Shown: positions 1 through 64,000 of the stretch, in pieces
Position numbering within the stretch: position 1 is the first letter of the stretch
How the letters are laid out: the number at the start of each line of letters is the position of its first letter
Assembly: GCF_027946175.1 (NCBI RefSeq)
Contig: NZ_AP026671.1
Location: 434,001 to 498,000, forward strand
Origin: Nitratiruptor tergarcus DSM 16512
GTDB lineage: Bacteria; Campylobacterota; Campylobacteria; Campylobacterales; Nitratiruptoraceae
Length of the DNA stretch: 64,000 nt
Direction: 5' to 3'
Position numbers and translations under genes: made by a program
Notes under the pieces: generated by a model
Database searches by the model: none
What the model was told of the DNA's origin: nothing
What the model saw: only the letters and a program-made list of their open reading frames with translations

Positions 1-1
1 T

Positions 2-142
2 GTACCATATAGAGAAGGGGATCTCTTTGATATAATTATCAACACATCAGCTATACTTTTTTACTTTTTTATAACAAGAGTACTCTTGAAAAACTATTTT
101 CATAAATGGTACATGGAGTATCAAAGGAGCATAAGTGGATAA
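2..142 (+). CDS. C-terminal end of a membrane protein (partial)
   Basis: An open frame enters from the left edge and ends at TAA 140-142. It encodes about 46 residues with one hydrophobic stretch (around IIINTSAILFYFFITRVLL) followed by a basic, aromatic tail. The stop lies 8 bases inside mog, so the two are probably translationally coupled. The segment loosely resembles the last helix of VanZ-like proteins (D-x-x-x-N-T-x-x-x-L), but it is too short for identification. The 5' part lies outside the window. Confidence 0.55.
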   Translation, partial: VPYREGDLFDIIINTSAILFYFFITRVLLKNYFHKWYMEYQRSISG

Positions 143-668
143 GATAAAAATTGGTGTTGTAACAGCAAGTGATAGAGCAAGTGCAGGTATTTATGAAGAT
201 ATTAGTGGCAAAGCAATTATGGATACGATGCAAGAGTATCTTAAAAACGATTTTGAAATTGTTTATCGTTGTATTCCTGATGAATTGGAGGAGATTAAAA
301 AGGCTTTGAGAGAGCTGTGCGATGAAGAGGAGTGTGCTTTAGTAGTAACTACCGGAGGAACAGGTCCCGCACCAAGAGATGTAACTCCAGAAGCTACGGA
401 AGCTGTATGTGAAAAGATATTGCCTGGCTTTGGTGAACAGATGCGAGCTGTGAGTTTGCAGTATGTACCTACAGCGATTCTTTCACGCCAGACTGCAGGT
501 ATTAGGGGAAAGAGTCTTATCATAAATCTTCCTGGAAAACCAAAAAGTATTCGAGAGTGTCTTGATGCAGTCTTTCCAGCTGTTCCATACTGTATCGATC
601 TTATTGGTGGTCCATATATTGAGACAAATGAGGATGTAATAAAAGCTTTTAGACCAAAGAGTAAATGA
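135..668 (+). CDS. mog: molybdopterin adenylyltransferase Mog
   Basis: The 177-residue protein belongs to the MogA/MoaB family, which adenylylates molybdopterin before molybdenum insertion in the cytosol. The motif TTGGTGPAPRDVTPEAT (around residues 74-90) and the later NLPGKPKS stretch are the family's substrate-binding loops. GTG 135 is the start, with AAGGAG at 124-129 just upstream; family length fits. The gene overlaps the preceding membrane-protein frame by 8 bases and the next small gene by about 1 base. A molybdenum enzyme is encoded at 8158. Possible alternative: the paralogue MoaB, which has the same fold. Confidence 0.9.
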   Translation: MDKIKIGVVTASDRASAGIYEDISGKAIMDTMQEYLKNDFEIVYRCIPDELEEIKKALRELCDEEECALVVTTGGTGPAPRDVTPEATEAVCEKILPGFGEQMRAVSLQYVPTAILSRQTAGIRGKSLIINLPGKPKSIRECLDAVFPAVPYCIDLIGGPYIETNEDVIKAFRPKSK

Positions 669-871
669 TGAAAATCGTTCCAAAGTATAAAGAGTGTATG
701 GAAAAGCTTTTACAAGAGCTTGAGAATGAGTTCATGCGCATTATAGCAAATCCAAAGCTAGATAAGAAACAAAAAAATATTCTCACAAAACCGCTTGTGA
801 CAAAAAAGCAGATTCTGCTCAATACTTTAGAGTCATTAACAATGGTAGAGAGGAGAGAGGATGAAGAGTAA
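668..871 (+). CDS. small conserved-looking protein of unknown function
   Basis: A 67-residue, highly charged and probably helical protein with no signal peptide or metal motif. ATG 668 is preferred over ATG 665 because AAAGAG at 655-660 is better spaced. It sits in a tight operon: its start touches the mog stop and its last 11 bases overlap the next small gene at 861. I do not recognise the family. Tight coupling on both sides and protein-like codon use suggest a real gene. A link to molybdenum cofactor synthesis would be only guilt by association. Confidence 0.6.
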   Translation: MKIVPKYKECMEKLLQELENEFMRIIANPKLDKKQKNILTKPLVTKKQILLNTLESLTMVERREDEE

Positions 872-1025
872 ACATTGGCGCCTTATTCCTATGTATCTGC
901 TTGCAGCCTTTTTAGTGGGCTCTATTCTTTTTATTTTTGTGGCACCTATCTATATGGTCAATAAAGTACAAAGTGATGCCAAAAAACCAAAAGAGCAAAG
1001 AGAGCTTATTTATAAGCCTCATTGA
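861..1025 (+). CDS. small single-pass membrane protein (54 aa)
   Basis: ATG 861 opens a 54-codon frame ending at TGA 1023-1025. GAGAGAGG lies immediately upstream, and the gene overlaps the previous one by 11 bases. The product has a short basic N-terminus, one hydrophobic helix (about residues 8-30, YLLAAFLVGSILFIFVAP) and a charged tail, as expected for a small inner-membrane protein with a cytosolic N-terminus. Its stop overlaps the 3' end of fur on the other strand by 7 bases. No family is recognised; it could equally be an accessory subunit of a complex encoded elsewhere. Confidence 0.6.
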   Translation: MKSKHWRLIPMYLLAAFLVGSILFIFVAPIYMVNKVQSDAKKPKEQRELIYKPH

Positions 1026-1477
1026 TCCTTTTTTTGACACTCCTCACAAATACCATACATGTTCATTTGATGTGTGATAAGTTTGAAATTCTCTTTTTTT
1101 GCTATCTCTTCTTGAAGCCTCTCTAACTCTTCATTGAAAAACTCAATAATTTTTCCACATTTGATACAAATCATGTGATCATGATGCTCTCCGCGATTGA
1201 GCTCATACTTTTTTCCTTCACTGCCAAAAGAGATAGAGCTTACAATATCCTCACTTTCTAAAAAAGAGAGGGTGCGATAGACTGTTGCCAGACCTATGGA
1301 GGTGTTTTCTTTTTTTACCTCTTGGTAGATCTCTTCTGGAGTGAGGTGGTTTTTGGCATTGAAAAGGACTTTGAGAATCTGCTCCCTTTGGGTTGAATAC
1401 TTCAGTCCACGCTTTTTAACGATCGTTTTTAACTCATCAAGGTAGAGTTCAAGATCTTTTTGTTTTTCAGCACTCAT
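1019..1477 (-). CDS. fur: ferric uptake regulator Fur
   Basis: A 152-residue Fur-family metalloregulator. It has an N-terminal winged helix (about residues 15-95) with the recognition segment TSIGLATVYRTLSFL, then the HHDHMICIKCGKIIEF metal-binding stretch, with C104-x2-C107-like and C-terminal CEEC cysteine pairs for structural zinc. With iron bound it would repress iron-uptake genes such as feoAB at 13226-15587. It follows the DksA-like gene with an 11-base overlap, so both are probably transcribed from the promoter near 1802. A PerR assignment is less likely given the phylum's Fur layout, but residue-level metal selectivity cannot be proven here. Confidence 0.88.
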   Translation of the reverse strand: MSAEKQKDLELYLDELKTIVKKRGLKYSTQREQILKVLFNAKNHLTPEEIYQEVKKENTSIGLATVYRTLSFLESEDIVSSISFGSEGKKYELNRGEHHDHMICIKCGKIIEFFNEELERLQEEIAKKENFKLITHQMNMYGICEECQKKDQ

Positions 1478-1781
1478 GGAGAGGATTCGCCTTTAAAATT
1501 TCTAATGGAATTTCACTTCCATCGCTACATTTTCCATATTCGCCACGTTCAATTTTTGCAAGAGCTTTTTTGATCTGCTTTTTTTCTTCCATTAATCTTT
1601 TAAGAAGTGCTTTGTCACTGTCATTGAGAGTCTCTAGCTCTGCTAAATCTTCTATATCATCAATATTTTCATATGTAGCGATCTCTTCAAGTTCATTGCA
1701 AAGCATATTTATATCACTCTCTACCTTTTCGAGTCTATTTTCTAATGCTGTTTTTATTTCAAGCAATTCGTTTTGATTCAT
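1467..1781 (-). CDS. DksA/TraR-like protein with an incomplete zinc finger
   Basis: A 104-residue protein with a long charged N-terminal coiled coil (about residues 5-75) and a C-terminal GEYGKC...IP...ANPLHEC segment that matches the DksA zinc finger. Only two of the four ligands remain (C85 and the terminal C104); the second Cys is replaced and the fourth is lost at the stop. DksA proteins bind the RNA polymerase secondary channel and modulate transcription with ppGpp. It overlaps fur by 11 bases, which couples iron control and stringent-type control. GGAGG precedes ATG 1781. The acidic loop DDIEDLAELE could supply the DxxDxA-like tip. Confidence 0.75.
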   Translation of the reverse strand: MNQNELLEIKTALENRLEKVESDINMLCNELEEIATYENIDDIEDLAELETLNDSDKALLKRLMEEKKQIKKALAKIERGEYGKCSDGSEIPLEILKANPLHEC

Positions 1782-1801
1782 TGCCCCTCCTTTTTAGAGT
1801 A

Positions 1802-1807
1802 ATTATA
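1802..1807 (-). promoter_or_regulatory. -10 box for the DksA-like gene/fur unit
   Basis: TATAAT on the minus strand, about 20 bases upstream of ATG 1781. It lies back to back with the metK -10 box only 13 bases away, so the two divergent promoters share upstream DNA. Confidence 0.55.
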
Positions 1808-1820
1808 ACCAAATTCAAGA

Positions 1821-1826
1821 TATAAT
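1821..1826 (+). promoter_or_regulatory. -10 box for metK
   Basis: TATAAT 21 bases upstream of ATG 1848, preceded by AT-rich DNA without a clear -35, as is common in Campylobacterota. AAAAAGGA at about 1834-1841 is the ribosome site. Confidence 0.55.
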
Positions 1827-1847
1827 TTAAACAAAAAAGGATGATCT

Positions 1848-3023
1848 ATGTATCTCTTTGCATGTGAGTCTGTCTCTGCAGGACATCCTGATAAATGCGC
1901 TGATATTATTGCAGATAGGATTGTGGATAAACTTCTCTCACTCGATCCCAATGCTCGCGTTGCTACCGAAGTTTTTGTAGTAGATAAAAATGTAATCATT
2001 GGTGGCGAAGTAAAAGTTTGTAAAAAGCTTGATAAAGATTTCTATATAGAGTGTGCAAAAGAGGCGTTAGAATATATAGGTTATCCTGAGAGTGGATTTA
2101 ATCAAGAGGAGACTATCTATCCCGATTTGCTTCATTATGAAGTTTATGTACATGAGCAGTCATCAGAGATTGCTCAAGGTGTAGAGCGAAGAGAGGATTT
2201 TGGTGCTGGAGATCAAGGAATGATGGTGGGATATGCTACAGATGAGAGGGCTGATTTTATGCCCCATGCAATTATGATAGCTCGTCAAATGCGTGATATT
2301 CTCTACAACAACGCAAAACTACATCCAGATCTCTTTGGAGTTGATATCAAAACAGAGGTTGTACTTGATTATGGGACAAAGGAGAATTTTGATAAGGGGC
2401 TGTTCGAGCGCATCGATACCATTGTTGTTGCACAGTCTCATAGTCGCAAAATTGATGAAGAAGAGGTGAGAAAAAGGGTAAAAGAGCTTTTGAATAAGGG
2501 AGCTTTTGCATCATTTATTGATAGTAAAACGAAGTTTATTATTAATGGAACGGGAAGTTTTATTACCCATGGGCCTATAGCTGATTCAGGACTTACAGGA
2601 AGAAAAATAGCAGTAGATAACTATGGAGCTTACGCACCGATTGGAGGTGGAGCACAAAGCACCAAAGATTATACAAAAGTTGATAGAAGTGCCCACTATG
2701 CTGCAAGATGGCTTGCGAAACATATAGTTGCAGCTAAACTTGCAAAAAAAGCAATGGTAGAAATTGCCTATGTCATTGGACAAGCACGCCCTTTGAGCCT
2801 TATGGTAAATACATTTGGTACAGGGAAAATGAGTGATGAGAAGCTCTCGCAACTGCTATTTGAACACTTCCCCCTCACTCCTCGCTGGATTATGGAGAGA
2901 TTTTCTTTGCATAAGCCTCAAGGATTTAGCTATATGGAAACAGCCGCAAAAGGACAAGTTGGCTATGAACACTATCCATGGGAGCAGCTTGATTATCTAG
3001 ATTGGTTTGCTTCACTTAGCTAA
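1848..3023 (+). CDS. metK: S-adenosylmethionine synthetase
   Basis: A 391-residue enzyme that makes S-adenosylmethionine from ATP and methionine in the cytosol. Visible family motifs are SAGHPDKCAD near residues 9-18, GAGDQGMMVGYA near residue 122, and the glycine-rich P-loop region GGGAQSTKD...KVDRSAHYAAR. The usual second motif reads GGGAFSGKD, so the loop varies slightly here. Full length. It is divergent from the DksA-like gene and its last 12 bases overlap convergent pncA. The product feeds the methyltransferases in this window (cmoB, rsmH, prmC, midA). Confidence 0.95.
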   Translation: MYLFACESVSAGHPDKCADIIADRIVDKLLSLDPNARVATEVFVVDKNVIIGGEVKVCKKLDKDFYIECAKEALEYIGYPESGFNQEETIYPDLLHYEVYVHEQSSEIAQGVERREDFGAGDQGMMVGYATDERADFMPHAIMIARQMRDILYNNAKLHPDLFGVDIKTEVVLDYGTKENFDKGLFERIDTIVVAQSHSRKIDEEEVRKRVKELLNKGAFASFIDSKTKFIINGTGSFITHGPIADSGLTGRKIAVDNYGAYAPIGGGAQSTKDYTKVDRSAHYAARWLAKHIVAAKLAKKAMVEIAYVIGQARPLSLMVNTFGTGKMSDEKLSQLLFEHFPLTPRWIMERFSLHKPQGFSYMETAAKGQVGYEHYPWEQLDYLDWFASLS

Positions 3024-3587
3024 ATCATTATAATCTATAAGGATACCTCCATTTGCGAGGAGCTCCTCTTTTGCTTCCTCCTCTTGCATAACACCTTTGA
3101 TGGCATCATTAAGTATAAAAGCTATATAGCTAAGATGGAGAGCTCCAAGAGCTGTATGTTTGACACAAAAGTCGGTTGCTACGCCACAGATAAAGACTCT
3201 TTGTATCCCTCTTTCTTGCAATAAATTATGTAAAATAGTACCTTGAAATCCTGAATATGCATCAAAATCTTCTACAGTGCCTTTAGAGATTATAAATTTA
3301 TTGTCTTGAAGAATTAAAAGATCCTTTGCAAATGCAGCGCCTGCTGTATTGGCTACGCAGTGTACTGGCCATCTGCCGCCATGTGTTGTAAAGGAGAGAT
3401 GATTGCTTGGATGCCAATCTCTGGTAAAAAATATTGGGAGAGATTTGTTTGAAAAGAGTTGAATATATCTGTTAATTGTTGGGATAATTTTGTCACCATC
3501 TTTAACAGGCAATGCTCCTCCTGGCATAAAATCTCTTTGCATATCCACTACAATCAATGCATCTTTGGGAGTTAGTTTAATTTTCAT
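3012..3587 (-). CDS. pncA: nicotinamidase
   Basis: A 191-residue isochorismatase-fold amidase that deaminates nicotinamide to nicotinate. The catalytic triad is visible as D15 (VVDMQRDF), a lysine in IISKG, and the nucleophile cysteine in ATDFCVKHTA. The DWHPSNH stretch gives the metal-binding Asp-His-His. It is divergent from pncB, the next enzyme of NAD salvage, with 51 bases between them, and it overlaps the end of metK by 12 bases. AAGGAG sits just before ATG 3587. Confidence 0.92.
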   Translation of the reverse strand: MKIKLTPKDALIVVDMQRDFMPGGALPVKDGDKIIPTINRYIQLFSNKSLPIFFTRDWHPSNHLSFTTHGGRWPVHCVANTAGAAFAKDLLILQDNKFIISKGTVEDFDAYSGFQGTILHNLLQERGIQRVFICGVATDFCVKHTALGALHLSYIAFILNDAIKGVMQEEEAKEELLANGGILIDYNDLAK

Positions 3588-3602
3588 AGCAAACTCCTTG
3601 GG

Positions 3603-3608
3603 TATAAT
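3603..3608 (+). promoter_or_regulatory. -10 box for pncB
   Basis: TATAAT 30 bases upstream of ATG 3639, in the short spacer between the divergent NAD-salvage genes. Confidence 0.45.
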
Positions 3609-3638
3609 GTATAAGCTATTTTATCACAAGGAGTATTG

Positions 3639-4976
3639 ATGCCATTTGGTTTTGTGTGCAAGAAAGATTTTCCCTTGCTTTGCGATCTCTATGAACTGAC
3701 AATGGCCCAAATCTACTTTAAAAAGGGGATGAATCAAAGGGCTGTATTTGATTTTTTTATTCGTCCAAATAAAAAAAGAGTCTACTATGTAATGGCTGGT
3801 TTGGAGCAGCTTCTTTACTATTTGGAGCATTTACGTTTTGGCAAAGAAGAGATTGCATACCTGCGCTCTTTGGGGATTTTTGAAGAGGAGTTTTTAGAGT
3901 ATCTTAGCCATTTTCGCTTTAGTGGAGAGATGTGGGCAGTAGAGGAAGGAGAGATTGTCTTTGCTAATGAGCCTCTTGTAAGTGTAAAAGCTCCTTTAAT
4001 TGAAGCGCAGATTATCGAGACATTTCTTATCAATACACTGCAGCACCCTATCCTTGTTGCTACAAAAGCTGCGCGCTGCTATAGTGTGGCACAAGGTACA
4101 GTACTGGTTGATTTTGGTCTTCGCCGTGCACATGGAACAGATGCAGGAATGAAGGCAGCAAGAAGTGCATACATTGCGGGTTTTGCTGGTACATCCAATA
4201 TGCTTGCAGGCAAAAAGTTTGGCATTCCGGTCATTGGAACAATGGCACACTCCTTTATCTTAGCGCATAAAAATGAAATAGAAGCCTTTAAAGATTTTTT
4301 AGCGCAGTATCCCGAGAATGCAGTTTTACTTGTTGATACTTTTGATACACTGCAAGGTGTAAAAAACGCTATTAAAGCAGTGAAGAGCATGGGTATGAAG
4401 CATTTTAAAGGCATAAGACTCGATAGCGGAGATATAGCAACTCTTGCAGTGCAAGCAAGGAAGATGCTAGATAATGCAGGGTTTAAGGATACAAAAATCA
4501 TCGTAAGCGGTGGACTCAATGAGTATAAGATAAAAGAGTTACTAGAGCAAAAGATCCCTATTGATGGCTGGGGTGTGGGAACTGAGCTTGTAGTGAGCGC
4601 TGATGTGCCTTATCTTGATTGTGCATATAAACTAGTAGAGTATGCAGACAAGCCAAAAATGAAACTGAGTCCTCATAAAGTTACTCTTCCAGCACAAAAG
4701 CAAATTTTTCGTTTTGAAAGCGGTGGAGAGTTTCAAAAAGATATTATAGATCTTTTTGATAATTCACATGAAGGATCAAAAAAACTGCTGCAAAAAGTGA
4801 TGGATAATGGAGAAATCTGCTATGAGCTTCCATCTTTACAGCAGATACAGGAGTGTTTTAAGCACAATATAACAATGTTGCCCAAAAAGTTTTTAGACAT
4901 TACATCTGATGAACCATACGTTCCACAGATTGGAAAAGCCTTACAAGATCTGTGCGAAAAACTTAAGACTCCATAA
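3639..4976 (+). CDS. pncB: nicotinate phosphoribosyltransferase
   Basis: A 445-residue enzyme that joins nicotinate to PRPP to give nicotinate mononucleotide. Support comes from the N-terminal CDLYELTMAQ, the DFGLRRAHG segment, and IRLDSGDIA, the phosphoribosyl-binding loop typical of the family. ATG 3639 is chosen over TTG 3636 because AAGGAG at 3628-3633 then has normal spacing. It is paired divergently with pncA, so nicotinamide can be recycled to NAD without NamPRT. The 3' end overlaps the convergent AAA protease gene by 14 bases. Confidence 0.92.
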   Translation: MPFGFVCKKDFPLLCDLYELTMAQIYFKKGMNQRAVFDFFIRPNKKRVYYVMAGLEQLLYYLEHLRFGKEEIAYLRSLGIFEEEFLEYLSHFRFSGEMWAVEEGEIVFANEPLVSVKAPLIEAQIIETFLINTLQHPILVATKAARCYSVAQGTVLVDFGLRRAHGTDAGMKAARSAYIAGFAGTSNMLAGKKFGIPVIGTMAHSFILAHKNEIEAFKDFLAQYPENAVLLVDTFDTLQGVKNAIKAVKSMGMKHFKGIRLDSGDIATLAVQARKMLDNAGFKDTKIIVSGGLNEYKIKELLEQKIPIDGWGVGTELVVSADVPYLDCAYKLVEYADKPKMKLSPHKVTLPAQKQIFRFESGGEFQKDIIDLFDNSHEGSKKLLQKVMDNGEICYELPSLQQIQECFKHNITMLPKKFLDITSDEPYVPQIGKALQDLCEKLKTP

Positions 4977-7305
4977 TTTTTTTCAGTTCTTCTCCATCAA
5001 TCATCTCTTTTTGAATAAGTGCTTGAGCTACTTTTTCTATTTTGTCCCAATGTTTATCTACCAACTGCTTTGTCTCTTTTGTGGCTTTTTCGATCCAATA
5101 AGCAATGCGCTCTTCTACCTTTTTTTTAAAGAGCTCTTTGCTCACATTTTGGTTGAGCGTATCGATATGTATATAGCCTATCTCCTCATCCATGCCAAAA
5201 GTTGCCACTAAATTGTATGCTTCCCATGTAGCTTGCTCCAGATCTTGCATGGCACCTGTATCTTCGCCTTCTTCTGGGAATTTTTTCATTTTGGCTATGC
5301 GACCAGCAAGTGCTACGCAGATATCATAGAAGAGCTCTTGTTTTGAAACGTTGGAGATAAACTCATCGCTATAAGAGACAAAGCCTAGAGTCTCAGCACG
5401 GGGCGTTACTGTTACTTGCTCTATCTTTATATCTGGTAAAAGCAGATAACTCAAAACTGCATGACCAGCTTCATGGTAGGCAGTTTTTTTGAGATCTTTT
5501 TCGAGATTTCTTATACGCTTTTTATCAATTTTTTGCCCATATTTGACATTATTGATCTGCTCTATGAGGATCTCTTCTGTGATGACTTTGAGATTTTTTC
5601 TAATTACATACAAAGCTGCCTCTTTGGCAATGCGTTGCATCTCATAGCCACTAAGCCCAGACATATAGCGAGCAACTTTATTAGGATCAATTTTGCCATC
5701 ATTTGGCATCTGTAAAATCTTTTGTATAAAAAACTTCCTCGCTTCCATATCGAGTTCTGGAACTTCAATGAGAATATCGATCCTCTCAGATGCAAGGAGA
5801 TTTTTGTCAATACTATCTTTATTAGTTGCAGTAACTATAGTAAAGACATACTCATCATTTTGCACTGCATCTATTTCATGTATAAGTGTCTCATATGTAG
5901 GTAAGAGATCAGACTGTATATCGATTTCATCAAGAAAGACAATTGCTGGAGAGAACTCTTTTGCCTTCTCATAAGCAATATGAATGAGATTTTGATCAAA
6001 TATATCCAAGCCTTGCAAAAGGACATAAGGCATATTTGCCTCTTTTGCAAATGCGTAAGCTAAGAGAGTTTTGCCAACGCCTTTTGGCCCATAAAGCAGC
6101 ATCCCCTTTGGTAGATTGATGCCAAACTCTTTGACAAGATCAGGATTTTTTACAATTTTTATGATCTCTTTGAGACTATCTTTAACACTTTTTTGTCCTG
6201 CTATATCTTTAAAAGATATGGTAGAGTATCCAATTTTAGGCTTTTCTGTAGGAGAGATATAGTGTGGAAGTTTTTTGATATGCACTTTTTTAAGAGTAGC
6301 AATGGCAGTAGAGTTTTTTAAAGAAAAATCCCACTCTAAAGATATAGTTTCATTCTTTTTAATAAGTGTTTGCAAGAAGTTTTTATCTACTTTTTGTAAA
6401 AACTCTTTTGCTTCCGGTGCTACATCGAATGCTAATTTTTGTATATCAGGGAATTTTTCAAATATTTTATAAATGATATCAATGAGAAGATCAGGAATTT
6501 TTTTGCTTACACGTCGTGCATTAATATAGGGAGCAAAAGAGAGAGTCAAAAATGCTGGAAGTTTTTTATCATGAATTTCAATAGAAATAGCTAGTTGTTC
6601 TTGAAGTTGTCGTATACTTTTTTGCAAGGTTCGTGAAGCTATTTTTATAATTGCTTCAAAACTAAGATGAGAAAAGAGGATAATATAGTTTTGTGCCATT
6701 GCTGAGAGAAGCTCAGGTGCAATAGCACTCTCTACAATATCGTAAATAAGTTTTGTCTCTTTCGCTATATATTCTATGATTTTTGCCTGAGCTTGAAGAG
6801 GATCTTTTTTGTAAAAGCGTAAAAAATCCTCTTTTTTGAGAAGATTTGATCCCGCAGTTGTAGTAAAAATAAAAATCGTCTCTTGAAGTTGTGGAGCAGT
6901 TTTAATGAAGTTTAAAATGGCAAGCTGAATAATATTATCCGCTTTGTCTATATCTTTGAATACAACAATTGCTTTTGGAAATTTTTTGACAAATCCTTCA
7001 AGGGAGCCGTGAGGGCCAAAGAGTTTTTTTTGATCATTGGGATCTGTATATTCAGCCATATCGAATATTTTGAGATTATCATAGCCTGGAAGATTTTTTG
7101 CTAGAAGTTTTGCAAGATAGACTTTACCGCTGTTGTGAGGGCCGATAAATGTAAAGAAGGCTTTGAAATTTTGAGAGGTACCACTAAGCTCAATATGAAG
7201 CAGGGCGTTAATAATATCTTCAATGGCTTGATCTTGTCCAAAAAGATTTTGTTTAAGAGATTTTTTTAGTGTTTCATATTTTTTAAATATAGTTTCTTTT
7301 TTCAT
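4963..7305 (-). CDS. soluble FtsH-like AAA+ metalloprotease with N-terminal Clp-like AAA domain
   Basis: A 780-residue protein with two ATPase domains and a zinc protease. Residues 20-310 look like a ClpA/B second AAA domain, with GPHNSGKV at 55-62, a Walker-B-like IVVFKDID at 113-120 and a sensor-2-like NARRVSKKI near 262. Residues 360-585 are an FtsH-type AAA domain with GPKGVGKT (406-413), IVFLDEID (455-462) and arginine R508. Residues 600-780 are an M41 peptidase with HEAGH at 611-615 and a third zinc ligand, probably D688 (GAMQDLEQAT). No membrane segment is visible, unlike true FtsH. The first AAA site is degenerate and may not hydrolyse ATP. A second, FtsH-like protein is known in Helicobacter and Campylobacter; its role is unknown to me. 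Confidence 0.85.
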   Translation of the reverse strand: MKKETIFKKYETLKKSLKQNLFGQDQAIEDIINALLHIELSGTSQNFKAFFTFIGPHNSGKVYLAKLLAKNLPGYDNLKIFDMAEYTDPNDQKKLFGPHGSLEGFVKKFPKAIVVFKDIDKADNIIQLAILNFIKTAPQLQETIFIFTTTAGSNLLKKEDFLRFYKKDPLQAQAKIIEYIAKETKLIYDIVESAIAPELLSAMAQNYIILFSHLSFEAIIKIASRTLQKSIRQLQEQLAISIEIHDKKLPAFLTLSFAPYINARRVSKKIPDLLIDIIYKIFEKFPDIQKLAFDVAPEAKEFLQKVDKNFLQTLIKKNETISLEWDFSLKNSTAIATLKKVHIKKLPHYISPTEKPKIGYSTISFKDIAGQKSVKDSLKEIIKIVKNPDLVKEFGINLPKGMLLYGPKGVGKTLLAYAFAKEANMPYVLLQGLDIFDQNLIHIAYEKAKEFSPAIVFLDEIDIQSDLLPTYETLIHEIDAVQNDEYVFTIVTATNKDSIDKNLLASERIDILIEVPELDMEARKFFIQKILQMPNDGKIDPNKVARYMSGLSGYEMQRIAKEAALYVIRKNLKVITEEILIEQINNVKYGQKIDKKRIRNLEKDLKKTAYHEAGHAVLSYLLLPDIKIEQVTVTPRAETLGFVSYSDEFISNVSKQELFYDICVALAGRIAKMKKFPEEGEDTGAMQDLEQATWEAYNLVATFGMDEEIGYIHIDTLNQNVSKELFKKKVEERIAYWIEKATKETKQLVDKHWDKIEKVAQALIQKEMIDGEELKKIMES

Positions 7306-7327
7306 TAAACTCCCATTATCACGATTG

Positions 7328-7333
7328 TATAAT
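7328..7333 (+). promoter_or_regulatory. -10 box for the adaptor/oxidoreductase operon
   Basis: TATAAT 43 bases upstream of ATG 7376. It almost abuts a minus-strand TATAAT at 7336-7341 serving the protease gene. Confidence 0.45.
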
Positions 7334-7335
7334 GA

Positions 7336-7341
7336 ATTATA
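7336..7341 (-). promoter_or_regulatory. -10 box for the AAA-M41 protease gene
   Basis: TATAAT on the minus strand, 31 bases upstream of ATG 7305. It is face to face with the plus-strand box at 7328-7333, so the two promoters probably compete. Confidence 0.45.
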
Positions 7342-7375
7342 GTAAAATATGCTTCAATGAGACTAAGGAATGCGA

Positions 7376-8161
7376 ATGAAAAAAGCTGCTTTGCTCTTTT
7401 TACCATGGATCCTTTTTGCCAAAGTCCATATGGTAAAAGTAGAGCCTTTTATGATCTATCACTACAAAGCTGCAGCAAGTGGCGAAGTGGTTTTAGCAAA
7501 AGATAGCAAAGAAGCCAGAGTTGTAGAAGATGAAGTACTTGTCAAAATAGATGATAAAATCGATAGGAAAACCCTTGTTACGCTGCAAAAAAAGTTGCAA
7601 GTTTTGGAAAAAATCATTGCAATAACCCGAAAAAATCTACAAAATACACAAGAGATTATGCAGATAAAAGAGGGCAATTATGTTCGTATAAAAGATCTCA
7701 AAACTAAATCTTCATTTGAAAAGAATATGCGAAAAGCAGAATATCTTGCAGCAAAAAGTAGTTATTTAAATCTGCAAGAGAAGTTGCAAAACCTGTTGAT
7801 ACAAAAGGCTGATATAAAGCTACAAATCGCAAAAACCAAAGATATAATTGCAAAAAAGAGTTTGCGAGTGAGCGGTTATGTCTATAAAATTTATCCCAAA
7901 AGAGGTGATTTTGTCAATTTTGCTGCACCACTTTTTGATATTGCAGATATATCAAGAGCAAAAGTAGTACTCTATCTTACACCAGAAGAGATGCAAGATA
8001 TACAAAATAAGAAGATTTTTATTAATGGCAAAAGAAGTAACGCGAGGTTTTATAAGATCCAAAGAATTACAGATCAAAACTATATAACGCAATATCGAGC
8101 CGAGGTTATAATACCGGCACCAAAAATTTTTGGAAAATTTATAGAAGTGGAGATACGATGA
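7376..8161 (+). CDS. HlyD-type periplasmic adaptor protein
   Basis: A 261-residue exported protein with a signal-peptide-like start (basic KK, then ALLFLPWILFA), a short lipoyl-like half (ASGEVV...VLVKID), a long coiled-coil hairpin (about residues 60-150) and a second barrel half (VSGYVYKIYPKRGDFV). This is the membrane-fusion layout that links inner-membrane pumps to TolC channels. ATG 7376 is preferred over ATG 7370 because AAGGA at 7365-7369 abuts the earlier codon. It overlaps the oxidoreductase gene by 4 bases; a TolC-like gene lies at 11064, but no pump gene is adjacent. Confidence 0.75.
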   Translation: MKKAALLFLPWILFAKVHMVKVEPFMIYHYKAAASGEVVLAKDSKEARVVEDEVLVKIDDKIDRKTLVTLQKKLQVLEKIIAITRKNLQNTQEIMQIKEGNYVRIKDLKTKSSFEKNMRKAEYLAAKSSYLNLQEKLQNLLIQKADIKLQIAKTKDIIAKKSLRVSGYVYKIYPKRGDFVNFAAPLFDIADISRAKVVLYLTPEEMQDIQNKKIFINGKRSNARFYKIQRITDQNYITQYRAEVIIPAPKIFGKFIEVEIR

Positions 8162-9879
8162 AAACAGCTTGTCCATTAGATTGTTATGATGCATGTAGTG
8201 TGGTATTTGAGAATGGAAAACTTTTAGGAGACAAAACACACCCTTTTACAAGGGGGCATTTGTGTTATAAACTCAATCACTATTTCGATTACCCACAGTT
8301 GCAAAGTGCCTACTTTGAAGGTGAGCAAATCAGTTTGGAAAAAGCTCTTGATATTTTGGAAGAAAAGATTAAAAGTAGTCAAGAGATCCTCCATTTTCGA
8401 GGAAGCGGTAATGTTGGAAAGATGCAATCTATTACCGATCTCTTCTTTGCAAGTATTGGAGCAACTTTGACTGAGGGGAGTCTATGTGATGCAGCGGGAC
8501 AGTTTGGAATTGAGCAAGGACGAGGGAAAAACCTCATTTTACCACTCGAGCAGATAGAAAAAAGTGAGCTTGTAATTGTCTGGGGACGCAATATCGGCTA
8601 TACAAATCACCATATTTTGCCATATTTGCAAGGTAAAACCCTGGTTGTTATTGATCCAGTCAAAACAAATCTAGCCAAAAACGCAGCGATGCATTTGCAG
8701 ATTACTCCAAGAACCGATTTGGAGCTTGCTTGTATGCTTGCACGCTTTGTTTATATGCAAAATAAAGAGGATGAAGCGTTTATTGAGGAGCATACTGAAG
8801 ATTTTAATTTTTATGCCGATTTTATTAAAAGCTATCGCATGGTACCAACAACAGAAAAAATTGGGGTAGATTTACTAGATATTGCAACATTGGCTGAGCT
8901 GATGATGGAGATGAAAACTGTCATTTTGGTAGGCAATGGTGTGCAAAAGTATGCCCATGGCACGGAGGTTGTGCGTGCGATCGATTCACTTGCAGCAATG
9001 TTAGGACTCTTTGGAAAAGAGGGGTGTGGTGTAAGCTTTTTGGGTGATACTTCTCTTGGGCTTGAAGATCCTTTTAGAGTTAAAGCTAGAAGAGTCCCTA
9101 AAGCTGAGGTCGATTTTGGAGCGTATGATATTTGCTTTATTCAAGGATCCAATCCTGCTGTAACGATGCCTAGTAGTAAACGAGTGCAAGAGGGGCTTAA
9201 AAAGAGTTTTACTGTTGTTTTTGGACTTTATAGTGATGAGACAGCACAGCTAGCAGACCTTGTCATTCCAGCTAAAAACTTTTTGCAAAAGAGTGATATT
9301 CGCTTTAGCTATGGACATGAATTTGTGGAGCTTATGCCAAAGTTGCAAGAAAATGAAAATGCTTTAAGTGAGTATGAGTTCACAAAAGAGATGATGGGAA
9401 GGTTTGGTTTAGGTGAGTTGAAAGCTGAAGAGGAGTATATAGAGATTTTTACTCAGCAGCTGAAGAAAAAAGGCGACTACTTTGTTTTGCCAAGTTATGA
9501 GGAACTACCATATAAAGAGGGCTTTGATGAGTCTTTCTGTTTTATCGATGAAGTAGAGGATGAGTTTGATATGTTGCAAGAGGGATACTATCTCATAACC
9601 CCAAAAGCAAAAAATGCTATTAACTCTCAGTTTAAACGAGATCCTTACTTGTATGTGCCTCTTCGTAGTGGATTGCATGATGGTGATAGAGCAGTGGTGA
9701 GCAGCGAATGGGGTGAGGTAGAGATGGAAGTGAGGCTTTTAGCAGAGCTTAGAGATGATTGCGTTTTAGCATATGCAGGGAGTGCTATAAATTTTGTAAC
9801 ACCACCCCAGACAGATCAACATGGTAATAATGCGATTTTTCAAGAGGTGAAGGTAAAAATTCAGAAAGTAAAGGAATAA
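8158..9879 (+). CDS. cytosolic molybdopterin oxidoreductase (formate dehydrogenase-like)
   Basis: A 573-residue member of the DMSO-reductase superfamily. The N-terminal C5-x3-C9-x3-C13...C36 set should hold a [4Fe-4S] cluster. GSLCDAAGQFGI places C110 where formate dehydrogenase has its molybdenum-binding selenocysteine or cysteine. A C-terminal dinucleotide-binding domain is seen near GYYLITPKA and HGNNAIFQEV. There is no Tat signal and no partner subunit nearby, so it is a short, soluble, single-subunit enzyme. The substrate is unknown; formate is only a family guess. It is co-transcribed with the adaptor gene and argD, and mog at 135 would supply cofactor. Confidence 0.82.
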   Translation: MKTACPLDCYDACSVVFENGKLLGDKTHPFTRGHLCYKLNHYFDYPQLQSAYFEGEQISLEKALDILEEKIKSSQEILHFRGSGNVGKMQSITDLFFASIGATLTEGSLCDAAGQFGIEQGRGKNLILPLEQIEKSELVIVWGRNIGYTNHHILPYLQGKTLVVIDPVKTNLAKNAAMHLQITPRTDLELACMLARFVYMQNKEDEAFIEEHTEDFNFYADFIKSYRMVPTTEKIGVDLLDIATLAELMMEMKTVILVGNGVQKYAHGTEVVRAIDSLAAMLGLFGKEGCGVSFLGDTSLGLEDPFRVKARRVPKAEVDFGAYDICFIQGSNPAVTMPSSKRVQEGLKKSFTVVFGLYSDETAQLADLVIPAKNFLQKSDIRFSYGHEFVELMPKLQENENALSEYEFTKEMMGRFGLGELKAEEEYIEIFTQQLKKKGDYFVLPSYEELPYKEGFDESFCFIDEVEDEFDMLQEGYYLITPKAKNAINSQFKRDPYLYVPLRSGLHDGDRAVVSSEWGEVEMEVRLLAELRDDCVLAYAGSAINFVTPPQTDQHGNNAIFQEVKVKIQKVKE

Positions 9880-9880
9880 G

Positions 9881-11071
9881 ATGCATTTGAAAGAGATTGA
9901 TCAAACCTTTGTGCTTCATACCTATGCAAGAAACTATGTGAACTTTGTTAAAGGCAAAAATGCAAAATTATATGATGAAAGGGGCAAAGAATTTATCGAT
10001 TTTACCAGTGGTATTGGGGTAGTGAGTGTAGGACATGGTAATAAAAGATTAGCAGATGCTATTTGTGATCAAGCGCAAAAGATCATTCATATCTCAAATC
10101 TCTATCTCATTGAGCCACAAGCATTGCTTGCAAAGCGTATAGTGGAGCTGAGTAGCTATGATATGCGGCTTTTCTTTGCAAATAGTGGAGCAGAAGCAAA
10201 TGAGGGGGCTATTAAGATTGCAAGAAAGTATGGAGAAGTTGATGGGAAAGTGAAGCGCTATAAAATCATCACCCTTAAACACTCTTTTCACGGTAGAACC
10301 ATTACTGCCCTCAAAGCCACCGGGCAAGAGGCGATGCATACCTATTTTGGTCCCTTTCCTGACGGTTTTGTCTATGCTGATTCAATCGATCAAATTCCAG
10401 ATTTAATAGATGATCATACTGTTGCAGTTATGATAGAGCTTATTCAAGGAGAAGGTGGTGTTGAGCCACAAGATAAAGAGGCAGTGCAAAATCTGGCAAA
10501 ACTTTTAAAGCAAAAAGATGTTTTACTAATTATTGATGAAGTGCAAACAGGAATTTATCGCACAGGAGAGTTTTTAGCTAGTAATCTCTATGAGATAGAG
10601 CCTGATATCATTACACTTGCCAAAGGTCTTGGCGGTGGAGTGCCAATAGGAGCAGTTATGACACGCCTCAAAGATATTTTTAAACCAGGTGATCATGGAA
10701 GCACATTTGGTGGAAATTACCTTAGTACAAGAGCTGCTTTGGAAGTAATCGCAATTTTAGAAGAGTTGAAAGCAAGTGGAAAGCTTGATGAGCATTTTAT
10801 CTATTTCGAAGAGAGATTAAAAGAGATAGCGAAAAAGTATGCAGCACTCTTTGAGAAAGAGGTGGGATTTGGAATGATGCGAGGTTTAAGAGCAAAAAGT
10901 GCCGAAATTCAAGGAAAAATTATAGAGGAAGCTTTCAATGAAGGATTATTGGTGCTGAAAGCTGGAAGGAATACTGTTCGCTTTTTACCACCTTTGACCA
11001 TTACCAAAGAGGAGATGGATGAGGGATTTAAAAGATTTGAAAAGGCTTTAGAAAGGGTAGCAGTTGCTTAA
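9881..11071 (+). CDS. argD: acetylornithine aminotransferase
   Basis: A 396-residue class-III PLP aminotransferase of arginine synthesis that converts N-acetylglutamate semialdehyde to acetylornithine. The residues for PLP binding are visible: NSGAEANEGAIKIARK, the HGRTITALKATGQ loop, IDEVQTGIYRTG, and the lysine in TLAKGLGGGVPIGA. It starts one base after the oxidoreductase stop and overlaps the TolC-like start by 8 bases. argB, an earlier step, lies 20 kb away. Succinyldiaminopimelate activity is also possible, since this family is often bifunctional. Confidence 0.92.
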   Translation: MHLKEIDQTFVLHTYARNYVNFVKGKNAKLYDERGKEFIDFTSGIGVVSVGHGNKRLADAICDQAQKIIHISNLYLIEPQALLAKRIVELSSYDMRLFFANSGAEANEGAIKIARKYGEVDGKVKRYKIITLKHSFHGRTITALKATGQEAMHTYFGPFPDGFVYADSIDQIPDLIDDHTVAVMIELIQGEGGVEPQDKEAVQNLAKLLKQKDVLLIIDEVQTGIYRTGEFLASNLYEIEPDIITLAKGLGGGVPIGAVMTRLKDIFKPGDHGSTFGGNYLSTRAALEVIAILEELKASGKLDEHFIYFEERLKEIAKKYAALFEKEVGFGMMRGLRAKSAEIQGKIIEEAFNEGLLVLKAGRNTVRFLPPLTITKEEMDEGFKRFEKALERVAVA

Positions 11072-12254
11072 AAAAGTAGCTTTTCTTTCTTTGCCTCTAT
11101 TGTTACTAGCGCAAAATGGACTTATCTCCAAACTCAAAGAGCAAGAGATTGAATTGGATAAGAAAAAGAGTATTGTAGAAGCCAAAATACTGCACGATAG
11201 CTGGATCAATCCTATCAATATGCGTTATACCTATCAAAAAGGGGATCAATACCCAAATCAGCTTTTTAAATCCTTTTCTATACAAGTAGACCAGCCAATC
11301 TTTAAAAGTGGTGGTATCTACAAAGCGATTCTCTATGCCAACGCGAAAAAAAGAAGTGCTCTTTTTGGTGTACAGAGTAAAGAAAAATCTTACGTTTTTC
11401 GCTATATCCGGCTTGCACTTCAATATAAGCAGTTACAGCTTTCTATTAAAAAGCAAAAACTGCTCATTGAGAATGCAAAACTTGATATCTTGATCAAAAA
11501 AGATCAATATCTTCATGGAGAGATTGATAGCACCTTTTTAGATAACGCTATTTTAAATAAAAACCGCCTGGCTATTGCTTTGATAGATTTGGAAGATAAA
11601 TTGCAGCAGACTAAAAAAGAGATAAAAAATATAAGCGATCTTGATCCAGATAGCGCACAGATTCCGAGATTTACCCTCATTCAAAGAGCTGAGTTTTTAC
11701 AAAAAAACCTGTCTTTAAAACAAAGTCAAGCCGATATAGAAGCTAATAAGAATTATGCTTATATGAGTATTGCAAGATATCTACCCAGTTTGTCTCTCTT
11801 TGCAAATTATAACTCTCAAAAAATGCAAGGAAGCTTATATGTTCCTGGATATAAATATAGTGATAGCTACAAAACATACGGTTTTCGTATAAGTATGCCT
11901 CTCTTTGATATCAACGCCTTGCGCAATATAGAATCAGCAAAGATTGATTATCTCAAATCCAAAAACCATCTTTTACAACTGATGCGTGAAAAAAGAAATT
12001 TTTATAAAACAAGTTTGCATTCATTGAAGCTTCTTGATAAAAAGATTGCTTTAACCAAAGAGGACTTGGGGCTCTATGAAGGGCTTTTGAAGGACACAAA
12101 AGATCGCTTTGAAGCTGGAGAGAAGACAAAATATGATGTACAGATTATGCAAAACTCTTTAAAAACGAAAGAGCTTGATCTCAAAATCTTCGATATGCAA
12201 AAGCAGATCATTTTGAGTCAACTCTATCAAGAGATGAGTGATGAAAAAATTTAG
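11064..12254 (+). CDS. TolC-like outer membrane efflux channel
   Basis: A 396-residue exported protein with an N-terminal signal peptide (KKVAFLSLPLLLLAQ) and two long helical repeats typical of the OEP/TolC family, including late GLYEGLLKDTKDRFEAGEKTK and short-strand segments such as YLPSLSLFANYNSQ. TTG 11064 is the only sensible start and lies inside argD. The HlyD-type adaptor at 7376 is the likely partner. Shorter than E. coli TolC but within the family range. The gene overlaps midA by 14 bases. Confidence 0.78.
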   Translation: MLKKVAFLSLPLLLLAQNGLISKLKEQEIELDKKKSIVEAKILHDSWINPINMRYTYQKGDQYPNQLFKSFSIQVDQPIFKSGGIYKAILYANAKKRSALFGVQSKEKSYVFRYIRLALQYKQLQLSIKKQKLLIENAKLDILIKKDQYLHGEIDSTFLDNAILNKNRLAIALIDLEDKLQQTKKEIKNISDLDPDSAQIPRFTLIQRAEFLQKNLSLKQSQADIEANKNYAYMSIARYLPSLSLFANYNSQKMQGSLYVPGYKYSDSYKTYGFRISMPLFDINALRNIESAKIDYLKSKNHLLQLMREKRNFYKTSLHSLKLLDKKIALTKEDLGLYEGLLKDTKDRFEAGEKTKYDVQIMQNSLKTKELDLKIFDMQKQIILSQLYQEMSDEKI

Positions 12255-13236
12255 TGAATTTATGCATGAGTGGCTCTATGCCAAAGATGGCTACTATGCA
12301 AATCAGATGCAAATAGGCAAAAGTGGAGATTTTTTTACATCTGTCAGCGTTACGCCCCTTTTTGGAGGAGCGATTGCTAAATATATTTATTCTCATATTC
12401 AAGAAGGTAAACTCTCGCCAACTGCAACTATCATGGAGATAGGTGCTCACCAAGGATACTTGTTAGCTGATATTATCCAGTTTCTTTATACCTTTGAACC
12501 AAATCTTATAAATACGCTTCAATTTGCGATTGTTGAACCAATAGAAAAGTTAAGGAATCTGCAAAGCAAATATATGCAAGAGAGTTTTGGTTATGCGATC
12601 AAGTTCCGTCACTACACTTCTTTGGATGAAGTAAAGCAAAAAGAGGCTTTTGTGGTGGCCAATGAGATTTTTGATGCATTCGGCTGTGAGCTTCTTTTTA
12701 AAGGAAAACAAGCTTATGTAAATTCTGAGTTTCAAATAGAGTGGAAAGAAGCCGATCCAAATATTTTAGCATTAGCTAAAGAGTTTGGGCAAATAAAAGG
12801 AGAGATTGCAATAGGATATGAGGAGTTTGCTCAAAAAATGTTTAATGCATTTGAAAAAATTGATTTTATTACCTGTGACTATGGAGATTTAGAGGTAAGA
12901 AACGATTTTAGTATCCGTGTCTATACCAAACACCAGGTCTATCCATTTTTTGATGAAAAGCTAGATATCAAAAAAGTTTATAAAAGAAGTGATATTACCT
13001 ATGATGTCAATTTTTCTCATCTCAAAAAGGCCTTTAGTGAGGCTGGATTTGAAATAGTTTCGTATAAAACACAGTTAGCTGCTCTTGTGGAGTTTGGTAT
13101 AATGGATCTTTTAGAAGAGATTCTTGAGAGAAAAGGTTATGAACTTTATAAACAAGAGCTAGAAAAGGTAAAAATCCTCATAAGCCCTTCCCAAATGGGA
13201 GAGCGGTTTAAGATGATCCATTTTGCTAAAAGATAA
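12241..13236 (+). CDS. MidA-family class I SAM-dependent methyltransferase
   Basis: A 331-residue protein of the COG1565/NDUFAF7 family. The N-terminal GYYANQMQIGKSGDFFTS and the SAM-binding IMEIGAHQGYLLADI (about residues 62-76) are characteristic, as is VANEIFDAFGCELL. The mitochondrial relative methylates an arginine of complex I subunit NDUFS2, so NuoD is a possible bacterial target; that is inference. ATG 12241 is chosen over GTG 12238. It overlaps the TolC-like gene by 14 bases and convergent feoB by 11. Confidence 0.8.
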   Translation: MKKFSEFMHEWLYAKDGYYANQMQIGKSGDFFTSVSVTPLFGGAIAKYIYSHIQEGKLSPTATIMEIGAHQGYLLADIIQFLYTFEPNLINTLQFAIVEPIEKLRNLQSKYMQESFGYAIKFRHYTSLDEVKQKEAFVVANEIFDAFGCELLFKGKQAYVNSEFQIEWKEADPNILALAKEFGQIKGEIAIGYEEFAQKMFNAFEKIDFITCDYGDLEVRNDFSIRVYTKHQVYPFFDEKLDIKKVYKRSDITYDVNFSHLKKAFSEAGFEIVSYKTQLAALVEFGIMDLLEEILERKGYELYKQELEKVKILISPSQMGERFKMIHFAKR

Positions 13237-15346
13237 AAAGAGCCAAGCGATAGGCTAAAAAAGAGACAAAGTAGGCAAGAATAGGCAGGAATGTTATCTC
13301 AAAAAGCATCAATCTCCAGCCAAACTCCTCTTTTATTGCAGCCATGGTAGATACGCAAGGAATATACAGCAGTACAAAGACCATATAAGAGAAAGCTTTT
13401 GCAGCTGTAGTAAACTGCTCACGAATTTTTTGTTTCAATACACTTGGTTCTGTTTCAGTGGAGAGTGTTTGTATTTGCATTGTAGCGATATTTGATAAAG
13501 ACATTTTAATTGCACGCCAAAAAGAGAGTATCTGCTCTTTAAAATCTTCCAACCATGAATTTTTTGCTACCTTTTTTTGCACATTTTCCACCCCATAAAT
13601 AGTGCCAAGACTTCCTATAACCACCTCCTTGGCCAAAGTGCCAGGTATTAATGCGGCAACTGGTTCCCAGTGATCTCCAAATCCTATCGGTTTAAAAAGT
13701 GGTGCGACGGTTTTAGCCGATCTAGCTAAGTAGGATGTTTGAGGAGTCGATGAGGGAGGCAGAGTAATAATAGCCCACAAAATGATAGATGCTAAGACAA
13801 TAACAGTTCCAGCTCTTATGACGAAATCCGTAAGCCTTGGTTTCATCGAGCGCCATATCGCTTTGAGGGTAGGCATATGGTATGTTGGAAGCTCTAAAAA
13901 GAATGGTTTTGACTCCTCTTGTGGCAATATCTTGTTTGCAATAGATGCTATCAAAAATGCGATGGCAATACCTAAAATATATAATGAAGTAATAATAAGT
14001 GCTTGATGGTGAACAAAAAAGAGTGATGTAAAGAGTGCATAGATAGGAAGTCTTGCACTACAACTCATCAGAGGTATCATCAAAGCTGTAATAATTCTCT
14101 CTTTTTTAGATGTTAGAGTTCTTGTAGCATAAATAGCTGGGACATTACAGCCAAAACCTACAATTAAAGCGATAAAAGCACTCCCTTTTACTCCTAACTT
14201 TTGTGCGAGACGATCTAGTAAAAAACTGACCCGTGCCATATAACCGCTCTCTTCTAGCAGAGCCATAAAAAAGTACAAAAAAGCCAAAAGTGGCAAGAAA
14301 GAGAGTACAAGACCTACGCCACTTATTACTCCATCTATAATCAAAGAGCTAACCCATAAAGGCAAAGAGTGCATTGTAGATCGCAGATGAGGTGCTAGAA
14401 AATCTTCAAAGAATCCACTCATCCAGTCAACGAGTGGGGCAGAGCCATCGAAAGTGATCTTAAACATTAAAAACATAAGTAGGACAAATAATGGTAATCC
14501 CCATATTTTATGCAGCACTAAATTATCAATTTTGTCACTAAGAAGGACTCTGTCAATGAGAGGTTTATGAAGTGTTTGATCTAAAATCTTATCTATTTTT
14601 TGGTATCTGTCTTGAATGATAAACTCTTTGACACTCATGCCCAAATGCTCTTGCAGTCGTTTACGCGCTTGATTTGCAGATGCTACAATAGATGGATCTA
14701 TGGTTGAAACCTTTTGTACAGCAAAGCTATCTCCTTCTAAAAGTTTGATAGCTAAAAAGCGTTTAATATCGCAAGAGTAGTTTTCTAGCTTTTTTATTAA
14801 AAAGGATATCTCTTTTTCTATATGTTCTTGATAAGGAATAATCTTGGGCTTTTTATCTTCTTTTACTGCTTGATAGATCTCCTTTAAAAGTTTTTTTGTC
14901 CCAATACCTTGAGAACCAATTGTTGGAATACACGTAATTCCTATAATGGTTTCTAGTTTTTTAATATCGAGCTCATATCCTCTTTTACTAAATTCATCAA
15001 ACATATTTAAAGCTACGACCATAGGCTTTTGCAGATCGATGAGCTCTAATGTTAGATACATATTGCGTCTTATATCTGTAACATCTATCACATCGATAAT
15101 GCCATCAATATTTTCGCTGCAAAGTGCATTACGTGTGATTTTCTCTTCTAAAGAATAGGGAGTAAGTGTATAGGTGCCGGGAAGATCTACAAGATAGATC
15201 TCTTCTCCTTCATATTCAAATCTCACCTCTTTTTTCTCTACTGTTACACCAGGCCAGTTGCCTACTTGAAGATTGCTCCCTGCAATGCTATTTATAAGTG
15301 CTGTTTTTCCGACATTAGGATTTCCGACAAAGGCGATACTAATCAT
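13226..15346 (-). CDS. feoB: ferrous iron transporter FeoB
   Basis: A 706-residue inner-membrane Fe(II) transporter. The cytosolic G domain has G1 GNPNVGKT near residue 8, G3 DLPGTYTL and G4 NMFD; the spacer and about ten membrane helices follow, with two Gate repeats (GFGCNVPAI and TLAKEVVIGSLGTIYG). It overlaps feoA by 8 bases, so the two are cotranslated. Regulation by Fur is expected from the family; a candidate repeat lies at 15682-15701. The C-terminus overlaps convergent midA by 11 bases. Confidence 0.95.
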   Translation of the reverse strand: MISIAFVGNPNVGKTALINSIAGSNLQVGNWPGVTVEKKEVRFEYEGEEIYLVDLPGTYTLTPYSLEEKITRNALCSENIDGIIDVIDVTDIRRNMYLTLELIDLQKPMVVALNMFDEFSKRGYELDIKKLETIIGITCIPTIGSQGIGTKKLLKEIYQAVKEDKKPKIIPYQEHIEKEISFLIKKLENYSCDIKRFLAIKLLEGDSFAVQKVSTIDPSIVASANQARKRLQEHLGMSVKEFIIQDRYQKIDKILDQTLHKPLIDRVLLSDKIDNLVLHKIWGLPLFVLLMFLMFKITFDGSAPLVDWMSGFFEDFLAPHLRSTMHSLPLWVSSLIIDGVISGVGLVLSFLPLLAFLYFFMALLEESGYMARVSFLLDRLAQKLGVKGSAFIALIVGFGCNVPAIYATRTLTSKKERIITALMIPLMSCSARLPIYALFTSLFFVHHQALIITSLYILGIAIAFLIASIANKILPQEESKPFFLELPTYHMPTLKAIWRSMKPRLTDFVIRAGTVIVLASIILWAIITLPPSSTPQTSYLARSAKTVAPLFKPIGFGDHWEPVAALIPGTLAKEVVIGSLGTIYGVENVQKKVAKNSWLEDFKEQILSFWRAIKMSLSNIATMQIQTLSTETEPSVLKQKIREQFTTAAKAFSYMVFVLLYIPCVSTMAAIKEEFGWRLMLFEITFLPILAYFVSFLAYRLALFIF

Positions 15347-15587
15347 CTTTTTCCTTAAAAAGCTCCACTTCTATCTTGCTCGCCTCACTTTTTCGTAGAG
15401 CAATATGGGTATTTCCTATTTTAATCTCAATTGGATCACCAAACGGGGCAATGCGAACCACTTCAATGGGTGTATTTGTGAGTGCGCCAAGCTCTAGAAG
15501 TCTATCTTTAAGCTCACCAATAGCTCCAATCTTTTTGATTATACCTTTCTCTTTTGGTAACATTTGTGAGAGGAGCTTTCTACTCAT
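15339..15587 (-). CDS. feoA: ferrous iron transport protein FeoA
   Basis: An 82-residue SH3-like protein that assists FeoB at the cytosolic face. Typical segments are GAIGELKDRLLELGALTNTPIEVVRIAPFGDPIEIKI-like strands and the final HIALRKSEASKIEV. ATG 15587 has no clear Shine-Dalgarno sequence; it overlaps by ATGA the stop of a 14-codon frame at 15584-15628, suggesting coupled translation. Immediately followed by feoB. Confidence 0.9.
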   Translation of the reverse strand: MSRKLLSQMLPKEKGIIKKIGAIGELKDRLLELGALTNTPIEVVRIAPFGDPIEIKIGNTHIALRKSEASKIEVELFKEKDD

Positions 15588-15628
15588 TTTTTGGCTTTTT
15601 CGATAATTTTCTTAAGAAGATGTTTCAT
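15584..15628 (-). CDS. possible 14-residue leader peptide upstream of feoA
   Basis: On the minus strand ATG 15628 opens MKHLLKKIIEKAKK and stops at TGA 15586-15584, overlapping the feoA start as ATGA. AAAAAGG lies 9 bases upstream of the ATG, whereas feoA itself has no such site. The peptide would be short, basic and amphipathic. It may simply deliver ribosomes to feoA, or act as a tiny membrane peptide. I know of no named family. Confidence 0.4.
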   Translation of the reverse strand: MKHLLKKIIEKAKK

Positions 15629-15668
15629 ACTGGCAAGCCTTTTTCGTAAATTTTAAATTTCATATAAA

Positions 15669-15674
15669 ATTATA
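15669..15674 (-). promoter_or_regulatory. -10 box of the feo operon
   Basis: TATAAT on the minus strand about 40 bases upstream of the leader ATG 15628. The expected -35 position falls in the direct repeat at 15682-15701. Confidence 0.5.
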
Positions 15675-15681
15675 AGCAATG

Positions 15682-15701
15682 AGATTGAAATTAGATTGAA
15701 A
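15682..15701. repeat. direct repeat AGATTGAAA x2, candidate feo operator
   Basis: AGATTGAAA occurs at 15682-15690 and again at 15693-15701, 11 bases apart start to start, or about one helical turn. It covers the -35 region of the feo promoter. A regulator, perhaps Fur, could bind here. The repeat does not match the classic Fur box well, so the identity of the binder is open. Confidence 0.4.
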
Positions 15702-15790
15702 AAGATAGAATGCAAAGAGAAAAAATTAAGAGAAAATTATGATAAGATGAAAAAGCTAATGAATAATTTTTATTATTAACAATTTTTTGT

Positions 15791-15796
15791 TATAGT
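15791..15796 (+). promoter_or_regulatory. -10 box for the ankyrin-repeat gene
   Basis: TATAGT 17 bases upstream of ATG 15814, with AAAGGAGAA at 15802-15810 as the ribosome site. Confidence 0.4.
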
Positions 15797-15813
15797 TTCG
15801 TAAAGGAGAAACC

Positions 15814-16398
15814 ATGAAAAAAGTATTCATAACAATTTTTTTATTCATATCTTTGTATGCTGATAGTATCAATGGTTGGACAAAACTTCATGAAGCAATC
15901 TATAAAGAGGATATGCAACGTATAAAAAGTCTTATCAAAAATGGTGCTGATGTGGAAGCTGCTAGTAAGGCTGGCATTACACCTCTGCTAATGGCAGTAA
16001 AGATGCGAAATTTGGATATTGTAAAATATCTGGTAGAACATGGCGCAGATGTTGATACTGAAGATAACAATGGTATGACTGCGCTGCACTATGCAGTAGG
16101 GGAGAGAAGAGTCAATATTATCTCTTATCTTTTGAGACATGATGCTGATATCAATGCTCAAAATAAGTATGGTATCACACCACTTCATCAAGCAGCTTAT
16201 ATGGGTGATGTGAAAATGATTGATCTGCTTATTAAACTTGGAGCAGATCCAAACATTAAAAATGCTTTAGGAATGAATCCTTGTCAGCTCGCTTACGCAA
16301 AGCATAGATTTTTGGTGGCAAAATATATGCAAAGTTTTACAAAAGGAGAGTGTATTGTTGGTAACGATAAACGGGGAGAGAAAAGAGATTCCAAATAA
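15814..16398 (+). CDS. exported ankyrin-repeat protein
   Basis: A 194-residue protein with a signal peptide (KKVFITIFLFISLYA) and four to five ankyrin repeats starting near residue 22: GWTKLHEAIYKED, GITPLLMAVKMRN, GMTALHYAVGERR, GITPLHQAAYMGD. Such periplasmic ankyrin proteins bind partner proteins; in related bacteria small ones act near catalase or other stress enzymes, but no partner is next to it here. Strong AAAGGAGAA site. Its last 44 bases overlap thiS in another frame. The C-terminal tail beyond the repeats is short and basic. Confidence 0.82.
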   Translation: MKKVFITIFLFISLYADSINGWTKLHEAIYKEDMQRIKSLIKNGADVEAASKAGITPLLMAVKMRNLDIVKYLVEHGADVDTEDNNGMTALHYAVGERRVNIISYLLRHDADINAQNKYGITPLHQAAYMGDVKMIDLLIKLGADPNIKNALGMNPCQLAYAKHRFLVAKYMQSFTKGECIVGNDKRGEKRDSK

Positions 16399-16555
16399 TA
16401 GCACTATTGAGGATATTTTAAAGCAGTTAAAAATAGAAGAAAAAGTTATGGCGGTAGCTGTCAATATGGAGATTGTCAAAAAAGAGGAGTGGGGGAGTTT
16501 CAAGCCCAAAGAGGGTGATAAAATAGAGTTTTTAGGATTTACTGGAGGCGGTTAA
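16355..16555 (+). CDS. thiS: sulfur carrier protein ThiS
   Basis: A 66-residue ubiquitin-like carrier with the C-terminal glycine tail (GFTGGG) that is adenylylated and thiocarboxylated for thiazole synthesis in thiamine production. The N-terminal TINGERKEIPNNSTIEDIL is the family start. TTG 16355 is preceded by AAGGAG at 16343-16348. It begins inside the ankyrin gene, and its end overlaps convergent acpS by 24 bases. No other thi gene is in the window. The tail has three glycines rather than the usual two. Confidence 0.85.
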   Translation: MLVTINGERKEIPNNSTIEDILKQLKIEEKVMAVAVNMEIVKKEEWGSFKPKEGDKIEFLGFTGGG

Positions 16556-16894
16556 GATAAAAGCAGCAGCAATTGCAAATCCGCCGTCATGGCTAATGGA
16601 GAGAGAAGAGTCTATGATTTCAAATTTTTCTTCTTTTCCATGGAGAAGACGAAAAGCTGGCGCTCCAGTAAGCTCTTTGTAAATTTCGATATCTTTGAAT
16701 GAGAGCTCGGAGCCGATACCGCATCTAAGAGCTTTAGCGATAGCCTCTTTTGCAGCCCAAAAACCTGCTACTGTTTGAGGCTTTTTTGCGATGGAGATTT
16801 CAGATGGGAGTAGAAATCTCTCTAGCCCTTTGTTTCCATGCTTTTCTATGAAATTTTCTATTCTTTTGATTGCTACGATATCGATACCTATCAT
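16532..16894 (-). CDS. acpS: holo-[acyl-carrier-protein] synthase
   Basis: A 120-residue phosphopantetheinyl transferase that activates apo-ACP for fatty acid synthesis. The magnesium-binding MIGIDIV at the N-terminus and FWAAKEAIAKAL (about residues 44-55) are the two signature motifs; SISHDGGFAIAAA is the third. It is convergent with thiS, and its start is 48 bases from the divergent MlaE gene. AAAAAAGG precedes ATG 16894. Confidence 0.93.
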   Translation of the reverse strand: MIGIDIVAIKRIENFIEKHGNKGLERFLLPSEISIAKKPQTVAGFWAAKEAIAKALRCGIGSELSFKDIEIYKELTGAPAFRLLHGKEEKFEIIDSSLSISHDGGFAIAAAFILTASSKS

Positions 16895-16924
16895 CTAAGA
16901 CCTTTTTTGCTAAAATACTAACAA

Positions 16925-16930
16925 ATTATA
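16925..16930 (-). promoter_or_regulatory. -10 box for acpS
   Basis: TATAAT on the minus strand, 31 bases upstream of ATG 16894, within the 48-base divergent spacer. Confidence 0.4.
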
Positions 16931-16942
16931 GCAAGGTTTTTT

Positions 16943-17734
16943 ATGGAGAAATTTTTTTACTATTTGGGATTGCCTGTAGTTAATTTTTATAAAATCTTAG
17001 AAAAATTTGGAGCATTTATTCTCTTTGAAATAAAACTACTTCCTCTCTTTTTCAAACCTCCTTATCGCATAAAAGAGATTTTACAGCAAATAGAAATTAT
17101 TGGAGTTGGATCATTTTTTGTGATTGCATTGACAGCAATTTTTACAGGACTTGTAGAAGCGATACAACTCTATCACGGTTTTCACAAATTTAGTGCCGAG
17201 AGTTTTATGGGCTACACGATTTTTGTTTCTATCTCTAAAGAGTTGGGTCCTGTGTTTGGTGCATTGATGTTGGTATCTCGTGCTATAAGTGCAATGACTG
17301 CAGAGCTAGGAACAATGCGCGTGACAGAGCAGATCGATGCGATTGATACATTAGCTGTAGATAGTAAAAAATACCTCATTATTCCCCGAGTTATAGCAAC
17401 AACTATCTCTACTCCTATTTTAGTTATCATTTTTGTCTTTTTGGGAAATATTGCTGCATATCTCATTTCAACCTATGCACTTGGTGTCAATCCTACAGAG
17501 TATAAAAACACAATTACCACATATCTTGAATTTAGCGATATTGGCACAGGTATTATTAAAGCAGTGGTATTTGGCTATCTCATAAGCATCATAGGCACAT
17601 ATATTGGCTACTTTACACGTGGTGGTGCAAGAGGCGTGGGGCTATCGACTACCAAAGCGGTAGTCTATGCTGCTATGACTGTATTTGCTGCTAACTATTT
17701 TCTTTCAAGTCTCTTTTTATATCTCGATTGGTGA
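16943..17734 (+). CDS. mlaE: MlaE-family ABC transporter permease
   Basis: A 263-residue inner-membrane protein of the MlaE/YrbE/Ttg2B family that moves phospholipids between the two membranes. Typical are SKELGPVFGALMLVSRAISAMTAELGTMRVTEQIDA (around residues 97-132) and about five helices. The matching ATPase, MlaF-like, lies 21 kb away at 38638, and no MlaD, MlaB or MlaC gene is next to it. The stop abuts the stop of the convergent gene at 17735 with no spacer. Confidence 0.88.
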   Translation: MEKFFYYLGLPVVNFYKILEKFGAFILFEIKLLPLFFKPPYRIKEILQQIEIIGVGSFFVIALTAIFTGLVEAIQLYHGFHKFSAESFMGYTIFVSISKELGPVFGALMLVSRAISAMTAELGTMRVTEQIDAIDTLAVDSKKYLIIPRVIATTISTPILVIIFVFLGNIAAYLISTYALGVNPTEYKNTITTYLEFSDIGTGIIKAVVFGYLISIIGTYIGYFTRGGARGVGLSTTKAVVYAAMTVFAANYFLSSLFLYLDW

Positions 17735-18004
17735 TTAATCACACTTTTCGATATGGAGTGTCTTTAAGAGATCTTCGAAAAAAGGCCCAGCCTTTTTGTC
17801 ATAATCGTCATGAAACTCTATAACATACTCACCAGTTTCAATAGTTTTCGGTTCAACTGTAATTTGTGGTGAGATTTTATGTTTTACGATGAGATCATTA
17901 ACGACATTGCAGATATTTTTTTTCTCTTCTACGCTCTCATAATCGATCTCTAATCTTGCATATCTCTCTTCCATGCTTACGTGTGCTTTACACTTTTTTC
18001 CCAT
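17735..18004 (-). CDS. conserved-looking cytosolic protein of unknown function
   Basis: An 89-residue acidic protein without membrane segments. Predicted strand-helix alternation (YARLEIDYESVEEKKN, then YVIEFHDDYDKK) suggests a small alpha/beta fold. Cysteines are at residues 5 and 32 and near the C-terminus (EKCD). A good start lies at ATG 18004, 9 bases after radA. It probably forms an operon with the upstream radA. I do not recognise the family. Confidence 0.65.
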   Translation of the reverse strand: MGKKCKAHVSMEERYARLEIDYESVEEKKNICNVVNDLIVKHKISPQITVEPKTIETGEYVIEFHDDYDKKAGPFFEDLLKTLHIEKCD

Positions 18005-18013
18005 TTTTTCTCC

Positions 18014-19360
18014 TTACATCCAGTCTACAATTTTTTCTACACTCTCTACAATGTAGGTTTTGATATTATGTTTTTCAAGAGGTCTGCTAGGGACAATAGC
18101 TTTCGTAAAACCTTGTGAAGCAGCCTCTTTGAGACGATTATCGAGCATGACGATATCTCGAATTTCCCCAGTAAGTCCTACCTCTCCTAAAAAAATGGTC
18201 TCTTCGCTGATGGGGCGATTGCGAAAACTACTCAAAATTGCCGCTATTATAGCAAGATCTGCAGCAGTTTCATTGATTTTGATACCACCTGCGATATTGA
18301 CAAACACATCATATTGATTAAAAGGAAGCTCTAGCTTCTTTTCTAAAAGAGCCAAAAGCATAGTAAGTCTATTGGTATCAAAACCTGTAGAGCTGCGTTT
18401 GGGAGAGGGATAACCAGTCTCTGCAACGAGTGCTTGTACTTCAAGAATAATTGGTCTGCTTCCTTCCATAATTACAGTTGCAGCCGAGCCTACGAGTGCA
18501 TTTTTACGATTAAAAAAGCGTTTGGCAATATTTTTGGCGCTCACTAGCCCCTTTTTTGTCATTTCAAAGATTCCTACTTCACTAATGCTGCCAAAACGGT
18601 TTTTAAATCCTCGCAGTAGCCTGATCTCTTGAGAGCTATCCCCTTCAAAGTAGAGCACAGTATCAACCATATGCTCTAAAATTCTAGGACCTGCAATGGA
18701 GCCCTCCTTAGTGATATGGCCAATGATGAAGATAGGAATTTTTTTACTTTTGGCAAGGCGCATAAGCTCAAACGTAACGGCTTTAACTTGGCTCACACTC
18801 CCAGGAGCTGAGGAGATCTCTTGTGAATAGATTGTCTGGATTGAATCAATGACGAGCAGATCAAAATGATCTTTTTCAAGTTGAGCAATGATGCTTTCCA
18901 AGACAAGTTCATTGAGTAAGTAGAGATTTTTTTCGTTTGCTTCGATGCGATCTGCTCGCATCTTAATCTGCCCAGCAGACTCTTCAGCACTGACGTAGAG
19001 TACTCTTTTGTTAGTTTTTGCTAGATTTGCACAGGTTTTGAGTAAAAGTGTTGATTTTCCAACCCCGGGACTACCTCCTACCAGTACCAATGAACCAGGA
19101 ACCAGCCCACCACCTAAAACGAGATCGAGCTCATCCATCCCGGTAGGGATGCGTTGGATCTTGTCTTGCTCAACCTCTGTAATGGGAATAACATTTGTGC
19201 TTGATAAAGTAGTTTTATCAATTTTTTGGAGTATCTCTATCTCTTTTGCACTCAGCTCTACAAAACTGTCCCATGCGCCACAATTGGTGCATTTTCCCAT
19301 CCATTTGCTGCTTTTGTATCCACAGGCTTGGCACTCAAAAAGCGTTTTTTTCTTTGCCAT
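18014..19360 (-). CDS. radA: DNA repair protein RadA (Sms)
   Basis: A 448-residue branch-migration helicase-like ATPase. An N-terminal zinc finger C10-x2-C13...C24-x2-C27 precedes a RecA-like core with Walker [11 protein letters not shown] at about 95-104, the KNRFG motif in [16 protein letters not shown], and a C-terminal Lon-protease-like domain ([18 protein letters not shown]). All RadA landmarks are present and length is normal. It lies downstream of ftsY, 24 bases away, on the same strand. Confidence 0.95.
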
Positions 19361-19384
19361 AACTCTTCTATTTACTCAAAGATA

Positions 19385-20248
19385 TTATTCAAAAATAGCA
19401 TCCAATATCGCATCCACATACTCATTTGGATCAAATGGAGCGAGATCTTCCATCTTTTCTCCTGTGCCAACAAAGAGTATAGGGAGTTGCAGCTCGTGTG
19501 AAATACTTAAAAGTGCTCCACCTTTAGCAGTACCATCAAGTTTCGTAACTATCACCCCATCAACACCTACCATTTCATGAAAAGTTTTTGCCTGGTTGAT
19601 TGCAGAAGTTCCCTGTGTACCATCGAGAATGAGGAGTTTTCTATGTGGAGCACCCTCCATCGCTTTACCACAAACGCGCACAATCTTTTTGAGCTCTTCA
19701 GCAAGATTTGTTTGTGTATGAAGTCTTCCGGCAGTATCTATTAAGACATTATCAATATTTTTAGCTTTTGCTTTTGCAATAGTGTCATACGCTACAGCTG
19801 AAGGATCGTGCCCCTGCTTTGTAGCAACAATAGGAACGTCTAATTTTTGTGCCCAACGAGTAAGCTGCTCAATAGCAGCTGCTCTAAATGTATCAGCAGC
19901 CCCTAAAATTACACTTTTGCCTTCTTGTTTATAGCGGTATGCAAGCTTTGCTATTGTAGTAGTTTTTCCTGCACCATTTACACCAATAATGAGTTCTACA
20001 AAAGGTTTTATATCGGCTTGTGGTGCATTTGCAGGCTTGAAGAGAAAAAGCAACTCATTTTTTAGTGCTACACGATTGACTTTTGCAGGGAGTGAAGCTA
20101 CAATCTTTTCTACGAGATCATACTCTACATCTGCTTCAATTAAGAGCTCTTCGATCTCTTCTGGTGAGGCATATTTTTTCTTTTTTGGTACATTTTCTTC
20201 AATATTATCTACAGTCTTTTTTAATGCTTTTTTAATAAACCCAAACAT
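19385..20248 (-). CDS. ftsY: signal recognition particle receptor FtsY
   Basis: A 287-residue SRP GTPase that docks ribosome-SRP complexes at the inner membrane. It has a short N-terminal helical N domain and a G domain with [41 protein letters not shown] and the closing [15 protein letters not shown]. The long acidic A domain of E. coli FtsY is absent, as usual in this phylum. The start abuts the thioredoxin-like lipoprotein stop. Confidence 0.95.
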
Positions 20249-20821
20249 CTATTTTTCCTTTGCTCTTTTAATATCAGAAGCGATGATTTCATAGGGTACA
20301 GCACCAAAATAGTGCACAAAATATTTTCCATCTTTCAAAAGCACCATCATAGGCACAGGTATATTTCCAGGGGCTTTGACATATTTGTATATATGAGATG
20401 CCACTTCATTGTTTGTTTTATAGCTTGTAGAGACAAAAAAGTCAATACTAAATTTGCGCACAAACTCTTTTGCATCTGGAGGTTGATTAAGAAGGATCCC
20501 TATAATTGCAAGTCCTGGGAATTTCTTTTGTATCTCTTTGAGTTCAATAAGTTGCGCTTTACATGAAGGACACCATGATGTAAAAAAGAAAAGTAGCGTG
20601 AGTTTTTTGGAAGGCTGAAAGAGAAATTTCTCTTGTGATTGCTCGATTGTAAAAGTTGTACCATTGAGATCTCGTAGAATAAATCTTTTTGCCTTTTTTT
20701 GAGGAAGGTGCTGCGCTGTTTGTGCTTTGTGTGAAACTTCAGTTTTATCTTCTGTATGCTCTTTTTTTTGGCAACCTGCAAAGAGAGTTATGATTAAAAA
20801 GAGTATGAGCAGTTTTTTCAC
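20249..20821 (-). CDS. TlpA-like thioredoxin-fold lipoprotein
   Basis: A 190-residue periplasmic protein. Its signal peptide ends in a lipobox (LFAGC, C17), so it should be lipid-anchored. A TlpA/ResA-like redoxin domain carries the active site SWCPSCK (C84, C87) and the cis-proline segment NIPVPMMVLL. Such proteins keep cysteines reduced, for example during cytochrome c assembly; the target here is unknown. It is the first gene of a unit with ftsY and radA. Confidence 0.85.
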   Translation of the reverse strand: MKKLLILFLIITLFAGCQKKEHTEDKTEVSHKAQTAQHLPQKKAKRFILRDLNGTTFTIEQSQEKFLFQPSKKLTLLFFFTSWCPSCKAQLIELKEIQKKFPGLAIIGILLNQPPDAKEFVRKFSIDFFVSTSYKTNNEVASHIYKYVKAPGNIPVPMMVLLKDGKYFVHYFGAVPYEIIASDIKRAKEK

Positions 20822-20859
20822 AATAGTGCCCTTTTTTGCTAATATACGAATGGCTCAAT

Positions 20860-20865
20860 TATAAT
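20860..20865 (+). promoter_or_regulatory. -10 box for the MTHFS/rny unit
   Basis: TATAAT 15 bases upstream of ATG 20881, leaving a very short leader with a weak AGAGG ribosome site. Confidence 0.45.
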
Positions 20866-20880
20866 CTATAGAGGCTTAAG

Positions 20881-21519
20881 ATGAGGTATGATAAACCACT
20901 TTTTCGTCAAATTTGTAAAGAGAAGATTTTTAAAGTAAAAGCTAAACGCAAGAAAGAAGAGAAGGTTCAAAAAATTGTATTAAAACTTATCTCTTTAACC
21001 GGCGCAAACAATATCTTAGCTTATGTACCAATGCCACATGAACCGCAAATGAAAAAAATATTTGCTTTGAGGGGTAAAAAAAAGATATTTGTTCCATTTA
21101 TGCAAGCTAAAAGCTTTAAAATGGTAAAATTGAGACTGCCTTTAAAGAAGAAAAAATTCTCTATTTTCGAGCCTGGTAACTCTCATTTAGAGCAAAAAAT
21201 CGATATGGCTATAATTCCTGTCATCGGGGTAGACGGGGATTTTAGAAGAGTTGGGTTTGGTAAAGGCATGTATGACAGGTTCTTTGCAAGATTGTCATAC
21301 AGACCAACTGTTGTGTTTGTACAGATAAAAAAATGTTTTACTGATACTATTCTTACAGACACTTATGATGTTTTAGGAGATATTTTAGTTACCCCGGAAG
21401 AAATTCTTATACGAGGGGAAAGTGATGTGGGTAGAGCTATTAGTAGGAAGCTCTGCAGCAATAATAAGTGGCGCTGCAGGGTATTTCGTCGCAAAAAAAT
21501 TAGAAAAAGAGAAATTTAA
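20881..21519 (+). CDS. 5-formyltetrahydrofolate cyclo-ligase
   Basis: A 212-residue MTHFS-family enzyme that turns 5-formyltetrahydrofolate into 5,10-methenyltetrahydrofolate using ATP. LAYVPMPHEPQM and VIGVDGDFRRVGFGKGMYDRFFARL (around residues 118-142) are the folate and ATP-binding motifs. The conserved domain ends near residue 180. The last 30 or so residues are basic, with no family counterpart I know, and are encoded by DNA that is also the start of rny. The overlap of 95 bases is unusual. Confidence 0.85.
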   Translation: MRYDKPLFRQICKEKIFKVKAKRKKEEKVQKIVLKLISLTGANNILAYVPMPHEPQMKKIFALRGKKKIFVPFMQAKSFKMVKLRLPLKKKKFSIFEPGNSHLEQKIDMAIIPVIGVDGDFRRVGFGKGMYDRFFARLSYRPTVVFVQIKKCFTDTILTDTYDVLGDILVTPEEILIRGESDVGRAISRKLCSNNKWRCRVFRRKKIRKREI

Positions 21520-22993
21520 GATATATGAAGAGCAAGCACGTGCTAAAGCAAAGGCTATTGAGCATGAAGCGCAGATAATTCTTAAAAATGCGCAAGTTAA
21601 GGCAAAAGAGGCTGAACTTGCTGCGAAAAAAGAGTATGAGCAAAAGCTCGATGAGCTCAAAAAAGAGTATGAACAGCGCTTTAATGAGCTTATGGAAAAA
21701 GAGATGTCTTTGAAGCAGATGTTCAAAGATGAGCTTAAGCATATTACGCTTGAAAAGCAAGAGATAAAAGAGGAAAAAGAGCAAATTAATAAGCTAAGAG
21801 AGGAGTATGAAAATCTCAAAGCTGAATATCAAGAAAAACATAACGAAGTATTAGAGGCGCTGCAAGTGCAAGCGGGGCTTACTGCTGAAGAAGCAAGAGA
21901 GCTTATTTTGCAAAAGGTAGAAGAGGAGAGTAGAGCTGAAATTGCAAATATTGTAAGAAAATATGAAGAGGAAGCAAAAAGAGAGGCTAAGCGAAAGGCG
22001 AACTACATCATTGCGCAAGCTACTACGAGATATGCCGGAGAGTTTGCAGCAGAGCGTCTTATAAATACTGTAAGTATCCCAAGTGAGGATATAAAAGGGC
22101 GCATTATTGGTAAAGAGGGGCGCAATATAAAAACGTTAGAGATGCTTTTAGGTGTAGATATTATCATTGATGATACACCAAATGCGATAGTTTTAAGCTC
22201 ATTTAATCTCTATCGCCGCGCAATTGCAACAAAAGTTATAGAGCTTTTAGTTGAAGATGGAAGGATCCAGCCAGCTCGTATTGAAGAGATTTATGAAAAA
22301 GTAAAAGAGGAGTTTGACCAGCAGCTCCTTGAAGAGGGTGAAGAGATAGTTATGGAGCTTGGTATTGGACAGATTCACCCAGAACTGGTTAAACTCATTG
22401 GAAGATTAAAATTTCGTGCAAGCTATGGACAAAACGCTCTTGGTCACTCTTTGGAAGTTGCGCATCTCGCAGGTATTATGGCTGCAGAGATGGGAGGAGA
22501 TGAGGTACTTGCTAAAAGAGCAGGTCTTTTGCACGATATTGGAAAGGCTTTGACCCACGAATATAGTGGGAGCCATGTGGATCTTGGTGCAGATATCTGT
22601 AGACGCTACAAAGAGCCTGATGTGGTTATCAATGCAATCTATGCGCATCATGGACACGAAGAGCCAAAAACTATTGAAGCAGCTGCTGTATGTACAGCTG
22701 ATACGCTCAGTGCAGCACGTCCAGGAGCAAGACGAGAAGTGCTTGAAGCCTTTTTAAAACGCGTACAAGCTATTGAAGAGATAGCTCTTGCCAAGCCGGG
22801 AGTCAAAAAGGCCTATGCAATAAATGCAGGCCGAGAGGTACGTGTCATTGTCAATGCTGAGCTCGTTACTGATAATGAAGCTGTATTGCTTGCAAAAGAG
22901 ATCGCAAAAGATATTGAAGAGAGCGTACAGTACCCAGGCGAAATCAAAGTGAATGTAATACGAGAAAACAGAGCGATAGAGTTCGCTCGTTAA
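21425..22993 (+). CDS. rny: ribonuclease Y
   Basis: A 522-residue membrane-anchored endoribonuclease that starts mRNA decay. It has an N-terminal helix (VELLVGSSAAIISGAAGYFVA), a long coiled coil (residues 25-190), a KH domain (IKGRIIGKEGRNIKTLEMLLGVD) and an HD domain (LHDIGKALTHE, IYAHHGHEEP). ATG 21425 is preferred because AGGGGA at 21413-21418 is well placed. Same-strand neighbour of MTHFS; its stop overlaps the convergent CDF gene by 4 bases. Confidence 0.94.
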   Translation: MWVELLVGSSAAIISGAAGYFVAKKLEKEKFKIYEEQARAKAKAIEHEAQIILKNAQVKAKEAELAAKKEYEQKLDELKKEYEQRFNELMEKEMSLKQMFKDELKHITLEKQEIKEEKEQINKLREEYENLKAEYQEKHNEVLEALQVQAGLTAEEARELILQKVEEESRAEIANIVRKYEEEAKREAKRKANYIIAQATTRYAGEFAAERLINTVSIPSEDIKGRIIGKEGRNIKTLEMLLGVDIIIDDTPNAIVLSSFNLYRRAIATKVIELLVEDGRIQPARIEEIYEKVKEEFDQQLLEEGEEIVMELGIGQIHPELVKLIGRLKFRASYGQNALGHSLEVAHLAGIMAAEMGGDEVLAKRAGLLHDIGKALTHEYSGSHVDLGADICRRYKEPDVVINAIYAHHGHEEPKTIEAAAVCTADTLSAARPGARREVLEAFLKRVQAIEEIALAKPGVKKAYAINAGREVRVIVNAELVTDNEAVLLAKEIAKDIEESVQYPGEIKVNVIRENRAIEFAR

Positions 22994-23874
22994 TGATCCT
23001 CTCCATGTGGGGAGTCATCATAAGGATCGAGGTGGATCGTAATATGCCAATTTGAGGTGGGATCGAGTTTTTTGATCTCATCTTCGATTTTGTCTGAAAC
23101 TCTATGCGCATCCATTAATGAGATCTCTGGGGTAAAAACCACATGTACATCTACAAAATTAGTATCTCCACTGCGGCGCGAGCGTAAATAGTGAAAATCT
23201 GTTACTTCTGGTTGTGAAGTTATGATTTTTTTGATATTGTCTACAATCTCTTCATCTAAAGCTACATCAAGAAGCATAAGTGTTCCCTCTTTGATAAGTT
23301 CGAAAGCCTCTTTGATGATATAGATTGCTATTGCAATACCAAAAACCCCATCGATCCAGTGCCATTGCGTAAAATAGATAATCGCTAATGATGCAAGAAC
23401 TGCTGAGTTGCTAAAGAGGTCTGTTTTATAATGCAGAGCATCTGATTTGATAACCATGTTGTTAGTTTTTTTGTAGACGTAATTGAGAAAAATAACGAGA
23501 GCACCTGTAAGGATGATAGAAGCTATCATGACAAAAATAGAGCTTCCAAGATAGGCAATCTGTTTGTGTTGAATAATATTTATTACACCTTTGTAGAAGA
23601 TAAATAGCCCTGAAATTGTAATAATGGTACCTTCAATGACGGCTGCAAGTGCTTCTATTTTGCCAAGACCATAATTAAATTTTTCAGTAGGGGCTTTTTC
23701 TGCTTTGGAAATTGCAAAGTAGTTAAACATAGAGACTGCAATATCTAAGATTGAATCGATAGCACTAGCCAATACTGCAGCAGAACCACTTAAAATTCCC
23801 ACAACCAGCTTAATAATGACCAAAATAGCCGCAACGATACTTGCAACAACGGTAGCACTCTTTTGTAGGCTCAT
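22990..23874 (-). CDS. cation diffusion facilitator (FieF-like) transporter
   Basis: A 294-residue CDF antiporter that exports divalent metals (zinc or iron) in exchange for protons. About six helices; metal-site residues are visible in ASAIDSILDIAVSMFNYFA and SDALHYKTDLFSN, and a cytosolic C-terminal domain ends with THE histidine-rich DPYDDSPHGEDH. Metal specificity cannot be read with certainty. It overlaps the downstream end of rny by 4 bases and its start overlaps the nucleoside-phosphorylase-like gene by 4. Confidence 0.88.
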   Translation of the reverse strand: MSLQKSATVVASIVAAILVIIKLVVGILSGSAAVLASAIDSILDIAVSMFNYFAISKAEKAPTEKFNYGLGKIEALAAVIEGTIITISGLFIFYKGVINIIQHKQIAYLGSSIFVMIASIILTGALVIFLNYVYKKTNNMVIKSDALHYKTDLFSNSAVLASLAIIYFTQWHWIDGVFGIAIAIYIIKEAFELIKEGTLMLLDVALDEEIVDNIKKIITSQPEVTDFHYLRSRRSGDTNFVDVHVVFTPEISLMDAHRVSDKIEDEIKKLDPTSNWHITIHLDPYDDSPHGEDH

Positions 23875-24422
23875 ACTTTTCCTTGAATATTTTTTTGCAA
23901 TTGTAGCTCGATTTGACTTAAGATTGTATCTATATGCTTACTTATAAGCTCACTATTTTTTTGTAAACTTTTTGGATTAAATCTATCTGAACCGATTTTT
24001 AAAATTTTTACAGGAACGTTATATACTCTAGCACACCGTACAATTGCACTTGCTTCCATATCTACAAGAGTTTTGTGTGGAGTGGTGGCTGGATGACAAA
24101 GAGTGGTGCAAGCAGCATTAGGAAGTGTGTTACTTTGGGAAAGGTGATAAATACTTTTACTACAACCATCGATTACTTTTGTAATATTATAGAGTATACC
24201 CACAATATCTGCTGCAGCATATCCGATATTAAAGACTGCTTTTTGGTTATTTGTAAGGAGTGAAGTTGTAGCAATTGCTGCATTGAGCATACCTATACCT
24301 GTAATGAGTAGTTGTATATGAGATGCTGCATAGATGCGAAAGGGTTTTGTAGCAACTTTTTCTAATTGCAGTGCTTCAATAATGGGCGCAGCTTCAGTAT
24401 ATGTAGCTGTGGTTATGAGCAT
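23871..24422 (-). CDS. nucleoside phosphorylase/hydrolase-like protein
   Basis: A 183-residue protein of the PNP/UDP phosphorylase fold, shorter than the usual 230-250. It starts LITTATYTEAAPIIEAL, contains LITGIGMLNAAIATTSLL, and has the VDMEASAIVRCARVY motif near the ribose site. It could be a nucleosidase of the MTAN or futalosine hydrolase type; which one is unclear. Same transcription unit as the CDF transporter, with a 4-base overlap. The middle of the fold seems trimmed. Confidence 0.65.
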   Translation of the reverse strand: MLITTATYTEAAPIIEALQLEKVATKPFRIYAASHIQLLITGIGMLNAAIATTSLLTNNQKAVFNIGYAAADIVGILYNITKVIDGCSKSIYHLSQSNTLPNAACTTLCHPATTPHKTLVDMEASAIVRCARVYNVPVKILKIGSDRFNPKSLQKNSELISKHIDTILSQIELQLQKNIQGKV

Positions 24423-24441
24423 TGTAAACCTTTGTTACAAT

Positions 24442-24447
24442 TATAAT
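24442..24447 (+). promoter_or_regulatory. -10 box for cmoB
   Basis: TATAAT 30 bases upstream of ATG 24478 in the spacer between the divergent nucleosidase-like and cmoB genes; GCAGGAG is the ribosome site. Confidence 0.45.
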
Positions 24448-24477
24448 AGCTGATTGTACCATAGAGCAGGAGTGTGA

Positions 24478-25374
24478 ATGGATATTGAGACTATCAAGCA
24501 AGAGCGGCAAAAATGGTTGCAGTGGAAAAATATTGCTCCTTTAAGAGAGATGCTTAAAAAATTACCACAGGTTGAGGTAGATGTAAAACTAGGAGATGTG
24601 ATAACAATAGAGGGGGATGTGGATGAAAAAACAAAAGAATTGATAAAGGAGATTGCTCTTGCTATGCGTCCATGGCGTAAAGGGCCTTTTAAAATATTAG
24701 GGACATTTATTGATAGTGAGTGGAGAAGTTTTATAAAATATAATCTTCTAGAGCCATATTTTAATTTACAAGGTAAAGATGTAGCTGATATAGGATGTAA
24801 TAATGGATATTATATGCTGCGCATGCTTGCGCATAAGCCGCGCTCAATTACTGGGTTTGATCCTTCACCACTTTTTAAAACGCAGTTTGATTTTTTGGAG
24901 CATTTCATACAAAGTGGTATTACTTATGAGCTTTTGGGTGTAGAGCATCTTCCCTTATATGGCAAAAAGTTTGATGTAATCTTTTGTCTTGGAGTGTTGT
25001 ATCATAGAAGCGATCCTGTTGCTATGCTCAAATGGCTAAAACAAGGATTAAAAGCTGGGGGAGAGGTGTTTTTAGATACTTTTTACATTGAAGGTGAAGA
25101 GCCAGTTGCTTTGTGTCCTGGTAAAAGCTATGCAAAAATTCCAAATATCCATTTTGTACCTACTATTGCGGCGCTGCAAAACTGGTGTGAAAAGGCTGGA
25201 TTTGAAAATTTTGAAGTGCTTGCAACAAAACCCACAACTTTTGAAGAGCAAAGAAGAACTGAGTGGATTTTGGGAGAGAGTTTAGAAGATTTTTTGGATG
25301 CAAAAGATCTTACAAAGACGGTTGAGGGATATCCAGCCCCTCGTAGAGTATATATACGTATGAGGAAAAAATGA
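24478..25374 (+). CDS. cmoB: tRNA U34 carboxymethyltransferase CmoB
   Basis: A 298-residue enzyme that transfers a carboxymethyl group from carboxy-SAM to 5-hydroxyuridine at tRNA position 34, giving cmo5U. Visible are the N-terminal [23 protein letters not shown] motif [14 protein letters not shown], the [11 protein letters not shown] stretch and the C-terminal [11 protein letters not shown]...[11 protein letters not shown], all CmoB hallmarks. No cmoA is in the window. The stop overlaps the HAD gene start. Confidence 0.92.
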
Positions 25375-26117
25375 TGCTCAAAGGTATTTTACTCGATATT
25401 GGTGGTGTGTTATATGATGGAGAAAATGTCATAGATGGTGCGCAAGATGCATTGATGCAGCTTAGAAAAGAGTATTTTTTACGGTTTTTATCCAATACCT
25501 CACGCACTACTCCTCAAACACTTTTACAAAAACTTCTCAAGATGGGATTTGATGTAAAAGAGGAAGAGCTTTTTACTGCTGTAAGCGCTGCTAAGAGTTA
25601 TATAGAGGGCAGAGGAGCTTACGTAGTAGCGACAGATGAGGTGAGAGACTATTTTGGATCCGGTGCAGATATAGAAGTAGTTTTAATATGCGATGCATAT
25701 ACCAATTTTACCTACCAAAATCTCAATACAGCTTTTCGCCACCTTGAGAGAGGATGCGAGTTGCTTGCTACAAATGATAATCGCTATTTTAGAGATAGTG
25801 ACGGGGAATTAAGCCTTGATGCAGGAGGCTTTGTGCGCTGTTTAGAATATGCAAGCCAAAAGAGAGCAACAATTCTTGGTAAACCAAACTGTGCATTTTT
25901 TCATTTGGCACTAAAGAGTATGGGACTTAGCGCGGAAGAAGTAGTAATGGTAGGTGATGATATTGAAACAGACATACTTGGTGCACAAAAGTGCGGATTA
26001 AGAGCTGTTATGGTAAAAACAGGAAAATTTAAAAGTGAGGATCTGCAAAAAGGAAAACCAGATTTCATAGTCAATTCTATTGCAGAACTTCCCAAACTTT
26101 TAAAGGAGATTGGATGA
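25374..26117 (+). CDS. HAD-IIA hydrolase (LHPP/HDHD2-like)
   Basis: A 247-residue HAD-superfamily phosphatase of the NagD/LHPP type. Motif I is LDIGGVLYDG, where the usual second Asp is replaced by a small residue as in LHPP. Motif II is SNTSRTTP; motif III/IV is LGKPNCAFF...MVGDDIETDILGAQKCGLRAVMV. The substrate is unknown. ATG 25374 gives better spacing to GAGGAA than ATG 25371. It is coupled to cmoB upstream and overlaps the next gene by 4 bases. Confidence 0.8.
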   Translation: MLKGILLDIGGVLYDGENVIDGAQDALMQLRKEYFLRFLSNTSRTTPQTLLQKLLKMGFDVKEEELFTAVSAAKSYIEGRGAYVVATDEVRDYFGSGADIEVVLICDAYTNFTYQNLNTAFRHLERGCELLATNDNRYFRDSDGELSLDAGGFVRCLEYASQKRATILGKPNCAFFHLALKSMGLSAEEVVMVGDDIETDILGAQKCGLRAVMVKTGKFKSEDLQKGKPDFIVNSIAELPKLLKEIG

Positions 26118-26464
26118 TAAAAGTATATGGTATTAAAACATGTGGCAGTGTGAAAAAGGCTTTGAAGTTTTTAGAGGAGTGTGGCGTAGCATATGAATTT
26201 ATCGATTTTAAAAAGAGTCCAGTTGGATGTGACAAGATTGAAGAGTGGCTAAAACATGTGCCGATGGATAAGCTTTTTAATACAAGGGGGACAAAATATC
26301 GCCAATTGGGGCTGAAAAATCTAAATTTAGATGAAGAGGGCAAAAAAGAGTGGCTTTGCAAAGAGAATCTTTTGATTAAAAGGCCTGTAATAGAGTTAGA
26401 AAATGGCGATGTGGTTGTAGGATTTGATGAAGAGCAGTATAAGGAGATTTTCTGTGGATCTTAA
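26114..26464 (+). CDS. ArsC/Spx-family protein
   Basis: A 116-residue thioredoxin-fold protein of the arsenate reductase-like family (YffB/Spx). The N-terminal VYGIKTCGSVKKALKFLEE holds one redox cysteine near residue 10, and KRPVIELENGDVVVGFDEEQYKEIF is the usual C-terminal signature. It lacks the arsenate-site context of real ArsC, so a generic redox or regulatory role is more likely. Operon with the HAD and thioesterase genes. Confidence 0.8.
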   Translation: MIKVYGIKTCGSVKKALKFLEECGVAYEFIDFKKSPVGCDKIEEWLKHVPMDKLFNTRGTKYRQLGLKNLNLDEEGKKEWLCKENLLIKRPVIELENGDVVVGFDEEQYKEIFCGS

Positions 26465-26843
26465 AACACATTTAGCAATCGATAGAACTTTGTGTGGGGA
26501 TGTAGTCGATTTAGAAGAAGGATATGCCAAAGTAGTACTTAAAACCACAAAGCAGATGCAAGCAGATACAAAAGGATTGGTGCATGGTGGTTTTACCTTT
26601 GGTGCAGCAGATTTTGCAGCAATGGCTGCAGTGAACAATCCCAATGTGGTATTAGTTGCAGCTGAGGTAAAATTCCTTGCACCTGTAGTTGTTGGAGATG
26701 AGGTTGTTTTTGAAGCTCATATTTTACAAAGAGAGGGAAAGAAAGCTAAAGTAAAAGTTAGTGGCTCTGTGGGAGGCAAAGAGGTATTTCAAGGTACAAT
26801 GCAAACTTATACTCCCACAACACACATATTAGATCGCTCGTAA
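26454..26843 (+). CDS. PaaI-like hotdog-fold thioesterase
   Basis: A 129-residue acyl-CoA thioesterase-like protein. LVHGGFTFGAADFAAMAA (about residues 40-57) is the hotdog catalytic helix with its HGG turn. GTG 26454 is the likely start: AAGGAG at 26441-26446 is 7 bases upstream, whereas an earlier ATG would extend the protein into the previous gene without a ribosome site. Its 3' end overlaps the convergent MBL gene by 15 bases. Substrate unknown. Confidence 0.8.
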   Translation: MDLKTHLAIDRTLCGDVVDLEEGYAKVVLKTTKQMQADTKGLVHGGFTFGAADFAAMAAVNNPNVVLVAAEVKFLAPVVVGDEVVFEAHILQREGKKAKVKVSGSVGGKEVFQGTMQTYTPTTHILDRS

Positions 26844-27422
26844 CCAGTAATCTACATATTTTTGCTCTTGGGCAATGGTAGTTGGCTCTCCATGTCCAGG
26901 ATAGACTGGTTTATCATAGGGAATTGTTTTGAAGCGGCGTAAGCTCTCTTTCATAGCATTGGAATCTGAGTAGGGAAAATCGACTCGGCCAATGCTACCT
27001 TTGAAGATAAAATCTCCACTACACCAAAATTCACCAAAATCAATTGCACAACATCCAGGGGTGTGTCCTGGAAAATGAAGAAATGTAACTGTTTCACCTT
27101 CAATATTTATTGGCTCTTCATTGGTTACTACAATATCTGGTTTGCTTTTTGGCATTGATATGCCAAACTGCTCTTCTTGAAGCAAAAAAGCATCTTTCTC
27201 ATGGATGATGATAGGAATATTGAGAATCTTTTGGAGCTCCGCATTGCTCCAGACATGATCAAAATGTCCATGGGTATTGAGAATTGCTGCAGGATTTTTA
27301 GCATTTTCTACTACCCATTGTGTTGCTCCTATTCCAGGATCCACTATAAAATCTTTATCGTTAATTGTTACAATATAGCAGTTTGTTTGATATTCGCCCA
27401 TTGGACGCGATTTGATTTGCAC
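26829..27422 (-). CDS. metallo-beta-lactamase fold hydrolase (glyoxalase II-like)
   Basis: A 197-residue MBL-fold enzyme. Zinc ligands are visible in NTHGHFDHVW (HxHxDH), the later HFPGHTPGCCAI histidine, the CSGDFIF aspartate and YPGHGEPT. The protein starts QIKSRPMGEYQTNCYIV, typical of the short glyoxalase-II-like subgroup. GTG 27422 is chosen because AAAAGGAG at 27435-27428 (minus strand) lies 5 bases upstream; a longer frame would run into the divergent DUF455 gene. Only 24 bases separate the two start codons. Confidence 0.82.
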   Translation of the reverse strand: MQIKSRPMGEYQTNCYIVTINDKDFIVDPGIGATQWVVENAKNPAAILNTHGHFDHVWSNAELQKILNIPIIIHEKDAFLLQEEQFGISMPKSKPDIVVTNEEPINIEGETVTFLHFPGHTPGCCAIDFGEFWCSGDFIFKGSIGRVDFPYSDSNAMKESLRRFKTIPYDKPVYPGHGEPTTIAQEQKYVDYWLRAI

Positions 27423-27446
27423 ATGAACTCCTTTTAAAGGATTTGT

Positions 27447-28265
27447 ATGGAATTTTTCTCTTGGCTCGAATATATATTGCGTATAAGTGATCCTCATCAA
27501 AAGATAGAGCAGTTTAACAAATTTTATGCCAAATATCCAAATTTGCCTAGTGAACACTTCCAAAAATCAAAAGTGTGGGAATCTCCCTCTTTTGCCAAAA
27601 TTTGCACAATTGTCGATCCAAAAGATGTCCCAAGACGTTCAAAACTGCACACTGAAGAAGGAAGAGCAACCCTTTTGCATGCTATTGCACATATTGAATA
27701 TAGTGCAATAGATTTGGCTTTAGATGCAGCATATAGATATAAGTATATGCCAAAGAGCTTTTATGATGATTGGCTGGAAGTTGCAGCTGATGAGTGTAGG
27801 CACTTTTTGATGATTGAAGAGTTGCTGCATGAACTTGGATTTAGCTATGGAGATCTACCTGTGCATCAGGGACTGTTTGATGCTGCTATGCGTTCATTAG
27901 AACTTATTGACAGAATGGCAGTAGTGCCACGCTACTTGGAAGCTAATGGACTGGATGCAAATCCTAAAATCATTGCGAAGCTTGGTATATTTAAAGATCC
28001 TTTTGCAAAGAAGATGCAAGAAGCCCTTGAAGTAATTTTACGTGAAGAGATAGATCATGTAAAAAAGGGCGATAAATGGTTTCGCTGGGCATGTGCACAG
28101 GAGGGAATTGAAGACATTGTAAAAGAGTATCTCCAAAGGGTAGAGCGTGTCTATCCTGGTACCTTACACTCAAAAGATTTTTTAAATATTGAAGCACGAA
28201 AAGATGCCGGCTTTAGCTGTGAGGAGATCCGTCTGTTGGCAAAGAGAGAGGTAGAGTGTGGATAA
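27447..28265 (+). CDS. DUF455 ferritin-like protein
   Basis: A 272-residue protein of COG2833. The ferritin-like di-metal helices are visible as HAIAHIEYSAIDLALDAAYR, WLEVAADECRHFLMIEELL and LREEIDHVKKGDKWF, giving Glu and His ligands. The family is related to the diiron tRNA hydroxylase MiaE, but its reaction is unknown. AAAGGA lies just upstream of ATG 27447 and is part of the palindromic overlap with the divergent MBL gene's ribosome site. Confidence 0.82.
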   Translation: MEFFSWLEYILRISDPHQKIEQFNKFYAKYPNLPSEHFQKSKVWESPSFAKICTIVDPKDVPRRSKLHTEEGRATLLHAIAHIEYSAIDLALDAAYRYKYMPKSFYDDWLEVAADECRHFLMIEELLHELGFSYGDLPVHQGLFDAAMRSLELIDRMAVVPRYLEANGLDANPKIIAKLGIFKDPFAKKMQEALEVILREEIDHVKKGDKWFRWACAQEGIEDIVKEYLQRVERVYPGTLHSKDFLNIEARKDAGFSCEEIRLLAKREVECG

Positions 28266-28275
28266 ATTTTATCCA
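28259..28275. repeat. inverted repeat at the end of the DUF455 gene
   Basis: TGGATA / TATCCA arms around an AATTT loop, overlapping the stop codon and followed by TTTTG. It could be a weak terminator, but the stem is short and AT-rich and no long T run follows. Confidence 0.3.
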
Positions 28276-28378
28276 TTTTGAAAAATTATCTCTTTTAATG
28301 AGAAAAACTAAATATAAAAGGACAAATTAAGCTATTTTTTATTAAAATTAGATAATTCCTTGAAGTGAGGAGAAGATT

Positions 28379-29509
28379 ATGAAAAAGATACCACTCTTTT
28401 CTGTGACAGTTGATAAAGAGGAGTCTCAGAAGTTACAGGATGTTTTACAAGATAAAGACACGCCAACAGAATTAGAAGAAAAATTTTGTGAGTATGTGAG
28501 TAGCGATTTTTCGATAACTACAAGTAACGAAACAGCGGCACTGCATCTTGCTATGACTGCAATTGATCTTAAAAGAGGTGATAAGATTATTTGTAGTGTG
28601 AACGCTTATCCCAATGTACCAGAAGTGGTACGCCACTTTGATGCAGAGCCGATATTTATAGATATTGATCCGGATGATTACAATATCGATCTTGATGAAC
28701 TTGAAAAAGTACTCTCAAAAAATAAGAGTAAAAAGCTCAAAGGGGCTATTATTTCTCATGTTGCCGGACAACCAACCGATCTTGATAGGCTTTATGAGAT
28801 AGCAAATAGTTATGGAATTATGATAGTTGAAGATGCTACAAATGCTTTGGGTGCTACCTATAAAGGTAAAAGAGTTGGCTCTTTTGCAAATGTGGATATG
28901 TGTGCTTTTAGTTTCAATCCCCATAAGCAGAAAAAATTGGGTAATGGAGGTATACTTACTACATTCAATGAAGAGCTTAATGAGCGTGCTAGACTGCTTC
29001 GCAATAACGCTATAGTACAAAGCAGTTGGGATAGTGATGGGGGACTTGGGTATGTATATGATGTAGTAGATATTGGCTTAGAGTATGATATGAGTAAATT
29101 TGATGCTGCATTCAATCTCTCATTGCTTGCTAAAAATGATAAAGAGATTGAGCGTAGAAAAGAGATTGCAGCCATTTACAATAAAGAACTTGCAAATACT
29201 CCTCACATAGAGTTACCTGTAGTAAAAAGAGATCATATCTTTTCACTCTATATTATCAAAATAGATAAAAACCGTGACTCCTTTGCACGAGAGCTCTACA
29301 AAAGAGGGATAGAAGTGGGGTTACATTATATTCCCCTTCATCTATTAAGTTACTATAAACAAAAATATAGCCTCAGAGTTAATGATTTTCCAAAAGCACT
29401 ACGTAATTTTCAACAGATCCTCTCTATTCCAATTCATGCTGGAATGAGTGATGAGGATGCTTATTACGTAGTTGAGCAGATTAAAGAGGTGGCTAAATCA
29501 AGAGTCTAG
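28379..29509 (+). CDS. DegT/DnrJ/EryC1-family sugar aminotransferase
   Basis: A 376-residue PLP enzyme that aminates nucleotide sugars. Support: SNETAALHLAMTAIDL, VEDATNALGATYKGKRVG, and the PLP lysine in SFNPHKQKKLGNGG, plus the C-terminal YIPLHLLSYYKQKY. It resembles PseC-type enzymes of flagellin or cell-surface glycan synthesis, but specificity is not readable. A 113-base spacer precedes it, with GAGGAGAAG as the ribosome site. It is followed by lpxK, so a lipopolysaccharide role is plausible. Confidence 0.85.
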   Translation: MKKIPLFSVTVDKEESQKLQDVLQDKDTPTELEEKFCEYVSSDFSITTSNETAALHLAMTAIDLKRGDKIICSVNAYPNVPEVVRHFDAEPIFIDIDPDDYNIDLDELEKVLSKNKSKKLKGAIISHVAGQPTDLDRLYEIANSYGIMIVEDATNALGATYKGKRVGSFANVDMCAFSFNPHKQKKLGNGGILTTFNEELNERARLLRNNAIVQSSWDSDGGLGYVYDVVDIGLEYDMSKFDAAFNLSLLAKNDKEIERRKEIAAIYNKELANTPHIELPVVKRDHIFSLYIIKIDKNRDSFARELYKRGIEVGLHYIPLHLLSYYKQKYSLRVNDFPKALRNFQQILSIPIHAGMSDEDAYYVVEQIKEVAKSRV

Positions 29510-29571
29510 TACCATTTTTTGAGGAGCTTTTTTACGCTCCTTCCTGGTATCACTGGCTCATTGCCATTTTA

Positions 29572-30441
29572 TTGCTTCCCTTTTCTGCTCTTTATTGTCT
29601 CATAGCTACAATCAAAAAAATCTTCTGTTTTCCTACACGTGAGACAGTTCCGCTCATTAGTATTGGAAATCTTACTGTAGGAGGAAGTGGTAAGACACCG
29701 CTTTTAATAGCTTTAGCAAAAAATTATAATAGTGTTGCAGTAGTTCTTCGTGGATATAAACGCAAATCTCAAGGTATTGTGCAAGTGAGTAAAAAGGGAA
29801 AAATTCTTGTAGATGTGGAGCAAAGTGGGGATGAGGCTATGCTTATTGCTAAATCTCTTCCTCAAGCAACTGTTTGGGTAGCAAGTGATAGAAAAAAAGC
29901 AATTGAAGTAGCAAAAAAAGAGGGTGCAAAAGTTATATTTTTAGATGATGCATTTCATACGTGCTTGCAAAAGTTTGACATCCTCATTCAAAGAAGACCA
30001 AAAAACCCTTTTTGCCTCCCATCTGGTCCCTTACGTTTGCCAAAATTATTTGAAAAGTTTGCCGATTTTATTGCAGTGGAGGGAAGGGATTTCACACGCA
30101 AAGTATATATTGTCAATCCTACAAAAAAGATGGTGCTGCTTACAGCCATTGCCAATCCTCAGCGTCTTGAACCCTACCTTCCTCAAGGTATCAAAAAATA
30201 CTACTTTCCAGATCACCACTTTTTTGCCAATGAAGAGCTTGAAGCGATTTGGCAAAAAGAGCAACCAGATTCATTTTTAGTCACAAGCAAAGACTTGGTA
30301 AAATTAGAACAGTTTTCTTATCCTCTCTCTTTGTTGGAGTTAGATATAGAGGTTGCATCACAACTAAGAGAGGCTATAGATAATTTCATTCAAAAGGTAT
30401 CAAATGCAAAAGAAGATTCAAACTGTTCAAACACTTCTTGA
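29572..30441 (+). CDS. lpxK: tetraacyldisaccharide 4'-kinase (LpxK); start uncertain
   Basis: LpxK phosphorylates the lipid A precursor at the 4' position at the inner membrane. The P-loop ISIGNLTVGGSGKTPLL and the VVLRGYKRKSQG and LDDAFH segments are family signatures. TTG 29572 is the first standard start, but the family's N-terminal region continues upstream: the frame back to 29497 reads a plausible LFYAPSWYHWLIAILLLPFSALY with no ATG, GTG or TTG. AAAGAGGT at 29483-29490 is 6 bases before an ATC at 29497. The real protein may therefore be about 25 residues longer. It overlaps argB by 38 bases. Confidence 0.88.
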   Translation: MLPFSALYCLIATIKKIFCFPTRETVPLISIGNLTVGGSGKTPLLIALAKNYNSVAVVLRGYKRKSQGIVQVSKKGKILVDVEQSGDEAMLIAKSLPQATVWVASDRKKAIEVAKKEGAKVIFLDDAFHTCLQKFDILIQRRPKNPFCLPSGPLRLPKLFEKFADFIAVEGRDFTRKVYIVNPTKKMVLLTAIANPQRLEPYLPQGIKKYYFPDHHFFANEELEAIWQKEQPDSFLVTSKDLVKLEQFSYPLSLLELDIEVASQLREAIDNFIQKVSNAKEDSNCSNTS

Positions 30442-31258
30442 CTCACTCCCTTTTATTAAAAAATTTCGAGAAGAAATTTTTGTTATCAAATATGGTGGAA
30501 GTGCACAAACAGATCAAAAACTCAAAGAAAAATTTGCTCAAGATATACTCCTCCTCTATACTGTGGGAATTAAGCCGGTAGTTGTCCATGGAGGAGGAAA
30601 AAGAATTACAGAGATTCTTACACGCCTGCAAATAGATACAGAGTTTATTGATGGACAACGTGTTACTACTGAAGAGGTTATGGAGATTGTAGAGATGGTG
30701 CTCAGTGGTGATATCAATAAAGAGATAGTGAGTCTTTTAAATAATCACGGTGCTAAGGCACTAGGAATAAGTGGCAAAGATGCACATTTTATCACCGCTC
30801 GGCCAAAAGATTTTGAGAAGTTTGGGTATACAGGAGTTATTGATAGAATCGATCCGGCTGTGGTTTATAACCTTTTAGAGGAGCAGTTTATACCTGTTAT
30901 TGCCCCTATTGCTGCGAGCAACAAAGTAGGGCATCCTGGCTATAATATAAATGCAGATCTTTGTGCGAGCAAAGTAGCTGGATCTTTGAAGGCAAAAAAG
31001 ATTATCTTTCTCACTGATACTCCAGGAGTTCTTGATAAAGAAGGAAAGCTTATTTCTACTCTAACAGAAGAAAAAATAGGATTACTCAAACAAGATGGCA
31101 CTATTAGTGGGGGAATGATTCCAAAAGTGGATGCCTGTCTTGAAGCGATTCATAGCGGAGTAGAAAAAGCTCACATTATAGATGGACGAATAGAGCATTC
31201 GCTACTTCTTGAAATCTTTACAAGTGAGGGGATTGGTACGCAAGTATTGGGAGGTTAA
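30404..31258 (+). CDS. argB: acetylglutamate kinase
   Basis: A 284-residue amino-acid kinase that phosphorylates N-acetylglutamate in arginine synthesis. Visible are VIKYGGSAQTD, VVVHGGGKRITEIL, NINADLCASKVAGSL, IFLTDTPGVL and GGMIPKVDACLEAI, all family motifs. AAAAGG precedes ATG 30404, which lies inside the lpxK 3' end. argD, a later enzyme, is 19 kb upstream. Feedback inhibition by arginine is possible but needs N-terminal helix comparison. Confidence 0.95.
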   Translation: MQKKIQTVQTLLDSLPFIKKFREEIFVIKYGGSAQTDQKLKEKFAQDILLLYTVGIKPVVVHGGGKRITEILTRLQIDTEFIDGQRVTTEEVMEIVEMVLSGDINKEIVSLLNNHGAKALGISGKDAHFITARPKDFEKFGYTGVIDRIDPAVVYNLLEEQFIPVIAPIAASNKVGHPGYNINADLCASKVAGSLKAKKIIFLTDTPGVLDKEGKLISTLTEEKIGLLKQDGTISGGMIPKVDACLEAIHSGVEKAHIIDGRIEHSLLLEIFTSEGIGTQVLGG

Positions 31259-31260
31259 TT

Positions 31261-31566
31261 ATGTATATGATCTATTCTACTGTTTCAGATATGCAAGAGG
31301 CAAAAAAAATTGCGCATGCGCTTGTTGAGCAAAGAGTTGCTGCATGTGTAAATATTATTGAGAGAGTAACTTCCGTCTATAAATGGGAAGGAAAAGTAGA
31401 AAATGCAGATGAAGTACTCCTCATAATTAAAGCAATAGACTTTGCAGCAGTAGAAAAGAAGATCAAAGAGCTTCACTCCTATGAAGTGCCAGAAATTGTA
31501 GCTGTAAAAATAGAAGAAGTAAACGAAGAGTATGCATCATGGATGCGCCAAGTTTTGCTACAATAA
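31261..31566 (+). CDS. cutA: CutA-family divalent-cation tolerance protein
   Basis: A 101-residue trimeric ferredoxin-like protein. YSTVSDMQEAKKIAHALVEQRVAACVNII at the N-terminus and KELHSYEVPEIVAVKIE near the end are the CutA motifs; the conserved cysteine of the AACVN turn is present. It is linked to copper tolerance in E. coli, though its role is debated. Starts 2 bases after argB. Confidence 0.92.
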   Translation: MYMIYSTVSDMQEAKKIAHALVEQRVAACVNIIERVTSVYKWEGKVENADEVLLIIKAIDFAAVEKKIKELHSYEVPEIVAVKIEEVNEEYASWMRQVLLQ

Positions 31567-31589
31567 CCAAAAAAATTTAAGGGTGAATA

Positions 31590-33056
31590 ATGTATTTTAT
31601 TGAGACTCGGGGCAATGATGGAAAAAAACCAAAAAAAGTAACATTTTCTGAAGCTATTCTCAATCCTAGTGCGAGTTATGGCGGATTGTATGTACCTGAA
31701 AAACTTCCAAACATTGATGAAAAGTTTTTACAGCGTCATCTCACTTCTCATTACAAAGAGCTTGCATTTGATCTTTTGCGCCTCTTTTCCATTGATATTG
31801 ATGAAGAACTCATCAAGGAAGCACTTAATCTTTATGATAAGTTTGATGATCCTGCAAATCCTATCCCTGTTGTAAAAGTTGAAGAGAATCTCTTCATAGC
31901 AGAGCTCTATCACGGACCTACACGTGCCTTTAAAGATATGGCACTGCAGCCTTTTGGATATATACTCTCTTCACTTGCCAAAGCAAGGGGTGAAAACTAT
32001 TTGATTTTGGCTGCAACAAGTGGTGATACTGGACCAGCGACTCTTGAGACCTTTAAAAATAGAGAAAACGTAAAAGTAGCATGTATCTATCCAGCTGGCG
32101 GTACGAGTGATGTACAGCGGTTGCAAATGGTTACTGAAGATGGAGAAAATCTTAAAGTCATTGGAATTGAGGGTGATTTTGATGATGCGCAGAGTGCTTT
32201 AAAATCACTCCTTGCATCAGAAAAATTTCATGCGATTTTACAAGAAAAAGGGATTAAACTTAGTGCAGCTAACTCAGTCAACTTTGGGCGCATAATTTTT
32301 CAAATTATATATCACATTCATAGCTATTTAGAGCTAGTAAGAAGAAAAGAGATTACATTTGGAGATACGATTAATTTGATTGTTCCAAGTGGAAATTTCG
32401 GTAATGCTTTGGGTGGATACTATGCGAAAAAAATGGGATTGCCAATTAAAAAAATTCTCATAGCCTCCAATGCTAATAATGTACTTACTGAGCTTATTAA
32501 TGAAGGTCGCTATGATTTGCGTAATAAGCATCTTATCAAAACATCTTCACCAGCAATGGATATTTTAAAGTCTTCCAATGTTGAGCGGGTACTTTTTGAT
32601 AAATTTGGCGCACAGCGCACAAAAGAGTTAATGGATAGCTTGAATGATAAAGGCTACTATAAACTAAATGAAGATGAGCTTGCAGCATTGCAAGAGGATT
32701 TTGCTGCTGATTTTAGTAATGACGATGAAGTAAAGGCAATTATCAAAGAGTATGCATTAGAAAAGACCTATCTCATGGATCCACATACAGCAACGACAAT
32801 TAAGCTTTTTAAAAGATATGCAGCAGATAAAAATGTTGCTTACTCGACAGCTGAATGGACAAAGTTTGCTCCTACAGTTTTAGAAGCTCTTGAAGGAGGA
32901 GAGAAGAAGAGTGATTTAGAGGCTTTACAAATAATTAGTGAAAAACTTGGTGTGGCAATTCCACAAAGAATAGCAGAGCTCTTTCATAAAAGAATTGTCC
33001 ATACAACTGTTGTGCCAAAAGAGAAAATTGAAGAAGAGATACTGAAATTTCTTTAA
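31590..33056 (+). CDS. thrC: threonine synthase
   Basis: A 488-residue PLP enzyme that converts O-phosphohomoserine to threonine. The PLP lysine lies in GPTRAFKDMALQPFG, followed by ILAATSGDTGPATLETF and VPSGNFGNALGGYYAKKMG. This is the longer class of threonine synthase. Last gene of the lpxK-argB-cutA run, 23 bases after cutA. Confidence 0.94.
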   Translation: MYFIETRGNDGKKPKKVTFSEAILNPSASYGGLYVPEKLPNIDEKFLQRHLTSHYKELAFDLLRLFSIDIDEELIKEALNLYDKFDDPANPIPVVKVEENLFIAELYHGPTRAFKDMALQPFGYILSSLAKARGENYLILAATSGDTGPATLETFKNRENVKVACIYPAGGTSDVQRLQMVTEDGENLKVIGIEGDFDDAQSALKSLLASEKFHAILQEKGIKLSAANSVNFGRIIFQIIYHIHSYLELVRRKEITFGDTINLIVPSGNFGNALGGYYAKKMGLPIKKILIASNANNVLTELINEGRYDLRNKHLIKTSSPAMDILKSSNVERVLFDKFGAQRTKELMDSLNDKGYYKLNEDELAALQEDFAADFSNDDEVKAIIKEYALEKTYLMDPHTATTIKLFKRYAADKNVAYSTAEWTKFAPTVLEALEGGEKKSDLEALQIISEKLGVAIPQRIAELFHKRIVHTTVVPKEKIEEEILKFL

Positions 33057-33061
33057 TATGC

Positions 33062-33067
33062 TATAAT
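33062..33067 (+). promoter_or_regulatory. -10 box just before the exported orphan gene
   Basis: TATAAT ends only 6 bases before ATG 33074, so transcription would start at about the A of the start codon. No Shine-Dalgarno sequence is visible there. Confidence 0.4.
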
Positions 33068-33073
33068 GAGATT

Positions 33074-34069
33074 ATGAAAATATTACAACGAGCTATTTGG
33101 ATAACTTTATTATTTGCTGCTTTTTTGCGTGCGGATTATAGTGGGGATTTAAAAAATTACCTTCTAAGCCGCACCTTTACAATAAATGGGGAGTTTTTTC
33201 TCTATAAAAATCGGTGGATATTTGGGGCTTTTGATAAAGATGGAAAAGTAACTTCTTATTATACTCTCCTAGGTGAAGAGCCAACATCAAAAAATCCTTT
33301 TGGATGGAAATATTTTGCATCTAGTCTCAATAGCAACGAGTTACAAGAAGCTGGCTATTTTGTTAAAATAGATTTTCCTTATGATTTGAAAAACCCCTAC
33401 TTAGCACCTTATTCATGGCTCTATATAGATCGAAAAAGAGGTGATGCATATAAGCTCGTTGGAGCAGATAACGGTATTTTCAAATATTATGATAGTGATT
33501 TTGATGGGGTTCCTGATCCTTTGCACAATCTCTACTTCAATAAAGAGAATAATAAAGCACAATTTTATAGCTGCAAAGATAAGATGAGATACAAAAATTA
33601 TAGATTTACAAAACTCTCAAAAAATGATGGTGCAATAACTTATGATTGTCACTTTGATAGTAACAAGTTGGATTTCGAGGGACGTAAAACCTTTGAGGAT
33701 ATTACCACTACTATCCATTTTGATGGAACTATTAATGGCAAACGCCTCATTATGCAGATAAATAAAGATTTTAAAAATGGAACAGTTTCATATGAAGGCC
33801 TTTATAATGGTAGATATATAGTTTGCAGTCAAAATTATAAAGCTCCTAAACTCAGTGAAATATCTGCAACAGAGCTGGATGCACTATTGAATAATTGGGG
33901 TGAGGGTGGCTCAGAGGATCCAGATTTTATTAGTGGCAATTGTGAAGTTCCTCAAAAAAATCTAGAGAATATGGAAAAAGCAAACTTCACTGTTACTACC
34001 TCACATACTATTACTGATATAAATATGACTTCTCATATACGCATTTGGGAACATATAGAAAAAAATTAA
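33074..34069 (+). CDS. exported protein of unknown function
   Basis: A 331-residue protein with a signal peptide (basic start, then AIWITLLFAAFLRA, cut near residue 20). The mature part is rich in aromatic and charged residues. A calcium-loop-like YYDSDFDGVPDPLHN (DxDxDG) is near residues 150-165, and four cysteines are scattered in the C-terminal half. I do not recognise the family. It may be transcribed alone from the -10 at 33062, and its stop is 6 bases from the convergent ABC-F gene. Confidence 0.7.
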   Translation: MKILQRAIWITLLFAAFLRADYSGDLKNYLLSRTFTINGEFFLYKNRWIFGAFDKDGKVTSYYTLLGEEPTSKNPFGWKYFASSLNSNELQEAGYFVKIDFPYDLKNPYLAPYSWLYIDRKRGDAYKLVGADNGIFKYYDSDFDGVPDPLHNLYFNKENNKAQFYSCKDKMRYKNYRFTKLSKNDGAITYDCHFDSNKLDFEGRKTFEDITTTIHFDGTINGKRLIMQINKDFKNGTVSYEGLYNGRYIVCSQNYKAPKLSEISATELDALLNNWGEGGSEDPDFISGNCEVPQKNLENMEKANFTVTTSHTITDINMTSHIRIWEHIEKN

Positions 34070-34075
34070 TATTTT

Positions 34076-36013
34076 TTAAACTTCCCGCTCAATTCTCTCT
34101 CGTTTCTCTTCAAGCTCCAAAAACTCCTCTAAAAGTTTTTCATGGAGTAACTCTTTATCAGCCAATTCTTGGGACATTGTAACTATTCCCTCTTTTTCAT
34201 AGCATTCTGGATTGTTTAAACACTCACTAATTTTAGCAATCTCTTCTTCGAGTTTTTCAATGAGATCGGGCAACTCTTCGAGTCTCTTTTGCTCTTTATA
34301 TGAGAGCTTCTCTTTTTTTATTTTTACTCTTTTTTGTTTAGGAGTTTTACTGCTCTTTACTATATTTTCAAGCTCTTGGATCTCTTTTTCAATAGCAAGA
34401 TATTCGCTGTAGCTTTGATAGGATTCTTCAATATGGCCGTTACCTTTAAAAATGAAGAGCTTTTTTGCTATCTTATCTACAAAGTAGCGATCGTGACTTA
34501 CAAAGATAACTGATCCTTGAAATTTTTGTAAATACTCTTCTAAAATATTTATTGTAGGGATATCTAAATCGTTTGTAGGCTCATCAAGTATAAGGCAATC
34601 CACTTTTTTTGTAAAAAGAAGAGCAAGTGCGACGCGATTTTTTTCACCACCACTTAAGGATCCTATCTTTTTATCTAAAAACTCTTTGGGAAAGAGAAAA
34701 TTTTTCAAATATCCATATACATGCATATTGCGGCCCCAGACTTCTACTCTGTCGCCACCATGCGGGCAGAAAGTTTCAATGAGATTTTTCTCATTATCAA
34801 GCATGCTTCTATTTTGATCAAAATAGCCTATGCGAAAGTCCCCCCGTTTAATTATGCCGCTATCTGGTTCAATTTCACCCAAGAGGAGTTTGAGGAGTGT
34901 TGATTTTCCGCTCCCATTTTTTCCAACAATTGCAATAGTATCTTTTTGTAAAATCCTTGTTGTAAAATTATCTATGAGAAGTTTTTCACCAACTTTTTTT
35001 GTAATATCTTTTAATTCAAAAAGCACCTTTTTCTTACTGATTCCCTCTTCTCGATTGAAATGTTTTTTTTCTCGTTCGAGTTGGATCTGAATTTTTTTGA
35101 TGAGTGCAGGATTTTTCTTTGCTTGTTCTCTAAGCTCCTTGACTCTTTTGACGCGTCCTTCATTTCTTTTAACGCGAGCTTTTACACCTCTATTGAGCCA
35201 CTCTTCTTCTTGTTTGAGAAGACGTAGGAGGTTTTCATGCTGCTTTTGCATATTTTGGAGCAGCTCCTCTTTTTGCCGTAAATATTCGCTATACCCTCCT
35301 TTAAAACTGCGTAGTTCGCAATCTTCTACCTCTACAACGCGTGTAGCGATGTTATCTATGAAGTAGCGATCGTGACTTACAAAAATAAGTGTATAGCGCT
35401 CTTTAAGAATCATCTCTTCTAAAAATTCAACCATCTGTACATCGAGATGGTTTGTAGGCTCATCAAGTAGCAAAATATCTGGTTTTTGTAAAAGAAGTCC
35501 TGCTAAAGCAACTCTTCGCTGTTCACCTCCGCTTAAAGTTGTTACTAGTCTCTTTTCATACTCTTTGAGATTGAATTCTACAAGTACCCGCTCTATTTTT
35601 TCTTCAATATTCCATGCTCCATGATAATCTAAAAAGTTGGCTAATTTATTGAGTTGCTGCAATAACTCCTCATTTTCTGGTTCATCTGCAATTTGTGCTG
35701 CGATATTTTCATACTCTTTTTTTGCCTGGTTTATCTCTTTGAGCTGCTGTAAAATAGCATCCTTGACAGTAAGTGTAGGATCAAAATGTGGAACTTGCTC
35801 AAGCATTTTAATAGTAATATTTTGCCGTACTATCCTCTCTCCTTCATCAGGAAGGATTGTACCTGCTATAATTTTCATGAGTGTTGATTTTCCACTTCCA
35901 TTTTTTCCTACAATTGCTATACGCTCATTTTCATCAATATGGAAATCTGCATTGCAAAGAATTTTTTGTGCTTCAAAACTCTTTTTTACCTCAATTAAAT
36001 CGATAAGAGCCAT
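34076..36013 (-). CDS. ABC-F family ATPase (Uup-like)
   Basis: A 645-residue soluble protein with two ABC domains, a linker coiled coil and a C-terminal coiled coil. First domain: GKNGSGKSTLMKII, LSGGEQRRVALAGLLLQKPDILLLDEPTNHLD-type signature. Second: GKNGSGKSTLLKLL and LSGGEKNRVALALLFTKKVDCLILDEPTND. No membrane helices. Such ATPases act on ribosomes or recombination intermediates; the C-terminal arm fits Uup. Divergent from the M48 protease gene. Confidence 0.9.
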   Translation of the reverse strand: MALIDLIEVKKSFEAQKILCNADFHIDENERIAIVGKNGSGKSTLMKIIAGTILPDEGERIVRQNITIKMLEQVPHFDPTLTVKDAILQQLKEINQAKKEYENIAAQIADEPENEELLQQLNKLANFLDYHGAWNIEEKIERVLVEFNLKEYEKRLVTTLSGGEQRRVALAGLLLQKPDILLLDEPTNHLDVQMVEFLEEMILKERYTLIFVSHDRYFIDNIATRVVEVEDCELRSFKGGYSEYLRQKEELLQNMQKQHENLLRLLKQEEEWLNRGVKARVKRNEGRVKRVKELREQAKKNPALIKKIQIQLEREKKHFNREEGISKKKVLFELKDITKKVGEKLLIDNFTTRILQKDTIAIVGKNGSGKSTLLKLLLGEIEPDSGIIKRGDFRIGYFDQNRSMLDNEKNLIETFCPHGGDRVEVWGRNMHVYGYLKNFLFPKEFLDKKIGSLSGGEKNRVALALLFTKKVDCLILDEPTNDLDIPTINILEEYLQKFQGSVIFVSHDRYFVDKIAKKLFIFKGNGHIEESYQSYSEYLAIEKEIQELENIVKSSKTPKQKRVKIKKEKLSYKEQKRLEELPDLIEKLEEEIAKISECLNNPECYEKEGIVTMSQELADKELLHEKLLEEFLELEEKRERIEREV

Positions 36014-36076
36014 TTATAACCTTTTTAAGATATTTTGATAATAAAATTTACTTAAGAAATGGTAAAACATTTTGTG

Positions 36077-36082
36077 TATAAT
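36077..36082 (+). promoter_or_regulatory. -10 box for the M48 protease/prmC operon
   Basis: TATAAT 26 bases upstream of ATG 36109, followed by an AAAAGGAC ribosome site. Confidence 0.5.
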
Positions 36083-36108
36083 AGTCAAAATTTTACAAAA
36101 GGACAATA

Positions 36109-37362
36109 ATGCTTGGAGTAAGTATTCTCTATGGTCTCTATATTTTAATAAAAATTTATATATCAGTAATGCAGGCTGGGTTTGTCGCTAAAGCTAAAGA
36201 TGGTAAGCCTGTTTTGATGATGCCGAGCAAATTTTTCAAAGCAGGGCGTTATGCCTTTAAAAAAGAAAAAATTGCCATAATAGAGAGTTTTGTGGAGTAT
36301 ATACTTTTTATTTTTTGGATGGGGTTTGGATTACGATGGCTCGATAATGTAATTGATATCGATGATCCACTTATAAAAAGTGTTGTATTTATTGATCTCT
36401 TTTTTGCAATCAACTACATTATTACACTACCATTTGATATTTATCAGAAATTTGTACTTGATGAGGAGTTTGGATTTAATAAATCTACTATTTCTCTTTT
36501 TATCAAAGATCAATTAAAAATAGCGCTTCTCTTTTTGATATTTGGATCTTTAATTATCTATATTGTAAGTTGGATAATAGCAAATGTTACAAACTGGTGG
36601 ATCTGGGGATTTTTATTTATTTTTGGTGTTATTATTCTTGTCAATGCCCTCTATCCAACACTTATAGCACCAATGTTTAATAAATTTAAACCTTTGGAAG
36701 ATGAAGAACTCAAAAAAGATATTGAAGAACTGATGCAAAAGAGTGGTTTTAAGGCAAATGGAGTATATGTTGTGGACTCAAGTAAACGCGATACGAGACT
36801 CAATGCTTATTTTGGGGGACTTGGTAAAACAAAAAGAGTAGTACTCTTTGATACTTTAGTAGAAAAACTTTCTAAAAATGAACTTCTTGCAGTTCTTGGT
36901 CATGAACTTGGCCATTTTAAGCATAAAGATATTTACAAAAATATTCTCATGATGGGTGTAATGTTCTTTGCTCTTTTTTATATATTTGCTAATTTACCAA
37001 CATCCTTGTATCAACAAGCAGGTATTCCAGCAGATGCACCATATAGCATCATTGCTATGTTTTTGTTACTTAGTCCAGTATTTTTCTTTTTCTTTATGCC
37101 ACTTATTAATTTTGTCAGTCGCAAAAACGAGTTTGCAGCAGATAGATATGGAAGTGAATTAGGAGGGAGAGGGAATTTACGGAATGCTTTGCTTAAACTT
37201 GTAGAAGAGAATAGTCACTTTCCTCTCTCACATCCACTCTATATCTTCTTTTACTATTCACATCCACCTATTTTAGAAAGGCTCAAAGCCTTAGGATTTG
37301 AAGAAGAGAGTGAAGCAAATGAGGCATTGAAAGAGGAGTGTAATCTTCCACATGAAAATTAG
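36109..37362 (+). CDS. M48 family membrane metalloprotease (Ste24-like)
   Basis: A 417-residue polytopic zinc protease similar to CAAX prenyl protease 1. The zinc motif LGHELGHFKHKD and the downstream glutamate in SRKNEFAADRYG are visible, as is the DEEFGFNKSTISLFIKDQLK loop. About seven membrane helices. In bacteria these enzymes may handle misfolded membrane proteins; the substrate is unknown. It overlaps prmC by 11 bases. Confidence 0.87.
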   Translation: MLGVSILYGLYILIKIYISVMQAGFVAKAKDGKPVLMMPSKFFKAGRYAFKKEKIAIIESFVEYILFIFWMGFGLRWLDNVIDIDDPLIKSVVFIDLFFAINYIITLPFDIYQKFVLDEEFGFNKSTISLFIKDQLKIALLFLIFGSLIIYIVSWIIANVTNWWIWGFLFIFGVIILVNALYPTLIAPMFNKFKPLEDEELKKDIEELMQKSGFKANGVYVVDSSKRDTRLNAYFGGLGKTKRVVLFDTLVEKLSKNELLAVLGHELGHFKHKDIYKNILMMGVMFFALFYIFANLPTSLYQQAGIPADAPYSIIAMFLLLSPVFFFFFMPLINFVSRKNEFAADRYGSELGGRGNLRNALLKLVEENSHFPLSHPLYIFFYYSHPPILERLKALGFEEESEANEALKEECNLPHEN

Positions 37363-38161
37363 TGAAGCTTTAAAGCAAGCTAGAAATATGCTGCGAACCG
37401 TGGCGCAGCGTCCACTATTAGAAGCAGAACTGCTATTGGCACATTACTTGCAAAAGGAGAGGATCTATCTTCATGCGCATCCCGACGAGGAGGTGGATGA
37501 GGGATATTTTTCACTAATACAAAGAAGGGCTACTCATGAGCCTCTTGAATATATTATCGGAGAGGTTTCATTCTATTCAAAGAGGTTTTTTATCGAGCCA
37601 GGTGTATTGATACCAAGGCCAGAGACAGAACTACTCATAGATGAAGTTGCAAAAAGAATACAAGGTAAAGAGAGAGTTGCAGAGATCGGAGTAGGGAGCG
37701 GTATTATTAGTGCAATATTGAAAATGAAGTTTCCAAATTTAAAAATAGTTGCAACTGATATTAATAAAAAGGCTCTTGCGGTTGCACAGAAAAACTTTAA
37801 GAGGTACGGTGTTGATGTAAAACTTATTCATACATCTTTGCTCGATGGAGTAAATGAGGAATTTGATATTATTGTTTCCAACCCTCCCTATATCAAAAGA
37901 GGATTTCCTTTGGAAAAGGGGCTCTTTTATGAACCAGAGGAGGCTCTCTTTGGAGGAGAGAGAGGTGATGAGTTACTACAGCAAATAATTGATATATTTA
38001 TAAAAAGTAGTGCTAAAATCATTGCTTGTGAGATGGGATATGATCAAAAAGAGGCAATTAGTTCATATCTTGAACAAAAGGGCTTTCAAGGAAGCTGTGA
38101 ATTTTATAAAGACTTGGCGAAATTAGACAGAGGATTTGTATTACAAAAGGAAGAAGAATGA
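37352..38161 (+). CDS. prmC: peptide chain release factor N5-glutamine methyltransferase PrmC
   Basis: A 269-residue methyltransferase that modifies the GGQ glutamine of release factors. It has an N-terminal helical domain (LLEAELLLAHYL), VLIPRPETELLIDEV, SAM motif AEIGVGSGIISA and the catalytic VSNPPYIKR. It overlaps the M48 gene by 11 bases and the following membrane gene by 4, so it is in a tight operon. Confidence 0.94.
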   Translation: MKISEALKQARNMLRTVAQRPLLEAELLLAHYLQKERIYLHAHPDEEVDEGYFSLIQRRATHEPLEYIIGEVSFYSKRFFIEPGVLIPRPETELLIDEVAKRIQGKERVAEIGVGSGIISAILKMKFPNLKIVATDINKKALAVAQKNFKRYGVDVKLIHTSLLDGVNEEFDIIVSNPPYIKRGFPLEKGLFYEPEEALFGGERGDELLQQIIDIFIKSSAKIIACEMGYDQKEAISSYLEQKGFQGSCEFYKDLAKLDRGFVLQKEEE

Positions 38162-38634
38162 GAAGATGGATTGATATTGTTTATATGATAATTTTAGGTA
38201 TTGGTTTAGGTTTAGTTTTGACTTTGGGAGCTTTGGTTGCACCAGTGATTTTTCATGCGAACGACTATTTAGGAACTCTGCTTCTTTCTCATTATCAAAA
38301 GGGACTATTAATGACAGCTATTTTTGTAAAAAGCAATTATGTTTTAAATTTTATTGCTGCTCTCATTATACTTCGTGAAGGGTATGGATATAAAAGTTTC
38401 GAAAGAGATAAGATTATTATCCCTGCAGCTGCCACAGCTGTTTTGATGATATTTTTATTTACATTGTACTATACTAAAGAGATTGTGGCTCTGCAGGCAC
38501 TAGGAGAACAAGTAACGCAGAGTGAAACATTTATAAATATTCACAAAGCGAGTGAACTCGATTTTGGATTACTAGCACTCTCTTTAACACTTCTTCTTGG
38601 AAGAAGACTCTATCTTTATTGTAAAGGTTCATAA
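38158..38634 (+). CDS. DUF4149-like membrane protein
   Basis: A 158-residue protein with four predicted helices, near residues 7-30, 50-70, 87-105 and 135-152. It begins WIDIVYMIILGIGLGLVLTLGALVAPVIF, a pattern seen in DUF4149 proteins of this phylum. Function unknown. It starts within the end of prmC and is followed 3 bases later by the MlaF-like ATPase. Confidence 0.7.
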   Translation: MRRWIDIVYMIILGIGLGLVLTLGALVAPVIFHANDYLGTLLLSHYQKGLLMTAIFVKSNYVLNFIAALIILREGYGYKSFERDKIIIPAAATAVLMIFLFTLYYTKEIVALQALGEQVTQSETFINIHKASELDFGLLALSLTLLLGRRLYLYCKGS

Positions 38635-38637
38635 AAA

Positions 38638-39402
38638 GTGGATGAGATAATCCGTATTAGAGGACTAAAAAAGAGTTTTGGCACAAAAGAGGTACTCAAA
38701 GGGGTTGATCTTGATATTATAAAAGGAAAGACTACTGTCATTCTTGGGCTTTCTGGAAGTGGAAAATCGACTATTATCAAGCATATTGTACGACTACTCA
38801 AACCAGATAGTGGAGAGGTTTGGGTAGAGGGTGTTGATATGGCGAGGGCTGATGAAGATGAGGTGTATCGTATGCGTAAAAAAATAGGGTATCTTTTTCA
38901 AAGTGGTGCACTTTTTGATAGTATGAATGTGTATGAAAATGTAGCCTTTCCTCTGCATGAACATACAAATATGAGCGAGGAGCAAATTCAAAAGAAAGTA
39001 CGAGAGCGTCTACGCACAGTTGGCCTCAACCCAGATGATGTTTTAGAACTCTATCCTGATGAGCTCAGTGGTGGGATGCGCAAAAGAGTTGGGCTAGCGC
39101 GATCTATTGTTTTAGATCCAGGGATTATATTATATGATGAGCCTACGAGCGGTCTGGACCCAATTACGAGTGATCTTATTACAAGACTCATTCGCAACAC
39201 GCAGCAAGAACTGAATGTAACTTCTGTACTTATTAGTCATGATATCAAAGAGAGTTTTAAAGCAGGAGACTATTTTGCTTTTCTTTATGATGGAAAAATA
39301 ATCGAGTATGGAGATAAAGAGCATTTCCAAAACTCTACTAACCCTTATGTAAGACAATTTTTAGATGGTAAGGCCGAAGGGCCTATCAAAATAGTGCGTT
39401 AA
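38638..39402 (+). CDS. mlaF: MlaF-like ABC transporter ATP-binding protein
   Basis: A 254-residue ATPase of the lipid-transport Mla system. Walker A is GLSGSGKSTIIKHI, the Q-loop is YLFQSGALFDSMNVYENV, the signature LSGGMRKRVGLARSI and Walker B IILYDEPTSGLDP; the LSGGM form and the QSGALFDS run match MlaF. It begins with GTG and has only a distant AAAGG. Its probable permease MlaE is encoded 21 kb upstream. The stop is 7 bases from convergent ftsZ. Confidence 0.88.
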   Translation: MDEIIRIRGLKKSFGTKEVLKGVDLDIIKGKTTVILGLSGSGKSTIIKHIVRLLKPDSGEVWVEGVDMARADEDEVYRMRKKIGYLFQSGALFDSMNVYENVAFPLHEHTNMSEEQIQKKVRERLRTVGLNPDDVLELYPDELSGGMRKRVGLARSIVLDPGIILYDEPTSGLDPITSDLITRLIRNTQQELNVTSVLISHDIKESFKAGDYFAFLYDGKIIEYGDKEHFQNSTNPYVRQFLDGKAEGPIKIVR

Positions 39403-39409
39403 AAAGATT

Positions 39410-40525
39410 TTAATCCATCTGATTGCGTAAAAAGGTAGGAATATCGAGAATATCTTCATTCTCTTCGTATCCACCACTTACTTTTCTTTTGATTTGCATG
39501 GTATCTTGTAAAGGTCTAACAACTTTTACTGCTTCGTCCTCAGTAGCATTAGCCTCTTCAAATCCAGTAGCAATGAGAGTGATTTTTACTTGATCTGGGG
39601 CCATATTTTCATTCGTGGTAGTTCCAAAAATAACATGAGCATCTTCGTCAGCACTCTCATATACTACATCCATGGCTTCACCAATATCGACAAGAGGGTA
39701 ATCTGGATGGATTGTAAAGTGTACAAGCACTCCCATGGCACCATTTATGGATACATTGTCAAGAAGAGGTGACTCTACAGCACTTTTTATAGCTTCATAT
39801 GCAGAGTTTTCACCTTGTGCTTCACCAACACCCATAAGTGCTAAGCCTCTGTGACTCATAACAGTCTGTACATCAGCAAAATCAAGGTTTATATTATTTT
39901 CACCATAAGAGAGAATTACGCCGCTTATTCCACCTACAGCGCGGGATAAGACATCATCTACAATCTTGAAACTGTCTCTAATACCTAGCTTTTTATCAAC
40001 AATAGAGAGAAGCTTCTCATTAGGTATAACAACTATGGAGTCACTCTCTTTTTTTAGTTCATGTATTCCCTCTTCAGCAAGTCTTGCTCTTCTTCTTCCT
40101 TCAAACTTGAATGGTTTTGTGACAACTGATATTGTGAGGGCGCCTATCTCTTGTGCTGCTTGTGCAATGACAGGAGCTGCTCCAGTCCCAGTACCGCCTC
40201 CCATTCCTGCAGATATGAAAACAATGTCAGCACCTTCCAATTTTTCTTTTATAAGGTCATAGCTTTCTAATGCCGCTTCTCGTCCAATTTCTGGTTTCAT
40301 ACCTGCGCCAAGTCCGCGGGTAGTCTTGTCTCCAAGTTGAATTTTAGTATGTGCTTTAGATGTACTGAGGGCTTGTGCGTCAGTATTGGCAACAATAAGT
40401 TCAATCCCATCGATACCTTCTTCTACCATATGTCCGATCATATTTCCGCCGCCGCCGCCAACGCCTACAGCTTTAATATTAGCTCCAGTTACTCTCTTTT
40501 TCTCTTCAATATTAAATGCGTCCAT
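39410..40525 (-). CDS. ftsZ: cell division protein FtsZ
   Basis: A 371-residue tubulin-like GTPase that forms the division ring. The GTP loop GGGTGTGAAPVIAQAA, the N-terminal VGGGGGNMIGHMV, and the conserved C-terminal tail DILDIPTFLRNQ (binding site for FtsA) are present. ATG 40525 is preferred over the upstream TTG 40546 because AGGAAGGA at 40539-40532 is 6 bases upstream. It follows ftsA on the minus strand. Confidence 0.97.
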   Translation of the reverse strand: MDAFNIEEKKRVTGANIKAVGVGGGGGNMIGHMVEEGIDGIELIVANTDAQALSTSKAHTKIQLGDKTTRGLGAGMKPEIGREAALESYDLIKEKLEGADIVFISAGMGGGTGTGAAPVIAQAAQEIGALTISVVTKPFKFEGRRRARLAEEGIHELKKESDSIVVIPNEKLLSIVDKKLGIRDSFKIVDDVLSRAVGGISGVILSYGENNINLDFADVQTVMSHRGLALMGVGEAQGENSAYEAIKSAVESPLLDNVSINGAMGVLVHFTIHPDYPLVDIGEAMDVVYESADEDAHVIFGTTTNENMAPDQVKITLIATGFEEANATEDEAVKVVRPLQDTMQIKRKVSGGYEENEDILDIPTFLRNQMD

Positions 40526-40549
40526 ACCGCGTCCTTCCTCAAGCAATTC

Positions 40550-41890
40550 TTAAAATAGTTGCGTTAGCCATCTTGTGAACTTGGCCAAACTCTCTTTAAT
40601 GGAGCTATTTTTCTCTTCAAAACTTTGCATGTTGGTAAGTTCATCGAGAATTTCGCTCTCTTCACCTTTTTGTAATGGCTCGATGCTCTTTTCAGTATCG
40701 GCAAAAAGTTGTTCGTTTTTATATCTAAGACGCTTATTTGAATCAATTTCATAGAGAGTATATTCTCCATTGCCATACAAAATGAGACCAATAAGCGTAG
40801 AGAAGCTAGGATTATCAAGACTTTCGTGAAGTGCAGGTAGTGTACGGGGTTTTGCAACACGTACAGGAAGGTGGTCAAAAATTGCAGAAGCAAGTTCACG
40901 AAGACCTTCGAGTTGAGTCATACCACCTGTAAGAACGACCCCAGCACCTAATTGCTCTTTGAGGCCACTCTTTTCAAGAGAGTTTGCAAGGATCATAAGT
41001 GTCTCTTCTACACGTGCATGGATAACATTGTAGACAATTTCGAGTGATACCTGATGCGTATTGTTTTCGTCTCCAATAACAGGAATCTCAATATAGTCAT
41101 TTTTAGGCTCTTTGAGATTCCCATAATAGATCTTGATCTCTTCAGCTACTGATAAAGGGGTGTGCAGCGCCATTGAGAGGTCGTTTGTTATATGCATAGA
41201 TCCAACAGCCAAAAAATCATTATATACAAGAGAGTTGCCACTATATATGACAAGATTGCACGTGCTTCCGCCAAGATCAATAACAGCTGCTCCGAGCTCT
41301 TTTTCGTCTTCATTGAGTACTGCTATTGCAGATGCATAACCACTTAGTACAATATTTTCTATATCGATGCCAGCTTGTTTTACAGCTTTTTTGAGATTGA
41401 AGATACTCGATTTAGGAGCAGTGATAATATGGGCATCTACTTCGAGTCTTGAAGCGTTCATACCTAATGGATCTTCTATAAAGTCTTGGTCATCCACGCG
41501 AAATCTATAGGGAAGCACATGTAAAACTTCATACTCATGAGGAATGTTTGCATTATAAAGAGCCGTTTGCATGACTCTATTAATTTCATCGAGTGATATC
41601 TCTTTGTTTGGAATATTAACGATTCCATTACTATTAGTGCTTTTTACGTAAGCACCTGAGAGTGCTACGATAGCTTTTGAGGGTGATGTACCAGCAATGC
41701 GATCTGCATCTTCATATGCTTTTTTAATGGACTTAGATGCGAGATCGATATTGGTAATAATTCCCTTTTTCAAACCCTGTGCAGGTGCAATTCCAGAGCC
41801 CGTAATTACAAGCTCACCATCTTTTTGCTCTGCAATTGCTGCACAGACTTTTGATGATCCGATATCAAGGGCGAGAATGGTTTTTGACAC
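40550..41890 (-). CDS. ftsA: cell division protein FtsA
   Basis: A 446-residue actin-like ATPase that anchors FtsZ to the membrane. Visible are LALDIGSSKVCAAIAE, AVIDLGGSTCNLVIYSGNSL and GVVLTGGMTQLEGLREL, and an amphipathic C-terminal tail (SLAKFTRWLTQLF) that should bind the membrane. It sits between a PpiD-like gene and ftsZ, the order usual in Campylobacter. Confidence 0.96.
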   Translation of the reverse strand: MSKTILALDIGSSKVCAAIAEQKDGELVITGSGIAPAQGLKKGIITNIDLASKSIKKAYEDADRIAGTSPSKAIVALSGAYVKSTNSNGIVNIPNKEISLDEINRVMQTALYNANIPHEYEVLHVLPYRFRVDDQDFIEDPLGMNASRLEVDAHIITAPKSSIFNLKKAVKQAGIDIENIVLSGYASAIAVLNEDEKELGAAVIDLGGSTCNLVIYSGNSLVYNDFLAVGSMHITNDLSMALHTPLSVAEEIKIYYGNLKEPKNDYIEIPVIGDENNTHQVSLEIVYNVIHARVEETLMILANSLEKSGLKEQLGAGVVLTGGMTQLEGLRELASAIFDHLPVRVAKPRTLPALHESLDNPSFSTLIGLILYGNGEYTLYEIDSNKRLRYKNEQLFADTEKSIEPLQKGEESEILDELTNMQSFEEKNSSIKESLAKFTRWLTQLF

Positions 41891-41891
41891 C

Positions 41892-43361
41892 CTATATTCC
41901 TTTATATACTTTTATTTCATAAAGCTTTTGCAGTATATTCAAAATTCTTTGTGACTCTAGAAGCTCTTTGAGCTTAATGGTATTATCGGTAATAAGGGCT
42001 CTGTTTTTATCTATTTTTTTTGGCATATGCAGTTTTTGATCTAAAATTCTATATAAGACCACTTTCTCATCACTCAATTGAACAAACCCTTCTCCCTCTT
42101 TTTGTGTGAAGAGTTTTTTAAGAAATGTAGCAGCTTCTGTGCTCTCTAAAGCTTTAATTTTATTTACATCGTCTCTGCAAATGAAACTATTTATTTCAAT
42201 CCCTTTGAAAGTTTTAGCGAGTTTTTGTGCTGTTTCTATAAGTTTTTTGGAGCGTTGTTCTTTTTCAAAATCTTTTTGTACTAACGCTTTTGCCTCTTCA
42301 AAGCTCATTGGCTGTGGTAATTTTTTGTTATCTAATTTAATTATGAGATATTTTTCACCTATAATAATTGGCTTGAATACTTTACCACTTTGAGCTAGTT
42401 TAAGTTTTTCCATAAAAGTTGGGGGTAGTGTGGTATTTGTATCTGTAACTTCTATACTTTTTTGTGGTTTGATTTTTCCTTTTTTAAGAGTAATATATTT
42501 TTTGAGAGCCTCTTTTTTTGCAAGTTTCAATTTATAGTCACGCTCAACAAGCGGTTTTGCATCTTCAAATTTCATAATTTTTCCACTACTATCTTTGTAT
42601 TGGATGCGATGTGCTTGATAATACTCTTGAAGTTTTGTGTCATCTATTGTGACATCTTGTGGCGTTACTTCAACTACTGCAAGTTTATAGTGTGTAGGTG
42701 TTTGGTAGTTGTCTTTATGTTCATTGTAGTAGTTTTTGAGCTCTTTTTGTGTATAACTTATATTGATATCGTTACTTGTAAGAGGTTTGTATGCAATTTT
42801 ATCTCCCATAAAGAGTGCTGCACTTGCGGTATCAAACTCTAGTGGTAGAAGTTTTGGTTTGAATACAGCTTTAATCTTTTCTAAAAGAAGCTCTTTTTTT
42901 ATGCTTTGCTCAAAATCTTTAGGGCGCATATGGTTTTGCTTGAGGACATTAATATAGAGCTCTTTTTCAAAGTGACCATCACGCTGAAATACTTGCATCG
43001 ATGCTATTTTTTTAGCTACCTCTTCATCTGTTACCATAAGACCATGATCCTTAGCGTAATTGATGAGAAGTGCCTCTTTGATAAGTGCATCGAAAGCTGC
43101 TTTATCTATGCCCATCTCTTTTGCTTTTTGTTGATCAAGATTACCGCCTAGGAGTTTATTGTAGTAATTATAAAGCTGGGAGTATTTGTTTTGAAACTCT
43201 TTGATTGTTATTTTAGTATCACCAACTTCTACCATAGTGTCACCACTAGAGCCATACTTGTATGCCCCCCATCCAACAAATCCCGCTCCAACGAATGCTA
43301 TTGTACTTATCCAAATCGTTATTACAAGATATTTTTTATGTTTTTGCATCCAGCTAATCAT
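41892..43361 (-). CDS. PpiD-like periplasmic chaperone, membrane anchored
   Basis: A 489-residue protein with one N-terminal helix (YLVITIWISTIAFVGAGFVGWGAY) and a SurA/PpiD N-terminal chaperone domain (about residues 40-190). A clear parvulin catalytic motif is not visible in the middle, so it may act as a chaperone only. It precedes ftsA by one base, as the related gene does in Campylobacter. Its promoter region is shared with divergent bioA. Confidence 0.82.
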   Translation of the reverse strand: MISWMQKHKKYLVITIWISTIAFVGAGFVGWGAYKYGSSGDTMVEVGDTKITIKEFQNKYSQLYNYYNKLLGGNLDQQKAKEMGIDKAAFDALIKEALLINYAKDHGLMVTDEEVAKKIASMQVFQRDGHFEKELYINVLKQNHMRPKDFEQSIKKELLLEKIKAVFKPKLLPLEFDTASAALFMGDKIAYKPLTSNDINISYTQKELKNYYNEHKDNYQTPTHYKLAVVEVTPQDVTIDDTKLQEYYQAHRIQYKDSSGKIMKFEDAKPLVERDYKLKLAKKEALKKYITLKKGKIKPQKSIEVTDTNTTLPPTFMEKLKLAQSGKVFKPIIIGEKYLIIKLDNKKLPQPMSFEEAKALVQKDFEKEQRSKKLIETAQKLAKTFKGIEINSFICRDDVNKIKALESTEAATFLKKLFTQKEGEGFVQLSDEKVVLYRILDQKLHMPKKIDKNRALITDNTIKLKELLESQRILNILQKLYEIKVYKGI

Positions 43362-43374
43362 AAGCCAACCTTTG

Positions 43375-43380
43375 TATAAT
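43375..43380 (+). promoter_or_regulatory. -10 box for the bioA/rsmH unit
   Basis: TATAAT 52 bases upstream of ATG 43433, in the 71-base divergent spacer. Confidence 0.4.
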
Positions 43381-43432
43381 TTTGAGGAAATATTGTAGTT
43401 AAAAAGTGATTAATCCACAATAAAGGCCGTTT

Positions 43433-44722
43433 ATGACCAACCAGGAGCTTATGCAAAGAGATCTCAAGCATATTTGGCATCCATGTACACAGATGAAAGA
43501 TCATGAAGCAATTCCTATTATCCCCATCAAGCGAGCAAAAGGGGTGTATGTCTATGATTTTGAAGATAATCGCTACATTGATAGCATTAGTAGCTGGTGG
43601 GTCAATCTTTTTGGTCATAGTAATGAGTATATTAATACAAAAATCAATGAGCAGCTTCAACAGCTTGAACATGTCATTTTTGCGGGATTTACACATGAAC
43701 AAATAGTAAAGCTCTCTGAGCGTCTCTGCCACTTTACTGGCTTGGAGAAATGCTTTTATGCTGATAATGGAAGTAGTGCAATTGAAGTAGCTTTAAAGAT
43801 GAGCTTTCACTATTTTAAAAACAAAGGCGAGACAAGGCCGTATTTTGTCTCACTTACTAATAGCTACCATGGTGAGACACTTGGTGCTTTGTCGGTGGGG
43901 GATGTGGAGTTATACAAAGAAACTTACAAAGAGATAATGATCCATACACTGCAAACCCCCGTTCCAAAAGATAGAACCGAAGAAACAGCAATCCAAGCAG
44001 CTCAAGAGTTAGAAAAGCTTTTTGAGCAACGGCATAAAGAGATTAGTGCTTTTATTGTAGAGCCTTTGGTGCAGTGTGCAGGGTATATGCATATGTATCA
44101 TCCACTGTTTTTAAAATTAGCAAAAGAGTTGTGTGAAAAGTATGATATATTTTTCATTGCCGATGAAATTGCAGTGGGGTTTGGAAGAACTGGAACACTC
44201 TTTGCTTGTGAGCAAGCCGGTATCAAGCCAGATTTTATGTGTCTGTCAAAAGGCCTTACAGGAGGGTATCTGCCGCTCTCAGTGGTGCTAACTTCAGATA
44301 GAGTATATGAGATGTTTTATTGTGATTACAACGAATATAAAGCCTTTTTACATTCACATAGTTATACAGGGAATGCTTTAGCATGTGCAGCAGCGAATGC
44401 AACGCTTGATATTTTTGAAAATGATGATGTAATTACTAAAAACCGTATAAAAATTGATTACATTGCACAAAAAATTGCTGCGTTTAGGGAGCTTCCTTGT
44501 GTGAAAGATGTACGCCAACGGGGTATGATAGCAGCCATAGAGTTGCAAGGATATAAGCCACAAGAGAGGATAGGGCTGCGCATTAATCAAGAAGCTCTCA
44601 AAAGAGGAGTTTTTGTCAGGCCACTTGGCAATGTGATTTACTTTATGCCTCCTTATGTGATAACTTTTGATGAGATTGATATGATGATAGATAGTGTTTA
44701 TGATATAGTAAAGAGTCTATGA
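43433..44722 (+). CDS. bioA: adenosylmethionine-8-amino-7-oxononanoate aminotransferase
   Basis: A 429-residue class-III aminotransferase of biotin synthesis that makes 7,8-diaminopelargonate using SAM as amino donor. WHPCTQMKDHEA, SSWWVNLFGH, SYHGETLGALSVGD and the PLP lysine in CLSKGLTGGYLPLS are BioA features. No other bio gene is in the window. It overlaps rsmH by one base, and AAAGG precedes ATG 43433. Confidence 0.93.
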   Translation: MTNQELMQRDLKHIWHPCTQMKDHEAIPIIPIKRAKGVYVYDFEDNRYIDSISSWWVNLFGHSNEYINTKINEQLQQLEHVIFAGFTHEQIVKLSERLCHFTGLEKCFYADNGSSAIEVALKMSFHYFKNKGETRPYFVSLTNSYHGETLGALSVGDVELYKETYKEIMIHTLQTPVPKDRTEETAIQAAQELEKLFEQRHKEISAFIVEPLVQCAGYMHMYHPLFLKLAKELCEKYDIFFIADEIAVGFGRTGTLFACEQAGIKPDFMCLSKGLTGGYLPLSVVLTSDRVYEMFYCDYNEYKAFLHSHSYTGNALACAAANATLDIFENDDVITKNRIKIDYIAQKIAAFRELPCVKDVRQRGMIAAIELQGYKPQERIGLRINQEALKRGVFVRPLGNVIYFMPPYVITFDEIDMMIDSVYDIVKSL

Positions 44723-45630
44723 TGCAATCTCCACATATTCCGGTGCTTTTAGATGAAGTAGTTGAAGTTTTTAAAGATACCCAGGGCTGGATTGTAGATG
44801 CCACGCTTGGCTATGCAGGCCACTCTTATGCCATTTTACAAAGTAATCCTCAAAACAAAATAGTTGGTATTGACAGGGATGAAGAGGCAATTGCATTTTC
44901 TACGAAACGTTTGCAGCCTTTTAGCAAGAGAGTAAAATTTGTACGAGGTGCATTTTCACAAAAAATTGAAGAGATTTTGCAAACAATGGAAATTAAAGGA
45001 GTTTTGGCCGATATTGGAGTCTCTTCATTGCAATTAGATAAAAAAGAGCGGGGGTTTAGCTTAGAGAGTGAAGTACTTGATATGCGTATGGATAAGAGCG
45101 CTGCACTGAGTGCGTATGAAGTTGTCAATACATATAGCCAAGAAGATCTCGCCAGGGTATTACAAGAGTATGGAGAGGTAAAAAATGCATGGAAAATTGC
45201 AGGAGAGGTTGTAAAACATAGACCAATAAAAAGCGCAAAAGAGCTCAAAACGCTCATAGAGCGTTTAGTTCCCCGTACAAAAAAGATCCATCCAGCTACG
45301 ACAATCTTTCAAGCAATTCGCATCGAAGTTAACAAGGAGCTCGAGGAGTTAGAAGGTCTCTTAGATGCATTGGAAAAAGCAAAACCAAGAGGTGCAAAAG
45401 TTGCTATTATTACATTTCACTCTCTAGAAGATCGTTTAGTAAAAAATAGATTTAAAAAATGGGCGCAAAAATGTATCTGTCCTCCAGAGGCTTTACGTTG
45501 CGAGTGTGGAGGTGATAGAGCACTTGGTACAATATTGACAAAAAAACCGATAACAGCAACAAAAGAGGAGATAATGAAAAATCCTCGTAGTCGCAGTGCA
45601 AAGCTGCGTGTATTTAAGTTTAAGGAGTAG
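44722..45630 (+). CDS. rsmH: 16S rRNA m4C1402 methyltransferase RsmH
   Basis: A 302-residue SAM-dependent methyltransferase. PHIPVLLDEVVEV, VDATLGYAGHS, GVLADIGVSSLQLDKKERGFSL and FHSLEDRLVKNRFK are the signature segments. ATG 44722 fits AAGAG at 44711-44715 better than ATG 44719. It starts the remnant of the division-cell-wall cluster, followed by the FtsL-like gene. Confidence 0.94.
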   Translation: MQSPHIPVLLDEVVEVFKDTQGWIVDATLGYAGHSYAILQSNPQNKIVGIDRDEEAIAFSTKRLQPFSKRVKFVRGAFSQKIEEILQTMEIKGVLADIGVSSLQLDKKERGFSLESEVLDMRMDKSAALSAYEVVNTYSQEDLARVLQEYGEVKNAWKIAGEVVKHRPIKSAKELKTLIERLVPRTKKIHPATTIFQAIRIEVNKELEELEGLLDALEKAKPRGAKVAIITFHSLEDRLVKNRFKKWAQKCICPPEALRCECGGDRALGTILTKKPITATKEEIMKNPRSRSAKLRVFKFKE

Positions 45631-45631
45631 T

Positions 45632-45913
45632 ATGGAAAAAGTAGAAAAAAAAGATCTTCTCGACTCCATTGATGAAATAAGTAGTAAAAAAGAGCTTGAT
45701 GGCACTTTCTTTATTCTTGTTATACTCAGTGTAGTTCTCATCATAGCACTTATTTTTCCAAAAATCTATTTAAGCAATCAGATCTACTACAAAAGCCGCA
45801 CTATCAATACACTTCTTGATAACTATGAAATTCTTAAAGAGGAAAATAGACTTTTGCGCCAACAACTCGAATATGAACGCTATAAAAATCAGGTTTTAGA
45901 TACGATGTTTTAA
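45632..45913 (+). CDS. small bitopic coiled-coil protein, FtsL candidate
   Basis: A 93-residue protein with one membrane helix (about residues 25-48, FFILVILSVVLIIALIFPKIYL) and a following leucine-rich coiled coil (NTLLDNYEILKEENRLLRQQLEYE). Topology, size and its place directly after rsmH match FtsL of the divisome. AAGGAG lies 6 bases before ATG 45632. It may instead be a general septum-initiator-like protein. Confidence 0.75.
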   Translation: MEKVEKKDLLDSIDEISSKKELDGTFFILVILSVVLIIALIFPKIYLSNQIYYKSRTINTLLDNYEILKEENRLLRQQLEYERYKNQVLDTMF

Positions 45914-45921
45914 GGAAATTG

Positions 45922-48900
45922 ATGAGAAAATTTTTAGAGTTTGCTATTGAAAAAGCTGCGCTTAATCACATTTTTTTATTATTGATATTTATTCTTTCTA
46001 TTTTTGCATATCAAAATGTTCCAAAAGAGATTTTTCCACCTATAACTTTGGATAAGATTTTTATTACTGGTGGGTATAGTGGGGCGAGTGCGCAGACACT
46101 TGACAAAATGGTCGTAGAAAATCTTGAAGATGAACTCAAAAATGTACAAAATCTCAGTGATATTGATGCGATTGTTAAAAATGGGCGTTTTACTATCATA
46201 TCAGATATCAAAGAGGGGGCAGATAATCTCATAGTACTCAATGATGTAAAAGATAAGATTGCTAAAATAAAAAAAGATCTTCCTCCAGATATGGATGAGC
46301 CTACCGCTACAATTTTAAAAAAGAGTTTTCCTCTTGTGCTCATAGCAATTGCTACAAAAGAGGATACGAGAAAGCTTTTGGGAGTCGCAGATAAACTCAA
46401 AAGTGAACTCAGTTCCATCAAGGAATTAAGTGATATTGATATTAGAGGATGGAGAGAGGATGAATTACAAATTAAACTATTAAAGAAAAAAATAGATGCT
46501 TTGCATCTTAATACCACTCAAATTGCTGAACTCATTCAGCAAATTGCTACAATCTTTCCTATCGGCTCGATTCAGCAAAGAGGAGATCATTTCTTTCTTA
46601 CCACAGAAAACGGGAAAAAGAGGGTAGAAGAGCTACGAAATCTCATTTTAAAAATAGGCTCTAAAAAGGTAAGGCTTGCAGATATTGCAAAAGTTGTGTT
46701 TACTTTGAGTGATCCGCAAATGCTCTCACACTTTAATGGCAAGCCAAATATTTCTATCAATGTAACTAAAACAAAAAATGGCAATGCAATAGAGCTTGTA
46801 AAAAAGATTAAGCAGATACTGCATACGTATGAAAAGGAGTATCCAGGATTTGAATTTAAAGTTTATACTGATACTTCTATCTGGATTCGCAATCGACTCA
46901 ATACTGTAACATCCAATCTCTTCTTTGGTCTTATCTTAGTTTTTACAGCCTTGCTATTAACTGTGGATTGGCGAATAGCCATTGTTGTGGGAATGGGAAT
47001 TCCTGTTAGCTTTATGATTGGGCTCATATCTTTAGAGTTTCTTGGTTATAGCCTCAATATGCTCTCACTCTTTGGAGCTCTTATTGCTTTGGGAATGCTT
47101 GTAGATGAAGCGATTGTTGTTGCTGAAAATATCTATAGGCATTTAGAAAATGGAGACGATCCAAAAACTGCTGCCATTAATGGGGCTTTGGAGATGTTTC
47201 CTGCAGTCCTTACTGCTACTTCGACAACGATCTTTGCATTTTTACCCCTTTTAATTATTAGTGGTGAAATGGGGGCTTTTATAAAAATACTCCCTGTGAT
47301 TATCTCTATTTTACTTTTAAGTTCTTTATTTGAAGCATTCTATTTTTTGCCACTCCATGCTAAAGATTTTTTACGTGTGACAAAAAAGAGAGAAAGTAGT
47401 TCTTTTTGGCATAAGATTTATACATTCTATGCAAAAGTACTTGCATTTTTATTGCAAAAAAAATATCTCAGTCTCATATTTTTAGTAGGTGGTATTGTAA
47501 TTGCAACAGTTGTAATGCTCAAGCAGACAAAGTTTCAACTCTTTCCTAGTTTTGATACTACGCAGATTTATATTACAGGTCGCGTGAATGTCAATAATGA
47601 TGTAGAAGATACAGAAAAGATTTTGAAGCCTTTGGAGCAGGCCATTTTGCAAAGCGTGAAAAAAGATGAAGTCAGTTCCGTGACTGCAATTGTAGGGATG
47701 AAACTTGATGCGAAAAATAATGCACAAACAGGGGCAAATCTCTTTCATGTTTTTGTGAATCTCCATGAGCTCAAGCCCCAAAATTTTGTTGATAAATTTA
47801 TAACCCCTATCTTTTCTATTGAGTATGACAGCTCGGATATGCTCCGTACTCGCAGTGCAAAAGAGATAGCTAAAGATCTGCAAAAACTAGTACAAAAGTT
47901 CAAGCATCCTCCTATTGAAGAGATTGCTGTAGTTGTTCCACAAGCTGGAATAGTAAAGAGTGACATAGAAATAAGCTTGGAGTATGAGCATCCAAAAGAT
48001 GTTTTACAAGCTATCAAACTATTAGAAGAAGCTATGCAAAAAATTGATGGGGTTTATAATATAACAGATGATGCAAAAGAGGGTGAAAAAGAGCTCAAGC
48101 TCAAACTCAATGACTATGCAGCAAAGCTAGGAATTACAGAAGGGTATCTTGCAAAATATCTCCAAGCCTTATATCTTGATGCAGAAGTTGCAAAGATGTT
48201 TAAGTACAATAAGCTCATCTATGTGAAGCTGCAATCAATGAGCAAAGATGATTATTCGGCTTTTAAAGATCTCCTCATAGATGTTCCAAATAGTATGCAA
48301 AAAGTGCGTTTACAGGATATAGCGCAGTTTATAACAATCGAACACTTCTATGACATTATTAAAGAAAATGGTAAAAAGATTCGTACTGTATATGGATCTT
48401 TAGATAAAAAGAAGCTCACTTCTGCAGAGTTTTATGATCGCATTACCCCTGTTTTAGAGAAAATTCAAAAATTAGGTATTGGAGTAAAAATAAAAGGGGA
48501 GCAAAAAGAGAATAAAAAGTTGATGCGAGAGATTATTCGTGCATTTATTATTGCTGTCTTTTTGATTTTTGCTGCACTTGTCTGGATGTTTAATTCAGTT
48601 TTGTATTCGCTTATTGTTTTGAGTGTTATTCCTCTTTCTTTATTGGGAGTATTAATTGGAAATAAAATCTTAGGACTTAATCTGACAATGCCGGGACTCC
48701 TTGGTCTTGTGGGACTTGCTGGGGTTGTGGTAAATGATGGGCTTATTATGATTGATTTTATTAGAAAATGTACAAACTTAGAGTGTGTTATTAAAAGAGC
48801 AACCCTTCGTGTACGTCCGATACTGCTAACTTCCATCACAACTATTTTAGGACTAGCCACACTCATGTTTTTTGCAAGTGGACAAAGCCTCATACTCCAA

Positions 48901-48999
48901 CCTATGGCTGTGACACTTGGATTTGGTATTGGTTGGGCTACAATAATTAATCTTTTGATAGTCCCATTACTCTTTGTTTTAGTAAAACGCATAAGGTAA
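45922..48999 (+). CDS. RND-family efflux transporter
   Basis: A 1025-residue AcrB/HAE-type inner-membrane pump with twelve predicted helices and two large periplasmic loops. The fourth-helix proton-relay segment reads MLVDEAIVVAENIYRHLE, with Asp-Glu where AcrB has Asp-Asp, and the later GLVGLAGVVVNDGLIMIDFI is the second-half equivalent. ATG 45922 is preferred over TTG 45919 because of AAGGAAA upstream. No adaptor or outer-membrane gene is adjacent; the HlyD/TolC genes at 7376-12254 are candidates. Confidence 0.87.
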   Translation: MRKFLEFAIEKAALNHIFLLLIFILSIFAYQNVPKEIFPPITLDKIFITGGYSGASAQTLDKMVVENLEDELKNVQNLSDIDAIVKNGRFTIISDIKEGADNLIVLNDVKDKIAKIKKDLPPDMDEPTATILKKSFPLVLIAIATKEDTRKLLGVADKLKSELSSIKELSDIDIRGWREDELQIKLLKKKIDALHLNTTQIAELIQQIATIFPIGSIQQRGDHFFLTTENGKKRVEELRNLILKIGSKKVRLADIAKVVFTLSDPQMLSHFNGKPNISINVTKTKNGNAIELVKKIKQILHTYEKEYPGFEFKVYTDTSIWIRNRLNTVTSNLFFGLILVFTALLLTVDWRIAIVVGMGIPVSFMIGLISLEFLGYSLNMLSLFGALIALGMLVDEAIVVAENIYRHLENGDDPKTAAINGALEMFPAVLTATSTTIFAFLPLLIISGEMGAFIKILPVIISILLLSSLFEAFYFLPLHAKDFLRVTKKRESSSFWHKIYTFYAKVLAFLLQKKYLSLIFLVGGIVIATVVMLKQTKFQLFPSFDTTQIYITGRVNVNNDVEDTEKILKPLEQAILQSVKKDEVSSVTAIVGMKLDAKNNAQTGANLFHVFVNLHELKPQNFVDKFITPIFSIEYDSSDMLRTRSAKEIAKDLQKLVQKFKHPPIEEIAVVVPQAGIVKSDIEISLEYEHPKDVLQAIKLLEEAMQKIDGVYNITDDAKEGEKELKLKLNDYAAKLGITEGYLAKYLQALYLDAEVAKMFKYNKLIYVKLQSMSKDDYSAFKDLLIDVPNSMQKVRLQDIAQFITIEHFYDIIKENGKKIRTVYGSLDKKKLTSAEFYDRITPVLEKIQKLGIGVKIKGEQKENKKLMREIIRAFIIAVFLIFAALVWMFNSVLYSLIVLSVIPLSLLGVLIGNKILGLNLTMPGLLGLVGLAGVVVNDGLIMIDFIRKCTNLECVIKRATLRVRPILLTSITTILGLATLMFFASGQSLILQPMAVTLGFGIGWATIINLLIVPLLFVLVKRIR

Positions 49000-49007
49000 A
49001 AATTTGC

Positions 49008-49013
49008 TATACT
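49008..49013 (+). promoter_or_regulatory. -10 box for the DUF2018-hemC operon
   Basis: TATACT 24 bases upstream of ATG 49038, with a strong AAAGGAGGGAGAA ribosome site. Confidence 0.4.
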
Positions 49014-49037
49014 ACACATTGCATAAAGGAGGGAGAA

Positions 49038-49316
49038 ATGTATTTTGAAGATGATGATGTTTTAGGCGGGACACCAAAAAGTAGATTTTTAGATATTGTT
49101 TTTCATGCTAATCGCAACGTAGTTGAAGGAGAACTTGAAAACATTATGGAGTGGATGGCCGCATTAGAGCTTATTATAGAGCAAAAATGTGGGCTTGATG
49201 TAGAAAAAGAGGTACAGCAAGTTCTTTATGATGAGAGCAAAAAAAAGGAACTAGAAAATAAACTAAACTCTCTTTATATTGAATATATGGGGAAAATTTT
49301 GAGCCAAAGTGAATAA
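49038..49316 (+). CDS. DUF2018 protein (HP0242-like)
   Basis: A 92-residue helical protein that resembles H. pylori HP0242 from memory: an early aspartate-rich start, LDIVFHANRNVVEGELENIME near residues 18-38 and a final MGKILS tail. HP0242 is known for a knotted homodimer fold. Its neighbours (polyprenyl synthase, hemA, proS, hemC) are the same in H. pylori, which supports the call. Cellular role unknown. Confidence 0.8.
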   Translation: MYFEDDDVLGGTPKSRFLDIVFHANRNVVEGELENIMEWMAALELIIEQKCGLDVEKEVQQVLYDESKKKELENKLNSLYIEYMGKILSQSE

Positions 49317-49325
49317 GGAAGATCG

Positions 49326-50213
49326 TTGCAGAGGGTGAAAGAGATAATAGAGGGATTTATTGCAGATCTTGATGATGCGTATGTCCAAGAGCTTTTTGCA
49401 AAAATTCCTGCAGGTAAGATGTTGCGTAGTAAACTTATTTTGCAGATAGTTCCTAGCAAAGAGGGAGAGTTTTTAGCTGCTGTTATAGAGATGATTCATG
49501 CAGCGAGTCTTTTGCACGATGATGTTATTGATGATGCGATGATGCGCAGAGGTGTTGCTTCTATTAATGCGATTTTTGGAAATAAGCCAGCTATTATGAT
49601 GGGAGATATCCTCTATTCAAAAGCCTTTTTTGAATTGACAAAACTGCCTCATCCTATACCCCAGATTGTTTCTAATGCTGTAACACTTCTTAGTCTTGGA
49701 GAGCTTTTAGATGTACAGCTTGCTAAGAGTTTTAATACTAATGAAGATGCCTATTTTGATATGATTTATAAAAAAACTGCATCTTTAATTGAAGCGAGCG
49801 CTAAAGCAGCTGCGATTTTGGCAGGCAAAGAGAGCGAAAAATATGGGCTCTATGGTAAAAACTTGGGACTTGCTTTTCAGATAGTTGATGATATTCTCGA
49901 TATTATACAAGATGCATCGACGCTTGGTAAGCCTGCTTTGCATGATCTCAAAGAAGGAAAAAGTACGCTCCCCTATATCTACCTCTACCACGCTTTGTCT
50001 GCTGATGAAAAAGAGAAGCTTTTAAAACTATTTAAAAAAGATCTGAGTGAAGAGGAAAAAGATTGGCTCAAAGAAAAGTTTACTGCTACTGGAGCATTAG
50101 AAAGAACAAAAGAAAAAGCAAGAATTCTTGGCAAAGAGGCAATGGCGATACTGGATGAAGAGGATGAGAGGCTTCATGAGATTATGAGCTCCTTGATTGA
50201 GAGGACATATTAA
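49326..50213 (+). CDS. polyprenyl diphosphate synthase
   Basis: A 295-residue trans-prenyltransferase that extends isoprenoid diphosphates, probably for the quinone side chain. The two aspartate-rich motifs are DDVIDD at 65-70 and DDILD at 188-192; GKMLRSKL stands where GGKRxRP usually is. Start TTG 49326 with AAGGAAG upstream. It precedes hemA by one base; chain length cannot be read. Confidence 0.9.
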   Translation: MQRVKEIIEGFIADLDDAYVQELFAKIPAGKMLRSKLILQIVPSKEGEFLAAVIEMIHAASLLHDDVIDDAMMRRGVASINAIFGNKPAIMMGDILYSKAFFELTKLPHPIPQIVSNAVTLLSLGELLDVQLAKSFNTNEDAYFDMIYKKTASLIEASAKAAAILAGKESEKYGLYGKNLGLAFQIVDDILDIIQDASTLGKPALHDLKEGKSTLPYIYLYHALSADEKEKLLKLFKKDLSEEEKDWLKEKFTATGALERTKEKARILGKEAMAILDEEDERLHEIMSSLIERTY

Positions 50214-51511
50214 TGCACTATCTTGTTATTAGCTTTTCACATAAAAACTCCGATATTGTCACACGAGAAAAACTTGCACTCAGCCAAGAAGAGAGACGAG
50301 AATTTGTAGCAAATGAGATTTTAACAAAAGATAGTATTAATGAAGTAATAATCCTCTCAACCTGTAATAGGGTAGAAATCATAGCAAGCTCGAAAGATCC
50401 TTTCAGATCCACAGAATCGGTCTTGGAAATTCTTGCAAAAGTTTCTGGAATAAACATAGAAGAGCTTGAGGGGAGAGCTGATGTCTATGAGGATAATGGT
50501 GCAGTACACCATATCTTTAGTGTTGCAAGTGGGCTTGATAGTCTTGTAGTTGGTGAAACGCAAATTGTAGGGCAACTCAAAGATGCTTATAAAGAGGCTT
50601 ATGAGAAAGGGTGGTGTGCGCAAAAACTAGGACGTGTTATGCACTATGCTTTTAAATGTGCAAAAGAGGTACGTACATCTACTGATATTTCAAAAAATCC
50701 CGTTTCTGTCGCAAGCGCTGCAGTGGCATTGGCAAAAGATAGGCTTGGAAATTTGGGAGGGTTTACAGCACTTGTGATAGGAACTGGAGAGATGGGAACC
50801 CTTGCAGCAAAGCATCTCTTGACACATGGTTGTAATGTTATTTTAGTTGGACGTAGTGAGGAAAAAACTAAAAAAATAGCATATGAGATTGATAAAAACA
50901 TACAAGTAGCAACAACACCAGAGCTCCCTCACCTCATAAATAATTATAGACTGCTTTTTACTGCAACATCTTCTTCTGATCCGATTATTACTAAAAATAT
51001 GGTTGAAAGAAGAGATTTTGCAAGGCTTTGGTTTGATATGGCAATCCCACGCGATATTGAAGAGATGGATATAGAAAATATTGCTATCTATGCAGTGGAT
51101 GATCTTAAAGAGATTGTAGATAAGAATATGGCTTTTCGCGAAGAGCAGGCACGTAATGCGTATAAGATTGTTGGACACTATGTGAAAGAGTTTTTTAAAT
51201 GGCTCCAAACACTTGAAATAGAGCCAATTATCAAAGAGATCCGAGCACAAGCCAAAAATGCTGCTCTTGCAGAGTTGCAAAAAGCTATAAAAAAAGGGTT
51301 TATTCCAAAAGAGCAGCAAAAAAATATAGAGAAGCTTTTGCATAACGCTTTCAATAGATTTTTACATGACCCTACAAAGAGACTCAAGTCCATAGCAGAT
51401 GAGCCAAGTGCTGACACAATTGTTGAGGCGATAAAGTTTTTTTTCGAAATCGAAGATGAAGTGGGACTTAATCGCTATAAGTGTGAATACTATATGAACT
51501 TAAGGAGTTAG
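50213..51511 (+). CDS. hemA: glutamyl-tRNA reductase
   Basis: A 432-residue enzyme, the first of the C5 haem pathway. The nucleophile C51 lies in LSTCNRVEI, and [23 protein letters not shown] and the NADPH-binding [15 protein letters not shown] follow. The C-terminal dimerisation helix is present. Same operon as proS and, further on, hemC. Confidence 0.96.
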
Positions 51512-51512
51512 A

Positions 51513-53216
51513 GTGAGATTAAGCAAGGCTTTTGTTCCAACTACCAAAGAAGCACCAAAAGATGCAGTCCTTCCAAGCCATATCTACTTAGTCCGTGGAG
51601 GTTTTATTAATCAAGTAGCAAGCGGTATTTATAACTTTCTCCCCTTTGGCAAAAGAGTTTTAGACAAAATACGATCAATTATCAAAGAAGAGCTTGATAA
51701 AGCGGGTTGCCAAGAGGTACAGCTTGGATTTGTAACTCCTTGTGAACTTTGGGAAGAGAGTGGAAGATTTGCAAAATATGGAAAAGAGCTCCTGCGGTTT
51801 AAAGATCGTAAGGAGAATTGCTTTGTATTAGGACCTACACATGAAGAGATGATGGTAGCATTGGTGCGAGGAAGAGTGACAAGCTATAAACAGCTACCTC
51901 TCAATCTCTATCAGATAAATCTCAAATTTCGTGATGAAGCAAGACCGCGCTTTGGGTTGCTGCGTGGGAGAGAGTTTATCATGAAAGATGGATACTCTTT
52001 TCATGAAAGTATTGAAGATATGCAAAGAGAGTATGCTTTAATGGAAGAGACATATAAAAAGATTTTTACAAGGCTTGGACTCACCTTTAGAGCAGTTGAG
52101 GCAGATGTTGGAGCAATTGGTGGGAGTGCAAGTAAAGAGTTTATGGTAATTGCTAATAGTGGTGAAGATACGATTGCAGTCTGTAGTGCATGTGAATATG
52201 CTGCCAATGTAGAGGCTGCTAAGCGTAAAAAGCCTGTGCCTCCAGTAGAAGCCCCTGAATTTAGCAATTTTGAACCTTTCTATACTCCTGGACTTACATC
52301 TATTGAAGAGCTCAGCGATTTTTTCAAAGTTCATCCTTACTATTTTGTAAAAGCGGTTGCAAAAAAGGCTATATATGATGAGAGTGAAGAGATAGTTATC
52401 TTCTTTTTACGAGGAAGCGATGAACTCCAAGAGATCAAAGCTGCCAATGCTATTGGTGCAAATGAACTTGTTGATGTGAGTGAGGAGGAGCTACAAGAAG
52501 CTGGCATTGTTCCTGGATTTATAGCTCCTTATGAGCAGCAGTGTCGCATAGTGCTTGATGAAGATCTCAAAGGTGCCAAAGGGCTTATTTGTGGTGGTAA
52601 TCGCAAAGACTATCATCTCATAGGGGCTGATCTTTCCCACTTTGATGAGGCTCTTTTTGCTGATATTGTCCAGGTCAAAGAGGGTGATCTCTGTCCAGAG
52701 TGTGGTGCAGTGATGAAGCTTACAAAAGGTATCGAAGTAGGTCATATCTTTCAATTGGGTACTCGCTATAGCGCTGCAATGAATGCAACATTTTTAGATA
52801 GAGATGGCAAAGCAAAACCTTTTGTAATGGGTACATACGGTATAGGTGTGAGTCGCCTTGTAGCTGCAGCTATTGAGCAAAACCATGATGAGCGAGGCTG
52901 TATCTGGCCCAAAGAGATTGCTCCTTATGAAGTATGCATAATTGTTTCAAATATAAAAGATAGTGAGCAAAGTGAATTAGGTGAAGAACTTTACCAAAAA
53001 CTTTTGGATAAAGGGGTAGAAGTAGTCCTCGATGATAGAGCAGACAGATTTGGTGCCAAAATCAAAGATTTTGAACTTATTGGCTATCCCTATGCCCTGA
53101 TTGTTGGGAAAGCTCTTAAAGAGGGTAAAGTTCAGCTAGTAGATAGGAAAACTCTTCAAAAACTCGATGTTCCAAAAGAAGAGGCTATCGAAGAGTTGAT
53201 GAGATACCTTCATTAA
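51513..53216 (+). CDS. proS: prolyl-tRNA synthetase
   Basis: A 567-residue bacterial-type ProRS. Class II motifs: [50 protein letters not shown] and [17 protein letters not shown]. The editing domain lies between residues 240 and 380. GTG 51513 follows the hemA stop by one base. Confidence 0.96.
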
Positions 53217-53227
53217 TCAAAAAATAT

Positions 53228-53233
53228 TATACT
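53228..53233 (+). promoter_or_regulatory. possible -10 box before the FxsA gene
   Basis: TATACT 25 bases upstream of TTG 53259 in the 42-base gap after proS. It would add an internal promoter to the haem operon. Confidence 0.3.
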
Positions 53234-53258
53234 CTCAAAAAAGTATGAGGAAGAAGCG

Positions 53259-53648
53259 TTGCTCTATTTTTTGCTCTATCTTTTTATAGAAACTTTTGTA
53301 TCAGTGCAGATTGCTAGTGCAATAGGCCCTTTTTGGACTTTTGTAGAGATTGTTACAAGTGCTGTCTATGGATTTTGGATTATTCGCAATATGCATATTC
53401 AAATGATGGCAACAATGCAAGCATTAGCAAATGGTGAGATAACTATGGAAGAGTTTGAGAGTATGAATCTCTCGATGCTTGTAGGGGCTATTCTTTTAAT
53501 AATTCCGGGCTTTTTTACTGATATAATAGGAATACTTATGCAATTTGGTGTTTTTTCTACATTTATTGCTAAAAAAATCTTAAAGTTGAAATCTAGGAAG
53601 AAAAGGGAGGATGATAATGTCATTGATGTGGAGATTATTGAGCATTAG
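53259..53648 (+). CDS. FxsA-family membrane protein
   Basis: A 129-residue protein with two to three helices and the FxsA core EFESMNLSMLVGAILLIIPGFFTDIIGILM. FxsA suppresses phage F exclusion when overproduced in E. coli; its normal role is unclear. TTG 53259 follows GAGGAAGAA. The cytosolic tail is basic (KKILKLKSRKKRE). It overlaps the next gene by 32 bases. Confidence 0.82.
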   Translation: MLYFLLYLFIETFVSVQIASAIGPFWTFVEIVTSAVYGFWIIRNMHIQMMATMQALANGEITMEEFESMNLSMLVGAILLIIPGFFTDIIGILMQFGVFSTFIAKKILKLKSRKKREDDNVIDVEIIEH

Positions 53649-54483
53649 TGTAGCTTTGAGCTTGAGCCTGAGTGCAGCTACAGATAAAGATGTTATTAAA
53701 TTTGTAAAAAGAGGACTTAGCCAGAACCCAGATCTTAAAGTGTATGATGTAAAAATTATTGAAAAGCAGCCAGTGCGTCGTCTCAAGGGCTGGGATGCAT
53801 ATATCATTGCATTTAATATAGGTATAAAAAGAGGTGATAGTGAGCAAAATCTCTCACAAAGAGATACTATTTTCGTAAAAGATCGATTTGTTGCTCCAGA
53901 TCTTGTAGATATCAAGACAAATAGAAGCCTCAAAGAGCGTATAGTATTGAGCTTGGATAAGAGCTTTTATGATGAAAAACATCATATTTTTGGGAATAAA
54001 GATGCTAAACATAAACTTGTGGTTTTTAGTGATCCTCTCTGTCCTTTCTGTCGTGAAGTTGTACCAGAACTTTTTGAAGTTGCAAAAAAATATCCAGATA
54101 TTTTTGCACTCTACTACTATCATCTCCCTATACAGTCGCTTCATCCAGCTTCCGTGCCTCTTGCAAAAGCAATTATCTATCTCAAAAAGCAGGGCAAAAA
54201 AGATATTATTGAAAAAATCTACAAAACAGAATTTAATTATGAAGAGCATGATGAGAGCAAAGTTTTAGAAGAACTTGATAAAAAGTTGGGAGTAAAACTA
54301 ACAACGAAGCAGATCAATCAACCATGGGTTTTACAAGAGCTTAATGAAGATAGAAAAAAATCCCAATATCTCATGATTCATGGAACGCCTACGCTTTTTG
54401 TAGATGGCAAGTATGATCCTAAAAGAGAGGCGTACAAAAAGTTTATTCCAAAAAATAAAAAAGAAGTAAAGAGTAAAAAATGA
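53617..54483 (+). CDS. DsbG/DsbC-like periplasmic thiol-disulfide protein
   Basis: A 288-residue exported protein. After a signal peptide (MWRLLSISVALSLSLSA) comes a dimerisation-type domain and a thioredoxin domain with the active site SDPLCPFCREV (C142, C145) and the cis-proline loop MIHGTPTLFV. ATG 53617 gives correct spacing to GGAGG at 53606-53610. It overlaps hemC by 4 bases. In this phylum such proteins refold or shuffle disulfides. Confidence 0.83.
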   Translation: MSLMWRLLSISVALSLSLSAATDKDVIKFVKRGLSQNPDLKVYDVKIIEKQPVRRLKGWDAYIIAFNIGIKRGDSEQNLSQRDTIFVKDRFVAPDLVDIKTNRSLKERIVLSLDKSFYDEKHHIFGNKDAKHKLVVFSDPLCPFCREVVPELFEVAKKYPDIFALYYYHLPIQSLHPASVPLAKAIIYLKKQGKKDIIEKIYKTEFNYEEHDESKVLEELDKKLGVKLTTKQINQPWVLQELNEDRKKSQYLMIHGTPTLFVDGKYDPKREAYKKFIPKNKKEVKSKK

Positions 54484-55415
54484 GACTTATTATTGCAACG
54501 CGTGGGAGTAAACTTGCATTGTGGCAATCAAATCATATAAAATCACTCCTTGAAGATATGGGGCATGAGGTAGAGCTACAAATTTTTAAAACAAAAGGTG
54601 ATAAGATTCTTGATACCCCATTAGCTCTTATTGGAGGTAAGGGACTTTTTACAAAAGAGTTAGAAGATGCGATGCTTAGAGGTGAGGCGCACTTAGCAGT
54701 ACATAGCCTCAAAGATGTACCTACACAACTCCCTCAAGGGCTTATGCTTGGAGCTATAACAAAAAGAGAAGTGGTTAATGATGCTTTTTTGAGCGAAAAG
54801 TATGAGAGTATTGAAGATCTGCCTCCAAATGCAGTTGTGGGGACTACAAGTCTGCGCCGTCGCATGCAGCTACTCCACTATAGACCCGATCTACAGATTA
54901 AAGACTTGCGTGGTAATGTAGATACAAGAATTAAAAAGCTCAAAAATGGAGAGTTTGATGCCATTATATTGGCGTATGCTGGTTTGAAGAGATTAGGATT
55001 TTTAGAAAGTGTACGTTTTGTTAAGCCAATTGATGAAAATTTGATGATTCCAGCAATGGGGCAGGCTGCTTTAGGGATTGAGTGTGTTCCAGAGGTTTTG
55101 GAGGTTGTAGAGACCTTGAATGATAAAAAATCACAAATTGAGACAGAAATTGAACGAGAATTTGTTGATACATTACAAGGTGGATGCCAGGTGCCTATTG
55201 GTGTGAGAGCGCAACTTCTTGATAATGGTGATATTATTACCAAAGCAGTGATAGGTATGCCTGATGGTTCAGAGCTTCTTAAAGATAAAATTATTGGAAA
55301 TGTTGAAAATTATAGTGATCTTGGCAAAGAATTAGCACAATCCATGATAGAAAATGGTGCACAAGAGATCTTGAAAAGGGCTGAAGAGATAGCCTTTGCG
55401 GAGCATAAGAGATGA
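54480..55415 (+). CDS. hemC: porphobilinogen deaminase
   Basis: A 311-residue enzyme that joins four porphobilinogens. Catalytic D79 is in HSLKDVPTQLP, RRRMQLL near 127 binds substrate and C236 in LQGGCQVPIG carries the dipyrromethane cofactor. It is the last haem gene of the operon and overlaps the lipoprotein gene by 4 bases. Confidence 0.96.
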   Translation: MRLIIATRGSKLALWQSNHIKSLLEDMGHEVELQIFKTKGDKILDTPLALIGGKGLFTKELEDAMLRGEAHLAVHSLKDVPTQLPQGLMLGAITKREVVNDAFLSEKYESIEDLPPNAVVGTTSLRRRMQLLHYRPDLQIKDLRGNVDTRIKKLKNGEFDAIILAYAGLKRLGFLESVRFVKPIDENLMIPAMGQAALGIECVPEVLEVVETLNDKKSQIETEIEREFVDTLQGGCQVPIGVRAQLLDNGDIITKAVIGMPDGSELLKDKIIGNVENYSDLGKELAQSMIENGAQEILKRAEEIAFAEHKR

Positions 55416-55651
55416 GAAAAATTGTTTCTCTTCTTTTCATTGTAATATTTTTTGCAGGATGCTTTCATCATGTACGACTCAATCAAAAACTATTCAAATC
55501 ACGTAGTGGTGTGTATAGCCTAGAGTGTGGCAATAATTATGATCTCTGTTTAGAAAAAGCTGATTATCAATGCGGTCCTAAAGGATATAAAATCCTTAGT
55601 AAAAAATATGTAAAAAAAGGATATAGTATACAAGTGGAGTGCAATAAGTAA
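55412..55651 (+). CDS. small lipoprotein of unknown function
   Basis: A 79-residue protein with a lipobox (FFAGC, C17) after a typical signal peptide. The mature part has three further cysteines (LECGNNYDLCLEKADYQCGPKG), which could form disulfides or bind metal. It is coupled to hemC by a 4-base overlap and to the TetR gene by one base. No family recognised. Confidence 0.7.
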   Translation: MRKIVSLLFIVIFFAGCFHHVRLNQKLFKSRSGVYSLECGNNYDLCLEKADYQCGPKGYKILSKKYVKKGYSIQVECNK

Positions 55652-56241
55652 TGCGAAAGAGAAAAGAAGAGAAAAAACAGGCTATAATGGATACGGCTTT
55701 GGCTCTTTTTGCAAAAAAAGGATACTACGAAATTACCATATCAGATATTGCTAAAGAGATGGGTATGAGTGTTGGAAATCTCTATAACTACTTCTCTTCC
55801 AAAGATGCTCTAGCCAAGGAACTTATGCTCTATATCTCTAAAATTTTAGGCAATCAAATAAGACAGATCAATCTTGAGCCAATAAGCGTGAAAGAAAAGA
55901 TAGAAAAGATAGTTGCATTCTATTTTGAGATGGTTGAAAAGCGCTCAGAACTCATTGAATATTTTTTGCGTATCTATCTCTCGCACAAAGAGATCTTTAA
56001 AGATGGGTGTGAGGGTATGGTCTGTGTCAGTCCTTTTGTAACAGAGATAATGATACTCTTTGAAGAGGGTGTGAGCTCTGGTGAATTAAAAGATCAAGAC
56101 TTCTTTAGTGCTTTTGGACTTTTTATGGGTTATCTTGGTGGGATGGCTTACTTGAAAGGTGAAGGAATGCTTCCAAATGAGTTGTCATTCTATCAGCAAG
56201 ATGTTGCTGAGAATATCTATAGGGCTTTAAAAAGTGGCTAG
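55651..56241 (+). CDS. TetR-family transcriptional regulator
   Basis: A 196-residue regulator with an N-terminal helix-turn-helix (about residues 29-49, ITISDIAKEMGMSVGNLYNYF) and a ligand or dimer domain with cysteines at GCEGMVCVSP. Its stop overlaps the GTG start of the hydrogenase small-subunit gene by 8 bases, so the regulator and the hydrogenase are cotranslated. Control of the hydrogenase genes is inferred from this. A 10-base palindrome before hydA at 58330 is a possible site. Ligand unknown. Confidence 0.85.
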   Translation: MRKRKEEKKQAIMDTALALFAKKGYYEITISDIAKEMGMSVGNLYNYFSSKDALAKELMLYISKILGNQIRQINLEPISVKEKIEKIVAFYFEMVEKRSELIEYFLRIYLSHKEIFKDGCEGMVCVSPFVTEIMILFEEGVSSGELKDQDFFSAFGLFMGYLGGMAYLKGEGMLPNELSFYQQDVAENIYRALKSG

Positions 56242-57073
56242 AGCTATATGGCTCCAGGGTATCACTTGTAACGGAAACACTCACTCTTTTTTACACTACG
56301 AGCAACTATCCCAGCTTTTAGATGAAATTACTTTTTTATACCATCCTCTTCTTCCTTCCCCCTTACATATTACACAATTGTGTTACTTTGAAGAACCCTT
56401 TGATATATTGATTGTAGAGGGTGCATACGGCAAAATAGATAGGGGTGGTTGTGATTTTGTTGAGCTTTTTCATAGACTAAGAAAACAAGCCAAGCATGTT
56501 GTAGCAATTGGCAGTTGTGCAGTATATGGTGGAATACTTGGTGAAAGAGGAATTAATTTTGCAAAAGAGAAGCAAATTGATTCAATTGAACTTATAAATA
56601 TTCCTGGATGCCCTGCACATCCTGAATGGATAGCATTTGCACTTTTAGCGATAAAAAATGGGGAAAATGTAAAAAAAGATACTTTCCAAAGACCAAAAGA
56701 GATCTATGGATATACAGTTCATAGTGGCTGTACACGTAATGAGTATTTCGAGTGGAAGGTTGATGCAAAAAGTTTTGGTACACAAGAGGGGTGTCTTTTT
56801 TATGAGCAGGGGTGTCAAGCTCCTTTTACACATGGTAGTTGTAATAGAATTTTGTGGAATGGTGTAAGTTCAAAAACACGTATTGGAACTCCGTGTTTTG
56901 GGTGTACTGAACCAACATTTCCATCCAATAATCTCTTTAAAACTAAAACTCATATGGGGATACCTGTAAAAATGCCTCTAGGCGTACCAAAACGAGCCTA
57001 TTTAACACTTACAGGAATTGCAAAAAGCTTTCACATACCAAGACTGCATAAAAGAGTTATTGATGAAGATTGA
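56234..57073 (+). CDS. [NiFe] hydrogenase small subunit, cytosolic group 2 (HupU-like)
   Basis: A 279-residue iron-sulfur subunit without Tat signal, so cytosolic. The proximal-cluster segment reads GITCNGNTHSF: C12 is present but the usual second Cys is N15. IGSCAVYGG and NIPGCPAHP supply the other proximal ligands, while HSGCTRNEY, the QGCQAPFTHGSC run and TPCFGCTEPTFP build the medial and distal clusters. It resembles H2-sensor (HupU/HoxB) or group 2 uptake subunits. Start is GTG 56234; it overlaps the TetR gene by 8 bases and the large-subunit gene by 11. Confidence 0.85.
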   Translation: MARAIWLQGITCNGNTHSFLHYEQLSQLLDEITFLYHPLLPSPLHITQLCYFEEPFDILIVEGAYGKIDRGGCDFVELFHRLRKQAKHVVAIGSCAVYGGILGERGINFAKEKQIDSIELINIPGCPAHPEWIAFALLAIKNGENVKKDTFQRPKEIYGYTVHSGCTRNEYFEWKVDAKSFGTQEGCLFYEQGCQAPFTHGSCNRILWNGVSSKTRIGTPCFGCTEPTFPSNNLFKTKTHMGIPVKMPLGVPKRAYLTLTGIAKSFHIPRLHKRVIDED

Positions 57074-58262
57074 AATTTTACAAAAAGTCGAAGGAGAAGT
57101 ATATCTTCACTATAAGTGGAATGAAACAATTATTGAAGATGTTGAAATAGAGTTTTTGCACTATCGCGGTATCGAAAAAATATTATTAGGCAAAGATCCA
57201 CTTGATGCACTTGTTATAAATCCTAGGATATGTGGTATTTGCGGACATGCCCATCTTCGAGCTACAGTAGAAGCTTTAGAAAACGCGTTTGGAATCATAC
57301 CGACACAAAAGGCAAAAACAATTAGGGAAATTACAACATTTTGTGAAATTTTGCAAAATCATTTGAAATGGTTTTATCTCGTTATCGCTCCATTTTTATT
57401 GGACAATGTGAGATTTTTTGCTATACAGCCTGCAATTGTAAATATCAATAAAATAATTGCACTGTTTGGTGGACAGTATCCCCATAATTCATATATGTTG
57501 CCAGGTGGAGTAACATGTGATCCTACAACTATTGAAATTTTTAAAGCAAAAAACTATTTAGCACAAGCAAAAGATACTATTAAGATGCAACTTTTTAAAA
57601 ATTGTACCGATTTAAAAGATATATTGAAAGAAAAGAGTGACTTTGGAAATATATTGAGAAAACTAATTACTTACTCTACGGTTGGGCAGAGTTATGACAG
57701 GTTTGTGGTATTAGGAGAGAATAGCTTAATAAAACCTGCAAAAATATTAAAAACGAGTGTAAAACCTATTTCTGTTAAATTTATTAAAGAAACTGATATT
57801 TCAGTTACGTATCGAGGAAGATTTTATGAGACTGGGCCACTTGCACGCATGCTACTTTTACGTTATCCACTTATAATGCAGTTGCATAGACGCTTTAAAG
57901 ATGCTCTGGTAACAAGAGTTGCTGCACGTGTAGTAGAGATTGATGTAATTATGAAAATATTAGAGCAGCTTCTCGATTCAATTCTCCTAAGCGAGCCTTC
58001 TTGTATTGATAACAAACAAAAAGATGGTTATGGAATGGGAGTAGTTGAAGCTGCAAGAGGATCTTTGATACACAGAGTATGGGTTGAAAATGGAACTATT
58101 GCCAAATATCAAATTATTACACCTACACAATGGAACCTTTTGCAAGGTACTAAAGAATATCCAGGCGTTGCGAGAAAAGCTATTCAAGGCCTAAAAGATA
58201 CAAAAACTGCAGAGTTAATCTTTCGCAGCTTTGATATATGTAGCGTCTGTACTACTCATTAA
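57063..58262 (+). CDS. [NiFe] hydrogenase large subunit, sensor-type (HupV-like)
   Basis: A 399-residue catalytic subunit. The nickel-site cysteine pairs are RICGICGH (C57, C60) and the C-terminal FDICSVCTTH, where C393 and C396 are kept but the usual proline is isoleucine. The chain ends exactly at the histidine where maturation endopeptidases normally cut, so no processing is needed; this is typical of H2-sensor hydrogenases. VEAARGSLIHR also fits group 2. ATG 57063 is chosen over an upstream start. Could be a sensor or a low-activity cytosolic uptake enzyme. Confidence 0.85.
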   Translation: MKIEILQKVEGEVYLHYKWNETIIEDVEIEFLHYRGIEKILLGKDPLDALVINPRICGICGHAHLRATVEALENAFGIIPTQKAKTIREITTFCEILQNHLKWFYLVIAPFLLDNVRFFAIQPAIVNINKIIALFGGQYPHNSYMLPGGVTCDPTTIEIFKAKNYLAQAKDTIKMQLFKNCTDLKDILKEKSDFGNILRKLITYSTVGQSYDRFVVLGENSLIKPAKILKTSVKPISVKFIKETDISVTYRGRFYETGPLARMLLLRYPLIMQLHRRFKDALVTRVAARVVEIDVIMKILEQLLDSILLSEPSCIDNKQKDGYGMGVVEAARGSLIHRVWVENGTIAKYQIITPTQWNLLQGTKEYPGVARKAIQGLKDTKTAELIFRSFDICSVCTTH

Positions 58263-58372
58263 TTTAGTCCCAAAAATATAGAAGATTTAGTAAAAAGTGA
58301 CAATTATTTAAAAATCTTATAAGTTGAAAATTGTACAATAGATGAATGAGTATTCAATCAGAAGGAGAGACT
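58263..58372 (+). promoter_or_regulatory. hydA upstream region with palindrome
   Basis: A 110-base spacer between the sensor-type hydrogenase and hydABCDE. ATTGTACAAT at 58330-58339 is a perfect 10-base palindrome that overlaps a -10-like TACAAT at 58334-58339, and an ACAATT half-site lies at 58300-58305. AAGGAG at 58362-58367 precedes ATG 58373. No sigma-54 GG/GC pattern is visible. Confidence 0.45.
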
Positions 58373-59599
58373 ATGAATAGAGAACACCTTCGCTCGCTCT
58401 TTACAACCAAGAGTGCCCGGGTCGAGACAAACAGAGGTGAAGCCTACTATGCAAGACTCTATGAGCAGTGCAAAGCGAGGCTTGAAGAGCTTAAAAAAAT
58501 TGAGCCGCTTCGTAAAATCTCCATTAAAGAGATTTTGGAAGATGAAGGAGTCAGTAGAAGAGACTTTTTAAAGTGGGCGAGTGCAACGACTGCAATGCTT
58601 ATGCTTCCTAGCTCTTTTACTCCTCTTGTAGCCGAAGCTGCTGAACTGATGACAAGAGTGCCTGTAATTTGGATAGAACTGCAAGATTGTGCCGGAAACT
58701 CGGAAGCTTTTATTAGAAGTGATGGACCAAAAGTGGACGATATCATTTTAGAAATTATCTCACTGGAATTTCAAGAGACACTTATGGCTGCAGCAGGTCA
58801 CCAGGCAGAAGCGCAGCTTGAAGATGCGATAGAGCATTTTAAAGGAAAATATCTCCTTTTTGTTGAAGGTGCTATTCCTGTAGGTCCCGGTAGGGAGTGG
58901 TGTACGATCGGCGCTGGTGGTGAAACTTTTGAAGAGCATCTCAAAAGAGTGGCCAATGATGCAGCAGCCATTGTAGCCGTTGGAACATGTGCGACATTTG
59001 GTGGCGTTCCAGCAGCTGCTCCAAATCCAACAGGAGCTGTTGGGGTTATGGATGTTGTTAATGATAAGCCAATTATCAATATTCCAGCATGCCCGGCAAA
59101 TCCTGCAAATATGGTTGGAGTAATTTTGCACTATGTTCTTACTGGTCAAATTCCGGAGCTTGATTCACTGCTTCGACCAAAATTTGCCTTTGGATACAGA
59201 ATCCACGACAACTGTGAAAGAAGGGCACACTTTGATGCAGGAGAGTTCGTAGAGGAGTGGGGCGATGAAGGTGCAAAAAACAACTTCTGTCTTTATAAAA
59301 TGGGATGTAAAGGTCCTATGACATTTAACAACTGTTCCATCGTTCGCTACAATGAATCAGTTAACTGGCCTATTGGCTCCGGGCATGGATGTATTGGGTG
59401 CAGTGAGCCTGGATTTTGGGATAAGTACGCATATGAAAGACCTATGGCAGATGCAAATATAAAAATGGCTCCCGGCGGTGGAGTAGAAAAGAGTGTGGAT
59501 GAGTTTGGACTGGGTCTTTTGACTGCTGCTGGTGTGGGAATTGCGATTCATGCTGCAGCAAGTGCGGTTGCAGGTAAGAAAAGCGAAGGAGAAGAGTAA
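58373..59599 (+). CDS. hydA: uptake [NiFe] hydrogenase small subunit HydA
   Basis: A 408-residue periplasmic subunit. A long N-terminal region precedes the twin-arginine motif SRRDFLK (61-67) and a hydrophobic stretch, so it is Tat-exported with HydB. LQDCAGNSEAF gives the proximal cluster with N109 at a usual Cys position. VGTCATFGG, the C-terminal MGCKGPMTFNNCSIV and HGCIGCSEPGF provide further cluster ligands. A final helix (LGLLTAAGVGIAIHAAASAVA) anchors it to the membrane. First gene of hydABCDE; overlaps hydB by one base. Confidence 0.93.
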   Translation: MNREHLRSLFTTKSARVETNRGEAYYARLYEQCKARLEELKKIEPLRKISIKEILEDEGVSRRDFLKWASATTAMLMLPSSFTPLVAEAAELMTRVPVIWIELQDCAGNSEAFIRSDGPKVDDIILEIISLEFQETLMAAAGHQAEAQLEDAIEHFKGKYLLFVEGAIPVGPGREWCTIGAGGETFEEHLKRVANDAAAIVAVGTCATFGGVPAAAPNPTGAVGVMDVVNDKPIINIPACPANPANMVGVILHYVLTGQIPELDSLLRPKFAFGYRIHDNCERRAHFDAGEFVEEWGDEGAKNNFCLYKMGCKGPMTFNNCSIVRYNESVNWPIGSGHGCIGCSEPGFWDKYAYERPMADANIKMAPGGGVEKSVDEFGLGLLTAAGVGIAIHAAASAVAGKKSEGEE

Positions 59600-61323
59600 T
59601 GGGTACAAAACATATTGTCGTTGATCCAATAACAAGAATAGAGGGGCATTTAAGAATCGAAGCCATTATCGATGAAAACAATACAATTGTGGATGCATAC
59701 AGCTCTTCAACAATGTTTCGAGGTATTGAAGAGATTTTAAAGGGGCGTGATCCAAGAGATTGTGGTCTGCTTGCTATGCGAATATGTGGGGTATGTACCG
59801 GAACACACTATCAAAGAAGCATAGAAGCAGTCGAACATGCTTTTGGTGTGACTATTCCAAAAAACGCAAGAATTGTCAGAAACCTCATCCAAGGAGCACT
59901 CTATCTGCATGATCATGTTGTGCACTTTTATCATCTTCATGCGCTTGACTGGGTCGATATCACAAAAGCTTTGGAAGCTGACCCAAGCAAAACTGTGGAT
60001 GAAGCAAAAAAATGGGCAAATGCTGCCGGAACCACTCCATATGTTGCAGACAGTGCAAAGTTTAAAGAGGTGCAAGATCGACTCAAAAAATTTGTCAAAC
60101 AGGGTCGGCTTGGTCTTTTTGCAAAAGGATACTGGGGAAATCCACACTATAAACTAACCCCAGAACAAAACCTATTGGCGGTTACGCACTATCTTCAGGC
60201 TCTCGATTTGCAAAGAGATGCTGCAAAGATGATGGCTATCTTTGGCGGAAAGAACCCACACCCACAGAGTATTGTAGTTGGTGGCGTCACTTGTGTACAG
60301 GATATTAAAAACCCTGCACGAATTGCTCTGTATAAAGACTTGCTTAAAGGTTTTACGCGATTTATCAAAGGTGCCTATCTTCCAGATATCTATATGGCAG
60401 GTACTATGTATGGTGATGAAGCACTTGACGGTACAGGCGCAGGTCTGAAAAATTACATGGCTTATGGCGGTTTTCGACTTCAAGACAATGGCTTTTACAA
60501 ATCAGAACTCCTTTTTCCAAGTGGACTTGTAATCGATGGAAAATATCAAGAGTTTGATCAAGAAAAAGTGGCTGAAGATGTAACGCACTCTTGGTATCAC
60601 GGAAACGAGCCACTTCACCCATTTGATGGACAAACCCTTCCAAACTACACAGGATTTGGCAAAAAAGAAAAAGGAATTGCCTATCTTGATACCAAAGGAA
60701 AATACTCCTGGATCAAATCTCCAATCTATGATGATACAAGAGTAGAGGTTGGACCGCTTGCAAGAATGGTTGTGGGATATACCAAAGGTGATAAAAGAAT
60801 CAGTGAATATGTCAATAGATTTTTGAAAAATGCAAATCTTCCTGCAAAAGTGCTCTTCTCAACTGTTGGTCGAACCGCAGCAAGAGCGATTGAGACTGAA
60901 ATGATGGCAGATATTATGTTTGATTGGGTTGATGAGTTAGCAGCCAATGTTGCAGCAGGAGATTTATCAACATGGACAGAATTTGATTTTGATTATGTAA
61001 GTAAAAATGCACAAGGGTATGGACTCGAAGAGGCTCCACGGGGAGCATTGGGACACTGGGTAAAAATCAAAGATGGCAAAGTGGAAAACTATCAAGCAGT
61101 AGTACCATCTACTTGGAACGCTGCGCCAAGAGACTATAAAAACAGAATGGGTGCCTACGAAGCGAGCTTGATCAGTACAAAAGTGGCAAAGCCTGAAGAG
61201 CCATTGGAGATTTTGCGAACAATTCACAGCTTTGACCCATGTATTGCGTGTGCGGTGCATATTGTGGATACAAAAGGAAAAAGTTTAGGTGAGTTTAAAG
61301 TGAATACCTCTTGCTCAATTTAA
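59599..61323 (+). CDS. hydB: uptake [NiFe] hydrogenase large subunit HydB
   Basis: A 574-residue catalytic subunit that oxidises H2 in the periplasm. Nickel ligands are C63 and C66 in RICGVCTGTH and C548 and C551 in DPCIACAVH. A 20-residue extension follows H554 and must be removed by HydD after nickel insertion. EAPRGALGHWVKI is the conserved L motif. One base overlap with hydA; transported with it by the Tat system. Confidence 0.95.
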   Translation: MGTKHIVVDPITRIEGHLRIEAIIDENNTIVDAYSSSTMFRGIEEILKGRDPRDCGLLAMRICGVCTGTHYQRSIEAVEHAFGVTIPKNARIVRNLIQGALYLHDHVVHFYHLHALDWVDITKALEADPSKTVDEAKKWANAAGTTPYVADSAKFKEVQDRLKKFVKQGRLGLFAKGYWGNPHYKLTPEQNLLAVTHYLQALDLQRDAAKMMAIFGGKNPHPQSIVVGGVTCVQDIKNPARIALYKDLLKGFTRFIKGAYLPDIYMAGTMYGDEALDGTGAGLKNYMAYGGFRLQDNGFYKSELLFPSGLVIDGKYQEFDQEKVAEDVTHSWYHGNEPLHPFDGQTLPNYTGFGKKEKGIAYLDTKGKYSWIKSPIYDDTRVEVGPLARMVVGYTKGDKRISEYVNRFLKNANLPAKVLFSTVGRTAARAIETEMMADIMFDWVDELAANVAAGDLSTWTEFDFDYVSKNAQGYGLEEAPRGALGHWVKIKDGKVENYQAVVPSTWNAAPRDYKNRMGAYEASLISTKVAKPEEPLEILRTIHSFDPCIACAVHIVDTKGKSLGEFKVNTSCSI

Positions 61324-61333
61324 GGGGGCTAGC

Positions 61334-62035
61334 ATGAAACAGCAAAAATTTCAAAGAGTAAAACGAATGACGCTCTTTATGCGTCTCAATCACTGGGTAG
61401 TGGCTTTATGTATGGTAGCGGCTGTTATAACCGGATTTTATATCGGCCATCCATATTATCAAACAATGATTAGTGAGCCTGCTGTTCAAAAATTTGTTAT
61501 GGCATGGAATAGATGGATCCATTTTTATGCAGCGATAATTTTTGATGTAAGCTCTATCGTCATTGCATATCTCTATTTTTTCAGCAGATTTGAAAAACCT
61601 GTCAAAAAACTCATTCCAAACGGAAAAAACCTCAAAGAGTTTTGGGAAGTTTTTATCAATCTGATCACACTCAATCGCGTCAAAAGATTTGACAGCAGTC
61701 ATGAAGACAGTTTTCATGTGGTCTATTTCACTATTTTCCATCTACTTTTAGCCTGGATGCTTCTAACGGGTCTTCAACTTTATGTACACGGTCTGGAATC
61801 TGGAATGAGTAGTATAGGATCTTGGTGGCCATGGCTATTGCATTTGGTAACTGATTGGACAGTACCGGTCTGTGGCGGGACAAAAATTGATGTGCGGTAT
61901 GTGCATCATATGACAATGTATTTTATCTTAGTGTGGATTATGTTTCATATCTACTATGTGGTATGGAGAACGATCTTTTGGAGAGAGGGAGATATTGCCA
62001 TAGTTTTTGGTGGATATAAATTTAAAAAAGGGTGA
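61334..62035 (+). CDS. hydC: hydrogenase cytochrome b subunit HydC
   Basis: A 233-residue inner-membrane dihaem cytochrome b that passes electrons from HydAB to menaquinone. Four helices are predicted; haem-binding histidines are likely in MRLNHWVVALCMV and the C-terminal VHHMTMYFILVWIMFHIYYVVWR segment. Family Ni/Fe-hydrogenase b-type. Follows hydB by 10 bases and overlaps hydD by one base. Confidence 0.92.
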   Translation: MKQQKFQRVKRMTLFMRLNHWVVALCMVAAVITGFYIGHPYYQTMISEPAVQKFVMAWNRWIHFYAAIIFDVSSIVIAYLYFFSRFEKPVKKLIPNGKNLKEFWEVFINLITLNRVKRFDSSHEDSFHVVYFTIFHLLLAWMLLTGLQLYVHGLESGMSSIGSWWPWLLHLVTDWTVPVCGGTKIDVRYVHHMTMYFILVWIMFHIYYVVWRTIFWREGDIAIVFGGYKFKKG

Positions 62036-62589
62036 TGTTGAAGACGGCAATTATAGGAATTGGCAATATTTTGTTCATGGATGAGGGTATTGGGGTATAT
62101 GCCTCAAAATATCTTGAGAAGAATTTTGTCTTTGATGATGATGTAGAAATTATCGATGGAGGGACACTGGGGTTTAAACTTATGCGCTACTATCAAGAGT
62201 ACGATAAAGTAGTGATATTGGATACAGTCTCCATCGAAGATGCTCCAGGCTCCATATATAATCTCCCTAGTGAGGTTTTACTGGGGCTTGGAGAGTATAG
62301 AAAAACAGCACATGAAGTTGAAGTTGTGGAGATGCTTGAGATTTGCAGTATGCTTGAATCCATCGCACAAGTGAATATTATTGGAATCGTGCCAAAAGAT
62401 ATCGAAAGCGTTGGTATTGGTTTAACGGATACCATGCGAGAATCTTTTGACAGCTACATACAAACGCTTTTGCAAGAGCTGGAAAAAAACGGTATTCAAT
62501 ATCAAAGAAGAGCCAATAAAACGCTTGACTCGATTATCTTTGAGTATGCAAACCCCTCAATGAAAGAGTGTAATGACATTACAGTTTGA
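62035..62589 (+). CDS. hydD: hydrogenase maturation endopeptidase HydD
   Basis: A 184-residue HyaD/HybD-type protease that trims the HydB C-terminus. The nickel-probing residues are visible as the acidic residue in NILFMDEGIGVYA (about residues 12-24), the aspartate in IDGGTLGF and the histidine in KTAHEVEVVEML. ATG 62035 lies in a GTG-ATG-TTG run. Overlaps hydE by 17 bases. Confidence 0.9.
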   Translation: MLKTAIIGIGNILFMDEGIGVYASKYLEKNFVFDDDVEIIDGGTLGFKLMRYYQEYDKVVILDTVSIEDAPGSIYNLPSEVLLGLGEYRKTAHEVEVVEMLEICSMLESIAQVNIIGIVPKDIESVGIGLTDTMRESFDSYIQTLLQELEKNGIQYQRRANKTLDSIIFEYANPSMKECNDITV

Positions 62590-64000
62590 GTATCATTCCC
62601 ATACAACATATTTTTTAAAGCGTATTCATGCAGTTGCAGAACTTACAAATACTTCTATAAAATTGGAAATAAAATTTCCCTTTATTTATGTAACATTTGA
62701 GGAAAATATTGAAGAGTTTACAAAAGCTCTGGATGAGCATCTTTATAACTCCATCTTTTTTAAAATTGTCCAAGTTTGTGAAGAAAATCCTCCATCAAAA
62801 GGCTCACTTACATATATTCCATCCTCTATCGCTCTTTGTCCAAACTGCATCAAAGAGATGTTAGATCCCTCTTCAAGAAGATACTACTATCCATTTACCA
62901 GCTGTAACTCTTGTGGCTATCAAAGTGGCTTTCTTATTCACTATCCATTTGAAAGACCAAATACGCTGTTAAATTTTTTCAAACCCTGTAACGAGTGCCA
63001 AGAAGAACTAGAGTCAAATCCTTTTCGCGAAAACTATCCGCTCATTACCTGTACAGAGTGCAATATCCCTATCAAACTTACCGACAAAAAAGGCTCAAAA
63101 GTTCTGTTTGCCAATGAAGAGGAGGAGTATAAACAGATCTTTGACATTGCCGCCAATGCACTCAAAGATGGGAAGAGGGTTCGCATAAAAACATTTAGAG
63201 GATATAAGCGATTCTATTTGGAAAAAGACAACCAAAGCTATGTGCTTATCAACCGTCTAAATGAAGAGTTTTTGGTTTTGCCAATGGAAAAAAGAGCTCT
63301 TTTTAGTATTGAAAGACCCCAACTCTATCTCACATCAAGTAGTGGCGAAATTGTAGAAGCGTGCGGTGTATGGGATGGTTTTACAACCCTTCTTATGGCT
63401 TCACTCAATGAGGATTTTTGCTATTTTGATGAGAAAGAGGATGCGGATCTTTTCATCGATTTTGATCTTCCTATAACATTTTACGAAGCGCCAAAATATT
63501 TTATCAATAAACACTTCTCCTTTTTTCGCCCCAATAGTGAATCTTTGTTTCCAAAATATTGCAACAGTTCCAAAACGGCTCTTATAGGATCTTTTTTGCT
63601 CCATAACGGTATCATCGATAAAGTAGAACATTTTAAAGAGGTAGAGACAGACTCTATCACAGTATTTCAAGAAGAGCCCATAGAACACTCCTCCATAAGG
63701 GTACAAGACTTGGCAAGAGCCGTTTTTGAAAGCGTCCTCAAAGAGCATGGGATAACTGAACCAACTGTTGGGGTCTATTTTTTCAACAGAGTCAAGTTCT
63801 TCTATAAAAAACAGGTTACAAAAGAGGTCTTCGATTTTGGCGAGATAAAGTTTGAACCAAAACGAAAGGTGGTCGAGCAGTTTCAAAAGAGATTTCCCAA
63901 GCGTTATGAAGCTTTTGAAAAGCAGAAAAATTTTATCTTGAAAGCAGCTAGACTAATAGGTTTTGATGGTAATCTCGACTCATTCAATAAACTAAGCTTC
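62573..64000 (+). CDS. hydE: HydE, HypF-like hydrogenase accessory protein (partial)
   Basis: The frame opens at ATG 62573 and runs to the window edge (476 codons, no stop). After about 85 residues come two zinc fingers with the HypF spacing: C89-x2-C92-x18-C111-x2-C114-x24-C139-x2-C142-x17-C160-x2-C163, including DPSSRRYYYPFTSCNSCG and YPFERPNT. A YrdC-like stretch (ALKDGKRVRIKTFRGYKRF) follows. The acylphosphatase motif of HypF is absent at the N-terminus. It lies in hydABCDE after hydD and probably supports HydAB maturation; the exact step is unknown. Confidence 0.85.
   Translation, partial: MTLQFEYHSHTTYFLKRIHAVAELTNTSIKLEIKFPFIYVTFEENIEEFTKALDEHLYNSIFFKIVQVCEENPPSKGSLTYIPSSIALCPNCIKEMLDPSSRRYYYPFTSCNSCGYQSGFLIHYPFERPNTLLNFFKPCNECQEELESNPFRENYPLITCTECNIPIKLTDKKGSKVLFANEEEEYKQIFDIAANALKDGKRVRIKTFRGYKRFYLEKDNQSYVLINRLNEEFLVLPMEKRALFSIERPQLYLTSSSGEIVEACGVWDGFTTLLMASLNEDFCYFDEKEDADLFIDFDLPITFYEAPKYFINKHFSFFRPNSESLFPKYCNSSKTALIGSFLLHNGIIDKVEHFKEVETDSITVFQEEPIEHSSIRVQDLARAVFESVLKEHGITEPTVGVYFFNRVKFFYKKQVTKEVFDFGEIKFEPKRKVVEQFQKRFPKRYEAFEKQKNFILKAARLIGFDGNLDSFNKLSF

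What the first reader, a model, noticed from the sequence alone, without database searches (positions are those of the whole stretch)
4963..7305. Clp-type AAA domain fused in front of a membrane-free FtsH protease
Seen: an N-terminal domain with ClpB-D2-like order (GPHNSGKV, IVVFKDID, NARRVSKKI), a second AAA with full Walker motifs and an M41 peptidase with HEAGH, and no hydrophobic helix. Known: canonical FtsH has two N-terminal membrane helices and one AAA domain. Inference: the degenerate first AAA ring may recruit substrates for a soluble FtsH-type protease. A second FtsH-like protein is known in Helicobacter/Campylobacter, but I know of no described function.
Basis: partly seen in the sequence, partly recalled or inferred. 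Interest (0 to 1): 0.65.

Follow-up and report, generated by a model that had tools for sequence, protein, structure and literature searches.

The report
Soluble Clp–FtsH fusion protease, motor dismantled
This is a real and, as far as I could search, undescribed family of bacterial proteases in which a Clp-type protein-unfolding domain is fused to a membrane-free FtsH protease; early-branching versions sit in gene clusters that look like antiviral defence, while the version in this genome has kept its protein-cutting site but lost the parts that normally pull proteins into it.

Summary
Window 4963-7305 (minus strand, 780 aa) encodes a degenerate ClpA/ClpB-type AAA domain (residues ~3-332), an FtsH-type AAA domain (~353-590) and an M41 zinc peptidase (~600-780), with no membrane helix. 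The genome (Nitratiruptor, Campylobacterota) separately has canonical FtsH, a membrane-bound pseudo-FtsH, ClpA, ClpB and ClpP. New here: (1) one monophyletic family, in 64 of 399 sampled genomes of the order; (2) all 60 members aligned lack the FtsH pore loop; (3) six early-branching members keep an apparently complete Clp motor, and four of them lie beside DUF4062-STAND genes (DUF4062 is a reported antiphage NADase); (4) the window's clade lost the Clp pore loop and catalytic residues, yet keeps the HExxH zinc motif in every member and is under purifying selection; a sub-branch dropped the Clp half. I infer an ancestral Clp-driven defence protease converted into a stand-alone peptidase that no longer threads proteins. 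All function is inferred; there is no biochemistry.

The parts
4963..7305 (-). gene for the Clp-FtsH fusion protein, 780 aa
   Evidence: open frame; family
6310..7299 (-). degenerate Clp-type AAA domain with its small C-terminal domain (residues 3-332); Walker A GPHNSGKV, Walker B IVVFKDID, pore loop deleted
   Evidence: ClpA D2 match; ClpB NBD2 structure match; motif and pore-loop comparison
5536..6249 (-). FtsH-type AAA domain (residues 353-590); Walker A GPKGVGKT and Walker B FLDEID kept; pore loop (FVGVGA of canonical FtsH) and second arginine finger absent
4966..5508 (-). Peptidase M41 domain (residues 600-780) with HEAGH (611-615) and third zinc ligand Asp 688
   Evidence: PF01434; structure; conservation
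7306..7369 (.). 64-bp intergenic region shared with the divergent HlyD-like gene (7370-8161 +); presumed promoter region
   Evidence: promoter role inferred
3636..4976 (+). nicotinate phosphoribosyltransferase-like gene: one flank of the site that is empty in G003, G004 and G008 (context, not part of the protein)
   Evidence: gene identity from sequence inspection

Best explanation
The protein is a cytoplasmic, presumably ring-forming zinc peptidase of a distinct Clp-FtsH family. Shown by sequence: a Clp D2-type AAA domain is fused to an FtsH AAA-M41 unit that has no membrane part and no pore loop; early-branching members keep an apparently complete Clp motor; the window's clade lost the Clp pore loop and Clp catalytic residues while keeping the peptidase site. 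Inferred: in the early-branching form the Clp ring pulls substrates through a passive FtsH ring into the M41 chamber, and this form belongs to DUF4062-STAND antiphage operons. Inferred for the window protein: it assembles as stacked rings in which the Clp-type ring is a lid or docking platform, the FtsH-type ring (whose Walker A and B are intact here) uses ATP for assembly or gating and not for threading, and the peptidase degrades substrates that arrive already unfolded or short, or are handed over by another unfoldase. It is no longer in a defence operon and probably has a housekeeping or stress role.
For: Domain make-up and fold. FtsH pore loop missing in 60 of 60 members, kept in 7 of 7 FtsH references. 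Clp half: six intact members have GPPATGKT, DE Walker B, sensor-1 Asn and a Tyr in the pore-loop region; of 35 degenerate members, Walker A Ser/Thr is replaced in 34 and none has DE. HExxH kept in all 51 degenerate and short members, and the third ligand in all 49 whose sequence reaches it. Trees: family one clade (100/100) against canonical and pseudo-FtsH; degenerate plus short forms one clade (100/99); the Clp-half tree also makes the family one clade (100/100). dN/dS 0.01-0.19 in all three modules of close pairs. DUF4062-STAND gene within three genes in 4 of 6 intact loci and 0 of 36 others (Fisher p 1e-4, not corrected for relatedness), with TIR, TrkA_N, WYL, NERD-helicase and PrimPol-helicase genes nearby. 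DUF4062 as antiphage NADase: PMC13174449. The window gene is a clean presence/absence between two conserved neighbours.
Against: No experiment; only sequence and single-chain models, no hexamer. The Walker A lysine of the Clp half is kept in 34 of 35 degenerate members, so nucleotide binding there is not excluded, and other pore residues might still grip substrate. The defence association rests on three or four independent lineages. Branching order among the intact forms is unresolved.
Confidence: 0.5

Rival explanations
1. It still works as an ATP-driven unfoldase-protease: the FtsH-type ring pulls with other pore residues and the Clp-type ring only recruits substrates (closest to the first reader's idea).
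For: In the window protein Walker A, Walker B and the first arginine finger of the second AAA are intact, and most Nitratiruptoraceae relatives keep DE there.
Against: The loop that FtsH uses to grip is deleted in every member; across the clade the second Walker B is mostly altered (DE in only 5 of 35 degenerate long members and 0 of 16 short ones).
Confidence: 0.2
2. It supplies the peptidase to a mixed complex, for example with the membrane-bound pseudo-FtsH, which keeps AAA and pore loop but lost HExxH (complementary losses), or with ClpA or ClpB.
For: Pseudo-FtsH keeps the pore loop (YVGMGA), DE Walker B and RPGRFDR but has YQAAK in place of HExxH; both occur in the window's genome and in the fusion-bearing relatives.
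Against: Pseudo-FtsH-like matches occur in nearly all relatives whether or not the fusion is present; one protein is soluble, the other membrane-bound.
Confidence: 0.12
3. The window protein is still a defence effector that acts alone.
For: Early-branching relatives sit in defence-like operons, and the gene is present or absent at one site among close relatives.
Against: No DUF4062 partner beside any of the 34 degenerate or short members with known neighbourhoods; conserved chromosomal synteny in Nitratiruptoraceae; GC3 like its neighbours.
Confidence: 0.12
4. It is a decaying gene without function.
For: Degenerate motifs in the Clp half and patchy presence.
Against: Long open frames, conserved zinc site and purifying selection in all modules.
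Confidence: 0.03

Closest known systems
FtsH and other AAA-M41 proteases (TIGR01241; YME1, AFG3L2)
   Same: AAA-M41 order, HExxH and third Asp ligand, first arginine finger, fold
   Different: No membrane helices, no pore loop, second arginine finger lost, Clp domain in front; 243 bits against an equivalog cut-off of 600
Second ATPase domain of ClpA/ClpB (also ClpK, ClpG)
   Same: The N-terminal half has the complete ClpB NBD2-type fold and is catalytically intact in six early-branching relatives
   Different: Only one Clp AAA domain, peptidase fused instead of ClpP; catalytic residues and pore loop lost in the window's clade
DolB of the Dodola defence system and PADLOC candidate PDC-M37B
   Same: Clp-type ATPases of defence loci; relative L073 matches PDC-M37B at 79 bits and DolB at 57 bits
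   Different: Those models (375-518 positions) have no M41 part; the window protein matches DolB at only 28 bits
FtsH-containing MoxR-vWA conflict systems (PMC7159879)
   Same: Two AAA domains, the first inactive, with an FtsH-type one, in a conflict system
   Different: Both AAA domains there are FtsH-type and the partners are MoxR and vWA proteins
[quoted passage not shown]
   Same: Clp unfoldase and FtsH protease encoded side by side on plasmids
   Different: Separate full-length proteins in a stress-tolerance island
Chloroplast Ycf2-FtsHi motor
   Same: FtsH-derived machine that lost one of its two activities (general knowledge; structures listed)
   Different: There the protease site is lost and the motor kept; here the reverse

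Membership tests
FtsH (equivalog TIGR01241) | score over the curated cut-off (600 bits) | tested here: not met
   243.2 bits
FtsH (equivalog TIGR01241) | N-terminal membrane helices | tested here: not met
   highest 19-residue hydropathy 1.22 against 2.58 for the genome's canonical FtsH
FtsH (equivalog TIGR01241) | aromatic-hydrophobic-Gly pore loop | tested here: not met
   deleted in 60 of 60 members
Peptidase family M41 | Pfam cut-off, HExxH and third Asp ligand | tested here: met
   125.2 bits against 29.9; H611, E612, H615, D688
Peptidase family M41 | zinc-dependent proteolysis | not testable with these tools
   needs purified protein
Clp/Hsp100 AAA (D2 type) | AAA_2 fold with ClpB-type small C-terminal domain | tested here: met
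   PF07724 38.2 bits against 27; 4fcv Z 22.1, 3.4 A over 286
Clp/Hsp100 AAA (D2 type) | catalytic Walker A/B, sensor 1 and pore loop | tested here: not met
   V62, K117-D118, no sensor-1 Asn, pore loop deleted; met in six intact relatives
DUF4062-STAND operon | DUF4062 gene next to the protease gene | tested here: not met
   absent beside the window gene; present for L073, L075, L076, L077
Dodola (DolB) | DolB-type ATPase with a DolA partner | tested here: inconclusive
   28 bits for the window protein, 57-59 for L073/L075; DolA not sought

The most novel reading that the evidence does not exclude
A self-contained degradation machine, a Clp motor fused to an M41 chamber, that acts as a component of NLR-like DUF4062-STAND immunity in Campylobacterota and was domesticated into a non-threading peptidase by stepwise loss of both pulling loops, with living intermediates from full motor to Clp-less short form.
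Probability: 0.35. Interest if true: 0.82.

Novelty: new variant of a known kind. Interest (0 to 1): 0.66.

Why it matters
Clp machines and FtsH are normally separate solutions to the same task. A family that fuses the Clp motor to the FtsH chamber, removes FtsH's own pulling loop, and then in one clade removes the Clp motor too gives a natural series for asking what an AAA ring does when it cannot pull. The early-branching members would also link a dedicated unfoldase-protease to DUF4062-STAND immunity, which can be tested in laboratory strains.

Tried and rejected
Phage or plasmid origin: phage, plasmid and viral-contig searches gave ordinary FtsH or separate Clp and FtsH genes, no fused relative. 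Clp N-domain at the N-terminus of early-branching members: similar by eye, but no Pfam Clp_N match and an inconclusive profile comparison. Operon partner of the window gene: only chromosomal synteny. The 180-210 aa protein before three intact members matches YbjN only weakly (E 0.01-0.2). Foreign composition: GC 34.5% against 37% for the window, GC3 like neighbours. The single genome-contig scan found only two relatives because it needs exact peptide words. Literature: no paper found that describes this fusion; subscription papers are mostly not held. Whether the family exists outside its order is unsettled: the phylum sample gave hits only in the same order, and other phyla were not searched with a profile.

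Full report
Observation. The gene is window 4963-7305, minus strand, 780 aa. Profile matches give the ClpA second ATPase domain for residues 8-276 (67 bits), FtsH for 362-774 (243 bits, below the equivalog cut-off of 600) and Peptidase_M41 for 603-777 (125 bits). The AlphaFold model (43 sequences, mean pLDDT 87.8, pTM 0.57) resembles ClpB NBD2 in residues 3-332 (Z 22.1), the FtsH ATPase in 353-585 (Z 21.7) and an M41 domain in 600-780 (Z 21.1). The relative placement of the domains is not reliable at that pTM. There is no membrane helix.

Genome context. The window lies in a 1.94-Mb genome. Its genus includes a MAG named Nitratiruptor whose copy is 69% identical. The genome has canonical membrane-bound FtsH (C1:168615-169952, HESGH), a membrane-bound pseudo-FtsH that lost HExxH (C1:431980-433038, about 6 kb from the gene), ClpA, ClpB and ClpP.

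Family. Full-length relatives are in 7 of the 22 genomes of the same family (own included) and in other families. A profile found the family in 64 of 399 genomes of the order (18 of 87 genera) and in 30 of 298 genomes of a phylum sample, all from the same order. There are three architectures: long early-branching forms (846-1092 aa; Clp half intact in six of nine), degenerate forms (mostly 780-810 aa, including the window protein) and short forms (about 450 aa, no Clp half).

What was lost and what was kept. The six-residue stretch that carries the FtsH pore loop is absent in all 60 members and present in all 7 FtsH references. In the six intact members the Clp half has GPPATGKT, a DE Walker B, sensor-1 Asn and a Tyr in the pore-loop region. 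In the degenerate group the loop is deleted or shortened in the members aligned, the Walker A Ser/Thr is replaced in 34 of 35 and none has DE. In many of these the Walker B pair reads ED in both AAA domains. The window protein keeps DE in its second AAA, as do four of its relatives in the list. The HExxH motif is kept in all degenerate and short members; two early-branching members (L088, L078) lost its first His. Close pairs show dN/dS between 0.01 and 0.19 in each module, so the altered domains are still constrained.

History. With canonical and pseudo-FtsH as outgroup the family is one clade (100/100), and degenerate plus short forms are one clade inside it (100/99); the other forms branch early in an unresolved fork. 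A tree of the Clp half alone also gives one clade for the family (100/100) and groups the sampled degenerate forms (96/89), with long branches as a caution. This favours one fusion followed by loss over repeated fusion. One genome (G130) carries an intact and a degenerate copy. In Nitratiruptor the gene sits between a nicotinate phosphoribosyltransferase-like gene and an HlyD-like gene; in G003, G004 and G008 these two are adjacent with no remnant between them.

Neighbourhoods of intact members. L073: small protein, the protease, two DUF4062-STAND genes, with a PrimPol-helicase upstream. L075 and L076: TrkA_N gene, the protease, DUF4062-STAND, and a TIR gene in L075. L077: TrkA_N gene, a 242-aa gene, DUF4062-STAND and the protease with overlapping ends. 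L074: WYL-like regulator (by inspection), small protein, the protease, ankyrin-like protein (by inspection). L087: WYL regulator, NERD-UvrD helicase, small protein, the protease. A DUF4062-type gene lies within three genes in 4 of 6 intact loci and 0 of 36 others. A 2026 preprint reports DUF4062 as a TIR-like NADase antiphage family, Swarozyc (PMC13174449). The Clp half of L073 matches the PADLOC defence models PDC-M37B (79 bits) and DolB (57 bits). That these operons defend against phage is an inference.

Mechanism. For the early-branching form I propose that the Clp ring pulls and the FtsH ring is a passive neck to the M41 chamber, because the FtsH loop is absent and the Clp loop is present. 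For the window form both loops are gone, so active threading is unlikely; a gated peptidase for unfolded or short substrates, with the Clp ring as lid or docking platform, fits best. Loop loss, motif states and selection are shown; oligomer, activity, substrates and defence role are inferred.

Novelty. The parts are known; the combination, and the stepwise loss of the motor with the peptidase kept, are not in the papers I could search. I file it as a new variant of AAA proteases, not as FtsH or as Clp, because defining features of both were tested and not met.

Noticed in passing
L003:157-1848 (G000:C1:431980-433038, just before the window): Membrane-bound pseudo-FtsH with intact AAA and pore loop but YQAAK instead of HExxH; similar partial matches in nearly all relatives.
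   Followed up: partly
L077:5961-14396 and L075:1562-13288: Candidate defence operons: TrkA_N protein, DUF4062-STAND protein and Clp-FtsH protease, with a TIR gene in L075.
   Followed up: partly
L073:5149-5691, L074:5009-5641, L087:3109-3660: A small protein of 180-210 aa with a weak YbjN-like match directly precedes the intact protease gene in three loci; possible adaptor.
   Followed up: partly
L088:5987-8611 and L078:5979-8519: Two early-branching members have lost the first zinc His (YEAGH, KEAAH) and have DA in the Clp Walker B, so they may be inactive scaffolds.
   Followed up: no
L079, L080, L082, L090-L100: Short forms (about 450 aa) without Clp half, with an altered Walker B and Lys in place of the first arginine finger but HExxH kept: possible ATP-independent M41 peptidases.
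   Followed up: partly
window 56234-62589: Cluster of hydrogenase-like genes (small and large subunits, cytochrome b, maturation protease), judged by inspection.
   Followed up: no
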